Positions 1-57,225 of a stretch of DNA of 57,225 nucleotides are shown one piece after another. The position numbers were made by a program, and so were the translations under genes. The notes under the pieces were generated by a model. It was not told the DNA's origin, searched no databases, and was given only the letters and a program-made list of their open reading frames with translations. Location: the NCBI GenBank assembly GCA_012513515.1, contig JAAZCA010000021.1:1-57225 (forward strand), in the 5' to 3' direction. Source of the DNA: Myxococcales bacterium (GTDB lineage: Bacteria > UBA10199 > 2-02-FULL-44-16 > JAAZCA01). The first letter of the stretch is position 1, and each line of letters opens with the position of its first letter.

Positions 1-5
1 AGAAG

Positions 6-150
6 CTAGAAGCGAGAGGCTAGAAGCTAGAAAAACCTCGCCTGTAGAAATCTCGCTTCTCACTTCTAGATTCTAGCTTCTTGATGTTTTGGTCGATGGT
101 CAATCGTCCATGGTCAAAGTTATTGTTGCTGCTAGCTTTTCAGAGGTTCC
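6..150 (+). repeat. Composite non-coding dispersed repeat, copy A
   Basis: A 145-base segment that recurs in inverted orientation at 28176-28320 with only seven differences, all of them transitions. The first part is built of short purine-rich words (AGAAGC, GCTAGA) and can fold on itself: bases 8-17 are a perfect reverse complement of 51-60, and 22-31 of 72-81. The second part (about 87-112) is a near-palindrome of GGTC/GACC words. There is no open reading frame of note. The match with copy B stops at base 150. The left end is close to the window edge, so this copy could extend further. Confidence 0.85.
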
Positions 151-199
151 TTAATTTTTTAAATTTGCATGAATAAATTCTTCTGGCGTAAAATTTGTG

Positions 200-273
200 C
201 GCGCCCGGCAGGATTCGAACCTGCGGCCCTCTGGTCCGAAGCCAGATGCTCTAATCCGCTGAGCTACGGGCGC
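200..273 (-). tRNA. tRNA-Arg (anticodon UCG)
   Basis: Read on the minus strand, this folds as a complete cloverleaf. The acceptor stem GCGCCCG pairs with CGGGCGC, the D arm contains GCTC..GAGC, the anticodon loop is CTTCGGA with anticodon TCG, and the T arm is GCAGG-TTCGAAT-CCTGC. Base 200 supplies a G discriminator and CCA is not encoded. The tRNA reads CGA and other CGN arginine codons. The sequence between it and queF carries hairpins and a 14-base copy of its own 5' end. Confidence 0.95.
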
Positions 274-348
274 GTAATTCCAATTATTACAATAAAAATG
301 ACGTCCGTCCTACATCTTTTGAGCGCTAATCCGTCGCCGACATCCTCA

Positions 349-373
349 CGATTTTTTAGACATCAAAAAATCG
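349..373. other. A/T-rich hairpin
   Basis: The perfect 9-bp inverted repeat CGATTTTTT / AAAAAATCG encloses a 7-base loop. It lies between queF and the tRNA on the minus strand and could act as a weak terminator for queF. The run of T is inside the stem rather than after it, so this is not a standard intrinsic terminator. Confidence 0.45.
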
Positions 374-393
374 TCTGCGGTGCCGAGCGTCCT

Positions 394-438
394 CGATTCC
401 ACCTGTAGTTTTTGCAAAGCAAAAACTACGTGGAATCG
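394..438. other. Long hairpin downstream of queF
   Basis: A 20-bp stem (394-415 with 419-438, one 2-base bulge at CT) closes on a 3-base loop. The outer part spells CGATTCCAC / GTGGAATCG and the inner part GTAGTTTTTGC / GCAAAAACTAC. It sits 28 bases beyond the queF stop codon and directly beside the copied tRNA fragment. It may help end or protect the queF transcript, or it may be part of a small mobile or repeat unit. Confidence 0.6.
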
Positions 439-441
439 GGA

Positions 442-455
442 TGAGCTACGGGCGC
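442..455 (-). repeat. Copy of the first 14 bases of tRNA-Arg
   Basis: TGAGCTACGGGCGC here is identical to bases 260-273 inside the tRNA-Arg gene. On the minus strand it is the acceptor stem and start of the D arm. The two copies are direct repeats 182 bases apart, flanking the two hairpins. The pattern fits a partial tandem duplication or the scar of a small insertion at the tRNA 5' end. Confidence 0.6.
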
Positions 456-465
456 AAAATCTCAA

Positions 466-825
466 TCAAACTTTTTTACCATGGGTAACGACCACCGACG
501 TCGTAATACCGCCGCGGACGTTGAATTCACCTGTTATCTCAAGCCATCTGGGAGAAATCGTTTTCACGATGTCGTTCGCAATTTTATTCGTTACTGCCTC
601 GTGAAAAGCCCCCTCGTTCCTGTAGCTCCAGAGATACAGCTTCAGAGATTTCAGCTCTACGCACAGGTCGTCTGGAATATATCTTATTTTTATCCTGGCA
701 AAATCCGGCTGGCTGGTGACAGGACACAGACAGGTGAACTCAGGACAGTCCATGAAAATTTCGTAGTTGCGCTCAGGATTTGGATTCGGAAATGTTGCCA
801 GCTCGCTGGAAGGTTTTGTCGTCAT
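466..825 (-). CDS. queF: NADPH-dependent 7-cyano-7-deazaguanine reductase (short, type I QueF)
   Basis: QueF reduces preQ0 to preQ1 with two NADPH in the queuosine tRNA-modification pathway. The 119-residue product has the size of the unimodular type. It contains the active-site segment FTCLCPVTSQPDF, in which Cys34 would form the thioimide adduct with the nitrile and Asp41 would be the proton donor, and the family signature ELKSLKLY near residues 58-65. The ATG at 825 follows a clear ribosome site (GAGGAG). The gene begins 6 bases after the kinase/dCMP-deaminase fusion, so the two are probably cotranscribed. No other queuosine genes lie in the window. Confidence 0.97.
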   Translation of the reverse strand: MTTKPSSELATFPNPNPERNYEIFMDCPEFTCLCPVTSQPDFARIKIRYIPDDLCVELKSLKLYLWSYRNEGAFHEAVTNKIANDIVKTISPRWLEITGEFNVRGGITTSVVVTHGKKV

Positions 826-831
826 CTCTCC

Positions 832-1836
832 TCACTTGGGCAGGCCGACCTGCCGCGTTCCGATTCCAGCCTCTTTAAGTAATTTCATTGGAACTGAATT
901 GATCGAATAATCCTTGCTGTAGACAACCTCGCTGAGGCCGGAATTTATTATCATCTTAGTGCACATCAGACAGGGGGAATATGTCGTGTAAATAGTTCCT
1001 CCCTTGATGGATACGCCGTGATAAGCGGCTTGGACGATCGCATTTTCCTCCGCATGGGAACAGAGACAATCCCCAAGGTCATGACCTGATTCTCCAAAGC
1101 TGTGGCACCTCGGACACCCCCCCTCATTGCAGTTGATTATTCCGCGGGGAGTTCCGTTATATCCGGTGGATATGATCCTTCTGTCCCTGACTATAACAGC
1201 AGCGACTTTGCGCTTTATGCAGTTGCCGCGCAGCGCCACAACGCTGGCAATATTCATGAAGTACTCATCCCAGTCGGGCCGGTGCTGGTCGGCGGCAATC
1301 GCCTTTATCACCTGACGGACCTGTTCATGCAGATCCTCTATAGTGCTGTTGTTGAATATAACCGCATCGGCCATCTCTGCGGTTCGGTCCATCTGCTGAG
1401 TTGTCGGGTCGGAGGTATTGGCCTCGCGCCTCTCGACATCCAGAAATTCCTCGTAAGTGGCAGGGTCGCCTTCACGCTTTCTTTCCAGAGTTCTTTCGAA
1501 GCGTACCTCAGGATCAGCCTCGACAGAGATCAGATGAAAATCGCGGCGCCGGCGCAGGGCCTCGACTTCGAAGGGGTTCCTTACCGAGTCCACCACGGCA
1601 TGCGCATCCACACGAACTTTTTCAAGAATCCTCTCGGCGAGAACTCCTGCGCCGTAGCTTTTTCTAAGTTCGTTGCCGATTGCGATAAGGTTTTCGCGGC
1701 TCGGAGGCTCTTTTCTGGATTCAAGCTCATCCCTCAAAACATCTGAAAGAGAAAAGTATTCAAAGCCTCCGTTAACGAGAAACTTGGCGACCTCACCCTT
1801 ACCCGAACAGTTCTTTCCTGTTATGCCTATTATCAT
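832..1836 (-). CDS. P-loop nucleotide-kinase-like domain fused to dCMP deaminase
   Basis: The 334-residue protein has two parts. Residues 1-180 resemble the AAA_18/UPF0200 kinase fold, with a phosphate loop ITGKNCSGKGE at 5-15 (Gly instead of Ser/Thr after the Lys) and the VVDSVRNPFE strand near 81-90. Residues 185-334 are a zinc deoxycytidylate deaminase: HAEENA at 261-266 supplies the zinc His and catalytic Glu263, and SPCLMC at 287-292 the two zinc cysteines. An extra Cys-rich stretch (residues 236-259) sits between them, as in many dCMP deaminases. The enzyme would make dUMP for dTMP synthesis. The kinase-plus-deaminase order recalls the anti-phage deaminases AvcD/DcdV, which are much longer. 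Here the linkage to queF argues for a housekeeping role. Confidence 0.85.
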   Translation of the reverse strand: MIIGITGKNCSGKGEVAKFLVNGGFEYFSLSDVLRDELESRKEPPSRENLIAIGNELRKSYGAGVLAERILEKVRVDAHAVVDSVRNPFEVEALRRRRDFHLISVEADPEVRFERTLERKREGDPATYEEFLDVERREANTSDPTTQQMDRTAEMADAVIFNNSTIEDLHEQVRQVIKAIAADQHRPDWDEYFMNIASVVALRGNCIKRKVAAVIVRDRRIISTGYNGTPRGIINCNEGGCPRCHSFGESGHDLGDCLCSHAEENAIVQAAYHGVSIKGGTIYTTYSPCLMCTKMIINSGLSEVVYSKDYSINSVPMKLLKEAGIGTRQVGLPK

Positions 1837-1900
1837 GGGTCAAAGCCTCTAGCACATATGTCATTTTTGGCGCAACGTATTTCAAACAGGCCCTAACCGC

Positions 1901-1932
1901 TTGACAATGCCGGGATTGGCCCTAAAATCCCG
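1901..1932 (+). promoter_or_regulatory. Sigma-70-type promoter with overlapping inverted repeat
   Basis: TTGACA (1901-1906), a 16-base spacer and TAAAAT (1923-1928) precede the ABC ATPase gene at 1939. Transcription would start near 1935, leaving almost no leader, and no Shine-Dalgarno sequence is present. CGGGAT (1911-1916) and ATCCCG (1927-1932) form a perfect 6-bp inverted repeat around the -10 box and could be an operator. Confidence 0.6.
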
Positions 1933-1938
1933 CCCCAT

Positions 1939-2871
1939 ATGATCAAAGTCAGCCATATAAATAAGAGCTTTGGGAAGATTCATGCCGTAAACGATATCTC
2001 ATTCGAAATCGCCAAAGGGGAGGTGGTTGGCCTTCTCGGTCCCAACGGCGCCGGCAAAACGACCACGATGAGGCTGATTACGGGCTACCTCTCCGCCGAT
2101 TCAGGTGAGATAAAGATAGAAGGGATACCGGTGGACGAAGATCACATAGAGGCTAGAAAAAAAATAGGGTATCTGCCTGAAAACGCCCCACTCTATCATG
2201 AGATGGAAACGGTTGAATTCATAAAGTATATCGGAAAGCTGCGCTCTATAGAGCAGCAATTTCTTTCCTCCAGAATCGATGAAGTCATCGAAACATGCGG
2301 ACTTGCCAATGTCGCAGGGAGGATGATCGGCGAACTTTCAAAGGGATACAGGCAGAGGGTAGGCCTGGCAGCGGCTATGATCCATAAGCCTCAGATCCTC
2401 ATTTTAGACGAACCTACTTCCGGACTCGATCCAAATCAGATCTTTGAAATCCGCGAGCTCATAAAAAATATCGGACGCGAACGCACCGTCATGCTATCCA
2501 CTCACATCATGCAGGAGGCAGAGGCGACCTGCGGCAGAGTCCTGATAATAAATTCCGGAGAACTGGCAGCGCAGGGAACTATATCCGAAATCCTCAAGCG
2601 TGGAAAATCGAAGATCGAGTATACGGTATCAATAAGGGCGAAGCGTGAAGATATCGAAAACGCCCTTCAAAATCTTATCGGTTTTCATCTCTCTTCTTGG
2701 ATAAACGATTCGTCGGAGGCAAGGCAGAGGTTTGCGCTTGCCACAGACGATGGCTCGGAGCGCTCTGAAGAGATATTCTCGTGGGCGGTAAAACAAGGCT
2801 TCACACTTTCCGAACTGACGCACAACACGCTCTCTCTTGAGGAAGTTTTCAGGGAGCTCACTCAGGGCTGA
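1939..2871 (+). CDS. ABC transporter ATP-binding protein, GldA-like
   Basis: This is the energising subunit of an ABC-2-type exporter, acting at the cytoplasmic face of the inner membrane. The 310-residue protein carries Walker A GPNGAGKTT (34-42), a Q-loop region near GYLPENAPL, the signature LSKGYRQRVGLA (about 134-145), Walker B ILILDEPTSGLDP and the switch His in LSTHIMQEAE. The C-terminal 90 residues form the regulatory extension common to the Gld/CcmA group. It overlaps no neighbour, but the permease begins two bases after its stop, followed by a GldG-like subunit, which supports assignment to the GldAFG-type system. Such systems occur in many non-gliding bacteria, so the substrate is unknown. 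Confidence 0.93.
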   Translation: MIKVSHINKSFGKIHAVNDISFEIAKGEVVGLLGPNGAGKTTTMRLITGYLSADSGEIKIEGIPVDEDHIEARKKIGYLPENAPLYHEMETVEFIKYIGKLRSIEQQFLSSRIDEVIETCGLANVAGRMIGELSKGYRQRVGLAAAMIHKPQILILDEPTSGLDPNQIFEIRELIKNIGRERTVMLSTHIMQEAEATCGRVLIINSGELAAQGTISEILKRGKSKIEYTVSIRAKREDIENALQNLIGFHLSSWINDSSEARQRFALATDDGSERSEEIFSWAVKQGFTLSELTHNTLSLEEVFRELTQG

Positions 2872-2872
2872 T

Positions 2873-3601
2873 ATGAAAAATACAATATCAAATACGTTTG
2901 GAATCACCAAAAAAGAATACTTGTCGTATTTTTCATCGCCAATTGCCTATATATATATCACCACGTTCCTGGTTGCGGTGAACTGGATTTTTTTCAGATC
3001 GTTCTTCCTCGTAGGCCAGGCCGACATGAGGCAGTTTTTCGGAATCGCCCCTTGGATATTCCTTTTTTTTATACCTGCCGTATCGATGGGAAAATGGTCC
3101 GAGGAAAAAAAACAGGGAACCCTGGAAATACTCTTCACGCTTCCGATAGTAGACCGCACGATAGTCATCGCAAAATTTCTGGCGTCCCTTGCTCTCGTAA
3201 TAACGGCGATTTTGCTCACATTTCCGATTGCGGCCACCGTATCCATAGTAGGAGACCCCGACTGGGGACAAATAGTCGCCGGATACTTCGGCATGACGAT
3301 GCTTGGCGCGGCTTATCTTTCCGTAGGGCTAGCCATATCGGCATCGACAAAAAATCAGATAGTTGCGTTCATACTAACGGTAGCCGCAAACTTTTTAATA
3401 CTCGTTCTCGGAACGCCACTTATCCTCGGAGGAAGGGGAGGACTGGTCATGTCTGCGATCAGCTACCTGAGCTTCATACCTCACTACGATTCTATCGCAA
3501 GGGGCGTGATAGACATCTCCGACATCGTCTACTACTGCAGCGTAATAGCATTCTTCCTTTTTATAAATTTGAAAATATTGGACAGAAAGGCGCGAACGTA
3601 A
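2873..3601 (+). CDS. ABC-2 transporter permease, GldF-like
   Basis: A 242-residue polytopic membrane protein of the ABC-2 permease family. It begins KKEYLSYFSSPIAYIY, a hallmark of GldF-type permeases, and has about six hydrophobic segments. Between the second and third segments lies the conserved MGKWSEEKKQGTLEILFTLP coupling region. The ATG at 2873 is preferred because the longer frame start at 2837 would run far into the ATPase gene. The gene is tightly spaced between ATPase and GldG-like genes, so it is part of one operon. Confidence 0.9.
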   Translation: MKNTISNTFGITKKEYLSYFSSPIAYIYITTFLVAVNWIFFRSFFLVGQADMRQFFGIAPWIFLFFIPAVSMGKWSEEKKQGTLEILFTLPIVDRTIVIAKFLASLALVITAILLTFPIAATVSIVGDPDWGQIVAGYFGMTMLGAAYLSVGLAISASTKNQIVAFILTVAANFLILVLGTPLILGGRGGLVMSAISYLSFIPHYDSIARGVIDISDIVYYCSVIAFFLFINLKILDRKART

Positions 3602-3604
3602 AAG

Positions 3605-5146
3605 ATGAGAAGACTTCAGGCAACAATTTCGACAGCGGCCCTCCTAATATCCCTATTGGCGGTGAACTACCTGGCGGCTCGAAACCCGGCCAGATGGGAC
3701 CTGACCAGCGACAAGCTATACACCCTTTCCAAATCCACCAACGAGATATTGAACAAACTCGACGACACGGTGACTGTCAGGATGTATTTCACATCCTCGA
3801 TCCCTCCTTCCCTTGAGCCGCTACGCAGAGGGATAGAGGACATACTATCTGAATTCAAAACCGCGGCGCACGGAAAAATAAAAATAGAATTCATAGACCC
3901 TAACACATCGGCCACCGAGGAACAGAAGGCCGCGCTGCTCGGCATCCCTCCGGTTCAGCTAAACGTCATCGAGAAGGACAAACAGGAAGTTGCAAAGATC
4001 TATCTTGGCATGGCCGTAATGTACAAAGGCAGGCAGCAGGTGATACCGGTTGTTAGAAACGTGCAAAACATGGAGTACGATCTCACGGAGGCGATACTCA
4101 AAGTCTCTTCCGAAAATATGCCCAAGGTCGCATGGTTCGAAAAAACCGCGGATTCAAAATCTTCTTTCCAGCTGGTAAAAGCGAGCCTTGGAAGGCGCTA
4201 CGAAGTTTTGGATATAACCGATAAAAATATCGGAGAGTTAGACGCGAAGGATTTCGGAGTCCTCGTTCTGGCGTCCCCTCCGGATTTCTCGAAAAATGAG
4301 ATCGCGGCCATCGACGGATACCTGATGGATGGCGGCAAGATCATCGCCATGATAGACCGCTTCATCATCGGAACCGACATGGGACTAGAGCCTTTTAAGT
4401 CCTCTGCGGTGGATATGCTTTCGCATTACGGAATTGACGTTGATAATTCTATGGTTGTGGATCACTCCAACGCGATGGCCGCATTTACAGGCGGACCCGT
4501 AACCTACCACCTCCCTTATCCTTACTGGGTTGAAGTTCGCGCGGGCCAGTTCGATCCGGAAAGCCCCATAGTGTCAGACCTGCAATCCGTAGTCCTTCCA
4601 TGGACGAGCCCCCTTTCTATTTCCGGTGCCGGGGAGGAAAATGAAGATCAGGTCCTTGCATACTCCAGCCAGCTATCGACTGCCGTTCCGGCCGATGAAA
4701 TAAAAACGGACCCGAAAACCGCAGGAGAGGCCCTGTTGGACGGGAAAAAAGAAAGCATGCCGCTGATAGCCTTGGCCAAAGGGCCATTCGGGAGCTTCAT
4801 AAAAAAAATGAGTAAGGGGTCATCGGCCGAAAGTCCGTCTGTCTCAGCGATATTGGCCGTTGGGACCTCCCGATGGATAGATGACGCATTCCTCGAAAAT
4901 TTTCCGCAAAATGCCGCTATCTTTGAAAACGCCGTCGACGCCTTCGTGATGGGAGAAGCGCTCATAGGAATAAGGTCTCGTTTCGACACCTCGAGGCCAA
5001 TAGCGATGATGCCTGAGGGGGCCTCGGCCGTCTTCAAATTTCTAAACTTGGCGATAGGCCCTGCTATCATGATCGCGATTGGGGTCGTCGTGTGGATCTT
5101 TAGAAAAAGAAAGTTTTCCAACTTAAAGAGGAAATATTCGAAATGA
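3605..5146 (+). CDS. GldG-like ABC-transporter auxiliary protein
   Basis: A 513-residue membrane-anchored protein. One transmembrane helix at residues 8-25 is followed by RWDLTSDKLYTLSKST, typical of the GldG family. A large extracytoplasmic region then contains the ABC_transp_aux domain (about 170-400), and a second transmembrane helix near 480-500 precedes a basic tail. In the family the protein partners the permease. It starts 3 bases after the permease gene, and its last four bases overlap the next ATG, indicating translational coupling. Confidence 0.9.
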   Translation: MRRLQATISTAALLISLLAVNYLAARNPARWDLTSDKLYTLSKSTNEILNKLDDTVTVRMYFTSSIPPSLEPLRRGIEDILSEFKTAAHGKIKIEFIDPNTSATEEQKAALLGIPPVQLNVIEKDKQEVAKIYLGMAVMYKGRQQVIPVVRNVQNMEYDLTEAILKVSSENMPKVAWFEKTADSKSSFQLVKASLGRRYEVLDITDKNIGELDAKDFGVLVLASPPDFSKNEIAAIDGYLMDGGKIIAMIDRFIIGTDMGLEPFKSSAVDMLSHYGIDVDNSMVVDHSNAMAAFTGGPVTYHLPYPYWVEVRAGQFDPESPIVSDLQSVVLPWTSPLSISGAGEENEDQVLAYSSQLSTAVPADEIKTDPKTAGEALLDGKKESMPLIALAKGPFGSFIKKMSKGSSAESPSVSAILAVGTSRWIDDAFLENFPQNAAIFENAVDAFVMGEALIGIRSRFDTSRPIAMMPEGASAVFKFLNLAIGPAIMIAIGVVVWIFRKRKFSNLKRKYSK

Positions 5147-5778
5147 AGAGATCGTTAGTCTATCTGGGGCTAGCCCTAATAGCCGTCATTATAGCTCTGT
5201 CAGTCGAGAACCCTTTCTCATCGCGCGTAGCAGACAGCGATGGAATGGGATATTTCATCAAAGATTATGATTCGAAGAATGTCGCAGAACTGAGAATAAC
5301 ACAGCTCCTAGATGGCGTATCTTTGAAAAAGAGCGACGGCGGATGGATCGCTTCGGAAATTCTAACCGATGCAAAAAAGGCCCTGATGTCAGCTGAACAC
5401 AGATCGGAACCGGAAGTATCATCATCGAAAGCCGATTCAGAAAAAATAATTTCTTACCTTGGAATGTTCGGCGGTCTAGAAGAAGGAATAGAGGTCTCAT
5501 CGAATCCCGATAACCATAATACCTACATGGTCGGAGCGGCCGGTCTTAGAGTCACGGCTCTATCATCGGAAGGAAAAAAAATATTCGACGTAATAATAGG
5601 AAGCGGCGGACCGGATTTCGGAAGCACCTACATTAGGCGCGCCGATGAAGAGAAGGTCTACCTCGTAAGAAGGCCGCTGCTCGGAATATTCTCGCCAAGA
5701 GCGCAAGACTGGTTGATGCCAGAATTAAAAGAAGAAGATCAAATACCGCTGAGCGATGCAAATTCGCCGAATCAGTGA
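5143..5778 (+). CDS. DUF4340-domain protein of the Gld-type exporter operon
   Basis: A 211-residue protein with an N-terminal membrane anchor or signal (residues 4-20) and an extracytoplasmic DUF4340-type domain. Its recognisable points are VAELRITQ, the GGWIASE strand and a second repeat-like segment ending in YIRRADEEKVYLVRRP. DUF4340 proteins habitually follow gldG, as here (ATGA overlap). This copy is short, since family members often carry two or more repeats and exceed 300 residues. Its last 146 bases are also coding on the other strand for the C-terminal tail of the subtilase. Confidence 0.85.
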   Translation: MKRSLVYLGLALIAVIIALSVENPFSSRVADSDGMGYFIKDYDSKNVAELRITQLLDGVSLKKSDGGWIASEILTDAKKALMSAEHRSEPEVSSSKADSEKIISYLGMFGGLEEGIEVSSNPDNHNTYMVGAAGLRVTALSSEGKKIFDVIIGSGGPDFGSTYIRRADEEKVYLVRRPLLGIFSPRAQDWLMPELKEEDQIPLSDANSPNQ

Positions 5779-7900
5779 GAGAACATCCTGACGCGCTTTC
5801 CAGATCCCCCGTTCCTTTATATGCTGACGTATCCTCCTCTACGGAATCAAGAACCTCAACAGCATTAATCTTTCCAGCTCCGAAGCTGTCTCGTTTGTCG
5901 GTTGTTTTCTTCGTCATCCCGGCCTCGGAGGCCCCCTCGGCCAGCGCATTCCTGACTTCCTTCACCCCAAGGGTATTGTTTCTTTCCAGAAGAAGCGCCA
6001 CAACCCCGGCTATATAAGGCGAGGCCATCGATGTTCCTGCATTTTTAAAATGAAGTTCATTCGTCTTGAGGGCGCTGGAAACTCCGCTCTCCCTTGCCTT
6101 CGAAGAGACTATAGGTTCACCCGGCGCGACTATATCCGGCTTCGTTCTGGCGTCGGCGGTAGGCCCGAGGCTTGAGAATGAAGAGAGGTCATCGACGATG
6201 GAACCAAGACCTCCAGGAGAATCTATATCCGCCTGGCTGTAGGTTTTACCATTCATGCCAGTCCATTCGCTGACCCCTGAACCGATAGGTTTCTCCGCCA
6301 GCCAGCTGCCAACTGCGATAACTCCCTTTGCTGTCGCAGGGATCGTCGTTGTCATAAGGCTGTCACCGTCGAAAAGATCGTATGCCGCCCCCTTTCCACT
6401 CCCAGCCATGTCCGGCGCCACACCTTCGATCCCCTTCAAGAAATCATGAAAGGAGGTGTGATCGTAATAAAGCCACATATTTCCGCTGCATTCTCCGGAG
6501 GAAGATTTAATAACTATATCAAACCACATGCTCTCGAGAAGCGCTCCAAGCTCGCTCTTGGCAGGATAAAGGAGCACAGTAGCGTGTGGCTTATCGTTTC
6601 TTATATCCGACGGATCAATTTCGATGTCGGCCTTCACCGAACCGTCCTCCGCTGTAATCGTATCGGAACTCTCCTCACCGAATGAAATATTCTTTGCATG
6701 GAGGACGGCCTGGCTCGTCGAGGTGAGTCCCGCGAAGGTGAAGTCTTCAACTGCTCGTCCTTCGGTATATCCATACACGGACAGCTCGCAATTGCCGGCA
6801 TTTCCATCGAGCCATATATCAACCATGGTGCCACCGACGAAGGATGAAGTACTACTTGACCCGTTCCATATAGCAAGCCTGGAACCTTTTGCTTCTTTAG
6901 AACCTACTGCTATCGAAGAATGTATTCCGCCTATGTAGGGCCTTCGCGTCGGCCAAAAAGATTCCGGTATGACCTGTTCGTTGCCGGCAGCGCCTACGAT
7001 TATTCTGCCAACCCCTGTTTGTTCAGTCAGCCCCTCTTCCATCAGCGATGTCCCGTCGTGGGCTCCAAGGGAAGTCCCAAGGCTCAAGTTTACAACAGCG
7101 GCCTTGTCAAGGAGGTCTGCCTTTTCAAAAATCGCAGCGACGCTATCGACGACGCTAGCACCAAAAGATGTTGGCAATTCACCGCTGGTATAGGCATCAG
7201 AGGCGTCGAGAAATGCAAACATGATATCCGCCTGCGGCGCTATCCCGGTATATTCAGAATCGGAACTCGCCGCTATTCCCGTAACGTGGGTTCCATGAGT
7301 GAATCCCTGTCCGCCATCCTCTATTTCACATGATTTTCCCGTTATTGAGCCCTTGGTACACTCGATAGTTCGGTCGTCAATCTTCTGTTTCAGGTATTGA
7401 ATCCTCGTAACGCGTGAAGAATCCCAAAAATCAGGATGGCCGTAATCGAGACCGTCATCTACAACTCCGATAACCACATTCTTCCCCTTATACTTCACAC
7501 CGAGCCCTTTTCCGTTTTGCACATCTGCCACGTTACCGGCTGCACGCGCAGTATCCATCTTTGAAGAAAGCGGGGATGAAAACTCTACGAATAAAACTTC
7601 CTCTCTATCGGCCAAGGGCTTGACCATATCGATGGGTATCGATGCCGAAAGGATCGATCCTGTTATCGCTGTCGCTGAACCGCCACTTTTTTCTACAAAC
7701 TCAATTGTATCTTTCGCGTTTTTGGATTTTACGAGACAGGGAACCAGTCGTATTCCGCCACGCTCGGGAAGCGTCTTCGACCATGTCGCAGCTTCCCCCT
7801 TCCGAACTATCGACCTCATCATCAGATCCATGCCGCCGGGATAAGCGCTGCCATAGTTCGCAAAAAAGATAATAAAAAACAGGAAGGATATCTTACGCAC
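5633..7900 (-). CDS. Secreted subtilisin-like serine protease (S8) with C-terminal sorting tail
   Basis: About 755 residues. The GTG at 7900 is chosen because it is preceded by GGGGG and opens directly into a signal peptide (VRKISFLFFIIFFANYGSA). An ATG at 7963 would add 21 unlikely residues. The catalytic triad is visible: Asp in IGVVDDGLDYGHPDF (about 148), His in HGTHVTG (about 202) and Ser in GTSMASP (about 624). A long insertion separates His and Ser, as in fervidolysin- or PA-domain-type subtilases. The C terminus has a GCS motif, a 20-residue hydrophobic helix and an Arg-rich end, resembling MYXO-CTERM/GlyGly-CTERM surface-sorting signals. That tail overlaps the convergent DUF4340 gene. 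Confidence 0.93.
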   Translation of the reverse strand: MRKISFLFFIIFFANYGSAYPGGMDLMMRSIVRKGEAATWSKTLPERGGIRLVPCLVKSKNAKDTIEFVEKSGGSATAITGSILSASIPIDMVKPLADREEVLFVEFSSPLSSKMDTARAAGNVADVQNGKGLGVKYKGKNVVIGVVDDGLDYGHPDFWDSSRVTRIQYLKQKIDDRTIECTKGSITGKSCEIEDGGQGFTHGTHVTGIAASSDSEYTGIAPQADIMFAFLDASDAYTSGELPTSFGASVVDSVAAIFEKADLLDKAAVVNLSLGTSLGAHDGTSLMEEGLTEQTGVGRIIVGAAGNEQVIPESFWPTRRPYIGGIHSSIAVGSKEAKGSRLAIWNGSSSTSSFVGGTMVDIWLDGNAGNCELSVYGYTEGRAVEDFTFAGLTSTSQAVLHAKNISFGEESSDTITAEDGSVKADIEIDPSDIRNDKPHATVLLYPAKSELGALLESMWFDIVIKSSSGECSGNMWLYYDHTSFHDFLKGIEGVAPDMAGSGKGAAYDLFDGDSLMTTTIPATAKGVIAVGSWLAEKPIGSGVSEWTGMNGKTYSQADIDSPGGLGSIVDDLSSFSSLGPTADARTKPDIVAPGEPIVSSKARESGVSSALKTNELHFKNAGTSMASPYIAGVVALLLERNNTLGVKEVRNALAEGASEAGMTKKTTDKRDSFGAGKINAVEVLDSVEEDTSAYKGTGDLESASGCSLTDSANLHRSAVFDLLLLILASTSLALLARIFRAAAFLRGRPSLHRRA

Positions 7901-8035
7901 CAAAACCCCCGCGAAATTAGTTTTTCCAAGTGTGAGATGAACAGGAAAAAATACCCAAATCAACTACATTCAGAGGCACCGATGAAACTAACTTTGGGAG
8001 AACCGATGAGGGGCTCCGAAAGCGAAGTCTCCTTT

Positions 8036-10597
8036 TCAGCGACCTATTATGACCCTCAAGAGATCACCGGTCTCCTTCTTTTCGCTGCTCTGGCCATCCG
8101 GAAGGGGCTCCTTATTGGGAAATGCAGACTTTGGAGCAGCCTGAAGGGGTGATTTTTTACCTGAAACGACTGCCTTTGGACTCTTTTTCTCCTGGGGAGC
8201 GGTCGTAGCTTTTGCCGGATCGGTAGCCGGCGAGGGGGCGCTTTTGGCTGCCCGCTCTTCGGCCTGTTTTGCAAACTCAACATGGTCCAGCTGAACTAGG
8301 GCCGAAGCGAGTGTGCCAGAGAGTTTCACTGGAAGCAGCATTCTATCCTGCTCGTCAAGAAGCTTGCCTCTTGCACCCTTATCGGTCACGAGCTGTAGCG
8401 AAATCCCTTTCGGGATGACGATGACGCCCTTTCCGTCGATCATCCCTTCGCCGAATCGCTTATCAGAAGCGGGATCCCCCGCCTCAGGATATTTTATCGA
8501 TGCGGAAAAGCTCTCAGCCTCATAGAGCGGATTTTTCCATCCAACTTCCGACGCTGAAAGAAGATTGCCGCTCAGTGAAAATGTGGCTTTAAAATCTGAT
8601 ATCGCGCCGTCTATGTTTTCCAGCTTGCTTTTGACTTCAGCCGAAAGAGGAAAATCTGAAACGGCCTCAATCCCCCTCCACGCATCCTGATTGAAGATAA
8701 GCTGCCCGAAGTTGTGGGACTGCCAAGAGCCGGAATCGAGGATCAAGGATCCAGATAGTTTCATATTGCCGGCAATGGTGAGCTGGTCGGAACCTTCGGA
8801 AGAAGCCTCGATGACAACTGAGCTGTTTCCGGAGATCAGTCCGCCAAGCGACTGGATTTTGGAGGGATCAACTTCGCTGGCAATCCCACTGAAGGTAAAG
8901 AGATGCTTTTCGCCCCTTTCCAGCTTTCCATTCCCGGAGAAGGAGCCGCCGGCAAATTTTCCGCGAATGACGGGGAATTCAAGAACTCCACCCTGAGATA
9001 TGACGCTTCCCTCCGCGGCGTCGATAAAGATACCGGCAAAACCAAGAGATTCTGATGTAAAATCTATTTTCGTCTCCGAGTTGTCTCCATTCGAATTTTT
9101 TATCGAGCCCCGAGCCTTCACCGTGGCGGACAAATTCTTGAAAGAATCGACAGTTGCGATAGGTGGAAAATAGTTTTTCACCTGAAAATCACTCAGCCCA
9201 TTGCCATCCAGTTTAATTTCATATGAAAGCGAATCGTCACGTCTGATAAATCCGGATGCGTTCAGTTTGGCCTCCCCAAGGAATATTTCCAAATCCCTGA
9301 TAGATATCGCATCCGATTGAACGAGCGCCGACCCATGCAACTTCATCGGCAGCCCCGCGGTTTTTGAAAAAATTCCTCCGTAGGACATCGAACTCTGAGC
9401 GGAGTCTATTTGAACCTTGAGCTCATAAACTACCGGCGAACCCTTTGCAAAAATGTCGACAGCCACCGGCCCTTGCCAGTCGAGCCTGCTTACTACCTCA
9501 TTGATAGCATCGCGGTAAATCGATGATAGCATCGCCGGTGTGAAGGTCATCGTCGCGACATGAAAATCGAAGATCGGAGATGCAGCCGAAAAATTCACGG
9601 TACCATCCATTGAAGCCTGAACTCCGGAGAGGTATATGGTGGAATCGTTGAGGGCGAGGACTTTGCCACCCTCGTCCAAAACGAGATTTCCGGTGATACT
9701 TACATTTTGGACATCAGATCCAAATGCAGCCGCACTGGCACGGACAGCGGCCCTTATTATTTTTTTAGATGGTTCCTCTGAAGAGGGCATCCGGTCAATG
9801 TTTCTGGCGGAAAAATCGATGTCGGTTACAAGCACGGGCGAAGCATCCCCCTCTTCCATGATGCTGACCGATCCGCTGGTCACATCCAGAGATGTTATTA
9901 TCAGCTTTTCATCCGACAGAAAGTTGCCCGCATCGAAAGCTCGATCTTCGGCTTGCTCTTCAGCATGCGCTTCAGAAATAATTCCGCCTAGCAAAAAACC
10001 TTGGGGGCCGCCTTCAGCCGCCTCATCAGGCGATGACACCTCTTCGGCCGAATCCTTTGCGGGAACAGGCAGGGGTTCCCCGTCACCTATCGCAGGGGCC
10101 GCCGGCAAAGATTTAAACTCTACATTGGCGTCTATATCCGCATCTGAAAATGATTCCCCGATGGCATCGACCTCTGGGCGCTCAAACCCGCTGGGAGCAT
10201 CGCGCCCCGATGAAAAGCCGAAAATGCGCCCGAGGTTTGAAACTCCGCTAGATACCCGATAGTTTACGCTTACGTCGTAGAACTTCATCGCAGTGACGAT
10301 CTCTCCCCGCAGCAAGCTCATCAGCGATAGATCCCCTTCTATTTTTCCTACGGATATCGCTGTCTGTCCTACAAACGGCGGCTCTGTAGAAATAATCGCC
10401 AGATTCTTGATCGTATACCCAGGGTGTGGAACAAATCGCAGCCGGAAGCTACTCATAGCGACTCGAGAGCCGGACCCGCCGATGCTGCGTTCTATCAGCG
10501 TTCTATATTTGTCCGTGGATATGAAAAAAGGGCCCGCTATTGCGGCTATGAGCAAAAGCGCGACCGCGACAAGCGTTGCAACGAGGATTTTTTTCAC
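8036..10597 (-). CDS. AsmA family envelope protein
   Basis: An 853-residue protein with one N-terminal membrane helix (KILVATLVAVALLLIAAIAGP), the AsmA N-domain and a long repeating beta-strand region, ending in AsmA_2-type strands near residue 600-750. AsmA-like proteins span the periplasm and are linked to phospholipid transport to the outer membrane. Two disordered insertions are seen: an acidic, Pro/Ala-rich block around 130-220 and a Lys/Ala/Pro-rich tail from about 780. The start is GTG, preceded by GGGGGGATAG. The gene stands 71 bases from a small unknown gene and about 135 from the downstream subtilase gene. Confidence 0.9.
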   Translation of the reverse strand: MKKILVATLVAVALLLIAAIAGPFFISTDKYRTLIERSIGGSGSRVAMSSFRLRFVPHPGYTIKNLAIISTEPPFVGQTAISVGKIEGDLSLMSLLRGEIVTAMKFYDVSVNYRVSSGVSNLGRIFGFSSGRDAPSGFERPEVDAIGESFSDADIDANVEFKSLPAAPAIGDGEPLPVPAKDSAEEVSSPDEAAEGGPQGFLLGGIISEAHAEEQAEDRAFDAGNFLSDEKLIITSLDVTSGSVSIMEEGDASPVLVTDIDFSARNIDRMPSSEEPSKKIIRAAVRASAAAFGSDVQNVSITGNLVLDEGGKVLALNDSTIYLSGVQASMDGTVNFSAASPIFDFHVATMTFTPAMLSSIYRDAINEVVSRLDWQGPVAVDIFAKGSPVVYELKVQIDSAQSSMSYGGIFSKTAGLPMKLHGSALVQSDAISIRDLEIFLGEAKLNASGFIRRDDSLSYEIKLDGNGLSDFQVKNYFPPIATVDSFKNLSATVKARGSIKNSNGDNSETKIDFTSESLGFAGIFIDAAEGSVISQGGVLEFPVIRGKFAGGSFSGNGKLERGEKHLFTFSGIASEVDPSKIQSLGGLISGNSSVVIEASSEGSDQLTIAGNMKLSGSLILDSGSWQSHNFGQLIFNQDAWRGIEAVSDFPLSAEVKSKLENIDGAISDFKATFSLSGNLLSASEVGWKNPLYEAESFSASIKYPEAGDPASDKRFGEGMIDGKGVIVIPKGISLQLVTDKGARGKLLDEQDRMLLPVKLSGTLASALVQLDHVEFAKQAEERAAKSAPSPATDPAKATTAPQEKKSPKAVVSGKKSPLQAAPKSAFPNKEPLPDGQSSEKKETGDLLRVIIGR

Positions 10598-10668
10598 CTA
10601 TCCCCCCAATGAATTCAAGACGTTAGCATACAGGCGGATGGTTGGCAATATGAGAGGTATGCGGGATT

Positions 10669-10971
10669 TCAATTGTGGACCCTCAGCTTCAACTCTTCAA
10701 GCCAGAGAAGCAACAGGTCGCGAATCCTTTTGTTTAATCCGTCGGGAATTCGCCGCGTCTGCATAACCGACATGAACGCATCCAGAGCGCTCCTCGTCTC
10801 ACCCACCGTCAGGGGTATTCCGGAGGCATGCTCCAAGGTCTCCCTGTATTTGAGAGTCGTATTGACGAGCATGGCAAGCATCTCCTTTGTGCCGTCATCG
10901 GCGCTCTCGAATCTGCTGGAAATCCTCCCGAACAGTTCCCTTATGTCGTTATCGTCGATATCAGCCTTCAT
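10669..10971 (-). CDS. Small protein of unknown function
   Basis: About 100 residues (103 if a TTG at 10980 is used). It is predicted largely helical and charged (ADIDDNDIRELFGRISSRF, then RIRDLLLLWLEELKLR at the C terminus), soluble, with no signal peptide or cysteine. I recognise no family. The ribosome site is weak for either start. It lies upstream of asmA on the same strand and is divergent from tmk. A frame on the plus strand covers the same bases but reads straight into tmk, whose true start is at 11108, so that plus-strand extension is not coding. Confidence 0.55.
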   Translation of the reverse strand: MKADIDDNDIRELFGRISSRFESADDGTKEMLAMLVNTTLKYRETLEHASGIPLTVGETRSALDAFMSVMQTRRIPDGLNKRIRDLLLLWLEELKLRVHN

Positions 10972-11107
10972 GACTTTCAATTGTCATTTTCATCCGACAT
11001 TCTCAAGCGATATTTTGAATCCCAAAGCCACTGAACGCTGCAAAATAACGGCTTGCGGCGGAGAGTTCTATCGGCTATGCATCCATGAACCCCAAGGAGG
11101 GGGCGCG

Positions 11108-11758
11108 ATGGCTGGGATCTTCATAACTTTTGAAGGGATAGAGGGATGCGGCAAAACCACGCAGATAAGGCTGCTCAATGAAGAACTGCGTAGCATGGGG
11201 TTTTCTACCGTTCTGACGCGAGAGCCCGGCGGAACACCGATATCCGAAAAAATAAGGGCGATATTGCTAGATCCTGCAAGCTCGAAAATATCCCCAAAAA
11301 CAGAGCTGCTCCTCTACGCCGCAGGAAGAAACCAGCATATATGCGAAGTGATCTCACCCGCGCTAGCATCGGACAAGATAGTCCTCTGCGACCGCTACGC
11401 CGATGCAACGAAGGCTTATCAGGGAGCTGCCAGAGAGATCGCCCCTGAGATAATAGAATCGATTCACAGAATCGCCACCGACGGGCTGATGCCTGATTTG
11501 ACCATACTCCTCGACTGCGATGCTGAGGTCGGACTTTCACGCGCCATAAAGAGGAACTCCGAAGAATCGATCTCTGGGAGCAGCGACCGTTTCGAACGCG
11601 AGAAAGTGGAATTTCACCAACGCGTCCGCGAAGGATATCTGAAGATATCGGCATCCGAACCGGGCAGGGTAAAAGTATTTGACGCGACCGAAGCGCCGTC
11701 CGTCATCCACTCGCAGATATTGTCCGAGGTCAAAAGAAAGATCGGAAATACAGGATGA
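11108..11758 (+). CDS. tmk: Thymidylate kinase
   Basis: Phosphorylates dTMP to dTDP. The 216-residue protein starts MAGIFITFEGIEGCGKTTQ with the Walker A loop at 10-18. It then has the TREPGGTP motif, in which the Arg stabilises the phosphoryl transfer, and the CDRYADATKAYQG motif near 93-105 that binds the base. The ATG at 11108 follows AAGGAGG at good spacing. The last four bases overlap the start of holB. The order tmk-holB-ricT-metG is a conserved bacterial housekeeping string. Confidence 0.97.
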   Translation: MAGIFITFEGIEGCGKTTQIRLLNEELRSMGFSTVLTREPGGTPISEKIRAILLDPASSKISPKTELLLYAAGRNQHICEVISPALASDKIVLCDRYADATKAYQGAAREIAPEIIESIHRIATDGLMPDLTILLDCDAEVGLSRAIKRNSEESISGSSDRFEREKVEFHQRVREGYLKISASEPGRVKVFDATEAPSVIHSQILSEVKRKIGNTG

Positions 11759-12714
11759 ACTCTATAGTAGGACACAAATCGCAGATCGAAAATATCCGAA
11801 AGACACTGGAAGCCAAGATGATGCCGCATGCCTTTCTCTTCACGGGTCCGGAAGGAATCGGCAAAAAAAGCGTCGCGCTTGAGATATTGAAATCGTTCAC
11901 CTGCGTTAAGACGAAGGGCAGTACGATCGGCTATTGCGAAACATGCGCTGGATGCGTAAAATTCGAAGGCTCCTCTCACCCGGATCTGTTTTTCATCCAA
12001 CCCGACGGGACACAGATAAAAATTCCCCAGATCCGCGAACTGCAATCGAAGCTGATTTATCATCCCCTCGAGGCCAATCAAAAGATGGTCCTCATAGACG
12101 ACGCGCACAAGATGAACGAAGAGGCGGCAAATGCCCTTCTGAAAACGCTGGAGGAACCGCCGGAGTTCACGCATTTCATACTGATATCGGCGATGCCGCA
12201 CCGCCTCCTTCCGACTATCAGATCCAGATGCCGTCAAATCGCCTTCTCTCCGCTCAAAGATGAAGATGTCGCGAAGTACCTAATTAAAAATTGTGCTCTG
12301 GAGGAAAAGAAAGCCTCCCACATAGCACGCCTGGCCGGGGGAAGCATAGGCAACGCTATCTCATTTGATCCTGCATTCGTATCAGGAGTTCTGGAACGTT
12401 TCACTGCCGTCTCCAACAAATCATCCACCGCCGACATACTGGAACTTTCAGAGACCTGGGGAAAAGAAGACACGGACAAAACAAGGTTCATCCTTGATTT
12501 TCTATCGGTCCTGCACAGGGACATGATGATGTATCTCATAACCGGCAAAAAGACCGATCTCGTCAACGAAGAGGCTGTTAAAGGCGCCTCATTCAGATCC
12601 GTCGAGCGCATCGACAAAAACCTAGATGAGATATTCGCGGCGAGGGCGAGTCTGGAATTCAACTCAAATAAACAGTTGATGTTTGAAAATCTTCTATTTA
12701 CTTTAACCTCGTGA
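11755..12714 (+). CDS. holB: DNA polymerase III delta-prime subunit
   Basis: A clamp-loader AAA+ protein of 319 residues. It has the IVGHKSQIENIRKTLE opening, a degenerate P-loop GPEGIGKKS, the zinc module CETCAGCVKFEGSSHPD, and the motif MNEEAANALLKTLEEPP with Sensor-1 and SRC (SRCRQI) regions that are diagnostic of the delta-prime/DnaX group. It is translationally coupled to tmk by an ATGA overlap. The C-terminal collar domain is present, so the gene looks intact. Confidence 0.95.
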   Translation: MNSIVGHKSQIENIRKTLEAKMMPHAFLFTGPEGIGKKSVALEILKSFTCVKTKGSTIGYCETCAGCVKFEGSSHPDLFFIQPDGTQIKIPQIRELQSKLIYHPLEANQKMVLIDDAHKMNEEAANALLKTLEEPPEFTHFILISAMPHRLLPTIRSRCRQIAFSPLKDEDVAKYLIKNCALEEKKASHIARLAGGSIGNAISFDPAFVSGVLERFTAVSNKSSTADILELSETWGKEDTDKTRFILDFLSVLHRDMMMYLITGKKTDLVNEEAVKGASFRSVERIDKNLDEIFAARASLEFNSNKQLMFENLLFTLTS

Positions 12715-12727
12715 AATAAAAGGGCTT

Positions 12728-13717
12728 ATGAACATTGAAAGCATAAATATTGAAGGCCAATCCCCTCAGCAGCCAAAGCCAGCTGAGCTCGTAGTGGGGG
12801 TTCAATTTAAAACCGCGGGAAAGATCTACAGCTTCCTGACCACCGACCCATCCCTCAAGACTGGGGACCAGGTTCTGGTCGAGGCCGATGATGGAATGTC
12901 GGTTGGATGGATCATAAATCCACCAAGGGAGTTCGAAGCATCGCATGCGCCGAAAAATCTAAAGCGCGTTTTGCATCGCGCTACGCAGAAAGAAATAGAA
13001 GAGGCAGCTCTTCGCAGAGAAAAGGCGATGGAGTATTTCGATATCTGCAAAAAGAAAATAGCGGAACACAGCCTGCAGATGAAGATGATCGACGCAGAAA
13101 TAGTCGAAGGCGGCAAAAAGGTTATTTTCTTTTTCTTCGCAGAGGAAAGGGTTGATTTTAGAAGCCTGGTAAAAGACCTGGCAAGCTCGCTGCACATGAG
13201 GATAGAGATGAGACAGGTGGGTTCACGCGACGAATCCAAACTGCTTGGATGCATAGGCCCCTGCGGACTCGTAACCTGCTGTTCCTCACATATGCGACAA
13301 TTTCAATCGATATCCATATCCATGGCAAAAAATCAGGGGCTGACGCCAAACCCGGCGAAACTCACCGGAATGTGCGGCAAACTCAAGTGCTGCCTCGCAT
13401 ACGAACAGGAGGCTTATGCAGAGCTGAGGCAGGGGCTTCCAAAACTCGGAGCTGCGGTTGAGGGTCCAAAAGGGGCCGGCAAGATAGTCGATCTCAATAT
13501 ACTCAAGCGCGACTGTTCCGTCCAGCTCTATGGAGGCGGCATAATCCGTTGCCTTTGCAAAGATTTAAAAATCCTCTCAAAGGATGAAAAGGAAAAGGCG
13601 ATTACGGCGATGCGTACCGCCGAACATCAGGAAGAGAGGTCACGCGATCGCAGATCCTCAAACGACAAACGCATTAACAGAAACAACAGGGACAGAAAAC
13701 ATGTCAAAAAGGGATGA
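12728..13717 (+). CDS. ricT: PSP1/RicT-family protein
   Basis: A 329-residue homologue of YaaT/RicT. In Bacillus subtilis this is part of the RicAFT (Y-) complex that carries [4Fe-4S] clusters and acts in RNA maturation. The PSP1 C-terminal domain is clear (KVIFFFFAEERVDFRSLVKDLA, then GCIGPCGLVTCC and MCGKLKCCLAYEQEAY), with the clustered cysteines kept. The C-terminal 40 residues are an Arg/Asn-rich basic tail, which overlaps the metG start by 17 bases. No RicA or RicF partner is seen here. Confidence 0.92.
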   Translation: MNIESINIEGQSPQQPKPAELVVGVQFKTAGKIYSFLTTDPSLKTGDQVLVEADDGMSVGWIINPPREFEASHAPKNLKRVLHRATQKEIEEAALRREKAMEYFDICKKKIAEHSLQMKMIDAEIVEGGKKVIFFFFAEERVDFRSLVKDLASSLHMRIEMRQVGSRDESKLLGCIGPCGLVTCCSSHMRQFQSISISMAKNQGLTPNPAKLTGMCGKLKCCLAYEQEAYAELRQGLPKLGAAVEGPKGAGKIVDLNILKRDCSVQLYGGGIIRCLCKDLKILSKDEKEKAITAMRTAEHQEERSRDRRSSNDKRINRNNRDRKHVKKG

Positions 13718-15665
13718 CCGCTTTTACATCACCACAGCCATAGACTACGTAAACAGCGTACCTCACATAGGCACAGCCTACGAAAAAATCGGAGCCGACG
13801 TTCTAGCCAGATGGAACAGGATGATGGGCAAAGAGGTCCATTTTCAGATGGGAAATGACGAGCATTCCATCAACGTATGGAAGGCAGCGCGTGAAAAGGG
13901 ACTCCATCCAAAACAGTACTGTGATGAGATGCGAGTCCAGTTCGAAAATATCTGGCAAAACCTTTCCATATCTTACGACGGATTTATACAAACATCCGAC
14001 CCGTTGCATGAAGCCGGAGTGCAAAAACTCTTCTCCAAGATAATGGAAAGTGGCGACATCTACAGCGCACGATACGAAGGCTGGTATTGCGAATCCTGCG
14101 AGGCATATCTCACAGATAAAGACCTGATCGAAGGGCTCTGCCCCAACCACAAAATGAAGCCGAAATGGCTCTCGGAGGAAAACTACTTTTTCGCACTGTC
14201 CAAATACGGCGACAGGCTGCTTAAACACATCGAAAAAAATCCGGAGTTCATACTGCCTGACATCAGAAAAAATGAAATCGTAAGCCTCATACGCGATGGA
14301 CTTCAGGACGTATCCGTTTCGAGATCCTCCTTCGACTGGGGCGTAAAGCTGCCAAACGACGACCGGCACATCGTTTACGTCTGGTTTGACGCTCTCATAA
14401 ATTACATCACAGCGGTGGGCTACGGCTCAAACGAGGAAAATTTTAAAAAATGGTGGCCGGCAGATGTCCACGTCATCGGCAAGGACATAACCAGATTTCA
14501 CTGCGTGATATGGCCAGCTATGCTGATGAGCGCCGGCATCGAACTGCCAAGAACGATATTCGGGCACGGATTCGTCTATCTGAAGGGCGAAAAGATGAGC
14601 AAGAGCCTTGGCAACATCGTAAAGCCGATGGATATCATAGAAAAATTCGGAGCAGATCCTCTTCGATATTATCTTATGCGCGAAGGCGGTTTCGGCCGCG
14701 ATAGCGACTTCACCTGGGAACATTTTATCGAAAGATATAACGGCGACCTTGCAAACGGAATAGGGAATCTTGTTGCAAGAACCATCGGGATGGCCGCGCG
14801 TTATCAGGATTGCATAATCGACCCTCCTTCGAAGATTGATCCATCATCTGAAATAGCTTCGGCGGCAAACGGATTATTTGAAAAATTTTCCTCAAACCTA
14901 AATCACCTGAACGGAGAAGTTGAGTTCCATCATGCCCTTGCAAATATCTGGGAGCTCGTCGCTTCGGCAGACAGGCACGTCAATGAAAACAAACCTTGGG
15001 AGCTCGCGAAGAAAAATAAAAAAGATCGCATAAACACGATACTGTGGGAGCTCGCCTCCGCAATACGCGTAGTTGCCACAGCGCTTTTCCCCTTCATGCC
15101 TTCGACGGCTGAAAAAATATGGTCTGACATGGGATTCGAAATCTTCGGTGATCTGGCCGAACAGGGCGCCGCATCCCTGAAATCGCCCTGGGGAAATATC
15201 GACAAAAAAATAACTGCTAAAAAAGCAAACGGCCTATTCCCCAGAATAGAAGAAGAGGAAAAAAAGGATAAACCGGAAGCAAAAAAGACAGAGTCGCCCA
15301 AGAAGGAGAAGAAGATGGAAATGGCATCGGGAAATATAGTTCAGCTCCTGGATATCCAGGATTTTGCCAAGGTAGAATTGAAAGTAGCCGCCGTAATTGG
15401 GGCCGAAAAGGTCGAGGGGGCGGACAAACTTTTGAAACTCATCATAGATATCGGCAGCGAGAAGCGCCAGATAGTCGCCGGAATAGCGAAGCACTATTCG
15501 CCTGAAGAACTTATAGGGAAAAAGATAGTCGTAGTAACCAACCTCAAACCTGCCAAGCTGCGCGGAATAGAATCCAACGGCATGCTCCTGGCGGCATCGG
15601 ATGAAAATACCGTTTCCATACTTACGCCACTCAGGGATGTGGCTATAGGATCCCGGATAAAATAA
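13701..15665 (+). CDS. metG: Methionyl-tRNA synthetase with C-terminal tRNA-binding domain
   Basis: A 654-residue class I synthetase. The ATG at 13701 (MSKRDDRFYITT) is chosen over an in-frame start 117 bases upstream that lies inside ricT. It has the HIGH variant PHIGTAY (21-27), a zinc knuckle with CESC and a Cys/His pair around residues 130-150, and KMSKSLGN (298-305). A Lys/Glu-rich linker (about 520-545) leads to a Trbp111-like OB-fold domain (residues 550-654), which binds tRNA and dimerises the enzyme. The stop codon immediately abuts that of the convergent unknown gene. Confidence 0.97.
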   Translation: MSKRDDRFYITTAIDYVNSVPHIGTAYEKIGADVLARWNRMMGKEVHFQMGNDEHSINVWKAAREKGLHPKQYCDEMRVQFENIWQNLSISYDGFIQTSDPLHEAGVQKLFSKIMESGDIYSARYEGWYCESCEAYLTDKDLIEGLCPNHKMKPKWLSEENYFFALSKYGDRLLKHIEKNPEFILPDIRKNEIVSLIRDGLQDVSVSRSSFDWGVKLPNDDRHIVYVWFDALINYITAVGYGSNEENFKKWWPADVHVIGKDITRFHCVIWPAMLMSAGIELPRTIFGHGFVYLKGEKMSKSLGNIVKPMDIIEKFGADPLRYYLMREGGFGRDSDFTWEHFIERYNGDLANGIGNLVARTIGMAARYQDCIIDPPSKIDPSSEIASAANGLFEKFSSNLNHLNGEVEFHHALANIWELVASADRHVNENKPWELAKKNKKDRINTILWELASAIRVVATALFPFMPSTAEKIWSDMGFEIFGDLAEQGAASLKSPWGNIDKKITAKKANGLFPRIEEEEKKDKPEAKKTESPKKEKKMEMASGNIVQLLDIQDFAKVELKVAAVIGAEKVEGADKLLKLIIDIGSEKRQIVAGIAKHYSPEELIGKKIVVVTNLKPAKLRGIESNGMLLAASDENTVSILTPLRDVAIGSRIK

Positions 15666-16403
15666 TTACAGCAGCAGGTCGTCCAGATCGGGGATGGAAT
15701 CCTGAATGGGGCCGGTCTCCTTCGGCTTAGGTTTTGGACGAGCAAATGATGGAGCTGGCCTTGCAAACCCGCGCCTGCTCAGGGAGAGGTCCTTCGAATT
15801 ACTCTCGATGACATCTATTATATGGCGGCTCTGTCGCTCCCATTTTTGAAGGGCCCTCTCTAGCAGAGGTTGGTTGACCGACCATAGAAGCGAATGTTCG
15901 CCCTTTATCTTCTGTTCTGAAAAAAGCCGATACCCCATGGAGAAGATCTGAAATCCTGTTTCATCAGGCCCTCCCCATACTACGAATGTAGCGGGCTCCT
16001 GTATTTGCAGCCTTATCTGTTTGTCGGGATCCCGCTCCGTGCGCAAAAAACCCACTATATTCAGGTTCAGCTTGATGCACCAGATTGGCTCGGTTAGCCC
16101 CTTCATGATGAGCATGAGTTCATCGAGGAAGGTCATCTGATTGAGATTGTCACGCCTGATCTGCCTGGATGCGTTGTATGTCGTGATCTCCATGTTGTCC
16201 GGCATCACGACACCGAAAAAAGCCCTGAGGAAATTAAAAACCTGCTCGAAAAACCAGACGTTCGTCTCCTCATGCCCCATCGATGTAAAATCGACATCCG
16301 GGTTAAAACCCCACGCTCCCACGACCTCCCCCTTGTCCGTAGCCTCGGTGAAAAAATCATCGAGGCCAGTGGGAATGTCGAAAGTGTCGTTTTTGCCCGC
16401 CAT
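15666..16403 (-). CDS. Conserved-looking protein of unknown function
   Basis: 245 residues, soluble, no signal peptide. Residues 1-190 look like an alpha/beta domain (WFFEQVFNFLRAFFGVVMP, FLDELMLIMKG, ATFVVWGG). The tail (about 195-245) is Pro/Lys-rich and ends in an acidic LDDLLL. I do not recognise the family. It has its own promoter (TGGACA-16-TATAAC) placed so that the message would begin about 3 bases before the ATG, and no ribosome site precedes that ATG. It is convergent with metG without any gap and precedes nothing obviously related. Confidence 0.7.
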   Translation of the reverse strand: MAGKNDTFDIPTGLDDFFTEATDKGEVVGAWGFNPDVDFTSMGHEETNVWFFEQVFNFLRAFFGVVMPDNMEITTYNASRQIRRDNLNQMTFLDELMLIMKGLTEPIWCIKLNLNIVGFLRTERDPDKQIRLQIQEPATFVVWGGPDETGFQIFSMGYRLFSEQKIKGEHSLLWSVNQPLLERALQKWERQSRHIIDVIESNSKDLSLSRRGFARPAPSFARPKPKPKETGPIQDSIPDLDDLLL

Positions 16404-16412
16404 GAGGAGGAT

Positions 16413-16440
16413 GTTATATCAAATAAGGGCGCGCTGTCCA
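16413..16440 (-). promoter_or_regulatory. Promoter of the unknown gene ending at 15666
   Basis: On the minus strand TGGACA (16440-16435), 16 bases, then TATAAC (16418-16413). The predicted start near 16406 is 3 bases from the ATG at 16403, implying a leaderless message. The bases before the ATG (CCTCCTC) cannot act as a Shine-Dalgarno sequence. Confidence 0.55.
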
Positions 16441-16462
16441 GAGGCAGAGGACCTCTTTTGAC

Positions 16463-17953
16463 CTAAAAAGAGGCGTTGATAAACTCTAGCAGGTTCCCAG
16501 GGAGGATGCCCAGCAAAAGCGAGGCGGCCAGGGCTATCGCCAAGGCCGATATCACAGCCGCACCTGTATATATCGCTTCTCCGTCGGACCGGATATCGCC
16601 TTCCTGCTTTGTGAAATAGATCGCCATCACTGGTTTTACATAAAATGCTATCGAAATCACCGATACGACTGCCGCGACGAATCCGAGCAAAATATCCCCT
16701 CCGGTCAATATCGTTCTGAAAAGATAATATCGCCCTGCAAATCCAACGGTCATCGGAATGCCCGCCAGAGAAAAAAGCAAAATGGCGAATGATGCGGAAA
16801 GAAATGGGCTTCTTTGGGAGCTCCCTGAAAGCCTCCCGATATCGGCCGTCACATCGGAACCCGGTAAAAGAGCGGCGACCGCTGCAAAGGCTCCAGCTGT
16901 TGCGATTCCAAATGCAGCGGCGTAGAAAACCATCCCTTTCATCGCAGCGGCGGGGTCAAAGACCATGGAGGGAATAACAGCCAACATATACCCTCCCTGC
17001 GAAATCGATGCGTACGCAAGCATCCTCTTGAGATTTTCCTGGCGAAGCGCCACCACCGCACCGAATATCATCGTTGCAGCTGAAATCCCAAAAAGAAGAT
17101 GGTGCCATACCGGATCGTAGGATGGAGATATCGCGATCGCCAGTTTAGCAAGGATGATCACTGGCACCATCTTTCCAACGGTAGTGATGAAAGACGCACC
17201 CGGCACTGGAGCGCCCTCCACCGCATCGGGCATCCATGCGTGAAACGGAAAAGCCGCGATCTTGAATCCAAAATATGAAACCGCCATCGCTGCGCCGAAC
17301 ATGAAAAAAGACTTCGTAGAAGGGTCTGTTATAAATTTCGAGTTGGCCTCTATCTCGCCCAGCGCAAGGCTCGCGACGCTGCCAAATATGAATGCCATCC
17401 CCATCATAAAAAATGCAGCTGCAAAGGCGGCTGAAATGAAATATTTGAGGGCCCCTTCGAGGGAGTATGAGTTATCACTTCGCGCGGCAACCGTGGCATA
17501 GGAAGAAACTCCGGCTATTTCCATGGAAACAAAAATCATGAGTATGTCGTTTGAGGATACCGCCAAACAATATGACGCTGCCGCGATCAGAATAAATGCA
17601 AAGTAGGAGTCGGCCTCTCTCCTTATCGCCACCTTTGACGGCAGTGCGGTAAGGGCAGAAATTCCGGTCACTATGAAGATTATCATCCATATCGCAAGAC
17701 AGGATTTACCTACGGAAAACGGGCCGAAGGCAAGATCATCTGCGGTCGGCCACATCATCCATGAAAGGGAAAATGCTGCAAGAAGCGCCGCAGATAATAT
17801 CACCAGCGCAAATGAATCACCTGCTTCCTCATCTGAATCCGATGGTATCGCGTCCTTGATCAGGAGTATGACAGCAGCTAAAATCAAAACCAGCAACGGC
17901 GAAAAGATTTTCGCCATCAGCAGCCAGTCTATATTGCACAATTGTCCCTGCAT
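16463..17953 (-). CDS. nuoN: NADH-quinone oxidoreductase subunit N
   Basis: One of the three antiporter-like proton-pumping subunits of complex I, about 496 residues with around 14 membrane helices. Conserved Mrp-family features include the SGxxSYA-type segment (EIAGVSSYATVAARSDNSYSLEG cut in two here: EIAGVSSYAT and SLEGALKYF), the FKIAAFPFHAWMPDAVEGAP motif with its Lys and proton-path residues, and the MLAYASISQGGYML loop. The ATG at 17953 follows GGAGAGAG and lies 4 bases after the nuoM stop. The longer frame start at 18007 would overlap nuoM. Confidence 0.93.
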   Translation of the reverse strand: MQGQLCNIDWLLMAKIFSPLLVLILAAVILLIKDAIPSDSDEEAGDSFALVILSAALLAAFSLSWMMWPTADDLAFGPFSVGKSCLAIWMIIFIVTGISALTALPSKVAIRREADSYFAFILIAAASYCLAVSSNDILMIFVSMEIAGVSSYATVAARSDNSYSLEGALKYFISAAFAAAFFMMGMAFIFGSVASLALGEIEANSKFITDPSTKSFFMFGAAMAVSYFGFKIAAFPFHAWMPDAVEGAPVPGASFITTVGKMVPVIILAKLAIAISPSYDPVWHHLLFGISAATMIFGAVVALRQENLKRMLAYASISQGGYMLAVIPSMVFDPAAAMKGMVFYAAAFGIATAGAFAAVAALLPGSDVTADIGRLSGSSQRSPFLSASFAILLFSLAGIPMTVGFAGRYYLFRTILTGGDILLGFVAAVVSVISIAFYVKPVMAIYFTKQEGDIRSDGEAIYTGAAVISALAIALAASLLLGILPGNLLEFINASF

Positions 17954-17957
17954 AATT

Positions 17958-19502
17958 TCACTCTCTCCGTAATGCGTCCGACGCACCCGACTCAGTTGTA
18001 TAGCCAAGCTCGGAGGCCGGAATTATCATCTCCACCCTGTTCGCAAGCTTCACGAATGCACCTGCGGAACCAGCGACCCTTGAAATTATAAAATCGGGGA
18101 AGAGGCCTGAAAGCACTATTGCGGATGACATTACGATCAGGGCCACCATCTCTCCAGCTCTCACCGGCGATATCGTACCCAACTCTTCATTGGAAACCTT
18201 GACGCATACCGATCTTGCCGCGGTCCATATCATAAGGGCTGCGGCCACAGCCAACCCAAGCATCCCTATTATGGCAAAACAGGTTGAGTTCTGGAAAGCA
18301 CCGAGAAATATCAGGAACTCACCTGGGAACATATTCAAAAATGGTACACCCGCGTAAGCTACGAACGAAAAAACCAAAAGGACCGACAAGACAGGCATCC
18401 TGCATGACATGCGGCAGAGGCAATGCAAATCCGTGTCGGATCCCCTGGCACAAAAAACGGATAAGAGTGCGAATATCGCAGAAACAGCGAACCCATGATT
18501 GACCATGTGCAATATAGATCCGGTCACCGACATCCGATTCGCCGCGAAAAGACCTATGAGCGCTACCCCCATATATGCGACGGTAGAAAATGCGATCAGC
18601 CTCTTTATTTCTTTCTGGGCGATGGCAATAAAAAACCCACCCACGACCCCTGACGCAGCTATCACGAGGATCGGCGTGTTATAATGAAGCGTCGCTGCTG
18701 GAAAAGCCGGCAGCACCAGCCTGAAAAATCCGTACGCGCCCATCTTGACCACTATGGCGCAAATTAAAATTCCAGCCGCGATCGGGCCTTCTTCAACGGA
18801 ATCTGAAAGCCACGAGTGAAGAAGGATCAGGGGAACAGCTATCCCAAATCCGGCCGCAAAAATCATAAAAAAGAACAGCTGTTCATGTGCGCTGAATCTG
18901 TGAGAATATATGTCGAGAATTTCGGAAGATCCCCCGATCGCTGAAACAGCAGCAGTGCCTACAAAAAGAAGTGAAACGCTGGAGGACATGAATAATACAA
19001 ACTTAACTGCAGCTCGTGCACCCTTTTTTCTACTGCCCATCCCAATCAGCATAAAAACAGGAAAAATGGCCAAGGCGTAGAAAAGGATCATCAGATAGAG
19101 ATTCATCGATATGAAAAATCCCATCGCTCCGGCAGCGCTCAACAGTATCATCGAATAGAAAAATTTATACTCCGCTATCTCCTCCCTGAAAGATGCAAAC
19201 AGGGTCGCAGCTAAAACCACTGAAGAGGTAAGAAGAAGAGCAGCCGATGCGCCATCTGCCCCAACGTGGTAACTGATACCGAGGCCCGGAATCCAGCTCA
19301 TCAGCTCCTGAAAATCAAATTCGCCACTTTTATCTATCAGAGTAAAAATGACAGAGGCCAAAAGAAAGGATACCCCAGAAAAAACTGAGGCCAACCATCT
19401 GGCCAGCGCACGCGATCTTATCGGCAAAAGCGCTATAAGCGCCGCCCCTAAAATAGGAGCGAGCACAGTTAGACTCAGTATGTGATCGTTTAAAATATCC
19501 AT
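17958..19502 (-). CDS. nuoM: NADH-quinone oxidoreductase subunit M
   Basis: A 514-residue antiporter-like subunit of the complex I membrane arm. The characteristic N-terminal SLTVLAPILGAALIALLP, a helix ending LHSWLSDSVEEGPIAAG (TM7-TM8 region with the proton-path Lys on TM8, near GILICAIVVKMGAYG) and KRLIAFSTVAYMGVA are present. It follows nuoL with no gap: the ATG abuts the nuoL stop. Confidence 0.93.
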   Translation of the reverse strand: MDILNDHILSLTVLAPILGAALIALLPIRSRALARWLASVFSGVSFLLASVIFTLIDKSGEFDFQELMSWIPGLGISYHVGADGASAALLLTSSVVLAATLFASFREEIAEYKFFYSMILLSAAGAMGFFISMNLYLMILFYALAIFPVFMLIGMGSRKKGARAAVKFVLFMSSSVSLLFVGTAAVSAIGGSSEILDIYSHRFSAHEQLFFFMIFAAGFGIAVPLILLHSWLSDSVEEGPIAAGILICAIVVKMGAYGFFRLVLPAFPAATLHYNTPILVIAASGVVGGFFIAIAQKEIKRLIAFSTVAYMGVALIGLFAANRMSVTGSILHMVNHGFAVSAIFALLSVFCARGSDTDLHCLCRMSCRMPVLSVLLVFSFVAYAGVPFLNMFPGEFLIFLGAFQNSTCFAIIGMLGLAVAAALMIWTAARSVCVKVSNEELGTISPVRAGEMVALIVMSSAIVLSGLFPDFIISRVAGSAGAFVKLANRVEMIIPASELGYTTESGASDALRRE

Positions 19503-21488
19503 TTATAGCGCCAAGTATCCTGCCGCTACGGCGGCACCAATCAAAAAATAGAGCAGATATCTCTGAACGAGCCCGTTCCCCATAATCGATGCGACGATGC
19601 CAATCATCCACACCAACTTTGAAATTCCACCCACTAGCACTCCATCGACGATTTTTCTATCGAGGTATTCATCTATAACTTTTTTCGAAACCCATATGGT
19701 CCCTCTGGCGAAAATTCTCTCATAAAGCGCATCGAAATAGAAACCGTTTGCGACGAGGGCATGGATAGGCCCAAGCCTGGAGGTTATCCTGCCTGGCCAA
19801 TCCCTCTTCTGAGCATATATGACCCAGCTGAGTATTGAAAAATGTGCGGACCATATCATCGTAGCAACTGTAAGGATGAGCTCCATAGATCGAGAAGCTG
19901 CGGCAGGCGCACGGCTGACTTCATCTGCGATCAACGCACCTATCCATCTACCGAAATAGTCCCCTCCTCCAAAAGATTTTGAAGCTCCAATAAAACCACC
20001 GAATATCGTCAGGGTGGCGAGAATCATCATTGGTATTATCATCGAAACAGGAGATTCCGAGATTTTCTTGTACTGATCGAATTCAAAATTGGGTTCGCCG
20101 AAGAAGATCGCCCCAACCGCGCGAAATATGTAGAACGAAGTGATTCCGACAACGGCAAAGCCTGCAAACCATATCCCGAGGTGGTCTCTTTCGTAGAGCT
20201 GCCATAGTATGGCATCCCTGCTGAAAAAACCGCTGGCTGGAAAAATTCCTGCGAGTGCAACCGCGCCTATCACAAAGGTCCAGGCGGTAAGCGGCATAAT
20301 GCGCTTGAGTCCGCCCATCTTCATGAGATCCCTTTCTCCGCCGAGGGCATATATCGCGCTGCCAGCAGAGAAAAAGAGCAACAGCTTGAATATGGAATGC
20401 GCAACAAGATGAAATACCGCAGCTGAAAAAGCGCCTACACCTATCGATGTGAATATCAGCCCGATCTGCGATATAGTGGAATAAGCCAGAAGTTTTTTAA
20501 TATCGCGCTGTCCTACAGCAAAGACCGCTGCGCATAGGGCGGCAACTATTCCAAAGATGTATATCACAGACATGGCTGATCCAGACATCACCAGGATGAA
20601 GTTGAGCCTCACCATCAGGTAAGCTCCAGCGCATACCATCACCGCCGAATGTGCCAGCCCGGATATCGGAGTCGGCCCCTTCATAGAATCCAGAAGCCAG
20701 GTATGGAATGGAAGCTGAGCCGACTTTATTGCGCAGGCCGCAAACATCAAAATAGAAACTGTCGTAGCAACCGGAAGAAAGTAAAACGCATGGCGTTCCA
20801 TACTCTCGAAGCTGAAAATCCCTATTTTAGGATCCACATCGCCGGCGCTCATAACGCCATATACGAGAAAAATTCCAGCCAGAAGCAAGACATCTGAAAA
20901 GGAGTTCCATGCGAAGGTCTTAACGGCCACCACCCTCTTAGACCTGTCAAAAAAATCCAGCCCTACAAGAAACGACGAGACGATTCCGGCAGCACTCCAA
21001 CCGATGAACATGAAGGCCAGGTTGTCAGCAAGGACGAGGAGCATCATGGCAAAAAGAAAGATCCCAAGAAGAGCGAAGTACCTGGCAAAACCCGAATTTT
21101 TCCACATGTACCCTATCGAATATATGGAAGTGAGCAAACCAAGCCCGGATATCAAAAGGGACATGACCATAGAAAGCTGGTCTATTTTCAGCGAAAGATC
21201 GATCACTACTTCGTCCGACACTATCCATCTGTAGAGCGGTCCCGTTATCACAGCTGGATCGCCCGCTTCGAAAGCGGTGATGGTGAAAAAGAGAACAACC
21301 GCCCCTGCAAAGGAGATGGCCGAGGCTATCACTCCAAAAAGCGCCGACCACTCCCTATATTTTGCAACTTCACTCCCGGCGGTAACAGCTGAGATTATCG
21401 CATTCACAAATGCGGAAAAAAGCGGAGCGACCGCTATGAGCCAAATCAGCTCCTGGAGTGATATGCTCCTGTAAATCAGATCCAGCAT
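19503..21488 (-). CDS. nuoL: NADH-quinone oxidoreductase subunit L
   Basis: The 661-residue distal antiporter-like subunit. It carries the PLLSAF-type start (here APLFSAFVNAIIS), SAQLPFHTWLLDSMKGPTP with the conserved Lys/His path, HSAVMVCAGAYLMVR, and DIKKLLAYSTISQIGLIF. The C-terminal third includes the extra helix region of NuoL that clamps the membrane arm (LEILTVATMIWSAHFS-like segment and RLGPIHALVANGFYFDALYE). It starts one base after nuoK in the same operon. Confidence 0.95.
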   Translation of the reverse strand: MLDLIYRSISLQELIWLIAVAPLFSAFVNAIISAVTAGSEVAKYREWSALFGVIASAISFAGAVVLFFTITAFEAGDPAVITGPLYRWIVSDEVVIDLSLKIDQLSMVMSLLISGLGLLTSIYSIGYMWKNSGFARYFALLGIFLFAMMLLVLADNLAFMFIGWSAAGIVSSFLVGLDFFDRSKRVVAVKTFAWNSFSDVLLLAGIFLVYGVMSAGDVDPKIGIFSFESMERHAFYFLPVATTVSILMFAACAIKSAQLPFHTWLLDSMKGPTPISGLAHSAVMVCAGAYLMVRLNFILVMSGSAMSVIYIFGIVAALCAAVFAVGQRDIKKLLAYSTISQIGLIFTSIGVGAFSAAVFHLVAHSIFKLLLFFSAGSAIYALGGERDLMKMGGLKRIMPLTAWTFVIGAVALAGIFPASGFFSRDAILWQLYERDHLGIWFAGFAVVGITSFYIFRAVGAIFFGEPNFEFDQYKKISESPVSMIIPMMILATLTIFGGFIGASKSFGGGDYFGRWIGALIADEVSRAPAAASRSMELILTVATMIWSAHFSILSWVIYAQKRDWPGRITSRLGPIHALVANGFYFDALYERIFARGTIWVSKKVIDEYLDRKIVDGVLVGGISKLVWMIGIVASIMGNGLVQRYLLYFLIGAAVAAGYLAL

Positions 21489-21489
21489 G

Positions 21490-21792
21490 CTAGCCCTTTA
21501 AAAGATTAAATCTGTCCGAATAAATGCTTCCGGTCCTTGCATTGATTGCTGCGACAATGGAAAATCCTGCTAAAATCATGGCTGCTCCCAAAGCCATCAG
21601 AACGATGACTATTCCCCTCCCGGAAGGAAGTAGGTTCCACCTTGCAAAAGATATGATTGCAAGAATCGATGCGCAAAACATGGTAGCTATAGAGACCATA
21701 ACGATAAGGATATTTCTCCTTGCCACCGCCCCTATCGCACCAATCGAAAACAAAACCAGGCTGAGTATAAGATAATGCTGGAGACTTATCAT
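21490..21792 (-). CDS. nuoK: NADH-quinone oxidoreductase subunit K
   Basis: A 100-residue, three-helix subunit next to NuoJ in complex I. The start ISLQHYLILSLVLFSIGAIG and the TM1-TM2 signature RRNILIVMVSIATMF are typical. In NuoK the conserved glutamates on helices 2 and 3 (E36 and E72 in E. coli) serve proton translocation. Here the equivalent helix-2 stretch reads NILIVMVSIATMFCAS, which appears to lack the glutamate, and the helix-3 stretch VLMALGAAMILAGFSIV also seems to lack it. The ATG overlaps the nuoJ stop by four bases. Confidence 0.88.
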   Translation of the reverse strand: MISLQHYLILSLVLFSIGAIGAVARRNILIVMVSIATMFCASILAIISFARWNLLPSGRGIVIVLMALGAAMILAGFSIVAAINARTGSIYSDRFNLLKG

Positions 21793-22307
21793 AGCGCGCC
21801 TCCGTCCTCTTTATGCCTTCTTGACCCCGAAGACAGATAGCGGGCGCACAATCCTGATACAAAAATCATAAGAGTTGCTGCTTCTATTTCAAAAAATCTT
21901 TCTCCCAAAAGCGACTCTGTAAGGGAGGATGCCGAGGTAAAGTAATCGCCCGCTTCAGGAAGCTCTATGTAAGGGGGTTTTGCTATCGCAACAATGACAA
22001 CGATGGACATGCACATTATAGCAACTGATGCGGTTATTGAAAAAAATTTCATGATGCGCCTCTGCTCCTCGTAGATGTTGAGCTTAACAGAGGCATATAC
22101 GAACATAAACGCGACCCCTATAGCTATCAGCAGAATGAACAGCGAAGCCTCGATGTAACAAGCAAGCACCACCATAAGTATGCCGTAGAGGACGGAAAGA
22201 ACCGAAAAAAATATCGCGGCGGTCAAAGCCCTGGTGCGAGTGATCAGGATGAGGGAGAGAATCACTGCAATTCCTGCCAAAAAATAAAATGTAACCTGTT
22301 CGATCAT
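21789..22307 (-). CDS. nuoJ: NADH-quinone oxidoreductase subunit J
   Basis: A membrane subunit of 172 residues with five helices (FYFLAGIAVILSLILITRT, AAIFFSVLSVLYGILMVVLA, LFILLIAIGVAFMFVYASVKL, two more near the C terminus). The ATG at 22307 follows a G-rich site. An upstream start at 22331 is possible but adds a poor segment. It is the first gene of a nuoJKLMN run. No nuoA-I genes precede it, and the next gene upstream is an unrelated secreted protein. Confidence 0.88.
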   Translation of the reverse strand: MIEQVTFYFLAGIAVILSLILITRTRALTAAIFFSVLSVLYGILMVVLACYIEASLFILLIAIGVAFMFVYASVKLNIYEEQRRIMKFFSITASVAIMCMSIVVIVAIAKPPYIELPEAGDYFTSASSLTESLLGERFFEIEAATLMIFVSGLCARYLSSGSRRHKEDGGAL

Positions 22308-22381
22308 CCAGCCCCCACATATACACGACAACCGCCGTCATTGCGAAAGGATTCGCGGAACGAGGATGAGGAGCGCCAAAC

Positions 22382-23374
22382 TCAGTCCCATCTCTTTGGG
22401 ACAGAAGGGGCCTTCCGGTAGGCCCTGCCATCTCCGGGCGTTGCAGATGGGGCAGCGGTTCCCTTCGGACTTGAAATCTGCGGAATCTGACTCTGGGGAA
22501 CAGAGGTTCCCTCGGCGGGCCTCTGCGGCCGAGGAGCCTCTATCCCCCAAGCAGCAAGCGTGCCGGGGCTTGAATCGTTCACTATGCTGTATACGACAGA
22601 ATCATCCCGATTATCATTCAAGACCGCGTATTCACGCGCCGCGGCCTGCCCTTCGAAGGTATTCGAATCCTTCATCAGAATCTTGTATGTTCTCAGCGCC
22701 TCCTGGCGATAGGGCTCAGACCTGATCAGGAGTTCCTCCGGAGATATCTGATAGTTAAAGAGCACCCAACTCCACTTCCTGTGCACGTACCAGACGTCCT
22801 CGTTGACGCGAGCCCAGAGCAGAAGCCCCTTCCTGTGCCATTCGCCTTTTGGATGACGCGCCAGATAGGCCTTCACCCGGGGAAAGACATTATCAGGATG
22901 CCCCACGAGCTCCCTCAGGAGGAGATAAAAATCGGCCTCCTGTGCGTATTTGCTGCCCGGGTACTTGCTCATCAAGGTTTTATAATGAACACCTGTGTAT
23001 GGAATATAGACGATGGCATGAACATATTCGAAAGAACCGGGACCATACTGAGAGTTTAAAGCCGCCGCCTCCCGCTGCATGCAGGTCGGATCGCCGCCGC
23101 CACTCCAATAACATTTTTTCTCGGCGCGCTCGGTAAAACTATCCGCGAGTGAATCCAGGAGCCTGGCGCATTTGACAAGTGACTCCGGCGCCCATTTTTT
23201 ATCCGATAAATTCGTCTGGGAATATCCGCAGAAGAATTTGGCCGCCCCCTCGAGGTTGCCGCTTCGCTCCATCGCATACCCCTCGTCCAGCGGACTGGCC
23301 TGTGCGGTTGCCGCAAAAAGAAGACAAGCAACAACCACCGAAGATAACGAAATGCCGCGTCCGGTCAGCTTCAA
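22382..23374 (-). CDS. Secreted protein of unknown function with helical repeats
   Basis: 330 residues beginning at a TTG that follows GGGGGAATC. A signal peptide (about residues 1-26, ending AATAQAS) precedes a helix-rich, TPR-like region: LEGAAKFFCGYSQ, YPGSKYAQEADFYLLLREL and RQEALRTYKILMKD. Four or more cysteines suggest disulphides. The tail (about 275-330) is Pro/Ser/Ala-rich. It lies 74 bases upstream of nuoJ on the same strand, but a diverged spacer repeat sits between them and no link to complex I is evident. It is divergent from the activase gene. Confidence 0.7.
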   Translation of the reverse strand: MKLTGRGISLSSVVVACLLFAATAQASPLDEGYAMERSGNLEGAAKFFCGYSQTNLSDKKWAPESLVKCARLLDSLADSFTERAEKKCYWSGGGDPTCMQREAAALNSQYGPGSFEYVHAIVYIPYTGVHYKTLMSKYPGSKYAQEADFYLLLRELVGHPDNVFPRVKAYLARHPKGEWHRKGLLLWARVNEDVWYVHRKWSWVLFNYQISPEELLIRSEPYRQEALRTYKILMKDSNTFEGQAAAREYAVLNDNRDDSVVYSIVNDSSPGTLAAWGIEAPRPQRPAEGTSVPQSQIPQISSPKGTAAPSATPGDGRAYRKAPSVPKRWD

Positions 23375-23481
23375 GATTCCCCCTATCCCCTAAAAGGCAT
23401 AAAAGAAGGCTGGTGCAAAAACCCTGTATTGTTAATGAGTTAAGAACACGGAATATTACCAACTACCCCCTTTTATGCAAT

Positions 23482-23516
23482 AAAAAGAATCCTCCGTTAG
23501 AAATGAGGATCTTTTT
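23482..23516 (+). terminator. Terminator-like hairpin upstream of the activase gene
   Basis: AAAAAGAATCCTC pairs with GAGGATCTTTTT (12 bp, one bulged A) around a 10-base loop, ending in a T run on either strand. It lies between two divergent genes, where a plain terminator is not expected. It may be an attenuator in the leader of the activase gene, a barrier between the two promoters, or chance. Confidence 0.45.
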
Positions 23517-23590
23517 CCTTAAAATCTTCTCTTTTGCTCCAAAAAATCTCTTTGCTGTAAAGCTTTCATGTTGATAGCAATCGCGCACCG

Positions 23591-26500
23591 ATGAATAAAA
23601 AGAGATTAAATCTTGGACTGGATCTTGGATCAATATCCCTGAAAACCGCCCTTCTTGACGAAAATAATCATATTTTATTCGAAAAATGGATGCGTGTTGC
23701 GGGAAATCCGCTCGGATCCCTCAAAATTCTACTAGATGATATCAAAAAATCCTTTGGAGAGCTCGAATTCAGCTCAATCGGTTATACCGGCAGCGGAAGG
23801 GGGCTTATATCCGAGATCCTGAAGGAGGCGGCATCGATAAATGAGATCAGCGCCCACGCCGCCGCCGTCAAAGAGTTTCATCCTGAGGTAAAAAGCGTGA
23901 TCGAGATAGGCGGACAGGATTCGAAACTCATACTCTTTGGCGATGAGGATGAAATATCTGAATTTAGAATGAATGAGCTCTGCGCCGCGGGGACCGGAGC
24001 ATTTCTGGATCAGCAGGCCGCAAGGCTTGGGATGGAGATAGAGGAGTTCGCCCTCAAAGGACTCGAAGCCACCTCCCCTGTCGCAATCGCCGGAAGATGT
24101 GCGGTCTTTGCAAAAACCGACATGACCCATCATCAGCAGGAAGGCCGACCGCTTCCCGATATAATCGCCGGATTAAACGAGGCGCTGGCTCGCAGCTATA
24201 TCTCGAATCTGGTAAGGGGTAGATATCTCCATCGGCCGATATCCTTTCAGGGGGGAGTTGCCAAAAATGCCGGGCTCGTAGCCGCATTCAAAAAGATGCT
24301 CTCCCTTAAAGATGGGGAACTCATAATACCAAAAAATCATCTGACTATGGGGGCCATCGGCGCCGCGATAGCCGCGAGAGGATCCCCTCCCCGCAACATG
24401 GTCAGGATATCATGCATAGAAAAATCTCTGGAAAAAATCTCGGAGATCAAGATCACACAAAAACACGCGCTGCCGAAACTCAAATCCGCTTCGCAGAGGA
24501 TAATCGACAGCTCGCTGAAAAATATTGTCAGCTCGGGAGTGTTTCTGGGAGTCGATATCGGCTCTGTGTCGGTCAAGCTCGCCGCGCTATCAGAGGATGG
24601 AGTTATATATCAGGACTACGAGTTTTCCGACGGGCGCCCGCTCGATGTCCTTCGCAAGCTATTTGATAAGCTTGATAAAGCATCTCCGAATTTGAAATTT
24701 TCAGGAACTGGAATAACTGGAAGCGGCAGGGCCTTCTTAGGAAAGTTGATCGGGGCCGACACTGTGGTAAATGAAATAACCGCGCAGGTCGCAGCGTGCA
24801 AATCGGTCATGCCAGAGCTCGACACAATCATAGAAATAGGCGGACAGGATGCAAAATTCATACGTCTCGAAGGTGGGTCGGTAAGGCGCTTCGAGATGAA
24901 CCGCGTCTGCGCCGCCGGAACCGGGGCGTTCTTACAGGAGCAATCCGCAAGACTTGGAATAGATCTCTCGAGGGAGTTCGCGGCAAAGGCTGCCCTGAGC
25001 GACGCCCCTTCGAATCTCGGAGCCAGATGCACCGTATTTATGGAATCCGATCTCGTGTCGCATCAACAGAGCGGATCTAGTAAAAATGATCTTCTGGCAG
25101 GGCTGGCATACAGCGTGATCACGAACTATCTCGAAAAAGTCGCGCCTGTCAGCGAGATAGGAGATAAAATCCTCTTCACCGGAGGAGTCGCCCAAAACGA
25201 TGCCGTAGCGTCAGCGCTTGAAAACAGGCTCGGTAAATACGTGATGAGATCAAGGCTCGGCAAGGTGACCGGGGCTATAGGGGCTGCGATAGCTGCACAT
25301 AGCGATAAACTGAAGAAAAAATATTCCAGCAGCACTTTCATAGGCGTATCGGCAGCGATGGAGATCGAACATTTTTACTGTGAGGACTGCGAAAACGGAT
25401 GCCTGATTTCGAGAGCCGTAAAAAATAACGGCGCTATCTTCGGAGGAAAGTGCGGCAAGTGGGATGGAGAGCTCAAATCCGGTCGAACTTCGAAATCCGT
25501 AATTTCTAAAAGGGCCTCCATTTTTGGATACTCCCCCTCAGTTAATCCCGGCGGATCGTCTGTCAGAGGATGCATAGGAATACCCAGAGCGCTGATCACA
25601 TTCGATCAAATCCCGCTGTGGCGATCGTTCTTTGAGTCGCTTGGTTTCAAGGTTCTGCTCTCCCCTCCCACGAACAAGGCTATGCTCGAGGATGGGATGA
25701 AACATATAACTACGGAGACCTGCCTCCCGGTCAAGGCCCTCTGCGCGCACACGTGGTGGCTCGAAAAGAATAAAGAGGTCGATGCCATATTTGTACCGTC
25801 CTTGGTTTTTTCCGAACGCGACAGATTCGGAAAGGACAATTCGCACTGTCCTTACGTCCAGTCTGCAGCACAATTCGCATCCCCTGTGACATCGAAAAAA
25901 TTTCTCAACCCGGTCGTAAATTGGAAGTGGCATCCGCAGGATTATAAACGCGAGATGGTTCGGATATCGAAGGAGCTTGGCGTTTCTGAAAGAGCGGCGA
26001 ATCGCGCATGGGAACAGGCTTGTGAGGAAATGAAAAAAGCCAGATCGAAGCTTCGGAATATCGGCGACAACATCCTCGCAAGGCTCAAAAGCGGGGAGCT
26101 GAAAAGGGCCTTCCTCTTGCTAGGCAAGGATTACAACCTTCATGACAAGTCCTTAAACTCAGGCGCGGCCGGGTTGTTGGGAGCGATGGGTGAAGCCATC
26201 ATAACCCAGGATATGATAACCGACGACTCGGCAAATTATCCGGATGGATACATCAACATGGTGTGGAGCCACGGAAAGGAAATAATTTCAGCGGCTCACA
26301 TCGCATCGGAAATTCCGAATTTATTTCCCGTGATGATAACCAGTTTCGGATGCGGCCCAGATTCGTTCACGATAAACCAGGCGCGCGAAGCCGCAAGGGG
26401 AAGGCCCTTTCTCCTCCTCGAGGTCGACGAACACAGCTCGTCGGTGGGAATGGCAACACGCATCGAGGCATTCATAGACTCCCTGTCAAAGGACTACCAG

Positions 26501-27730
26501 CCAGCCAATGAGCCTGCGAAATCGGCATACCTTCACACTGGCAAAATCCGGAGGATATTCCTCTCACAGTTTTCAGATCACGGCCTGGCGTTTGCTGCCA
26601 CATTCAAGAAGCTCGGATTCGACCCGGTCCTTCTCGACCTGCCGAATGAGGAATCCCTTAAGCTTGGGTCCATGCACTCGACATCGGGAGAATGCCATCC
26701 GTACACGCTGATGCTCGGAGACTACATAAAGGCCGCTACTAGGAACCTCGACTTCTCGAGCTCTGCTTACTTCACACCTGACTCGGCGCTGTGCCGCGTG
26801 GGGCAATTCGGCATCCAGATTAGAAATATCGCCAAGGCAACCGGGCTACGTCTCCCGGTGATAACTAAAATTCAGGATATCCTTACCCTTTCCACAGCCG
26901 GAAAGTCATCTCACATGAAGGCGTTGACGACATACTGGGAGATGATGCGCGGCATGGATTTCTTCATGCAAAAATTTCTCGAAACGAGAGCGTACGAAAA
27001 ACATCCCGGCGACGCCGACGTCGCACACGAAAAAGGGAGAATGGCAATAATAGAAAGCATCTCGACTGGAAAACCTCTCGATGGGCTTGCCAAGGCAGTT
27101 GCGATGCTAAACGACGTTGGCACCAATAAAAAACAGCGCAAATTTAAAATAGGAATTACCGGAGACTATTACACCCGTGTCTGTGATTTCGCGAACAATC
27201 AAACGTTTAGGGAAATCGAAAAAATGGGCGGCGTCGTAATGCTCCCCTCCACGCTGTGCGAATTCGTGAAATATGATGTTCACCAAAAGCCTGTCTGGGC
27301 AATAGGCCACAGGGATCCTGCCGAACTCATCAAGCAGCTCGTCGCTAAAAAAGTGGTCTATGCAAAGGAAAATAGAGTCAGAAAGATATTCGGAGATGGC
27401 ATCGACTACAACATCCCGCTGGAATACGAAAGAGCGGTAAAATACATGCGTCCATACATGAGCGAAAAACTGCCGTCGGGGCTTACCGCATCGGTGGCAG
27501 GAATCCTCGAGCAGATCCATGCAGGCGCAGATGGGATTCTTAACCTTATAACTTTTCACTGCACCTATGGACTTGTAATATCTTCGGTATTATCATCTAT
27601 CGACAGGGATTATCCGAAGATCCCAAAACTAACGCTCATCTTCGAGGGGTTAAAGCCTGCTCACAACAGGGTGAGGCTCGAAGCATTCATGGAGCGCGTA
27701 AAATCTTCGGCAGCCGGAGGGAAGCGATGA
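23591..27730 (+). CDS. Giant acyl-CoA dehydratase activase (two BcrAD/BadFG ATPase domains + DUF2229 + HgdB-like region)
   Basis: A 1379-residue protein. Two ASKHA ATPase domains of the 2-hydroxyglutaryl-CoA dehydratase-activator type lie in tandem: the first starts LGLDLGSISLKTALL, the second (about 315-575) VFLGVDIGSVSVKLAAL. Each has EIGGQD and a CAAGTGAFL plus RC.VF pair, so both cluster-ligand cysteines per domain are kept. A DUF2229 domain follows (about 655-860, IGIPRALITFDQIPLW, ETCLPVKALCAH), then a dehydratase-subunit-like C-terminal part with further cysteines (GECHPYTLML). Activases deliver electrons at very low potential, driven by ATP, to radical dehydratases. The partner of this large form is not known. 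It is coupled to a small membrane protein by an ATGA overlap. Confidence 0.9.
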   Translation: MNKKRLNLGLDLGSISLKTALLDENNHILFEKWMRVAGNPLGSLKILLDDIKKSFGELEFSSIGYTGSGRGLISEILKEAASINEISAHAAAVKEFHPEVKSVIEIGGQDSKLILFGDEDEISEFRMNELCAAGTGAFLDQQAARLGMEIEEFALKGLEATSPVAIAGRCAVFAKTDMTHHQQEGRPLPDIIAGLNEALARSYISNLVRGRYLHRPISFQGGVAKNAGLVAAFKKMLSLKDGELIIPKNHLTMGAIGAAIAARGSPPRNMVRISCIEKSLEKISEIKITQKHALPKLKSASQRIIDSSLKNIVSSGVFLGVDIGSVSVKLAALSEDGVIYQDYEFSDGRPLDVLRKLFDKLDKASPNLKFSGTGITGSGRAFLGKLIGADTVVNEITAQVAACKSVMPELDTIIEIGGQDAKFIRLEGGSVRRFEMNRVCAAGTGAFLQEQSARLGIDLSREFAAKAALSDAPSNLGARCTVFMESDLVSHQQSGSSKNDLLAGLAYSVITNYLEKVAPVSEIGDKILFTGGVAQNDAVASALENRLGKYVMRSRLGKVTGAIGAAIAAHSDKLKKKYSSSTFIGVSAAMEIEHFYCEDCENGCLISRAVKNNGAIFGGKCGKWDGELKSGRTSKSVISKRASIFGYSPSVNPGGSSVRGCIGIPRALITFDQIPLWRSFFESLGFKVLLSPPTNKAMLEDGMKHITTETCLPVKALCAHTWWLEKNKEVDAIFVPSLVFSERDRFGKDNSHCPYVQSAAQFASPVTSKKFLNPVVNWKWHPQDYKREMVRISKELGVSERAANRAWEQACEEMKKARSKLRNIGDNILARLKSGELKRAFLLLGKDYNLHDKSLNSGAAGLLGAMGEAIITQDMITDDSANYPDGYINMVWSHGKEIISAAHIASEIPNLFPVMITSFGCGPDSFTINQAREAARGRPFLLLEVDEHSSSVGMATRIEAFIDSLSKDYQPANEPAKSAYLHTGKIRRIFLSQFSDHGLAFAATFKKLGFDPVLLDLPNEESLKLGSMHSTSGECHPYTLMLGDYIKAATRNLDFSSSAYFTPDSALCRVGQFGIQIRNIAKATGLRLPVITKIQDILTLSTAGKSSHMKALTTYWEMMRGMDFFMQKFLETRAYEKHPGDADVAHEKGRMAIIESISTGKPLDGLAKAVAMLNDVGTNKKQRKFKIGITGDYYTRVCDFANNQTFREIEKMGGVVMLPSTLCEFVKYDVHQKPVWAIGHRDPAELIKQLVAKKVVYAKENRVRKIFGDGIDYNIPLEYERAVKYMRPYMSEKLPSGLTASVAGILEQIHAGADGILNLITFHCTYGLVISSVLSSIDRDYPKIPKLTLIFEGLKPAHNRVRLEAFMERVKSSAAGGKR

Positions 27731-28134
27731 TCGCAAAATTTGTTATATTCGGAATGCTGGGAATCTGCACTAACCTGTTTATAACCGCATTGTTTTCGAC
27801 GATCGCCAAGAGAAAGCTCGAACTAACTGGCGAGGCGTCTGTTGTCATGTTTCCTGTCTACGGACTCGTAGCATTCATCTATCCGGTCGTCGCAATACAT
27901 CTCAGCCACCTGGACTGGTATCTTCGCGGTGCAGCCTACATGCTCATCTTTTACGTATTCCAATATGTCATCGGCCTTGGCTTGACCAAGCTCAGGCTCT
28001 GCCCCTGGAACTATTCCGGCAGCTTCTCCCTGCATGGGCTGATAAGGTTGGCGGATGCGCCGATATGGTTCGGATGTGGGCTGGCTCTGGAGTGGATCTA
28101 TCCGATCGCCAAAGCTGCCGCGAATGTAATTTGA
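27727..28134 (+). CDS. Small membrane protein, ABC_trans_CmpB-like (PF06541 type)
   Basis: 135 residues with four predicted membrane helices. The segment LCPWNYSGSFSLHGLIRL followed by APIWFGCGLALEWIY is the pattern of the putative ABC-transporter type IV (CmpB) family, whose function is not established. Its start overlaps the activase stop (ATGA), which indicates coupled translation and perhaps a functional link such as anchoring or an enzyme acting on membrane substrates. Confidence 0.75.
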   Translation: MIAKFVIFGMLGICTNLFITALFSTIAKRKLELTGEASVVMFPVYGLVAFIYPVVAIHLSHLDWYLRGAAYMLIFYVFQYVIGLGLTKLRLCPWNYSGSFSLHGLIRLADAPIWFGCGLALEWIYPIAKAAANVI

Positions 28135-28175
28135 GACGCTTGAAGCCGTTGAAGTTCCGGGCTGTGCACAACATT

Positions 28176-28320
28176 GGAACCTCTGAAAAGCTAGCGGTAA
28201 CAATAACTTCGACCATGGACAATTGACCATCGACCAAAACATCAAGAAGCTAGAATCCAGAAGTGAGAAGCGAGATTTCTACAGGCGAGGTTTTTCTAGC
28301 TTCCAGCCTCTCGCTTCTGG
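28176..28320 (-). repeat. Composite non-coding dispersed repeat, copy B (inverted)
   Basis: Reverse complement of bases 6-150 with 138 of 145 positions identical, all seven differences being transitions. Both ends are sharp: after 28320 the sequence becomes the C-terminal coding remnant of a DUF1343 gene, and before 28176 it is the unrelated spacer after the CmpB-like gene. Copies A and B are about 28 kb apart in opposite orientation. Confidence 0.9.
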
Positions 28321-28475
28321 ACGAATTCGTCGGCGATATCCCTGCGATAGATCTTTTGACCGGGTCTGCGCAATTCAGAAAAAAAATCGACAACACTTCT
28401 ATGGAAGACCTCTTAAAACTATCTGAAACCCCGCAAGAATTTGCAGATAGAATCTCCGGTTATCTTTTGTATTGA
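28320..28475 (+). pseudogene. 3' remnant of a DUF1343 (NamZ-type) gene
   Basis: The frame just after repeat copy B encodes DEFVGDIPAIDLLTGSAQF, then about 32 further residues to a TAA. This resembles the C-terminal end of DUF1343/NamZ exo-beta-N-acetylmuramidases, in which a (Y)EF..D.PAIDLL.G segment is followed by a helix and ends in a short aromatic motif (here GYLLY). About 51 residues remain of a protein normally near 400. The rest is missing and the repeat sits at the break. The upstream continuation of this frame is repeat sequence and not coding. The family call rests on remembered pattern, not on a search. Confidence 0.55.
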
Positions 28476-28491
28476 ATAAAACTTCGGTCGG

Positions 28492-30426
28492 TCATCTGAC
28501 TGAGGTGCCGTTGGTAGACTTCAGATCCCCTAGGACAAGCCTGCCGTCTCTATTTTCGAAAAAAAGATGCTCTCTTGAAATGGTCGTTACGCCGCCAAAT
28601 ATTTCTCTTCCGACAATTCTTTTTTCACCGGGCCTTAAAATAAAATAATTAGATATCTGTTCATCGATACCTTGGTCATCCGAGGCGAAGAAAGTAAAAA
28701 CTCCAAGAGATACGACTAACCCCCCAGACCACGGGGCGTATTGAACTTTAGCAAAGCCGTCGCCCAAATTCACATATAGCGGAGTATTTGAATTTATATT
28801 GTACAGATATTCCACTCCAGGCTGCAAACGCCCCCTATAAAAATCCTTGTTATCAAATTCCGCTGAAAGCCCGTTTGTCGATTTCAGGTCTGTGATGACT
28901 ACCGAACCTTCACCCCTGTTTTCCAATTTCAGGTGTCTCGCTGAAACGGTTCTGTCATCGCCAAAGTCCGTTCGACCGAGCACGATAGAGGACCCGCTAG
29001 GAACCTGCACGATACGTGATCCATTTTTACCTACGATTCGAGCCATGATTGAATCGCCATCTAAGAACAGATCGACGTAACAGCTTCTGTTCAATACCAG
29101 CCTGAACGGACCCGTATTCTCTATTTCGGCACCATATCGAACGCCGGGGATTAAATTTGAACCAAAAAACAGCGCTTCCTTAGGGGCTCCACCATTGCCT
29201 AGCGTATTTCTAATCTCGGATTCAATCCCAGTTTCATATTCGAACATATCGAAATATTCTAGAAAATCACCAACTGATATATTGAAAACTTTTCCCGTGG
29301 AGTCGTGAGGATTCGATATGGTCAAAGTCTTATTTTTTGAGTTGTAATCGACGACTGTGTACATGTGACTTTCTACGAGCCATGAAGGAGCATTAGAAGG
29401 TTTGTAGATTTTAGTAGCCACATTCAGAATCGAAAAATTTATATTTGCCTTAAACTCTTCCAGCAAATCCATCGCTTCTTTTTTTGTGTACAAATACACT
29501 CTCTTCGAACGGGCCATCTTCCCCATTATAGCAAGCGACACCTCGGACTGATAGCCGCCCTCTACGGCGAGAAAGGTGTCCTGCCTCGTTTCGAACCAGC
29601 TACGATTTTCCTTTCTTCTCTTTGCATATGCGTACTCTATTATCTGAAATCCGAGATCTCCTCTTGAAAGCGACTTTAATTGAGTGTTTATTCCCTTCTT
29701 ATGAATTAGCCTACTCTTTAAATCGGATCGCTTCACTTTTATCGGCGTTTCATCATCGGCAAATCTTACCGTCCATCCATTTCCTTCTGGTTTGATCATC
29801 CTGGCAAATAAATGTCTGGCGTAAGGCTTACGCGCTAGAGCATAAAGATAGGCCAATAGATAACAGTTCCCCACGGAGCCCTGCTTGAATTGTGCCTTTT
29901 TTAGATTTGGAAATATTTCATCTATAAGCGCCTCCTCTTCAGGAGATAGCTTGCCTAAGCCAATGTCCTGCAAAGCATTAACGCTACCCGCTTCATGAAC
30001 GCCACGCGCAGGAAATGTAAAAAAGGCTGCGATCGCCTTGAGGAAACCGTTGAAGGAAGCGGGCATAGATTTGATCGCATCCGAGCCATCGCCTTCGGAG
30101 ATCGCTTCCGGGTTGGACCGTTTTGGAGCTGCGGCAGATGGCGGCGATTCAGACTCAACAAGTCCATATCTAGCGGCCTCTGCTATAAGGAAGTCGCGCC
30201 TAGCCATCATCGATGCGTGGCCGGAAGGGGCTTGCGTTAGAGGCTGCTGCGCCGCGGGCGTAGCCGCTGAATATCCGGACTGCGCATATGCAAGGTTGCT
30301 CCGCATAAAAGCGGCCGCTGGCGTGAGTGCAGGGGCAAAAGCCGGCTGGCAACCAATCGGGGGAAAGCCGAAAGGCTGAACCGTCACGGGCACGGGCGCT
30401 GGCAGGACTGGTTTTGGAGGTGCCAT
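28492..30426 (-). CDS. Calpain-like cysteine protease with two C-terminal FHA domains
   Basis: 644 residues. Residues 1-160 are Pro/Ala/Gln-rich and disordered, without a signal peptide. Residues about 161-400 match the calpain (C2) protease core: QGSVGNCYLLAYLYAL places the nucleophile at Cys188, ESHMYTVVDY places the His at 354, and LTISNPHDSTG gives the Asn at 372 in the position of the calpain NPWG motif. Two FHA domains follow. The first has LGR (about 483-485), SARH (496-499) and STNG (516-519). The second has VGRE (605-608), SREH (617-620) and STNG (637-640) and ends the protein. FHA domains bind phosphothreonine, so the protease may be recruited to Ser/Thr-kinase substrates. It stands alone, divergent from the radical SAM gene. 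Confidence 0.8.
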   Translation of the reverse strand: MAPPKPVLPAPVPVTVQPFGFPPIGCQPAFAPALTPAAAFMRSNLAYAQSGYSAATPAAQQPLTQAPSGHASMMARRDFLIAEAARYGLVESESPPSAAAPKRSNPEAISEGDGSDAIKSMPASFNGFLKAIAAFFTFPARGVHEAGSVNALQDIGLGKLSPEEEALIDEIFPNLKKAQFKQGSVGNCYLLAYLYALARKPYARHLFARMIKPEGNGWTVRFADDETPIKVKRSDLKSRLIHKKGINTQLKSLSRGDLGFQIIEYAYAKRRKENRSWFETRQDTFLAVEGGYQSEVSLAIMGKMARSKRVYLYTKKEAMDLLEEFKANINFSILNVATKIYKPSNAPSWLVESHMYTVVDYNSKNKTLTISNPHDSTGKVFNISVGDFLEYFDMFEYETGIESEIRNTLGNGGAPKEALFFGSNLIPGVRYGAEIENTGPFRLVLNRSCYVDLFLDGDSIMARIVGKNGSRIVQVPSGSSIVLGRTDFGDDRTVSARHLKLENRGEGSVVITDLKSTNGLSAEFDNKDFYRGRLQPGVEYLYNINSNTPLYVNLGDGFAKVQYAPWSGGLVVSLGVFTFFASDDQGIDEQISNYFILRPGEKRIVGREIFGGVTTISREHLFFENRDGRLVLGDLKSTNGTSVR

Positions 30427-30478
30427 TTCATCAATACTATCGTCAATTTCAGTTTAAAGTTGTCAAAAAATCAATTAT

Positions 30479-30506
30479 TTGCCAAAAATTTCAAAAACCG
30501 TATAAG
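30479..30506 (+). promoter_or_regulatory. Promoter of the radical SAM gene
   Basis: TTGCCA (30479-30484), a 16-base spacer and TATAAG (30501-30506). Transcription would begin around 30513, six bases from the ATG at 30519, and there is no Shine-Dalgarno sequence, so the message is probably leaderless. Confidence 0.55.
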
Positions 30507-30518
30507 TTTCAATATATT

Positions 30519-31445
30519 ATGACTTTAAATCAGGGACCATCATACTTGGAACTGTCGCGATGCGGGGAGCTTGAATCGCGGGCATCCGCCGCAATTGAGG
30601 CGATGGAGCGTTGCGACCTCTGTCCACGCGGCTGCAGAGTCAACAGGGCCTCCGGCGAGATCGGATTTTGCCGCGTGGGAAGAAAGGCCGGCGTTGCAAG
30701 CCACAATCTCCATTTCGGCGAGGAACCACCGATCACCGGAACGAAGGGATCGGGCACGATCTTTTTCACCGGATGCAATATGCGCTGCAAGTTCTGCCAG
30801 AACTATCCGATAAGCCAGAACGGAAATGGTGAGATAGTCTCTGCCGAGCGCCTCGCTGAAATGATGCTATCGCTTCAGGGGCGCGGCGCGCATAATATCA
30901 ACCTAGTCAGTCCGTCGCACATGGCCGCACAATTTTTGGAATCGCTTTGCATCGCTGCAAAGAAAGGGCTGCGCATTCCGATCGTTTACAACTCAAGCGG
31001 CTATGAGGGGATGAAAGCATTAAAACTCCTCGATGGAGTTATCGACATATACATGCCCGATATAAAATACGCTACCGCAGAGGCCGCGAAATTTTGCTCG
31101 TCGGCCCCGGACTACTGGAGGCATGCGCGCCCTGCGATCATTGAAATGTATAGACAGGTCGGAGCTCTCCAGATGGATGAGGAAGGAATAGGAGTTCGCG
31201 GCATGCTGATACGCCATCTCGTCCTGCCGAATGGACTTGCATCCTCCCGCGAAATTTTCCGCTTCGTCGCGGAGGAACTTGGTACCGACATCCCCGTAAA
31301 TCTGATGAGCCAGTACTTTCCTGCTCACGCCGCTGTCGACGACCCGATTCTTCGGCGCAAAATCACCAAAGAGGAATTTGAAGCGGCAAAAGAAGCGCTC
31401 CTTGAGTTCAATCTCGTCGAGGGATGGATGCAGGAGATGGAATAA
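30519..31445 (+). CDS. Radical SAM protein of the PflX / pyruvate-formate-lyase-activase-like group
   Basis: 308 residues. An N-terminal Cys-rich part (CDLCPRGCRVNR, then GEIGFCRVG) is followed by the radical SAM core with GCNMRCKFCQNYPIS near residues 86-100, whose CxxxCxxC ligates the [4Fe-4S] cluster. Later segments (MPDIKYATAEAAKF, RHLVLPNGLASS, LMSQYFPAH) are typical of the COG1313 (PflX) family. The substrate is unknown. The start at 30519 is preferred to one at 30327, which would read antisense through the calpain gene's 5' part. Confidence 0.9.
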   Translation: MTLNQGPSYLELSRCGELESRASAAIEAMERCDLCPRGCRVNRASGEIGFCRVGRKAGVASHNLHFGEEPPITGTKGSGTIFFTGCNMRCKFCQNYPISQNGNGEIVSAERLAEMMLSLQGRGAHNINLVSPSHMAAQFLESLCIAAKKGLRIPIVYNSSGYEGMKALKLLDGVIDIYMPDIKYATAEAAKFCSSAPDYWRHARPAIIEMYRQVGALQMDEEGIGVRGMLIRHLVLPNGLASSREIFRFVAEELGTDIPVNLMSQYFPAHAAVDDPILRRKITKEEFEAAKEALLEFNLVEGWMQEME

Positions 31446-31514
31446 ACTCCGATCAGCTTGATCGTGCTAGCCCTAAATCCTTTTCTCCAACTATCGAAGA
31501 GAACTTATAAAAAC

Positions 31515-31549
31515 TTGACAGCCGTCATATTATGAGCATATGATCATAA
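31515..31549 (+). promoter_or_regulatory. Promoter of the DUF134 operon with overlapping palindrome
   Basis: TTGACA (31515-31520), 18 bases, TATGAT (31539-31544). A 20-base near-perfect palindrome, TTATGA-8-TCATAA (31530-31549, one mismatched pair), covers the -10 box. A dimeric HTH protein binding there would block transcription. The first gene downstream encodes such an HTH protein, so autoregulation is the simplest reading. Confidence 0.6.
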
Positions 31550-31564
31550 CTGGATGGAGGTGAT

Positions 31565-31915
31565 GTGGTCCGACCGCAGAAATTGAGAAAGATAGGGTGT
31601 ACTCCTGAATCGCGTTATTTCAAGCCGAGGGCAACTCCCCTTTCCGAGCTAATCGAAGTGGTTCTGCCCCACGATGAACTCGAGGCCATACGCCTGCTCG
31701 ATCTTGAAGGGCTTTATCAGGAGGAGGCAGCGGAAAAAATGGGGGTTTCCAGACCCACAATCGGCAGAATTCTCGCACGGGCGAGAAAAACTATCGCAGA
31801 CGCTCTCATCAACGGCAAGGCGATTAAAATCGAGGGCGGAAAGATAGCGACGAATCAGATGCCGCCCGATTTCCCCAGAAGCAGGGGGAGGCACCGCAGG
31901 GGCGGCAGAAAATAA
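31565..31915 (+). CDS. DUF134 (UPF0251) helix-turn-helix protein
   Basis: 116 residues starting at GTG after TGGAGGTGAT. The body is the DUF134 pattern: RPQKLRKIG, then LPHDELEAIRLLDLEGLYQEEAA. Next comes a sigma-70-region-4-like HTH, AAEKMGVSRPTIGRILARAR (about 57-76). The C terminus is Arg/Gly-rich. DUF134 genes commonly sit beside NifX-like and MinD-like genes in anaerobes and are presumed regulators. The palindrome on its own promoter supports this. First gene of a six-gene run. Confidence 0.9.
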   Translation: MVRPQKLRKIGCTPESRYFKPRATPLSELIEVVLPHDELEAIRLLDLEGLYQEEAAEKMGVSRPTIGRILARARKTIADALINGKAIKIEGGKIATNQMPPDFPRSRGRHRRGGRK

Positions 31916-31929
31916 AAAAGGAGGACGAT

Positions 31930-32247
31930 ATGCCAAGAGGAGATGGAACTGGACCGATGGGAGGAGGGGCTATGACCGGAAGAGGAATGGGCTTTTGCGG
32001 AGGGTATCGCACAGGCGGCTTTGCCAATTATGGACGAGGTTTTTTCGGCGCCGGGCGCGGAGGAAGAGGAATGGGATGTCGTAATTACTATAGATGGGTG
32101 AACAACGTCCCGCAGGAATACGCACCGATATCACCTGAAGAGGAAAAAAAGTACGTCGCTGAAGATATCAAGGAGCTCGAACTGGAACTTCAGAAACTGA
32201 AAAAACATATGGCCGACCTTGAAGCGGCCTCTAAAAAGAAGGAGTGA
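31930..32247 (+). CDS. DUF5320 protein (Gly/Arg-rich with C-terminal coiled coil)
   Basis: 105 residues opening MPRGDGTGPMGGGAMTGRG, the signature of DUF5320. Residues 1-55 are rich in Gly, Arg and aromatic residues. Residues about 68-105 form a charged coiled coil (EEEKKYVAEDIKELELELQ). The function is unknown. The family recurs with DUF134 and NifX-like genes. A good ribosome site (AAGGAGGACGAT) precedes the ATG, 14 bases after the DUF134 stop. Confidence 0.88.
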   Translation: MPRGDGTGPMGGGAMTGRGMGFCGGYRTGGFANYGRGFFGAGRGGRGMGCRNYYRWVNNVPQEYAPISPEEEKKYVAEDIKELELELQKLKKHMADLEAASKKKE

Positions 32248-32249
32248 AA

Positions 32250-32609
32250 ATGAAAGTCGCGATAACATCATCCGGCAAATCACCGGATAGCGAGGTCGAT
32301 CAGCGTTTCGGACGCGCCTCTTATTTCGCAATCTACGACACTGAAAATGACACATTTTCCTTCGCCGACAACGCGCAGAATTTTAATGCTGCAAACGGCG
32401 CTGGGATACAATCGGCTCAGAATGTCGCATCGGCTGGCGCGCAGGTACTCATAACTGGAAACTGCGGTCCGAAAGCCTTCAGAACTCTCTCGGCGGCAGG
32501 AATTAAAGTCGTAATAGGTGCAACCGGCACAGTCAAAGAAGCCGCTACAAAATTCAAAAACGGCGAGATGTCATACGCCACCGATGCAAATGTAGAGGGG
32601 CATTGGTGA
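32250..32609 (+). CDS. NifX/NifB-like dinitrogenase-cofactor-domain protein (first copy)
   Basis: 119 residues of the MTH1175/TM1290-like fold. The start MKVAITSSGKSPDSEVDQRFG and the later ITGNCGPKAFRTL are typical. Members include the Desulfovibrio orange protein, which carries a Mo-Cu sulphide cluster. The ATG at 32250 follows AAGGAG with 7-base spacing. The frame could also start at a GTG six bases earlier. It ends inside the next gene's GTGA start. Confidence 0.92.
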   Translation: MKVAITSSGKSPDSEVDQRFGRASYFAIYDTENDTFSFADNAQNFNAANGAGIQSAQNVASAGAQVLITGNCGPKAFRTLSAAGIKVVIGATGTVKEAATKFKNGEMSYATDANVEGHW

Positions 32610-33469
32610 TAAAAATAGTGGTCGGCAGCGGCAAGGGAGGAACCGGCAAGACAACCGTCTCGCTCGGGCTCTCCCTTTCACTCGCTGAAAACAAAATGCC
32701 CGTGCAATACATCGACTGCGACGTAGAGGAACCAAACGCCCACCTCTTTTTCAAGGAAGCTGAATTCCAAAAAAGGGACGTCGAAGTTCTGGTGCCGGAA
32801 ATAGACAAGGCGCAGTGTAATTTCTGCGAAGAATGCGCAAAGTTCTGCGCCTACAACGCGCTCGCGATATTTCCGAACACCGCACTGGTATTTAACGAAA
32901 TGTGCCATAGTTGCGGCGGGTGCAAGATAGTCTGCCCACAAGGCGCCATCTCCGAAGTAAAAAGGAAGATCGGCGAAATACACACGGCTATCGCAAATAA
33001 TAAAGTACAAATATCCTACGGGAAATTAAATGTGGGGGAGACCCAATCACCTCCTCTTATCCGTGCTGTTAAAAAAGAAATTGCTGATAAAAACATAGCG
33101 ATAATAGACGCCCCGCCCGGGACGGCATGTCCATTCGTTGAAACGATAAGGCATGGTGACTTCTGCCTGCTCGTTACCGAACCTACGCCCTTTGGATTGC
33201 ACGACCTCAAAACAGCGGTCGAGGTCGTAAGCCTCATCGGAGTGCCTTTCGGCGTACTCATCAACAGATCGGATATAGGCGATTCCTCTGTGGAGGAATT
33301 TTGCTCGAATGAAAAAATACCTGTGTTGATGAAGATACCAAACGATCGGAATATAGCCGTGGCATATTCCAACGGCATGCCGATAACCGAAGCTGATCCA
33401 AAATATAAACTGGAGTTCATGGAGCTCCACAGGAAAATTTATGAAAGAGTTGGTAATCATAAGCGGTAA
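32606..33469 (+). CDS. MinD-superfamily ATPase with inserted 2x[4Fe-4S] ferredoxin domain (first copy)
   Basis: About 287 residues. A deviant Walker A KGGTGKTT near the N terminus is followed by DCDVEEPNAHL, then a ferredoxin insertion with CNFCEECAKFC and CHSCGGCKIVCPQGA, then the conserved DAPPGTACP and TEPTPFGLHDL segments. The GTG at 32606 (GTGA overlap) is preferred over TTG at 32603. Homologues in Desulfovibrio vulgaris are parts of the orange-protein (ORP) complex. The pair of such ATPases in tandem is conserved in anaerobes. Confidence 0.93.
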   Translation: MIKIVVGSGKGGTGKTTVSLGLSLSLAENKMPVQYIDCDVEEPNAHLFFKEAEFQKRDVEVLVPEIDKAQCNFCEECAKFCAYNALAIFPNTALVFNEMCHSCGGCKIVCPQGAISEVKRKIGEIHTAIANNKVQISYGKLNVGETQSPPLIRAVKKEIADKNIAIIDAPPGTACPFVETIRHGDFCLLVTEPTPFGLHDLKTAVEVVSLIGVPFGVLINRSDIGDSSVEEFCSNEKIPVLMKIPNDRNIAVAYSNGMPITEADPKYKLEFMELHRKIYERVGNHKR

Positions 33470-34313
33470 AGGAGGAACCGGCAAAACGAGCGTCACAGCC
33501 TCGCTTGCCGTTCTGGCTGAAAACGCGGTGCTCGCCGATTGCGATGTCGATGCGGCGGATCTGCACCTAATTCTCGAACCTGCAGCGAGCGAGCAGGGAG
33601 AATTCAAGTCAGGGCAGCTGGCCACGATAGATGAGGATTCCTGTATAGCTTGCGGTCAGTGCGAAGCTGTTTGCCGTTTCGGTGCCGTAACAAAAGCTGA
33701 CAATACGTACAGGATAGATCCGCTGGGATGTGAAGGATGCAAGACATGCGAAATAGTCTGTCCCGCAAATGCGATATCGATGCGCGAGAATATTTGTGGA
33801 AAATGGTATATCTCCAAAACCAGATGTGGAACGATGGTCCATGCAGCCTTAAAACCGGGAAGTGAAAATTCCGGCAAACTCGTCAGCCTGGTGCGAAAGA
33901 AGGCGCGCGAGCAGGCGGAAAAATCAGGCACCAGCATGATAATCGTGGACGGACCTCCCGGGATAGGATGCCCCGTCATAGCCTCTATAGGAGGCGCCTC
34001 TATGGTGATGATAGTCACCGAACCGACGCAGTCAGGGCTTCATGACTTGAAAAGGGTTATCGGTTTGGCCGCACATTTTAAGGTGCCGGCCTGCGCATGC
34101 ATAAATAAGTACGACATCAATGAAGATTTATCCTATTCGATAGAAAAATTTTGCAACAACAACGGCGTAGAGGTACTAGGCAAAATTCCATACGACCTGA
34201 ACGTAACCAAGTCGATGCTGAAGAAAAAAAGCATAGTTGAATATTCGGATGGAGATTCATCCGCGGAAATTCGAAACATATGGACTGCTATAAAACTTAA
34301 ACTCCGAAACTAG
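33441..34313 (+). CDS. MinD-superfamily ATPase with inserted 2x[4Fe-4S] ferredoxin domain (second copy)
   Basis: 290 residues, paralogous to its neighbour. It has SGKGGTGKTSVTASLAV, DCDVDAADLHL, ferredoxin motifs CIACGQCEAVC and CEGCKTCEIVCPANA, and VDGPPGIGCPV and TEPTQSGLHDLKR. Its start lies 29 bases inside the upstream gene, a strong sign of coupled expression. The two ATPases probably form a heterodimer, as their conserved pairing suggests. Confidence 0.93.
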   Translation: MKELVIISGKGGTGKTSVTASLAVLAENAVLADCDVDAADLHLILEPAASEQGEFKSGQLATIDEDSCIACGQCEAVCRFGAVTKADNTYRIDPLGCEGCKTCEIVCPANAISMRENICGKWYISKTRCGTMVHAALKPGSENSGKLVSLVRKKAREQAEKSGTSMIIVDGPPGIGCPVIASIGGASMVMIVTEPTQSGLHDLKRVIGLAAHFKVPACACINKYDINEDLSYSIEKFCNNNGVEVLGKIPYDLNVTKSMLKKKSIVEYSDGDSSAEIRNIWTAIKLKLRN

Positions 34314-34372
34314 CCGACAAAAGCGGCGGCATGATGCCAGTACCGCTTCGGCAAAAAATGAAAGGTGTAAAT

Positions 34373-34711
34373 ATGAAAATAGCGATACCTGTAACCGATG
34401 GAAAGTTGTGCATGCATTTCGGTCACTGCGAAGAATTCGCGCTCTTCAAAGTGGATGCGACCAACAAATCTGTGCTGGGCAAAGAAGTGATATCCGCCCC
34501 GCCGCACCAGCCTGGACTTTTGCCCGGATGGCTTGCGGATAGAGGAGCCGATGTAGTAATTGCAGGTGGAATGGGTTCTCGCGCCCAGGACCTTTTCTCC
34601 GAAAAGAAAATAAAGGTCGTAGTCGGCGCCTGCGGAGAAAATCCTGAAGATATCGTAAAAGACTACCTGAACGGCTCACTACAAACAGGCAATAACGCCT
34701 GCGACCACTGA
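34373..34711 (+). CDS. NifX/NifB-like dinitrogenase-cofactor-domain protein (second copy)
   Basis: 112 residues: MKIAIPVTDGKLCMHFGHC, PGLLPGWLADRGADVVIAGG and MGSRAQDLFSEKKIKVVVGA are the recognisable points. A Cys-containing HFGHCEEF loop near residues 15-22, absent from the first copy, and a C-terminal CDH resemble the metal-binding variants of the family. The ATG at 34373 follows AAAGGTG. It lies 59 bases after the second MinD and closes the cluster. Confidence 0.9.
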   Translation: MKIAIPVTDGKLCMHFGHCEEFALFKVDATNKSVLGKEVISAPPHQPGLLPGWLADRGADVVIAGGMGSRAQDLFSEKKIKVVVGACGENPEDIVKDYLNGSLQTGNNACDH

Positions 34712-34923
34712 CAAGGCTTCCGACATCTCCTCGTATTCAGAGTACCGGGTCGCTACAAAGAAAACCATATCGCTGAGCGATGCCGACACCCCTACAGGAC
34801 GCGGCAAAATCTGATCAGCGCTGTATTTAAACACCCCTTATTTGATTTGCCTATGCCATACATTTCTGATAGCGCTTCAACCACTTCGGGGGTGCCTCCG
34901 GACAGAATTTGCGAGGAATCGAT

Positions 34924-36345
34924 ATGCCAAAGGATATCAGAGAATTATTGAAGAAAAACAGCGGAAGACAGCACGACCTCTACGCCAAATATGTCAACCC
35001 GCAGTTCGTAAGGGTGCTTCGCACCATCGGATTCGACCAAAACTACGTACGCGCCGAAGGGCCGATGCTCTATGACGAAAAAGGCAATGAATACCTGGAC
35101 ATGCTCGCAGGCTACGGCGTCTTCGCCCTCGGCAGATCCAATCCGAAGATAAGAAAGGCGCTGCATGATGCGCTGGATTTGGAATATCCCAACATGGTCC
35201 AAATGGACGCCCCTCTGGCGGCCGCCTTACTCGCCGAAAAGATCATCGGGTATATGCCCAAAGGGGTCGATACGGTATTTTTCACCAACTCCGGCACAGA
35301 GGCTAACGAGGGGGCCATCAAGTTCGCCAGGAAATTTACCGGAAAGCAAAGAATCATATTCTGGGATCACGCTTTTCACGGCCTGACAACAGGCTCACTT
35401 GCACTCAACGGTGGCGGTGAGTTCCGGAAGGGATTCGGAGACCTTCTTCCGGGCGCAACGAAGATTCCGATGAACGATATCGAGGCTCTTCGCTCAGAAA
35501 TAAAAAAGGGGGATGTTGCAGCCTTCTTCTTCGAACCCATTCAGGGGAAAGGAGTCTTCATCGCCGACGATTCCTTCTACTCGGAGGCGGAAAAGATATG
35601 CCGTGAAACCGACGTGCTTCTCATCTGCGACGAAGTTCAAACCGGCTTCGGCAGAACCGGGAAGATGTTCGCGCATCAGCATTTCAACATCACCCCCGAC
35701 ATAGTTACGATGGCAAAGGCGCTATCTGGCGGCTTCGTTCCGGTCGGCGCCATATGCTACCGCAGAGAGATCTACGACAAGGTATTCACCGGAATGGAAC
35801 ATGCGGTCGTTCACTCAAACACCTTCGGGCGCAACATAATGGCGATGGCAGCAGGCCTTGCGACGATTGATATAATCGAAGAAGAAAAGCTCGTCGAAAA
35901 TTCGGCGCGCGTCGGCCAATTCATAATGGATGGTCTTAAGTCGATGCAGGACAAATTCGAGATGCTCGGAGAGATCAGGGGAAAGGGGCTGATGATAGGA
36001 ATAGAGTTCAAAGAGCCCAAATCCATCAGCTTGAAAATAGGATGGAAGATGATTCATACCCTAAACAAGAGCCTCTTCAGCCAGATGATAGTAGTACCGC
36101 TCATGAAAAATCACAGGATCCTCACCCAGGTGGCTGGCCACAATGCCGACATAGTGAAGCTCTTACCACCCCTTATCATCAACGAAAAACACGCCGAGAT
36201 ATTTCTGACTGCATTCGAACAGGTAACCCGCGAATGCCATAAATTTCCTGGAAGCGCATGGACGGTCGCAAAAGACCTTGCCGCCGCAGCGATGAAGTCG
36301 AAAAGTACGCTCCAAGAGGGGATAACCTCAGATGTCACCCAGTAA
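34924..36345 (+). CDS. Class III PLP-dependent aminotransferase
   Basis: 473 residues. It has TNSGTEANEGAIKFAR, the PLP-ring Asp in CDEVQTGFGRTG (Asp236) and the Schiff-base lysine in MAKALSGGFVPVG (Lys265). It belongs to the ornithine/acetylornithine/4-aminobutyrate aminotransferase group. The start at 34924 follows GAGGA. The C-terminal 35 residues extend beyond the usual end of the family. The substrate cannot be read from the sequence. The gene overlaps the next by 14 bases and heads an operon with a membrane protein and a two-component pair. The 212 bases upstream hold no gene I can defend. Confidence 0.9.
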   Translation: MPKDIRELLKKNSGRQHDLYAKYVNPQFVRVLRTIGFDQNYVRAEGPMLYDEKGNEYLDMLAGYGVFALGRSNPKIRKALHDALDLEYPNMVQMDAPLAAALLAEKIIGYMPKGVDTVFFTNSGTEANEGAIKFARKFTGKQRIIFWDHAFHGLTTGSLALNGGGEFRKGFGDLLPGATKIPMNDIEALRSEIKKGDVAAFFFEPIQGKGVFIADDSFYSEAEKICRETDVLLICDEVQTGFGRTGKMFAHQHFNITPDIVTMAKALSGGFVPVGAICYRREIYDKVFTGMEHAVVHSNTFGRNIMAMAAGLATIDIIEEEKLVENSARVGQFIMDGLKSMQDKFEMLGEIRGKGLMIGIEFKEPKSISLKIGWKMIHTLNKSLFSQMIVVPLMKNHRILTQVAGHNADIVKLLPPLIINEKHAEIFLTAFEQVTRECHKFPGSAWTVAKDLAAAAMKSKSTLQEGITSDVTQ

Positions 36346-37063
36346 AAAAACAGTGATTTCATTACTCATCGCAGCGGCTCTCTTCGCCTTACCTGCACAC
36401 TCTCTCGCAAAAAAAAGCGATCAGAAACAGGCGGGGGAAACTCCTGCCCGACACGACCTGGGCGAATCCCTGAAGCTAAAAATTCAGCCATCCAAAAAGA
36501 ACATGAACGAGCTTACCTTTTTCGGAGGCAATTATCTGGGAGATAAATGGGGAAACAGCTGGGATATAGGAGGGATGTACACATTCTATTTCAACGACAC
36601 TTTCGGAGTTGCTGCTAACTATGCCTACAGCAAAATATACGGAGACAGCTCCGACATATTCGAATCAAACCTGGCGAATGATAATGTTCACTCCGTTTTC
36701 GGAGCTGTTATACTTAACAACGATGCGGCCTTTCGCGCCGGCAAATCGATCATACAATGCGATCTGTTTGCAACGCTCGGCGGAGGAAGCATCCAGATAA
36801 ATAACATCTGGAAATATCTGCTCGTAATAGGAGGAGGAATAAGGGTTTACACTCCTATACCATGGTTTGCCGTACGCTTTGATGTAAATTCATACATGCA
36901 CCCTACTCCCGGCATCGGAGGTTCTGCATTTAACGCTGACATCCTCATGAACCTTGGATTTTCCGTGATGCTCCCTCCAAGAAAAATCGAAACAAAGACG
37001 CTGGTGGAAATGCCTGAGGTGGAAATTCCGTCCGTTGAGGAAGCAACGGATATAAACAGATAA
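36332..37063 (+). CDS. Probable outer-membrane beta-barrel protein
   Basis: 243 residues. A signal peptide (about 1-26, ending in AHSLA) is followed by a short charged linker and alternating amphipathic strands: ELTFFGGNYLGDKWG, SWDIGGMYTFYFNDTFGVAANYAYS, LVIGGGIRVYTPIPWFAVRFDVN. The pattern and the final strand DILMNLGFSVMLPP suggest an eight-stranded OMP_b-brl barrel. An unusual acidic tail (EMPEVEIPSVEE) follows the barrel. The gene is translationally linked to the aminotransferase and sits 3 bases before the sensor kinase. Confidence 0.75.
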   Translation: MSPSKKTVISLLIAAALFALPAHSLAKKSDQKQAGETPARHDLGESLKLKIQPSKKNMNELTFFGGNYLGDKWGNSWDIGGMYTFYFNDTFGVAANYAYSKIYGDSSDIFESNLANDNVHSVFGAVILNNDAAFRAGKSIIQCDLFATLGGGSIQINNIWKYLLVIGGGIRVYTPIPWFAVRFDVNSYMHPTPGIGGSAFNADILMNLGFSVMLPPRKIETKTLVEMPEVEIPSVEEATDINR

Positions 37064-37066
37064 ATC

Positions 37067-38326
37067 ATGGGCAAACACTTCAAGACCATAGCTGCAATAT
37101 CGGCAATTGTAATATTGACCCTTGCCTGCTACGCGATCCATAAAAACTACAGCCTGTTATTCGTAATACTGATAGCGTTGATGGGCGGAGCCGGATATCA
37201 GATACGCAGAATGAACATTCGCTTCGAGGCCCTCAATTCCGAATTAAACCAGATATTCAACAAATCCACCAACGGGATGCTCATAGTGGACGAAGATCAC
37301 AATATCCTTCAGGCCAACTACGCCATGTTGAAGATGACCGGATACGAACCCTCCGGCGCATCGCTCTCCCGGATCGTTGGAAAAAAATGCTACGACATAT
37401 ATCCGAACATCAACTGCAACAGCTCATCTTGCCCCTGCAAAAGGATTTTCGACGGAGAACAGTTTTTTGAACGGGATCTTACAATATCACTTAAGGACGG
37501 AAGTCAGGTCCACTGCATAGTGGCAGCGTCTCCATTCAGAAAAGACGGCGATAGGGCTATGAGCGTAATGCTCGACTATAAGGATATCACCGAGCGCAAG
37601 GAAAACGAAAAAAAGTTCGCACGCTACAGAACGCAGCTACAGACGATGGCATCCGAGCTCTCCCTAACGGAAGAAAGGGAACGAAGAAGGCTCGCCACAA
37701 ACCTTCATGATAGCGTCAGCCAAAACCTTTTTATAACAAAGATGAAGGTAGGCGCATTGAGAAAATGCGAAAACCTCGTAAACAAAGACGAGGCTCTTTC
37801 GGAAATATACGGAAATATCGACAAAGCCCTCAGCGAAACGCGCACCCTTATATTTGAGATAAGTCCGCCGATACTCTACGAACTAGGCCTCGACAGCGCT
37901 CTCGAGTGGCTGTGCGATACGGCTGGTAAAAAACATGAGATCAAATTTTCCTACTCCAGCGATATGCAGGATAGGAAAGTCGACATAGATGTCGCAATTC
38001 TAATATTTCAGACGGCGCGCGAACTGATCAACAACGTGATAAAGCATTCCAGAGCCACCGAGGTTCAGGTGATGCTCAGGGCCGGCAAGGAGTACCTGAG
38101 GTGCGTGGTAGAGGATAATGGATCGGGGTTCGACGTTTCGACCGCCCAGCAGGATCTTGGCGGAAACGCCGGATTTGGGTTGTTCAATATCAAGGAGAGG
38201 CTCAGCTATTTCGAGGGCAACCTGCTGCTTGAATCGGAAATAGGCAAGGGAACAAAGGCGACCGTCATAGCTCCTTTCAAGAGCTATGCGAGAGAATACT
38301 CGGAGGAGAAGAACAATGAAAATTAA
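37067..38326 (+). CDS. PAS-domain sensor histidine kinase, NarL-partner (HisKA_3) type
   Basis: 419 residues. Two N-terminal membrane helices (about 6-23 and 29-45) form a hairpin with little periplasmic sequence. A PAS domain (about 55-178) follows and contains Cys108, Cys117, Cys122 and Cys124 (the last in SSCPC), which could bind a metal or cluster or sense redox. The HisKA_3 dimerisation helix has RRRLATNLHDSVSQN with His214, and the HATPase domain has ELINNVIKHS and DNGSGFD. Expressed with the response regulator that overlaps its end by 11 bases. Confidence 0.92.
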   Translation: MGKHFKTIAAISAIVILTLACYAIHKNYSLLFVILIALMGGAGYQIRRMNIRFEALNSELNQIFNKSTNGMLIVDEDHNILQANYAMLKMTGYEPSGASLSRIVGKKCYDIYPNINCNSSSCPCKRIFDGEQFFERDLTISLKDGSQVHCIVAASPFRKDGDRAMSVMLDYKDITERKENEKKFARYRTQLQTMASELSLTEERERRRLATNLHDSVSQNLFITKMKVGALRKCENLVNKDEALSEIYGNIDKALSETRTLIFEISPPILYELGLDSALEWLCDTAGKKHEIKFSYSSDMQDRKVDIDVAILIFQTARELINNVIKHSRATEVQVMLRAGKEYLRCVVEDNGSGFDVSTAQQDLGGNAGFGLFNIKERLSYFEGNLLLESEIGKGTKATVIAPFKSYAREYSEEKNNEN

Positions 38327-38951
38327 ACTCCTGCTCGTTGACGACCACAAGATAGTTCGCGACGGAATGAGAAGCCTTCTCTCCGAAGGGAAGGAAATCT
38401 CCGTGATAGGCGAGGCAGAGAATGGTCGCCAGGCAGTCGCACTTGCGAAGGAGCTAAAACCCGACGTGATTCTAATGGACATAGCGATGCCGGATATGAA
38501 CGGGATAGAGGCGGCAAGCCAGATCATCAGGGAAAACGAGAGAATCAAGGTTTTAATCCTGTCGATGCACTCCGAAAAGATGTTCGTATCGAAGGCCTTC
38601 GCCGCCGGGGTCTCGGGATATCTGCTCAAGGATTGTGATATAGAGGAAATTCTCTCGGCGATCCGCGCCGTACAGGCCAACCAGAAGTATATAAGCCCCC
38701 TTATCGCCGGCACCATAATCGAGGACTATCGCGACGGGCTTAAGGAACAGAAGGTCTCGATACTGACGGAACGCGAAAGGGAGGTCCTTCAGCTGATCGC
38801 CGAAGGCAAAACATCCAAAAAAATCGCCAACTTACTTGGCATAAGCACCAAAACCATAGACGTCCACCGGCAGCAGATAATGGATAAACTAAATATCCAT
38901 ACGATAGCCGGCCTCACCAGATACGCCATAAAAGAGGGGTTGATATCCTAG
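38316..38951 (+). CDS. NarL/FixJ-family response regulator
   Basis: 211 residues: receiver domain with the acidic pair in LLVDDHK and phospho-acceptor Asp55 in LMDIAMPD, Lys in GYLLKDC, then a LuxR-type HTH (LTEREREVLQLIAEGKTSKK; IANLLGISTKTIDVHRQQIM). The ATG at 38316 follows GGAGGAG. It is the partner of the preceding PAS kinase. Its targets are unknown. The hydrogenase operon begins about 200 bases downstream and carries an inverted repeat upstream. Confidence 0.95.
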   Translation: MKIKLLLVDDHKIVRDGMRSLLSEGKEISVIGEAENGRQAVALAKELKPDVILMDIAMPDMNGIEAASQIIRENERIKVLILSMHSEKMFVSKAFAAGVSGYLLKDCDIEEILSAIRAVQANQKYISPLIAGTIIEDYRDGLKEQKVSILTEREREVLQLIAEGKTSKKIANLLGISTKTIDVHRQQIMDKLNIHTIAGLTRYAIKEGLIS

Positions 38952-39037
38952 CTGACGCTTATCAGCTTCATCCCTTCGGCATCATTTTCAGCGTCATTGT
39001 TATGATGCAGTTAATCTAGTTACTTTTTCTCGGACAA

Positions 39038-39055
39038 ATAGGGGTTTCTACCTAT
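39038..39055. promoter_or_regulatory. Inverted repeat upstream of hydC, possible regulator site
   Basis: ATAGG, 8 bases, CCTAT: a 5-bp inverted repeat 99 bases before the hydC start codon, with halves resembling the TACYYMT heptamers bound by NarL-type regulators. This is pattern matching on a short motif. No clear -35/-10 pair was found nearby. Confidence 0.25.
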
Positions 39056-39153
39056 ACCGAAAATCCGCGTTACATGAGAGTCTGCGCCCCGCAAAGGGGG
39101 ATCCTCCCTCTTTCGTCTTTCACCAATAACGATATTCGAATGGAGGCTAAAAA

Positions 39154-39645
39154 ATGTCGAACAACTCTTCCCAGAGCGTATCGGAGATACTCTCTCGTCA
39201 TCCCAACGCGTCTAGGGACAAGCTGATCCCTCTGCTTCAAGAGGTGCAGGACAAGCTCGGATATCTCTCCGAAGATGCGGTAGTAGAAATAGGCAGGCAT
39301 ATGAGCATTCCGGCGAGCAAGATCTACGGTGTAGCGACTTTCTACAATCAATTCCGATTTCAGCCGAAGGGGAAATATCACATAATGCTCTGCCGCGGCA
39401 CCGCATGCCACGTCAAGGGATCTTCAAAGTTGCTAGACGCAGTTGTAAAAACTCTAGGGATATCCCCTGGCAAAACCACCCGCGATCGAATGTTCAGCCT
39501 CGAAGTCGTGGCCTGCATGGGCGCTTGCGGTCTTGCACCGGTCGTCAACATCAACGGTGACTTCTACGCAAAGGCCACTCCTAACAAAATCGAAAAGATC
39601 CTAGCCGATTGCAGAGAAATGGAGAAAACAAATGTCACAGCATAA
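39154..39645 (+). CDS. hydC: HydC, thioredoxin-like [2Fe-2S] subunit of electron-bifurcating [FeFe]-hydrogenase
   Basis: 163 residues of the NuoE family. The four cluster cysteines are Cys80 and Cys85 (LCRGTACHVKG) and Cys121 and Cys125 (ACMGACGLAP). The helical N domain (KLIPLLQEVQDKLGYLSEDA) is complete. A NuoE-like protein could belong to complex I, but immediate linkage to HydB and the [FeFe] catalytic subunit makes it HydC. A strong ribosome site (ATGGAGGC) precedes the ATG. It overlaps hydB by 14 bases. Confidence 0.93.
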   Translation: MSNNSSQSVSEILSRHPNASRDKLIPLLQEVQDKLGYLSEDAVVEIGRHMSIPASKIYGVATFYNQFRFQPKGKYHIMLCRGTACHVKGSSKLLDAVVKTLGISPGKTTRDRMFSLEVVACMGACGLAPVVNINGDFYAKATPNKIEKILADCREMEKTNVTA

Positions 39646-42600
39646 CAACACCAGCAATAGCATCTGCGAGTCCTGGGCAAATTCGCCTGCTCCCACAGCG
39701 TCACTCCTTAAGGCAATCAAGTCGGGTCCGCTGGCAGGGAAAACGCCTGAAGAGGCAAAATCGAAGATCGCCTCCTTAAGGCGCGAAGACGTTTCGAAAG
39801 CCACCATCTTCGTCGGAACTGGAACATGCGGTCTTGGGGCAGGGGCAGGCAAAAGCCTGGAAGCCATAAAAAAATATCTCTCCGACAAAAAGATCGATGC
39901 GGAGATCGTGGAAGTTGGATGCATAGGGCTCTGCTCCGAAGAACCGATAGTCGATGTTCAGCTTCCGGGCAAAAGGCGCTTGAGCTTCAAAACCGTGACC
40001 GAAGAGAAGGTCGTAGGCGTCCTAGATTCCGTGTTCGTAGGAAAAGTTTCCGCTGACATGACGCTCGGACAGTTTAAAAATGACAAGCTCGCTGAGTGGC
40101 CTGAAGTTCCGCACATGCACCAGCATCCCTTCATGGCTCCCCAGCACAGGGTCGTGCTCGTAAACAGCGGCATCATAGATCCATCCAACATAGATGAATA
40201 CATCGCGCGCGGTGGATATGCCTCGCTCGAACAGGTGCTCACAAAAAACACTCCGGAAGATGTCTGCAAAAGAATTTTGGAGAGCGGTCTGAGGGGGCGC
40301 GGCGGCGGCGGCTTTCCGACGGGCAAGAAATGGACCTTCGCCAGACAGGCAACGGGAGACCAGAAGTATCTCGTCTGCAACGCCGACGAAGGTGACCCGG
40401 GAGCGTTCATGGATCGCGCAGTCGGCGAAAGCGATCCTCACCGCCTCATAGAAGGAATGACAATCGCCGCCTACGCGATAGGGGCATCGAAGGCCTACAT
40501 ATACATCCGTGCAGAATATCCACTGGCGATCGATCACCTCGTCGAAGCGATAGAAACAGCCAAGAAATACGGCCTGCTCGGAGAAAATATCCTCGGCACT
40601 GGGTTCAACCTGGAAATCATGATAAAGAAGGGTGCTGGAGCATTCGTATGCGGAGAGGAAACGGCTCTCATCCACAGCGTCGAAGGAAAACGCGGGATGC
40701 CTAGGCCAAGGCCCCCATATCCGGCGGTAGAAGGCCTCTTTCGCAAGCCCACCATCATCAATAACGTCGAAACTCTGGCTAACGTACCGGGGATTCTCTC
40801 GATGGGAGAAAAGAATTACGCAAACATCGGAACCAGCGGAAGCAAGGGAACGAAAGTGTTTGCTCTCTCAGGAATGGTGGAAAGAACCGGGCTTGTTGAA
40901 ATACCGATGGGCACCCCGCTTAGCGAAATAGTATTCTCGATCGGCGGCGGAGTACCAAGAGGCAAAAAATGCAAGGCTGTTCAGATCGGAGGACCGTCGG
41001 GAGGATGTATACCGGAGGCACACCTCGATCTCAAGACTGACTACGAAGACCTTAAAAATTTTGGCGCCATCATAGGTTCCGGCGGACTCGTCGTCCTGGA
41101 TGAAAACACCTGTATGGTCGATCTGGCAAAATATTTCATGGAATTCATCCAGAGCGAAAGCTGCGGTAAATGTATCCCGTGCCGCGAAGGCACCAAGAGG
41201 ATGCTCGAAATACTCGAATCGATAACCAGATCGCGCAAAAATGAAAAGGGAGACGCCCCGCTTCTGAGGATGCAGGGAATAATGTCGCTGCAAAAATTGG
41301 CGCAGATAATCAAAGATACTTCGCTATGCGGCCTCGGCCAGACGGCTCCAAATCCGGTGCTCAGCACCCTCAAGTGGTTCAGGAACGAATATGAAGCACA
41401 TGTCTTCGAGCGCAGATGCCCGTCCGGATCCTGCAAGGAGTTGGTCGGAGCACCATGCGCTACCGCCTGCCCCGTGGATACGGAGGCGTGGAAGTATGTG
41501 GCCCTCATCGCAAACGGGAACTACGACGAAGCCTACAGAACGATACGCAAGGCCAATCCATTCCCGTCGGCGTGCGCGAGGGTATGCCATCATCCATGCG
41601 AAAGCATCTGCAGATGCGGAACAACAGGCGGCGACCCGATAGCGATAAGAAGCCTAAAGAGATTCGTCACCGATAAGGTGGACCCGAGCGTGTACCGTCA
41701 GGAAATCAAAGCAGCCGGACCGGATGCGAAGAAAATCGCCGTAATCGGAGCCGGTCCTTCAGGGCTCACCGCAGCTAACGCCCTCTCGCTGTTCGGTTAC
41801 AAAGTCTCCATTTTCGAAAAAGAAAAGAAACCCGGCGGAATGATGGTCTGCGCAATCCCGGAATACAGGCTCCCGAGAAAGAACCTTTCGCAGGAGATAG
41901 AGGCGCTCATCAACAGCAACATCGACATCAATCTAGGCGTGGAATTCGGAAAAGATATGACCGCAGATTCTCTCTTGAAGAAAGGCTACAGCGCGATCTA
42001 CATCGCAACCGGATGCCACAAGAGTAAGAAAATGGGAATACCTGGAGAGGAAACCAAAGGCGTCCTGCCTGGAATAGAATTCCTCAAGGCCTACAATCTC
42101 GACCAGCAAGAACTGGCCAAAGGTAAGGTCGGCATCATCGGCGGTGGAAACTCCGCTGTGGACGCTGCGAGGGTAGCAATCAGGCAGAAGAACGTAACCG
42201 ATGTCACGATATTCTACCGCAGAACCAGAAACGAGATGCCGGCCTACCCGGAAGAAATAGAAGCCGCGCTCGAGGAGGGAATCAAGATAGAAACCCTAGT
42301 CGCGCCGACCAAAGTCGTGGCCGACGGCGGAAAGCTGAAAGCGGTGGAATTCATAACCAACAAACTCGGCGACCGTGATTCCAGCGGAAGGCAGCGTCCG
42401 GTTGAAATAAAGGGGTCGGAACACGAAGTTTCTCTCGATACGCTGATCGTTGCCATCAGCGAGGATCCCGATCCCGTCGCGGTAAGCGGGCTGAAAACGA
42501 CGAAGTGGGGCACCCTCTCCATAAATCCGGAATCAAAGATAACGGACAAGGCAGGGGTGTTCGGAGGCGGAGACGTTGTCCGCGGTCCCAACACAATCAT

Positions 42601-42889
42601 AGACGCGATAGCCGACGGCAAGCGCGCAGCCATAATGATCGACCGATTTGTCACCGGACAACAGCTCAAAATAATAGACAAGATCAAGCTCCCCACCGTC
42701 TATATAGAACCAGTTGCTGTGGATGAGAGCGGCGACTCGATCCCGACCACCAGAGCAGTTCAGCCGGCAATATCCGTCTCCCTCAGGAAAAAGAACTTCT
42801 CGGAAGTTGAGCTGTCACTATCGGAGGAGATGGCTAGGGGGGAGGCCTGCAGGTGCCTGAGATGCGATCTCGATTTCACAAGTCAGTAA
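39632..42889 (+). CDS. hydB: HydB-like flavoprotein fused to an NfnB/GltD-like FAD-NAD(P)H module
   Basis: 1085 residues. An N-terminal [2Fe-2S] thioredoxin-like domain (about 55-125) leads to the NuoF core: LRGRGGGGFPTGKKW (NADH and FMN site), CNADEGDPGAFMDR, GAGAFVCGEETALI, and the cluster motif ESCGKCIPCREG. At about residue 600 (CPSGSC), where typical HydB proteins carry a 2x[4Fe-4S] ferredoxin, this one continues with the GltD/NfnB N-terminal cluster domain (APCATACPVDTEAW, CARVCHHPCESIC). A two-dinucleotide oxidoreductase follows, with FAD site VIGAGPSGLTAA (about 704) and NAD(P) site IIGGGNSAVDAARVA (about 836). FYRRTRNEMPA, as in NADPH-using relatives, suggests NADP(H). The fusion would give HydABC an additional pyridine-nucleotide site. 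Confidence 0.9.
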   Translation: MSQHNNTSNSICESWANSPAPTASLLKAIKSGPLAGKTPEEAKSKIASLRREDVSKATIFVGTGTCGLGAGAGKSLEAIKKYLSDKKIDAEIVEVGCIGLCSEEPIVDVQLPGKRRLSFKTVTEEKVVGVLDSVFVGKVSADMTLGQFKNDKLAEWPEVPHMHQHPFMAPQHRVVLVNSGIIDPSNIDEYIARGGYASLEQVLTKNTPEDVCKRILESGLRGRGGGGFPTGKKWTFARQATGDQKYLVCNADEGDPGAFMDRAVGESDPHRLIEGMTIAAYAIGASKAYIYIRAEYPLAIDHLVEAIETAKKYGLLGENILGTGFNLEIMIKKGAGAFVCGEETALIHSVEGKRGMPRPRPPYPAVEGLFRKPTIINNVETLANVPGILSMGEKNYANIGTSGSKGTKVFALSGMVERTGLVEIPMGTPLSEIVFSIGGGVPRGKKCKAVQIGGPSGGCIPEAHLDLKTDYEDLKNFGAIIGSGGLVVLDENTCMVDLAKYFMEFIQSESCGKCIPCREGTKRMLEILESITRSRKNEKGDAPLLRMQGIMSLQKLAQIIKDTSLCGLGQTAPNPVLSTLKWFRNEYEAHVFERRCPSGSCKELVGAPCATACPVDTEAWKYVALIANGNYDEAYRTIRKANPFPSACARVCHHPCESICRCGTTGGDPIAIRSLKRFVTDKVDPSVYRQEIKAAGPDAKKIAVIGAGPSGLTAANALSLFGYKVSIFEKEKKPGGMMVCAIPEYRLPRKNLSQEIEALINSNIDINLGVEFGKDMTADSLLKKGYSAIYIATGCHKSKKMGIPGEETKGVLPGIEFLKAYNLDQQELAKGKVGIIGGGNSAVDAARVAIRQKNVTDVTIFYRRTRNEMPAYPEEIEAALEEGIKIETLVAPTKVVADGGKLKAVEFITNKLGDRDSSGRQRPVEIKGSEHEVSLDTLIVAISEDPDPVAVSGLKTTKWGTLSINPESKITDKAGVFGGGDVVRGPNTIIDAIADGKRAAIMIDRFVTGQQLKIIDKIKLPTVYIEPVAVDESGDSIPTTRAVQPAISVSLRKKNFSEVELSLSEEMARGEACRCLRCDLDFTSQ

Positions 42890-42923
42890 TAAATAACCAA
42901 CGAACCCTTTGAAGGAGCAAGTC

Positions 42924-44645
42924 ATGATAAAGATAGAAGTCAACGGAAGAGAGATCGAGGCCGCCAAAGGCTCGACAATACTAGAGGCCCTCAAGAAGGA
43001 GGGAATAAAGGTCCCAACGCTATGCCATCTTGACGGAATGACTCCAACAGGCGCATGCAGGATATGCGTTGTTGAAATCGACGGAATGCCGGGGCTCGTT
43101 CCCTCGTGTTCTTATCCGGCAGCCGATGGGATGAAGATAAAGACGCATTCCCCAAGGGTGCTCGAGGCAAGAAAGACCATCGTGGAGCTTTTGCTGAGCA
43201 ACCACCCTGATGACTGCCTGTATTGCCCGAGGGACGGAAAATGCGATCTGCAAAACCTTTCAGCAGAACTCGGGATACGCCAACGCATGTTCCGAGGCGA
43301 GAGGAAGTCCAGCGATCTGGACCTCTCCAGCCCCTCCATCACCAGAGACCCGGAGAAGTGCATACTCTGCGGAAAATGCGTAAGAGTTTGCGAAGAGGTT
43401 CAGTCCGTGTCCGCAATAGATTTCGTAAAACGCGGCAGCAACTCATACATCGGCACCGCATTCGACAAAGGGCTCAACCTTTCCAGCTGCATAAACTGCG
43501 GACAGTGCATAGCGGTTTGCCCCACAGGCGCACTTCATGAAACCGCTTCGGTGGACAAGGTCGTCGCCGCACTTGCCGACCCGGATAAATACGTAGTCAT
43601 ACAGCACGCGCCGAGCATCTCCGTCAGCCTTGCCGAAGAGTTTGGATATCCCCCCGGCAAGGACATCGACGCCCAGATGGTTTCAGCGCTCCGCAGGATA
43701 GGATTTAAAAAGGTCTTCGACACCTCCTTCTCTGCTGACCTCACGATAATGGAAGAGGGCTCAGAGTTGATAGAGCGAATCACCAAGGGCGGTCCGCTCC
43801 CGATGATGACGAGCTGTTCCCCCGGATGGATAAAGTTCGTCGAACAATTCTATCCGGAACTGCTCCCTAATGTGTCGACGTGCAAGAGCCCGCAGCAGAT
43901 GCTAGGCGCGCTCATCAAGCATTTCTTTGCCGAACGGGAAGGAATAGACAAGTCCAAGATCGTAAGCGTTTCGATAATGCCGTGCACAGCTAAGAAGTTC
44001 GAATGTGCAAGAACTGAAATGGCATCCGACTTCATACCCGACGTGGATTACGTCCTGACGACCAGAGAGGCCGGCGAATTGATAAAGATGTTCGGAATAG
44101 ACCTCAAAGCTCTGCCCGCGGATTCGGCCGACAATCCTTTCGGCGAAAGAACGACGGCCGGGAAAATATTCGGCGCCAGCGGCGGAGTCATGGAGGCCGC
44201 GATAAGAACGGCTTATCACCTGCTGACCGGCAAGGAACTCGAAAACCTCGATGTGAAAGCAGTCAGGGGTTTTGATGGAATCAAAGAGGCCAAGATTCAG
44301 GTGGGGGATTTGACGATTGGCGCCGCAGTAGCCAGCGGCCTTGGCAACGCAAGAAAGCTGATGGAAGAGGTGAAAGCCGGCAGGAAGGATCTGCACTTCA
44401 TAGAGATCATGACCTGCCCGGGAGGATGCATCGCAGGTGGCGGACAACCGTTCGACATCGACAAGAAGGCAGCGGCCGAAAGAATGAAAAAACTGTACGA
44501 CATCGACAGCTCTGAACCCGTCAGACTCAGTCACAAGAACAAGGAAATCCAGAAGCTCTACAATGAATTTCTCGGAAAGCCTCTCGGGGAAAAGAGCCAC
44601 AAGCTGCTCCACACTCACTACACCAAGCGCGATGTTATACTGTAA
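42924..44645 (+). CDS. hydA: HydA, [FeFe]-hydrogenase catalytic subunit
   Basis: 573 residues. From the N terminus: a [2Fe-2S] domain (CHLDGMTPTGACRICVVE), a His-ligated cluster (HPDDCLYCPRDGKC), two [4Fe-4S] clusters (CILCGKCVRVC, CINCGQCIAVCPTGA), then the H-domain with L1 TSCSPGW (about 296-302), L2 MPCTAKKFE (about 352-360) and L3 MTCPGGCIAGGGQP (about 496-509). L1 has Ser where most enzymes have the proton-relay Cys. A short small-subunit-like tail ends in LLHTHYTKRD, with no C-terminal [2Fe-2S] domain. With HydB and HydC it forms the bifurcating trimer. The ATG at 42924 follows GAAGGAG. Confidence 0.95.
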   Translation: MIKIEVNGREIEAAKGSTILEALKKEGIKVPTLCHLDGMTPTGACRICVVEIDGMPGLVPSCSYPAADGMKIKTHSPRVLEARKTIVELLLSNHPDDCLYCPRDGKCDLQNLSAELGIRQRMFRGERKSSDLDLSSPSITRDPEKCILCGKCVRVCEEVQSVSAIDFVKRGSNSYIGTAFDKGLNLSSCINCGQCIAVCPTGALHETASVDKVVAALADPDKYVVIQHAPSISVSLAEEFGYPPGKDIDAQMVSALRRIGFKKVFDTSFSADLTIMEEGSELIERITKGGPLPMMTSCSPGWIKFVEQFYPELLPNVSTCKSPQQMLGALIKHFFAEREGIDKSKIVSVSIMPCTAKKFECARTEMASDFIPDVDYVLTTREAGELIKMFGIDLKALPADSADNPFGERTTAGKIFGASGGVMEAAIRTAYHLLTGKELENLDVKAVRGFDGIKEAKIQVGDLTIGAAVASGLGNARKLMEEVKAGRKDLHFIEIMTCPGGCIAGGGQPFDIDKKAAAERMKKLYDIDSSEPVRLSHKNKEIQKLYNEFLGKPLGEKSHKLLHTHYTKRDVIL

Positions 44646-44665
44646 ACGTGGATTAAGGAGATTTT

Positions 44666-45055
44666 ATGAGCCAGAAAAAGAAAATTCTTGTAGTCGATGA
44701 CGACGTCGACATGCTCCACCAGGTTGCGATGATGTTGTCGGACGGTGGATACGAAGTCATCATAGCCGAAGGGGAACGCGGGGCAGAAGAGGAGCTCGTC
44801 AAGTTTCATCCCGACCTGGTCATTCTCGACATAATGATGGAACACGAGGATTCCGGCTTCGTAATCAGCCATCAGGTGAAAAAACTCTACCCTGAAACGC
44901 CTGTCATCTTTTTGTCGTCAGTGAACGCAAGCACTGGAATAAGTTTTCCCACAGACACGCCGGAGGAAAGGTCCTGGATCAAGGCAGATGCATTCCTCAA
45001 TAAGCCTGTCCGCGCCGAAAGCCTGAAAAATGAAGTCGAAAGACTTCTCGCCTAA
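44666..45055 (+). CDS. Stand-alone response-regulator receiver protein (first)
   Basis: 129 residues, a receiver domain only: ILVVDDDVDML, phospho-acceptor Asp55 in VILDIMMEHEDSGF, and FLNKPVRAE with the conserved Lys. No output domain. A loop around residues 85-105 (NASTGISFPTDTPEERSW) is longer than usual and is shared in outline with the second receiver at 45346. It lies 20 bases after hydA with a good ribosome site (AAGGAG). Confidence 0.92.
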   Translation: MSQKKKILVVDDDVDMLHQVAMMLSDGGYEVIIAEGERGAEEELVKFHPDLVILDIMMEHEDSGFVISHQVKKLYPETPVIFLSSVNASTGISFPTDTPEERSWIKADAFLNKPVRAESLKNEVERLLA

Positions 45056-45106
45056 GCTTTGGAAAGGTATGGCAGCATGCCGCCGCAGGGATACATACGG
45101 ATGCGA

Positions 45107-45132
45107 GCGCTACGCAGCAACCTGCGTAGCGC
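45107..45132. other. Hairpin between the two receiver genes
   Basis: A perfect 11-bp stem GCGCTACGCAG / CTGCGTAGCGC with a CAAC loop, 52 bases after the first receiver gene. No T run follows, so it is not a standard terminator. It may be an mRNA-stabilising element or part of the debris left by the lost kinase gene. Confidence 0.5.
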
Positions 45133-45161
45133 CCGGCTTCCCGGCAGAATTCCCGGAATAT

Positions 45162-45341
45162 CGTTTTATAGTTTTCGTCGGGCTGCTTTGCAGCCTGGGC
45201 TTTTCCAAGGTCACCCAGGTAGCGTTTGGCGTCAACCTGCTGGTCTAAGGAAATCTGACCATGGTCGCCGACCGAGAGGAGATGAAGATGGTCGTGAATA
45301 ACCTCGTAAGCAATGCGGTACGGAAAAACGATCAGGGAGGA
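45162..45341 (+). pseudogene. Remnant of a histidine kinase gene
   Basis: One reading frame, broken by a TAA at 45246-45248, encodes FSKVTQVAFGVNLLV, the stop, then NLTMVADREEMKMVVNNLV and SNAVRKNDQGG. The second part matches the N-box of histidine-kinase ATPase domains (a D.e.l..v..NLl.NA.+ pattern). The first part could be the end of a dimerisation region. Everything else of a kinase, including the phospho-His helix and G-boxes, is missing. The neighbours on both sides are receiver proteins, so a kinase flanked by its receivers has probably been deleted in stages. Confidence 0.5.
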
Positions 45342-45345
45342 ATAT

Positions 45346-45771
45346 ATGGCAAAGATAGTGTGTATAGATGATGATATAGATGTGCTCGAAACGTGCAAAC
45401 TCCTTCTGACCGAGGCTGGCCACAGCGTAGAAACTGCGACAACCGAAAGGGATGGCCTCGCGAAAACGAAGGAGTTCAACCCTGATCTCATAATGCTCGA
45501 CCTTATGATGGAGGACATTACAACCGGTTTCCACCTAGCCTACAATTTCAGGTCCGACGATGTCATGAAATTCAAACCAATTCTCATGCTCACATCGATC
45601 AACCAAAAACCTGGCGCCAACCTCAACCCTGATGCCGAAGGTGAATTTCTTCCGGTTGACGCATTCATAGAAAAACCGATTCGCAGGGAAACTCTGCTAA
45701 ATTCCGTTAACGCCCTTCTCTCGCTCCCAAAGGAGAAGATAAATGTATCCGGTAGGAACAAGGTAATCTGA
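45346..45771 (+). CDS. Stand-alone response-regulator receiver protein (second)
   Basis: 141 residues, receiver only: IVCIDDDIDVLE, Asp52 in IMLDLMMEDITTGF, and a FIEKPIRRE Lys motif. The ATG at 45346 follows AGGGAGGA. That ribosome site lies within the kinase remnant, which suggests the receiver originally overlapped or followed the kinase gene. It resembles the first receiver and both share the long loop before the Lys. The kinase that phosphorylates it is no longer encoded next to it. Confidence 0.9.
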   Translation: MAKIVCIDDDIDVLETCKLLLTEAGHSVETATTERDGLAKTKEFNPDLIMLDLMMEDITTGFHLAYNFRSDDVMKFKPILMLTSINQKPGANLNPDAEGEFLPVDAFIEKPIRRETLLNSVNALLSLPKEKINVSGRNKVI

Positions 45772-45838
45772 AATACTCTGTACAAAAAAACACATCGCAT
45801 GCTGAAATTGCAAAGTCAGCTATTTTAAAAGGAATCAT

Positions 45839-47251
45839 ATGACCTCTTCATCTCTAAAGTACCCAGATTTTATATCCGCGGCTCACATTGAAGATATAAT
45901 ATCCGGTTCTAAAAAAGACCCTGCACGGATCGATGAGATCCTGCAGAAGTCACTATCCCTGCATCCGCTCACCATCGAGGAAGCGGCATCGCTTATATCC
46001 GCAACCGACGGGGACTCTGAGGAAAAAATTTTCAACACGGCGAGGGAGCTGAAGCGCAGGGTCTATGGAAATCGTATCGTGATATTCGCGCCCCTCTACG
46101 TGGGAAATGAATGTGTGAACGACTGCACATATTGCGCTTTCCGCAGGTCGAACAGCAAGGTATCCAGAATAACATTGTCGCAGGAACAGCTCGTCGCCGA
46201 AGTTGTCGCACTGGAGTCGGTCGGCCATAAAAGGCTCATATTGGTGTTCGGAGAACACATAAAATACGGCGCCAACTTCATAGCCGATTCCGTAAGAACT
46301 GCATATGCCACCAAGATAAAAAACGGCGAGATCCGCAGGGTGAACATCAACGCAGCCCCTATGGACATCGACGGCTACAGGATAGTCAAAGAGGCGGGAA
46401 TAGGAACCTACCAGATATTTCAGGAGACCTACCATCGCCAGAGATATGCGGAGGTGCACCCAAAAAACAGCAAGAAGGGCGATTACATGTATCGTCTGCA
46501 TGGACTCAGTCGCGCACTTGAGGCCGGAATAGACGATATCGGAATAGGCGCCCTGTTCGGGCTATACGATTGGAAATACGACCTCATAGCCCTGCTCGCG
46601 CACGCCGATTTTCTACAAAAGAAATACGGAATAGGACCGCACACAGTTAGTTTTCCAAGAATCAAGCGAGCCATAGGCGCAACGGTCGATAACAAATATT
46701 TTGTAAGCGACAGGGATTTCAAAAAACTCGTCGCGATACTGCGCCTTTCGATCCCATATACGGGAATGATTCTGACAGCCAGGGAAGGAGCCGAGGTCAG
46801 AAAAGAGGTGATGGAGTTCGGAGTTTCCCAAATAGACGCTGGCAGCCACATCGAACTGGGCGGGTACTCAAATCCGGCAAGAGATGCTCAGGACTTGGCC
46901 AGAGAGCAATTCGAGCTCGGCGATATGAGGACTCTAGACCAGGTGATAAGCGAACTCGTAGATGGAGGCTTCATGCCCAGCTTCTGCACCTCCTGCTACA
47001 GGGTCGGGCGCACCGGTGAGATATTCATGGAATACGCTATCCCCGGATTCATAAATAAATTCTGCACGCCGAACGCGATCATGACTTTCGCCGAATATCT
47101 CATGGACTTCGCTTCCGACGATACCAGGCGAAAAGGTTTTTCTCTGATAGAATCTGAGCTGATTAAAATAGACGACCCGAAAGTCAAGGATATCACCTTA
47201 AAAGCGCTCGAGCAGATAAAAGATGGCAGCAGGCGCGACGTCTACCTCTGA
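45839..47251 (+). CDS. hydG: HydG, [FeFe]-hydrogenase H-cluster maturase (radical SAM tyrosine lyase)
   Basis: HydG cleaves tyrosine to give the CO and CN ligands of the H-cluster. The 470-residue protein has the [10 protein letters not shown] radical SAM motif (Cys92, Cys96, Cys99), the biotin/thiamin-synthase-like barrel, and a C-terminal cluster region with [12 protein letters not shown] and FCTPNA. This C-terminal part distinguishes HydG from ThiH. Its position after hydA supports the call. HydE and HydF are not in the window. The ATG follows AAAAGGAATC. Its last 10 bases overlap the convergent mnmG. Confidence 0.96.
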
Positions 47252-49116
47252 GAAAGATAAATCATCAAAATGGATATTGCGGCCGGAGTGATTCCGGATA
47301 TTCTTGAGGCCTGCGCAAGATCGCGAGGCTCGACTCGCTTGAGATTCTCAACAACTTCATTTGAAAGCCCTTTTACGGAGGAATAATCGAAATTTCCAGG
47401 CACTCTTATTTTTTCAAGCTCCGCAAATTTGGCAATGAGCCTCTTCTGCGATTCGATATATCCGGCATATTTAATGTTGACCTCTATCTCGGCCGCAAGG
47501 TCATAGGACAGCGAGGCCGATCTCTCGGGAGTAAGCGCGGTCACGACTTTTTCGAGTGAAAGCTCCGGTCGCGAGATAATTGAACGAAGAGCCTGCGGTT
47601 TTTTAAGTGGAGCGCTGCCGAGACCTACTAAAATTTCATTTGTGCCCTGCGTTGGATAAATGATCCGTTCGTCCACAAATTCCATAAATTCCGCTATGTC
47701 GCCCCTCTTTTCACCGAATGAAATCCACCTTGATTCAGAAATGAGGCCAAGGCTCCTGCCGATAGGTGTGAGCCTGGCATAGGCGTTATCCTCGCGAAGG
47801 AGAAGCCTGTGCTCAGCCCTGGAGGTGAACATTCGATACGGCTCTTCGGTTCCCTTGGTAACGAGATCATCTATAAGAACTCCTATGTATGCCTCGTCTC
47901 TGCGCAGAATAACGGGCGGTTCTCCGACAATCGAACGCGCCGCATTGACGCCTGCGATAAAACCCTGCGCCGCCGCCTCCTCGTATCCGGAGGTGCCATT
48001 GATCTGCCCCGCATGATAGAGCCCGCTGACGAGCTTGGTCTCGAGAGTCGGCCTCAGCTGAGTCGGAAGAACGAAATCGTACTCCACAGCATAACCGCTT
48101 TGAAGTATTTTGGCCTCCTCCAGAGCTGGGACCGTTTTGAGCATAGCGTATTGAACTTCAAGCGGCAGCGAGGTCGACAGTCCATTGACATAAATCCACG
48201 GCGTGTCTATCCCTTCCGGCTCGAGGAAGAGCTGGTGCCTCTCCTTGTCGCCAAATCGTATGACCTTGTCCTCTATCGAGGGACAATAGCGCGGGCCCAC
48301 ACCCGATATTTTCCCGCTATAAAGAGGCGAGCTGGAGAGATTGTTTTTGATCACTTTGTGAGTTTCGATGTTCGTATGTGCAATATGACAGGAAAGCTGC
48401 GGCAGATCGTTTGTAACATCATCATATGAAAATTTTGGTCGCGGCACGTCGCCGTCCTGCCTCTGACATTTTGAAAAATCTATAGTGTCGCGATCCAGAC
48501 GCGGGCATGTGCCGGTTTTCATCCTCCCTATTTCAAAGCCAAGAGAGAGAAGGGATCGCGAAAGACCTTTGGATGAGAAATCACCTATCCGCCCTCCTTC
48601 AACATGCTCCATCCCAAAATGGAGAAGGCCGTTCATGAAGGTTCCTGCGGACAGCACGACTTTTTTGGACTCGATGCGTATTATCGAAGCATCGCTTAGC
48701 TGCGCTGCGACTCCGACGGCGCGACCATCCTCCGTACTAATATTGTCGACAACCGCCTCAACTATTACGACTCCAGTGGCATTCAGCAGGACCTTTTGCA
48801 TGTAATCGGAATATCTCTTGCTGTCGGACTGACAACGCGTCGCCCGAACCGCAGGCCCCTTGCTCCTGTTGAGAAGTCGAAACTGTATCCCCGTGGCATC
48901 GGCGGCGCGCCCCATCTCTCCGCCAAGGGCGTCAAGCTCACGCACGATATGCCCTTTCGCAAGCCCTCCTATCGCGGGATTGCAACTCATGGCGCCGATC
49001 GTGGATATCGATCCGGTAATCACACAAACGGAAAAACCCATTCTCGACGCGACGAGTGCAGCCTCTATTCCGGCGTGGCCGGCGCCTACCACTGCGATGT
49101 CGAATTTATTTTTCAT
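47242..49116 (-). CDS. mnmG: tRNA uridine-5-carboxymethylaminomethyl modification enzyme MnmG
   Basis: The FAD protein of the MnmEG complex that modifies U34 of several tRNAs. 624 residues: FAD site [61 protein letters not shown]-type segment ([11 protein letters not shown]), and [15 protein letters not shown]. The start at 49116 gives the usual length. An upstream ATG at 49149 lies in a spacer of short GTGAAT-like words and is less likely. It is encoded 62 bases downstream of mnmE on the same strand. Confidence 0.96.
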
Positions 49117-49178
49117 TAAACTACAACCTACTTTTTTCCGATCATTCACTATTCACCAGTCACGATTCGCGGAATTTA

Positions 49179-50555
49179 TTACTTCCCTATGCAGAAGCTG
49201 GAAAATATCCGATCGAGAAGTGCGTCATCTATATTTTCACCCAAAATCTCGGCTATTTTTTCGTGGGAAACGCGAATACTCTCCACGATGAATTCGACAG
49301 GCAGCATCCCATCCGCAATCGCATCATCAGCCTCACGCGCAGACATAAGCGCGGCATCGAGAAGCTCCTTGTGTCGCGCCGAAGTCACTATTTCAGATCC
49401 CTCGCTGCTGACGTTCCTGTGTGTCACGATATTTCTCATCGCGGAGGTGATGCCATCTATGCCTTCTGAAGTTTTCGCTGAGACGTTCAAGATGAGCCCG
49501 TTAAAAATTTCGCCGACATCGGACGGCGAAAAAACCTGCGGCAGGTCGAATTTGTTTATCACAACTATCGACATAGATGGATCCAGTGAAGATAGCATCT
49601 TACGTTCATCGTCATTTAGCGGCCGCGATCCGTCGATGACGTATATCACAAGGTCGGCGCCGCCGAGCTCCCCCCTCGCCCTATCGACGCCTATCCTTTC
49701 TACTTCGCAGGCGGAATCGCGAAGGCCCGCCGTATCCCTCAGGCGATACAGATACCCCCCAAACGTGATCATGGATTCAACCACATCCCTCGTAGTACCA
49801 GGGAGGTGATGAACGATCGCGCGGCTTTCACCGGTGATGGCATTCATGATGCTGGATTTGCCGGCGTTGGGAGGGCCGGCTATCACTGTGGTAACGCCGT
49901 CTTTCATGATGCGCCCTTCCTTGTAGCTGCCTGAAAGTTTTGAAAGCTCCGCGACGATCTCTCCCATCTTCGCAATTCTGTCGCTGCCCATCAGCTCCGG
50001 AAGCTCTTCTTCCGGAAAATCTATCGATGCCTCCAGGAAACTGCGAAGGTCGAGGAGTTTTTCGCTGACTGCGGATATCGCTCGCGAAAGCTCTCCCGAC
50101 ATCTGCCTCGCTGCATTTTTGGAAGAGGCTTCGCTCGTGGCTGATATCAAGTCCGCCACAGCCTCGGCCTGAACAAGGTCCATCTTCCCGGCAAGAAAGG
50201 CCCTGCGCGTAAACTCTCCCGGACCCGCAGCCCTCGCGCCGGCTGCGATCGCAGCATCGACGAGCTTGCCGAGAATTATCGGCGAACCATGGCAGGAAAA
50301 TTCAACCATATCCTGCCCGGTGTATGTGGAGGGCGCAGGGAGATAGACCGCCATCACCCTATCGACGATATCGCCGTCGCAGCACAACTCCCCGAGATAT
50401 AAAGTTCTCGGCTTCATATCCCCGCTCAGGACCTTGCCCTTCCAGAGCCTGTCGAGGATCTCCCTCGATTTCGGACCGCTGATCCTGACGACTCCTATCC
50501 CGCCAAATCCTTGCGGGGTCGCTATCGCGGCTATCGTATCTAAATTCGATATCAT
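49179..50555 (-). CDS. mnmE: tRNA modification GTPase MnmE
   Basis: 458 residues. The N-terminal tetrahydrofolate-binding domain opens DTIAAIATPQGFGGIGVVRISG. The helical domain is interrupted by the G domain with G1 GPPNAGKSS (about 221-229), G2/G3 PGTTRD and DTAGLRDS, and G4 NKFD. The C terminus ends CIGK, the conserved CxGK motif that carries the cysteine needed for modification. It is the partner of the following mnmG, and the two-gene order is classical. Confidence 0.96.
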   Translation of the reverse strand: MISNLDTIAAIATPQGFGGIGVVRISGPKSREILDRLWKGKVLSGDMKPRTLYLGELCCDGDIVDRVMAVYLPAPSTYTGQDMVEFSCHGSPIILGKLVDAAIAAGARAAGPGEFTRRAFLAGKMDLVQAEAVADLISATSEASSKNAARQMSGELSRAISAVSEKLLDLRSFLEASIDFPEEELPELMGSDRIAKMGEIVAELSKLSGSYKEGRIMKDGVTTVIAGPPNAGKSSIMNAITGESRAIVHHLPGTTRDVVESMITFGGYLYRLRDTAGLRDSACEVERIGVDRARGELGGADLVIYVIDGSRPLNDDERKMLSSLDPSMSIVVINKFDLPQVFSPSDVGEIFNGLILNVSAKTSEGIDGITSAMRNIVTHRNVSSEGSEIVTSARHKELLDAALMSAREADDAIADGMLPVEFIVESIRVSHEKIAEILGENIDDALLDRIFSSFCIGK

Positions 50556-50658
50556 AGTATCCGGCGAGAACTACTTCCTAGCGCGACCATCTGTCAACCT
50601 CGGCATTTCGCCTCCCAGTGGACTGTAAAAACGGCTCTGGTGCGCTTAAACACTGATA

Positions 50659-50686
50659 TTGACGGCGATATGCAAAAGTGTATACT
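50659..50686 (+). promoter_or_regulatory. Promoter of the gap-pgk-tpiA-secG operon
   Basis: TTGACG (50659-50664), 16 bases, TATACT (50681-50686): a strong sigma-70-type match. Transcription would start near 50693, giving a leader of about 60 bases before the gap ATG, with TTGGAGGGG as ribosome site. Confidence 0.7.
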
Positions 50687-50753
50687 GCGAGCCCTTGTGG
50701 AATATTCCGCAAAAACACCAATAAAAACAACTAATTAACTAATTGGAGGGGTT

Positions 50754-51758
50754 ATGGCTTTAAAGGTAGGAATCAACGGTTTTGGAAGAATCGGCAGGCT
50801 TTCGCTCAGGGTCATGCTCGAACATCCCGACATCGAATGCGTCGGAATCAACGATCTCATAGACACCAAGCTCATGGCTCACCTCTTCAAGTACGACTCT
50901 GCCCAAGGGATGTTCAGGGGCGAGGTCTCCTGCGATGAGAGCTCAATTACGATCAACGGCAGAAAGATACCTGTCACCAAGGAGAAGGATCCTTCCGCGC
51001 TTCCCTGGAAGAACAGGGGCTGTGATATCGTCCTTGAATGCACCGGGCTTTTCCTAAACCAGGAAACAGCGGGCAAACATCTCGCCGCCGGAGCGAAAAA
51101 GGTTATCCTTTCGGCTCCTGCAAAGGGTGGAGAGATCCCAACTTTCGTCTACAACGTGAACCACATGGACTACGATCCTGTGAAAAACACGATATTCTCC
51201 AACGCCAGCTGCACGACTAACTGCCTCGCACCGGTTGCGAAAGTCCTTCACGAAAACTTCGGCATCGAACATGGCCTCATGACGACAATTCACTCTTACA
51301 CCAACGACCAGAGGGTCGTGGATGCCCCGCACAAGGATTTCAGAAGGGCCAGAGCGGCTGCAGTTTCCCAGATACCAACAACGACCGGAGCAGCCAAGGC
51401 GGTCGGCCTCGTCCTTCCAGATCTCAAAGGGAAGCTCGACGGTTTTGCAGTAAGAGTTCCTACGGTTGATGTCTCCGTCGTCGACCTCGTCGCAACGCTC
51501 TCCAAGAGCGTAACTGCGGAAGAGGTTAATGCAGCGCTCAAGAAGGCAGCTTCGGGAACGATGAAGGAAACCATGCAGTTCTGCGAAGATCCTTGCGTAT
51601 CTGTCGACTTCATAGGCAACTCGCACGGCTCGATCGTCGATGCCGCACTCACGAAGGTCATCGGCGACAAGATGGTAAAAGTACTTTCATGGTACGACAA
51701 CGAGATGGGCTTCTGCCATCAGATGATCCGCATGGCGAAATACGCGGTAACCAAATAA
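50754..51758 (+). CDS. gap: Glyceraldehyde-3-phosphate dehydrogenase, type I
   Basis: 334 residues. The Rossmann start VGINGFGRIGRL, the catalytic cysteine in SNASCTTNCLAPV (about 150), the partner His in TIHSYTNDQ, and the C-terminal WYDNEMGF are all present. A Leu rather than Asp in the INDLID segment after the second strand does not by itself settle NAD versus NADP preference. First gene of a glycolytic operon with its own promoter. Confidence 0.97.
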   Translation: MALKVGINGFGRIGRLSLRVMLEHPDIECVGINDLIDTKLMAHLFKYDSAQGMFRGEVSCDESSITINGRKIPVTKEKDPSALPWKNRGCDIVLECTGLFLNQETAGKHLAAGAKKVILSAPAKGGEIPTFVYNVNHMDYDPVKNTIFSNASCTTNCLAPVAKVLHENFGIEHGLMTTIHSYTNDQRVVDAPHKDFRRARAAAVSQIPTTTGAAKAVGLVLPDLKGKLDGFAVRVPTVDVSVVDLVATLSKSVTAEEVNAALKKAASGTMKETMQFCEDPCVSVDFIGNSHGSIVDAALTKVIGDKMVKVLSWYDNEMGFCHQMIRMAKYAVTK

Positions 51759-51773
51759 GGAAGAGTGTAAAAA

Positions 51774-52961
51774 ATGACCATCAAATATATCGACGAACTT
51801 AACCTTTCGGACAAGCGCGTTTTCATGCGTGTTGATTTCAACGTCTCCTTCAGCGAGCCGGGCGTCATATCCGACGACACGAGAATCCGCGCAGCGCTTC
51901 CTACGATACGCTACGCGCTTGACCACGGCGCACGCCTCATCCTTGCATCCCACTGCGGCAGACCGAAGGGGCAGAGGGATCCAAAATATTCCCTCAAACC
52001 TGTCGCCGAGAGACTTTCTCAACTCCTCGGCGGAGCCGAGGTAACGATGCCCGAAGATTGCGTCGGCGACGCGGTAAAGAAGCTCGCTTCCGATCTTCCA
52101 TCGGGCCACATGATGCTTCTCGAAAATCTCCGCTTTCACGCGGAAGAGACGAACAATGATGAGGCATTTTCAAAGCAGCTGGCTTCCCTCGCCGATCTCT
52201 ACATCAACGATGCTTTCGGCACCGCACATCGCGCACACGCCTCTACGGAGGGAATGGTCAAATTCGTAAACGAAAAAGGGGCGGGTTTCCTTATGAAAAA
52301 GGAGATTGAAGCTCTTTCGGAGCTTCTTAAGTCCCCGGCCAAACCATTCGTTGGAATTTTGGGCGGAGCAAAAGTCTCCGACAAAATAGGAGTCATAGAA
52401 AACCTGATGAACCTGTGCGACACCCTGATTATCGGCGGCGGGATGTCCTATACCTTCCTCGCTGCAAAGGGTTTCTCGATAGGCAAATCACTCTTCGAAG
52501 AGGAAAAAGTTCATACGGCAAAGAGGATTCTCGAACGCGCAGAAACGCGGGGCATACCTATAATGATACCTCTCGACAACGTCATAGCCGAGGAATGCGA
52601 TGCCAGCGCACCGGCAAAGACAACAGACGGCCCCTCCATCCCGGAAGGGATGATGGGGCTCGACATAGGTCCAAAGACTATCGAGGCCTATGAAGCGGTA
52701 ATCGCAAAGGCCAAGACGATATTCTGGAACGGACCGATGGGAGTCTTTGAAATACCGCAGTTTGCAAACGGAACCTTCAAAATCGCAGCAGCCCTGGTCT
52801 CAAGCGGCGCAAAGACAGTCGTCGGCGGCGGAGACTCGATTTCTGCGATCAAAAAATCCGGTTTCAAAGATAGGATTTCACACATCTCTACCGGCGGCGG
52901 TGCTTCCCTTGAATTTCTGGAAGGCAAGCAGCTCCCCGGAATAACAGCTCTCGAGGTTTGA
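51774..52961 (+). CDS. pgk: Phosphoglycerate kinase
   Basis: 395 residues. The N-terminal substrate part has [16 protein letters not shown] and LLENLRFH. The hinge and nucleotide part has [24 protein letters not shown] and GGGDSISAI. Length and motifs are normal. It starts 16 bases after gap and its stop overlaps a weak TTG frame leading into tpiA, whose true ATG is 3 bases further on. Confidence 0.97.
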
Positions 52962-52963
52962 AT

Positions 52964-53722
52964 ATGAGAAAGCCCTTTATCGCAGGTAACTGGAAAATGA
53001 ACAACACCGTTGAGGAAGCCCTCTCATTTGTCGCCAAGCTGTTGGCAGAGCTAAAGGCCATAGGCAATATCGACGTCGCTATAGCCCCGCCCTTTACCGC
53101 TCTGTATTCTACCGGAATAGCACTCGGCGAAACTGAATACGCTCTCGCGGCACAAAATCTTTTTTACGAAGATTCCGGCGCCTTCACCGGCGAGGTCTCC
53201 GGCGGTTTTCTGAAAGAGATCGGGTGCAAATATGTCATAATAGGGCACTCCGAAAGAAGACAGCTCTTCGGCGAAACCAACGAAACTGTAAATAAGCGGA
53301 TGCACGCAGCGATCAGACACGGGTTGATTCCGATACTTTGCGTCGGTGAAACCCTGGCCGAACGCGATTCCGGAAAAACCTGGGACGTGATCGAAGAGCA
53401 GCTCTCCGTGGGCCTCAAAGAAATTGCAGCCTCAGGTTCCTCCGAGCCCTTCATCGTCGCCTACGAACCAGTGTGGGCAATCGGAACCGGAAAGACTGCC
53501 AGCAAGGAGCAGGCCCAGAAAGTCCATAAATTGATAAGGGATTTCATCTCCAGCAAGTACGGAAATGACATTGCATCCAAGGTAAGAATACTCTACGGCG
53601 GCAGCGTCAAACCCTCCAACAGCAGGGATCTCCTCGTTCAGCCAGATATAGATGGAGCCCTGGTAGGCGGGGCCGCACTTGACGTAATGCAGTTTGCGGA
53701 TATTATCCGCAGCGCTCATTAA
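52964..53722 (+). CDS. tpiA: Triosephosphate isomerase
   Basis: 252 residues: GNWKMNNT with the substrate Lys, the electrophilic His in [13 protein letters not shown], the catalytic Glu in [15 protein letters not shown] with the flexible loop, and the phosphate-binding YGGSVKPSN and GALVGGAAL. The ATG at 52964 is chosen because the frame extension to 52958 uses TTG and overlaps pgk. Third gene of the glycolytic operon. Confidence 0.97.
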
Positions 53723-53738
53723 CGAGGGGATTCAAAAC

Positions 53739-54092
53739 ATGGAAACTCTTCTTTTGGTAGTTCATTACCTGTTATGCTTCTTCCTGATAGTCATAATACT
53801 ATTGCAGGCGGGCAAAGGTGCCGATATAGGCGCTCTTTTTGGCGGAGCATCCCAAACCGTCTTCGGCGGCAGAGGCCCGACTACATTTCTCAACAGGGTT
53901 ACGGTCGGCGTGGCCATCGGATTTCTAGTAACATCGATCAGCCTCGCTCATATAGCTAAAAACCGCTCCGGGACAAGCGTCCTGGAAAGTGTAACGACCT
54001 CGGAAACCGGCGTAGTTCCTAAGGTAGATAACCCCTTGATGGATTTGGAAAAAGAGGGTAAGGAAGCCGCTTCCGAATCCGGGCAAAAATAG
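53739..54092 (+). CDS. secG: Protein-export membrane protein SecG
   Basis: 117 residues. Two membrane helices (about 2-20 and 52-70) flank the conserved GADIGALFGGASQTVFGGRG loop. A charged soluble tail (about 78-117) is longer than in E. coli. The ATG at 53739 follows CGAGGGG. SecG after tpiA is a widespread bacterial order. tRNA-Leu follows 14 bases later. Confidence 0.95.
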   Translation: METLLLVVHYLLCFFLIVIILLQAGKGADIGALFGGASQTVFGGRGPTTFLNRVTVGVAIGFLVTSISLAHIAKNRSGTSVLESVTTSETGVVPKVDNPLMDLEKEGKEAASESGQK

Positions 54093-54106
54093 TTTTTTGA
54101 AGATCG

Positions 54107-54188
54107 GCCCAGGTGGTGGAACTGGCAGACACGCACGTTTGAGGGGCGTGTGGCGCAAGCCATGCGGGTTCGAGTCCCGCCCTGGGCA
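54107..54188 (+). tRNA. tRNA-Leu (anticodon GAG)
   Basis: A class II tRNA: acceptor GCCCAGG / CCTGGGC, anticodon loop TTGAGGG with anticodon GAG (reads CUC/CUU), a long variable arm, and T arm GCGGG-TTCGAGT-CCCGC. Base 188 is an A discriminator and CCA is not encoded. It probably shares the gap operon transcript or has an embedded promoter. Confidence 0.95.
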
Positions 54189-54197
54189 CACAAAATA

Positions 54198-54225
54198 GCG
54201 GGCCTCTTTGCAGGCCCGCCTTTTT
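54198..54225 (+). terminator. Intrinsic terminator after tRNA-Leu
   Basis: A perfect 8-bp stem GCGGGCCT / AGGCCCGC with a 6-base loop, followed by CTTTTT. It ends the gap-pgk-tpiA-secG-tRNA unit. The start codon of the next gene is only 15 bases beyond the T run. Confidence 0.88.
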
Positions 54226-54239
54226 ATTACAACTCCAAA

Positions 54240-55346
54240 ATGGATATCGAAAAAATAGAATCGGCGATAGAGCTGACTCTCAAAAAAAGATACCCTGACC
54301 CGTCGCGCAAAAGGAAAGAGATCGCCTCTTTAGCTCGTAAGCTCTCCGATCTTTTCACAAAAGAACGAGTGTCGATATCCCAAAATTATTTTGCGCGTTC
54401 CGGTTTCCGCACCGCCTACCTGGAGCATTTTACCCTCATCAACTGCGTAAAGACCTCTCTTTGTCTGAAAGAATTACAACTTCCATTCAGGAATGCCCCC
54501 ATTAAAATTCTCGATATCGGATGTGGCACTGCGGCTGCCCTTGCGGCGGCATCTGCCACCTTTCCTGAAAGAAAACTGGAAATGACCGGAGTGGATGCCA
54601 GCGTTGAAATACTCGACGATGCTTCGGAATTTTTGTCCAACGTCGTCACCGATGTTCACGGCTATCGTCTCGTCAATAAGACTATATCCAACGAAACTCT
54701 GATAGATCTCGATCTGAACGAAAAATTCGACATCATAATAGCAGCAAATTTCCTCAACGAATTTGGAAGTGTGTCGTATGCGAATTTTATTCAACGTATT
54801 GCGGATAAAAACCTCGCCGATGACGGATATTTGATAGTCATAGAGCCCGCCCTCAAAAAGACGAGCCGCGCTCTGATGGAACAAAGGAATTTTTTGGCTC
54901 ACTTGCCGGCCTGCAAAATAGTTGCTCCATGCCTTCATCACAAAAATTGTCCGATGCTATCGGCCAATTATCGCGATTGGTGCCATTTTTATGCAGGATG
55001 GAAATCGACTGACAAGTCCAAAGCGATGGATGCGCTTGTGGGAACTGACAGGACGCATTTGAAATATTCCTATCTGATTGTGCAAAAATCTATAAAAGCC
55101 TCGACGCCCCATGTTCGCCTTACGCACAGAGTCATATCCAGCCCTTTAAAATCAAAGGGGAAGTTAGAATTTCTCCTGTGTGGATCTGATGGAGTTTTGA
55201 GAAAAATCAGGCGCTTGGATAAAGACTCTTCTGTCTCAAACTATGTCATGGAAAAAATGATGCGCGGGGATATCGTCTCCTGTGCTGCCGACTCAAAAAT
55301 ATCCTCCTCATCTGAAATAAAAATTTTACGAACTTTTCTTGAATAG
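54240..55346 (+). CDS. Rsm22/METTL17-family methyltransferase-like protein
   Basis: 368 residues. A helical N part is followed by a SAM-binding Rossmann domain (KILDIGCGTAAALAAAS, EMTGVDAS, FDIIIAANFLNEFG) and the Cys/His segment APCLHHKNCPM..DWCHFYAGW that defines the Rsm22 family and can hold an Fe-S cluster. The family associates with the small ribosomal subunit. The ATG at 54240 is preferred: an in-frame extension would run back through the tRNA. It has no Shine-Dalgarno sequence and starts right behind a terminator, so its own message must begin nearby or be leaderless. Confidence 0.88.
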   Translation: MDIEKIESAIELTLKKRYPDPSRKRKEIASLARKLSDLFTKERVSISQNYFARSGFRTAYLEHFTLINCVKTSLCLKELQLPFRNAPIKILDIGCGTAAALAAASATFPERKLEMTGVDASVEILDDASEFLSNVVTDVHGYRLVNKTISNETLIDLDLNEKFDIIIAANFLNEFGSVSYANFIQRIADKNLADDGYLIVIEPALKKTSRALMEQRNFLAHLPACKIVAPCLHHKNCPMLSANYRDWCHFYAGWKSTDKSKAMDALVGTDRTHLKYSYLIVQKSIKASTPHVRLTHRVISSPLKSKGKLEFLLCGSDGVLRKIRRLDKDSSVSNYVMEKMMRGDIVSCAADSKISSSSEIKILRTFLE

Positions 55347-55372
55347 GCCGGCGTCGGCCAATATTCCAACAG

Positions 55373-56485
55373 TCATGCGGATCTAAGCGCATCTATCAGA
55401 TTTTCCATGTCCCGGGGCAGTGGAGATTTAAAGAGCATCTTCTTGCCTCCGCGCGGATGCTTGAATCCCAGTATCTTTGCATGAAGAGCCTGCCTCGGAA
55501 AACGAGTCGCTCCTTTGCCTTCTCCGTAAACCCTGTCCCCTATAATTGGATGGCCAATCGATGCCATGTGAACGCGAATCTGATGGGTTCGTCCGGTTCT
55601 GACCCGTATATCGACGAACGTGGCATCTCCATATCTCTCTATCACCGAAAACTCAGTGACTGCATGTTTACCTTCTTCGTCATCCACAATTCGGATTTTG
55701 TGGCCACCTCGAAACTTTCCTTTTTCGAGGGCCTTTTTGATGACCCCCTGATCGCCAACTATTTGACCGCATACGACGGCGGAATATTCCCTTCTGATGG
55801 AATGGTCTCTAAAATCGCGCTCCAATCTCTTGCCGGTATTGGAAAGCGCGAAGATCATCACACCGCTGGTTTCCGCATCCAATCTATGCAGTGGCAGGAT
55901 GAAGGAACCGCCGCTTCCCCTATGTTTTCTACGCATATATGCGCGAACATCATCCATAAGGGTCTTACCCTTTGAACCGCCCCTTCCGTCTTTGTGAGGA
56001 ACGGCTATCATGTTGGCCGGCTTTTCGACTACGATCAGGTCCTTATCCTCGAAGTAAATTTTAAGCCTGCCCTTCACGTGTTCCGGCAACGGCTTTTCGC
56101 CACGGGTAAATGTAGCGTTGGACTTTTTCTGACTCAGAAATTTGTCCAAAGACCTCGATACCGAACTGACCTCTATCGACTCCCGGGAAGAGCGCGGCCT
56201 ATTTTTCACAAATTTATTTTTGGTTGCGCCCTTCTGTTGTGCGGTTCTTGCGACCTCGTTCTTGTCCCTCTCAAAACGCGGCTTTTCAGCAATTTTAACA
56301 GTTACCTCATCCCCGGATTCGAGTTGCCATCCGGCGATGACTACGCGGCGATTGTTGACCAAAACTTTGCCGCCATCGAGGAGATTTTTGATTTGTTTCC
56401 TGGAATATCTGGGCAGCTTGAGACAGAGCACCTTGTCTATCCGTTCGCCCTCCTCATTGCTTTGAATTTGAAACTTTTTTTCCAT
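55373..56485 (-). CDS. RluA-family 23S rRNA pseudouridine synthase with S4 domain
   Basis: 370 residues. An S4 RNA-binding domain (1-65, GERIDKVLCLKLPRYSRKQI) is followed by the catalytic domain (about 140-370) with HRLDAETSGVMIFAL and catalytic Asp203. It also has RTGRTHQIRVHMASIGHPI and a C-terminal KMLFKSPLP-type strand. The two are separated by an unusual basic, Ser/Lys-rich linker of about 70 residues. The best functional guess is an RluC/RluD-type enzyme, but the exact target uridine cannot be read off. A GAGG site precedes the ATG. Confidence 0.93.
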   Translation of the reverse strand: MEKKFQIQSNEEGERIDKVLCLKLPRYSRKQIKNLLDGGKVLVNNRRVVIAGWQLESGDEVTVKIAEKPRFERDKNEVARTAQQKGATKNKFVKNRPRSSRESIEVSSVSRSLDKFLSQKKSNATFTRGEKPLPEHVKGRLKIYFEDKDLIVVEKPANMIAVPHKDGRGGSKGKTLMDDVRAYMRRKHRGSGGSFILPLHRLDAETSGVMIFALSNTGKRLERDFRDHSIRREYSAVVCGQIVGDQGVIKKALEKGKFRGGHKIRIVDDEEGKHAVTEFSVIERYGDATFVDIRVRTGRTHQIRVHMASIGHPIIGDRVYGEGKGATRFPRQALHAKILGFKHPRGGKKMLFKSPLPRDMENLIDALRSA

Positions 56486-56568
56486 ACAGCCTCACCGTGG
56501 CCGCCCCCTTTCCCCTTGCCGCCCCTCATTTTGCATGCTACTCTCGCACACAGCCTAAGGGAGGAAAT

Positions 56569-57054
56569 ATGCTAAAAATAGGAATGGCCGAACTTTCTGC
56601 TGAAATCCCGGACACTTGGAATGTCCAAGGGATGCTTACGCTGACGTTGCCCTCTTCAGACCCCAACGTCAAGCCGAATGTCATTTTGACCAAGGAATAT
56701 CTGCCGAAGCAGATAGACCTCGCAAGCTACTTCAATCGAATCAAGGAATCTATTAAACAGCGTGGGATCAAGGATCTGAAAATATCGGATGAAAAGGATA
56801 TCGCCATTTCCGGCATGCGCGGCAAGATGATGATATGCCAGTGGGACGTATCAGCGATGGCCGAAATGATGAAGGAACAAAATCCAAATCAGCCGGCTCC
56901 GAACATCAAGCCGGGCCAGCTCGTGAAACAAATCCAGGTCACCCTCATGAAAGATACGATGGCCATCAACATGACGGCGAGTTTCCCGGCTGAGAAGTTT
57001 CAGGAGTACTACAAGCCCTTCCAGGAATTTTTAAAGAGCCTCAAGGTCGAGTAG
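56569..57054 (+). CDS. DcrB/DUF1795-like protein
   Basis: 161 residues, no signal peptide. The layout (AELSAEIPDTWNVQGMLTL, ISGMRGKMMICQWDV, TLMKDTMAINMTASFPAEKF, YYKPFQEFLKSLKVE) resembles the DcrB-related/DUF1795 fold, which includes Eag chaperones of type VI effectors as well as many orphans. No effector or secretion gene is adjacent, so no role is inferred. The ATG at 56569 follows AAGGGAGGA. Confidence 0.6.
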   Translation: MLKIGMAELSAEIPDTWNVQGMLTLTLPSSDPNVKPNVILTKEYLPKQIDLASYFNRIKESIKQRGIKDLKISDEKDIAISGMRGKMMICQWDVSAMAEMMKEQNPNQPAPNIKPGQLVKQIQVTLMKDTMAINMTASFPAEKFQEYYKPFQEFLKSLKVE

Positions 57055-57080
57055 AGATCGCGAACAAAAACAAAAGGGCG

Positions 57081-57120
57081 AGCCTGTAAATAATTCTGTG
57101 AGCCTGTAAATAATTCTGTG
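57081..57120 (+). repeat. Tandem duplication of the IS tip
   Basis: AGCCTGTAAATAATTCTGTG occurs twice without a gap. The second copy continues as TAACTGCG into the element. One copy is probably the true terminal repeat. The other may come from a nested or abortive insertion of a related element. Confidence 0.85.
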
Positions 57121-57131
57121 TAACTGCGATT

Positions 57132-57225
57132 TTAGAATTCAAAGTTTACTCCATACTCTATGGCGAATCTGTTCAGTGCGGGCTTCCAATTTCTTATCGG
57201 CATAGTCCATTTCTGAGATGCCCTA
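57132..57225 (-). CDS. IS256-family (Mutator-type) transposase, C-terminal end
   Basis: The minus frame ending at a TAA (57134-57132) reads SQKWTMPIRNWKPALNRFAI followed by EYGVNFEF. W.MPI.NW..ALN.FAI is the characteristic C terminus of IS256-family DDE transposases. Only 30 residues are inside the window, and the catalytic region cannot be judged. Confidence 0.85.
   Translation of the reverse strand, partial: RASQKWTMPIRNWKPALNRFAIEYGVNFEF

Follow-up and report, generated by a model that had tools for sequence, protein, structure and literature searches.

Bacterial calpains (peptidase family C2), among them Tpr of Porphyromonas gingivalis and the cyanobacterial PPC-calpains, share a papain-like Gln/Cys/His/Asn order (PMC4631099). 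In the 2015 survey by Rawlings, which covered 267 calpain homologues, FHA was not among the partner domains listed; the same review states the pressure that maintains bacterial calpains as unknown (PMC4631099). The coupling of a peptidase to a phosphopeptide-binding FHA domain has been described in the PrsW-family membrane peptidases, whose FHA fusions have been proposed as signalling peptidases (PMC3482391). The single-FHA regulators OdhI and FhaB/FipA have the FHA core in common with the protein described here and contain no peptidase.

The window is a stretch of 57,225 nucleotides from a Myxococcales bacterium (GCA_012513515.1, contig JAAZCA010000021.1). Its ORF 28492-30426, on the minus strand, is a single unbroken frame encoding 644 amino acids, and the gene is present as a single copy in a 1.79-Mb genome that is 99% complete. 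A first-pass annotation had recognized in this ORF a calpain-like protease followed by FHA domains, and both parts are matched by Pfam. Like other bacterial calpains, the protein has the QG..G.C, LV..HAY.V and dF...F motifs, matches the Peptidase_C2 profile and has no EF-hand, whereas it differs from them in an NPHD motif in place of NPW(G), a shorter stretch after the Asn, a separate clade and the C-terminal tandem FHA. The likeness to the PrsW fusions lies in the union of peptidase and FHA, but PrsW is an unrelated integral-membrane peptidase, while the window protein is predicted to be a soluble enzyme of papain-like fold. Calpain-FHA coupling extends the range of bacterial calpains; peptidase-FHA coupling as such has its precedent in PrsW. 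The earlier statement that no bacterial system joining a C2-type protease to FHA had been described held in the open-licence literature, including PMC4631099, where no report of a calpain-FHA protein was found; the layout may occur in database entries that are uncharacterised.

Catalytic domain and N-terminal region

Residues 162-400 (29227..29943, minus strand) were assigned by Pfam, profile and tree to a calpain-like Peptidase_C2 catalytic domain of an NPHD subfamily. In the protein search, the match covers residues 174-365 with E=2.8e-6 and 27.0 bits, above the curated cut-off of 23.8; the six-frame genome scan gave 18.9 bits only, covering part of the profile. Residues 182, 188, 354 and 372 are Gln, Cys, His and Asn, respectively. 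By alignment, Gln182 (29881..29883, minus strand), six residues before the Cys, is the putative oxyanion-hole glutamine. Cys188 (29863..29865, minus strand) is the predicted nucleophile and His354 (29365..29367, minus strand) the predicted catalytic His, both from the profile and the homologue alignment. Asn372 (29311..29313, minus strand) belongs to the NPHD motif and aligns with Asp in one homologue.

A search of the PDB with the window sequence alone was uninformative. With a profile of three family members, the nine best matches were all calpains, led by calpain-5 (E=8e-4) and calpain-3 (E=3e-3) and followed by calpains 9, 8 and 1. In this family profile, the QG..G.C motif around the Cys and the LV..HAY.VT motif around the His stand in register with the PDB calpains; the dF...F motif after the Asn also aligns with them, with a negligible score by itself. 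The proposal that Cys188, His354 and Asn372 occur in the right order and in calpain-like surroundings is thus sustained by the alignments with both the relatives and the PDB calpains. Because of the Pfam match, the calpain matches of the family profile and the motifs in register, the domain is classed, on sequence grounds, as a calpain-superfamily member that is both divergent and compact. The classical bacterial calpains have NPW or a close variant at the catalytic Asn; here the motif is NPHD, and across the clade NPHD or NSHD/DPHD. The stretch after the Asn is also shorter than in the classical enzymes. Five homologues, at 22-30% identity, all keep Gln, Cys and His and have N or D at the Asn position. 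Since the catalytic residues are conserved across this divergence, the protein is likely to be an active protease. Modeling of residues 155-644 with AlphaFold2 gave a poor model (pLDDT 38.1) from a two-row alignment with one relative, from which the closer orthologue was left out.

The absence of a calcium-binding domain, already remarked upon, agrees with the Pfam search, which found no EF-hand, C2 or calpain III domain in the protein. Residue 187 is Asn, as against the Asp that precedes the Cys in core calcium site 1 of classical calpains.

The region ahead of the catalytic domain (residues 1-155; 29962..30426, minus strand), delimited by composition and G+C, is rich in Ala and Pro (32 A and 21 P in the first ~155 residues), carries little charge and is probably disordered. 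The disordered look ascribed to the N-terminal ~160 residues was retained, while an autoprocessed pro-region finds no support beyond composition. No transmembrane or signal peptide-like segment is predicted in the protein. The G+C content is 59% over residues 1-150 against 42-45% for the rest of the gene, and the latter value compares with 0.48-0.54 in ten other genes of the window. Third-position G+C is 0.44, against 0.50-0.64 in the same comparison. The low G+C of the gene hints at acquisition.

The tandem FHA repeat

The FHA profile (PF00498) matches the whole protein above cut-off in two stretches (47.9 bits, E=1.9e-12), as the first-pass annotation had foreseen. The C-terminal 230 residues alone score 49.6 bits and the last 125 score 25.9 bits. 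Repeat unit 1 comprises residues 425-533 (28828..29154, minus strand; GR485, SARH, STNG), delimited by Pfam and repeat alignment, and unit 2 residues 534-644 (28495..28827, minus strand; GR607, SREH, STNG). Sequence and alignment show the phosphopeptide residues GR, S..H and STNG intact in both. The units are internal repeats, with 37% identity in direct alignment and an alignment score of 97 against 27 +/- 5 for shuffles; the repeat is also recovered by hhalign (E=2e-10, both orthologues included). The FHA part gave weak NCBIfam matches to OdhI and FhaB/FipA, far below the family cut-offs.

The two domains had been described as complete. The key residues agree with that description, but of the 67 profile positions the Pfam stretches span only 7-44 and 17-47, and the last unit ends directly after its STNG loop. 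Each repeat begins ~50 residues before the FHA core (F....L.PGV.Y...I....P) and ends directly after the STNG loop, and the C terminus follows the last loop in both orthologues, as STNGTSVR in the window protein and SSNGTMVFYNQ in its relative G018. Truncation of the second FHA by a frameshift was considered and rejected, the relative stopping at the equivalent point. Judged by the sequence, the second FHA would be devoid of its C-terminal strands in the usual place (strands 7-11 after the STNG loop). Since this unit ends after STNG and the repeat starts ~50 residues early, the missing strands may come from the segment that precedes each core, either by circular permutation or by strand exchange between the units. 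Circular permutation is put forward as a hypothesis. Units rearranged accordingly gained ~1-2 bits over shuffled controls in the Pfam scan. An AlphaFold2 model of one unit, with the other unit as its only homologue, is all-beta with a pLDDT of 70, and a Foldseek search of this model against the PDB returned no significant match in sequence order.

Phosphothreonine reading appears likely for the window protein and for the second FHA of G018, which keeps GR, S..H and NG. The first FHA of G018 has SRSG in place of STNG. In a further relative (G039), the single FHA is degenerate, with GK for GR and no S..H, and phosphate reading by this domain is therefore doubtful. As the FHA residues decay in these relatives, phosphate reading does not seem to be strictly conserved.

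Relatives and genomic context

The closest relative was found in a genome of the same phylum and another family (G018). The last ~520 residues of this 1620-aa protein (L028:8517-13379, plus strand) align throughout with the window protein (E=9e-35); the 538 aligned columns, 27% identical, cover the protease and both FHAs, and the best conserved part takes in GR, S..H and the STNG/SSNG loop. Because this distant genome has the same protease-FHA-FHA order, the fusion is real and no assembly accident. Together with the Pfam profiles and the catalytic residues of the five homologues, its recurrence substantiates the coupling of a C2-type protease to FHA. The genome G039 encodes a 2368-aa protein (L029:4676-11782, plus strand) with the same catalytic domain in mid-protein and one degenerate FHA at the extreme C terminus. 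Outside protease and FHA, neither long protein has any Pfam match above cut-off. A second NPHD calpain-like protein of G039 (L042:2-1813, plus strand, contig C101) carries no FHA, has Asp for the catalytic Asn and shows beta-rich repeats and a hydrophobic segment ahead of the protease. Hydrophobic segments precede the catalytic domain in G018 and in both G039 proteins (G039a, G039b). Finally, a 411-aa protein from another phylum (G168, L050) resembles the window protein in catalytic clade and NPHD motif, and differs in the absence of FHA and in a beta-rich region, SH3-like by eye, before the protease.

A tree of the catalytic domains (13 bacterial domains, with long branches throughout) places the window protein, G018, G039a, G039b and G168 in a clade apart from the classical bacterial calpains (support 100/99). 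The branch order inside this NPHD clade is not resolved, so that one and more FHA gains are indistinguishable. The distribution is sporadic: the calpain-like protein occurs in 3 of 46 genomes of the phylum and is absent from three genomes of the same family. Searched alone, the tandem FHA tail was found in two of the 46 (the window genome and G018), only behind the NPHD protease. A contig search with the window protein alone found no relatives, one with the family alignment matched the G039 record only, and no relatives were found in viral contigs. Peptidase_C2 itself is rare, any match occurring in 11 of the 385 genomes of a broad sample. In the calpain frames scanned in this sample, the further domains recognised were PPC, WXG100 or bacterial Ig, or there were none, with one exception. 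In a genome of another phylum (G221; L057:1243-3066, plus strand), a calpain (Peptidase_C2, 75 bits in Pfam) is followed by two cyclic-nucleotide-binding domains (cNMP_binding, 131 bits). This protein likewise has a catalytic domain followed by a C-terminal tandem sensory pair, but it belongs to the classical clade and would sense cyclic nucleotides rather than phosphothreonine.

The calpain-FHA gene stands alone among metabolic genes. On one flank lie a BcrAD/DUF2229 activase and a small unmatched ORF, and on the other a divergent radical-SAM gene. The window also encodes a 135-aa hydrophobic protein with no Pfam match (27727-28134, plus strand), which overlaps the end of the BcrAD/DUF2229 gene, and a 1085-aa fusion (39632-42889, plus strand) of a NuoF-like flavoprotein/Fe-S unit with a pyridine nucleotide oxidoreductase resembling the glutamate synthase small subunit. 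The neighbours differ between genomes in every case: acetyl-CoA synthetase-like, ribonuclease HII-like (by eye) and efflux genes in G018, efflux and flagellin genes in G039. A survey of homologues for linked Ser/Thr kinases or phosphatases had been suggested, and it came out negative, no kinase, phosphatase or substrate gene lying beside the protease in the three loci (window, G018, G039). None of the proteins from the window, G018 and G039 was matched by a PADLOC profile for anti-phage defence.

Five Ser/Thr kinase genes are present in the genome of the window. Two of them code for PEGA-kinases and adjoin genes for FHA output proteins, namely an FHA-GGDEF protein and an FHA-sigma54 activator (L030:6533-9548 on contig C29 and L031:6866-11103 on contig C17). 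On account of these adjoining genes, FHA-kinase signalling probably operates in the organism; gene order does not tie it to the calpain.

Possible functions and significance

The best reading of the protein, to which a probability of roughly 0.55 is given, is an intracellular signalling protease directed by phosphothreonine. It builds on the computed presence of both domain types, the conserved catalytic residues, the recurrence of the fusion and the kinases of the same genome. Cys188, His354 and Asn372 would form a papain-fold cysteine peptidase with Gln182 serving the oxyanion hole and with no need for EF-hand or C2 domains. In the cytoplasm, where we infer the protein to be located, kinase output would create a phosphothreonine mark on a partner or substrate, and the C-terminal FHA pair would bind it. 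This contact could bring substrates phosphorylated by the Ser/Thr kinases of the cell to the protease, or it could instead relieve an inhibited state. In either case, phosphorylation would decide what or when the protease cuts.

A different role for the tail, unlikely but the most serious of the alternatives, would be structural or docking: the FHA pair would no longer read phosphate, and the protease would be constitutive or otherwise regulated, in a housekeeping or surface function. The degenerate G039 domain, the SRSG of G018, the non-canonical FHA ends and the missing kinase linkage in three loci are consistent with such a role, whereas the retention of all key residues in both window FHAs, and of GR, S..H and the loop within the part best conserved with G018, argues for phosphate reading.

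The protein might also be a secreted or surface effector, or a toxin-like protease akin to the processing or effector domains of large exported proteins. Among bacterial calpains, some secreted or membrane-associated forms are known (PMC4631099). PPC or WXG100 is found in others. The G018 and G039 relatives are giants (1620 and 2368 aa) in which, as in G039b, hydrophobic segments come before the protease. FHA domains, however, normally act in the cytoplasm, and the window gene specifies no export or membrane segment and adjoins no immunity-like or secretion gene, which makes an exported protease quite improbable. Loss of activity, with the calpain-like fold kept as a binding scaffold, would accord with the low overall identity, the NPHD motif and the shortened stretch after the Asn; it is very improbable, given that Gln, Cys, His and Asn/Asp in all five homologues form the pattern of an active enzyme. 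The joining of unrelated ORFs by assembly or annotation error, which the G+C step after the N-terminal 150 codons might evoke, can be dismissed, being already refuted for the protease-FHA fusion (beyond the first ~155 codons) by an independent genome from another family, in which the order is the same, and the frame is unbroken.

Under the preferred reading of a phosphothreonine-directed protease, a broader picture can be sketched tentatively, at rather less than even odds: in bacteria of this phylum, proteases of the NPHD clade with non-canonical, possibly permuted tandem FHA would be phosphothreonine-gated, acting as direct switches from kinase to proteolysis, and belong to a wider set of sensor-equipped calpains. 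The calpain of G221, with its cyclic-nucleotide-binding pair, suggests such a wider theme of sensor coupling in bacteria. The recurring fusion to phosphothreonine readers offers a concrete, testable input for bacterial calpains. If true, the proposed function would link Ser/Thr kinase signalling to regulated proteolysis in bacteria within one polypeptide, and it would parallel the eukaryotic calpains, which are likewise distinguished by sensor domains on a common protease core.
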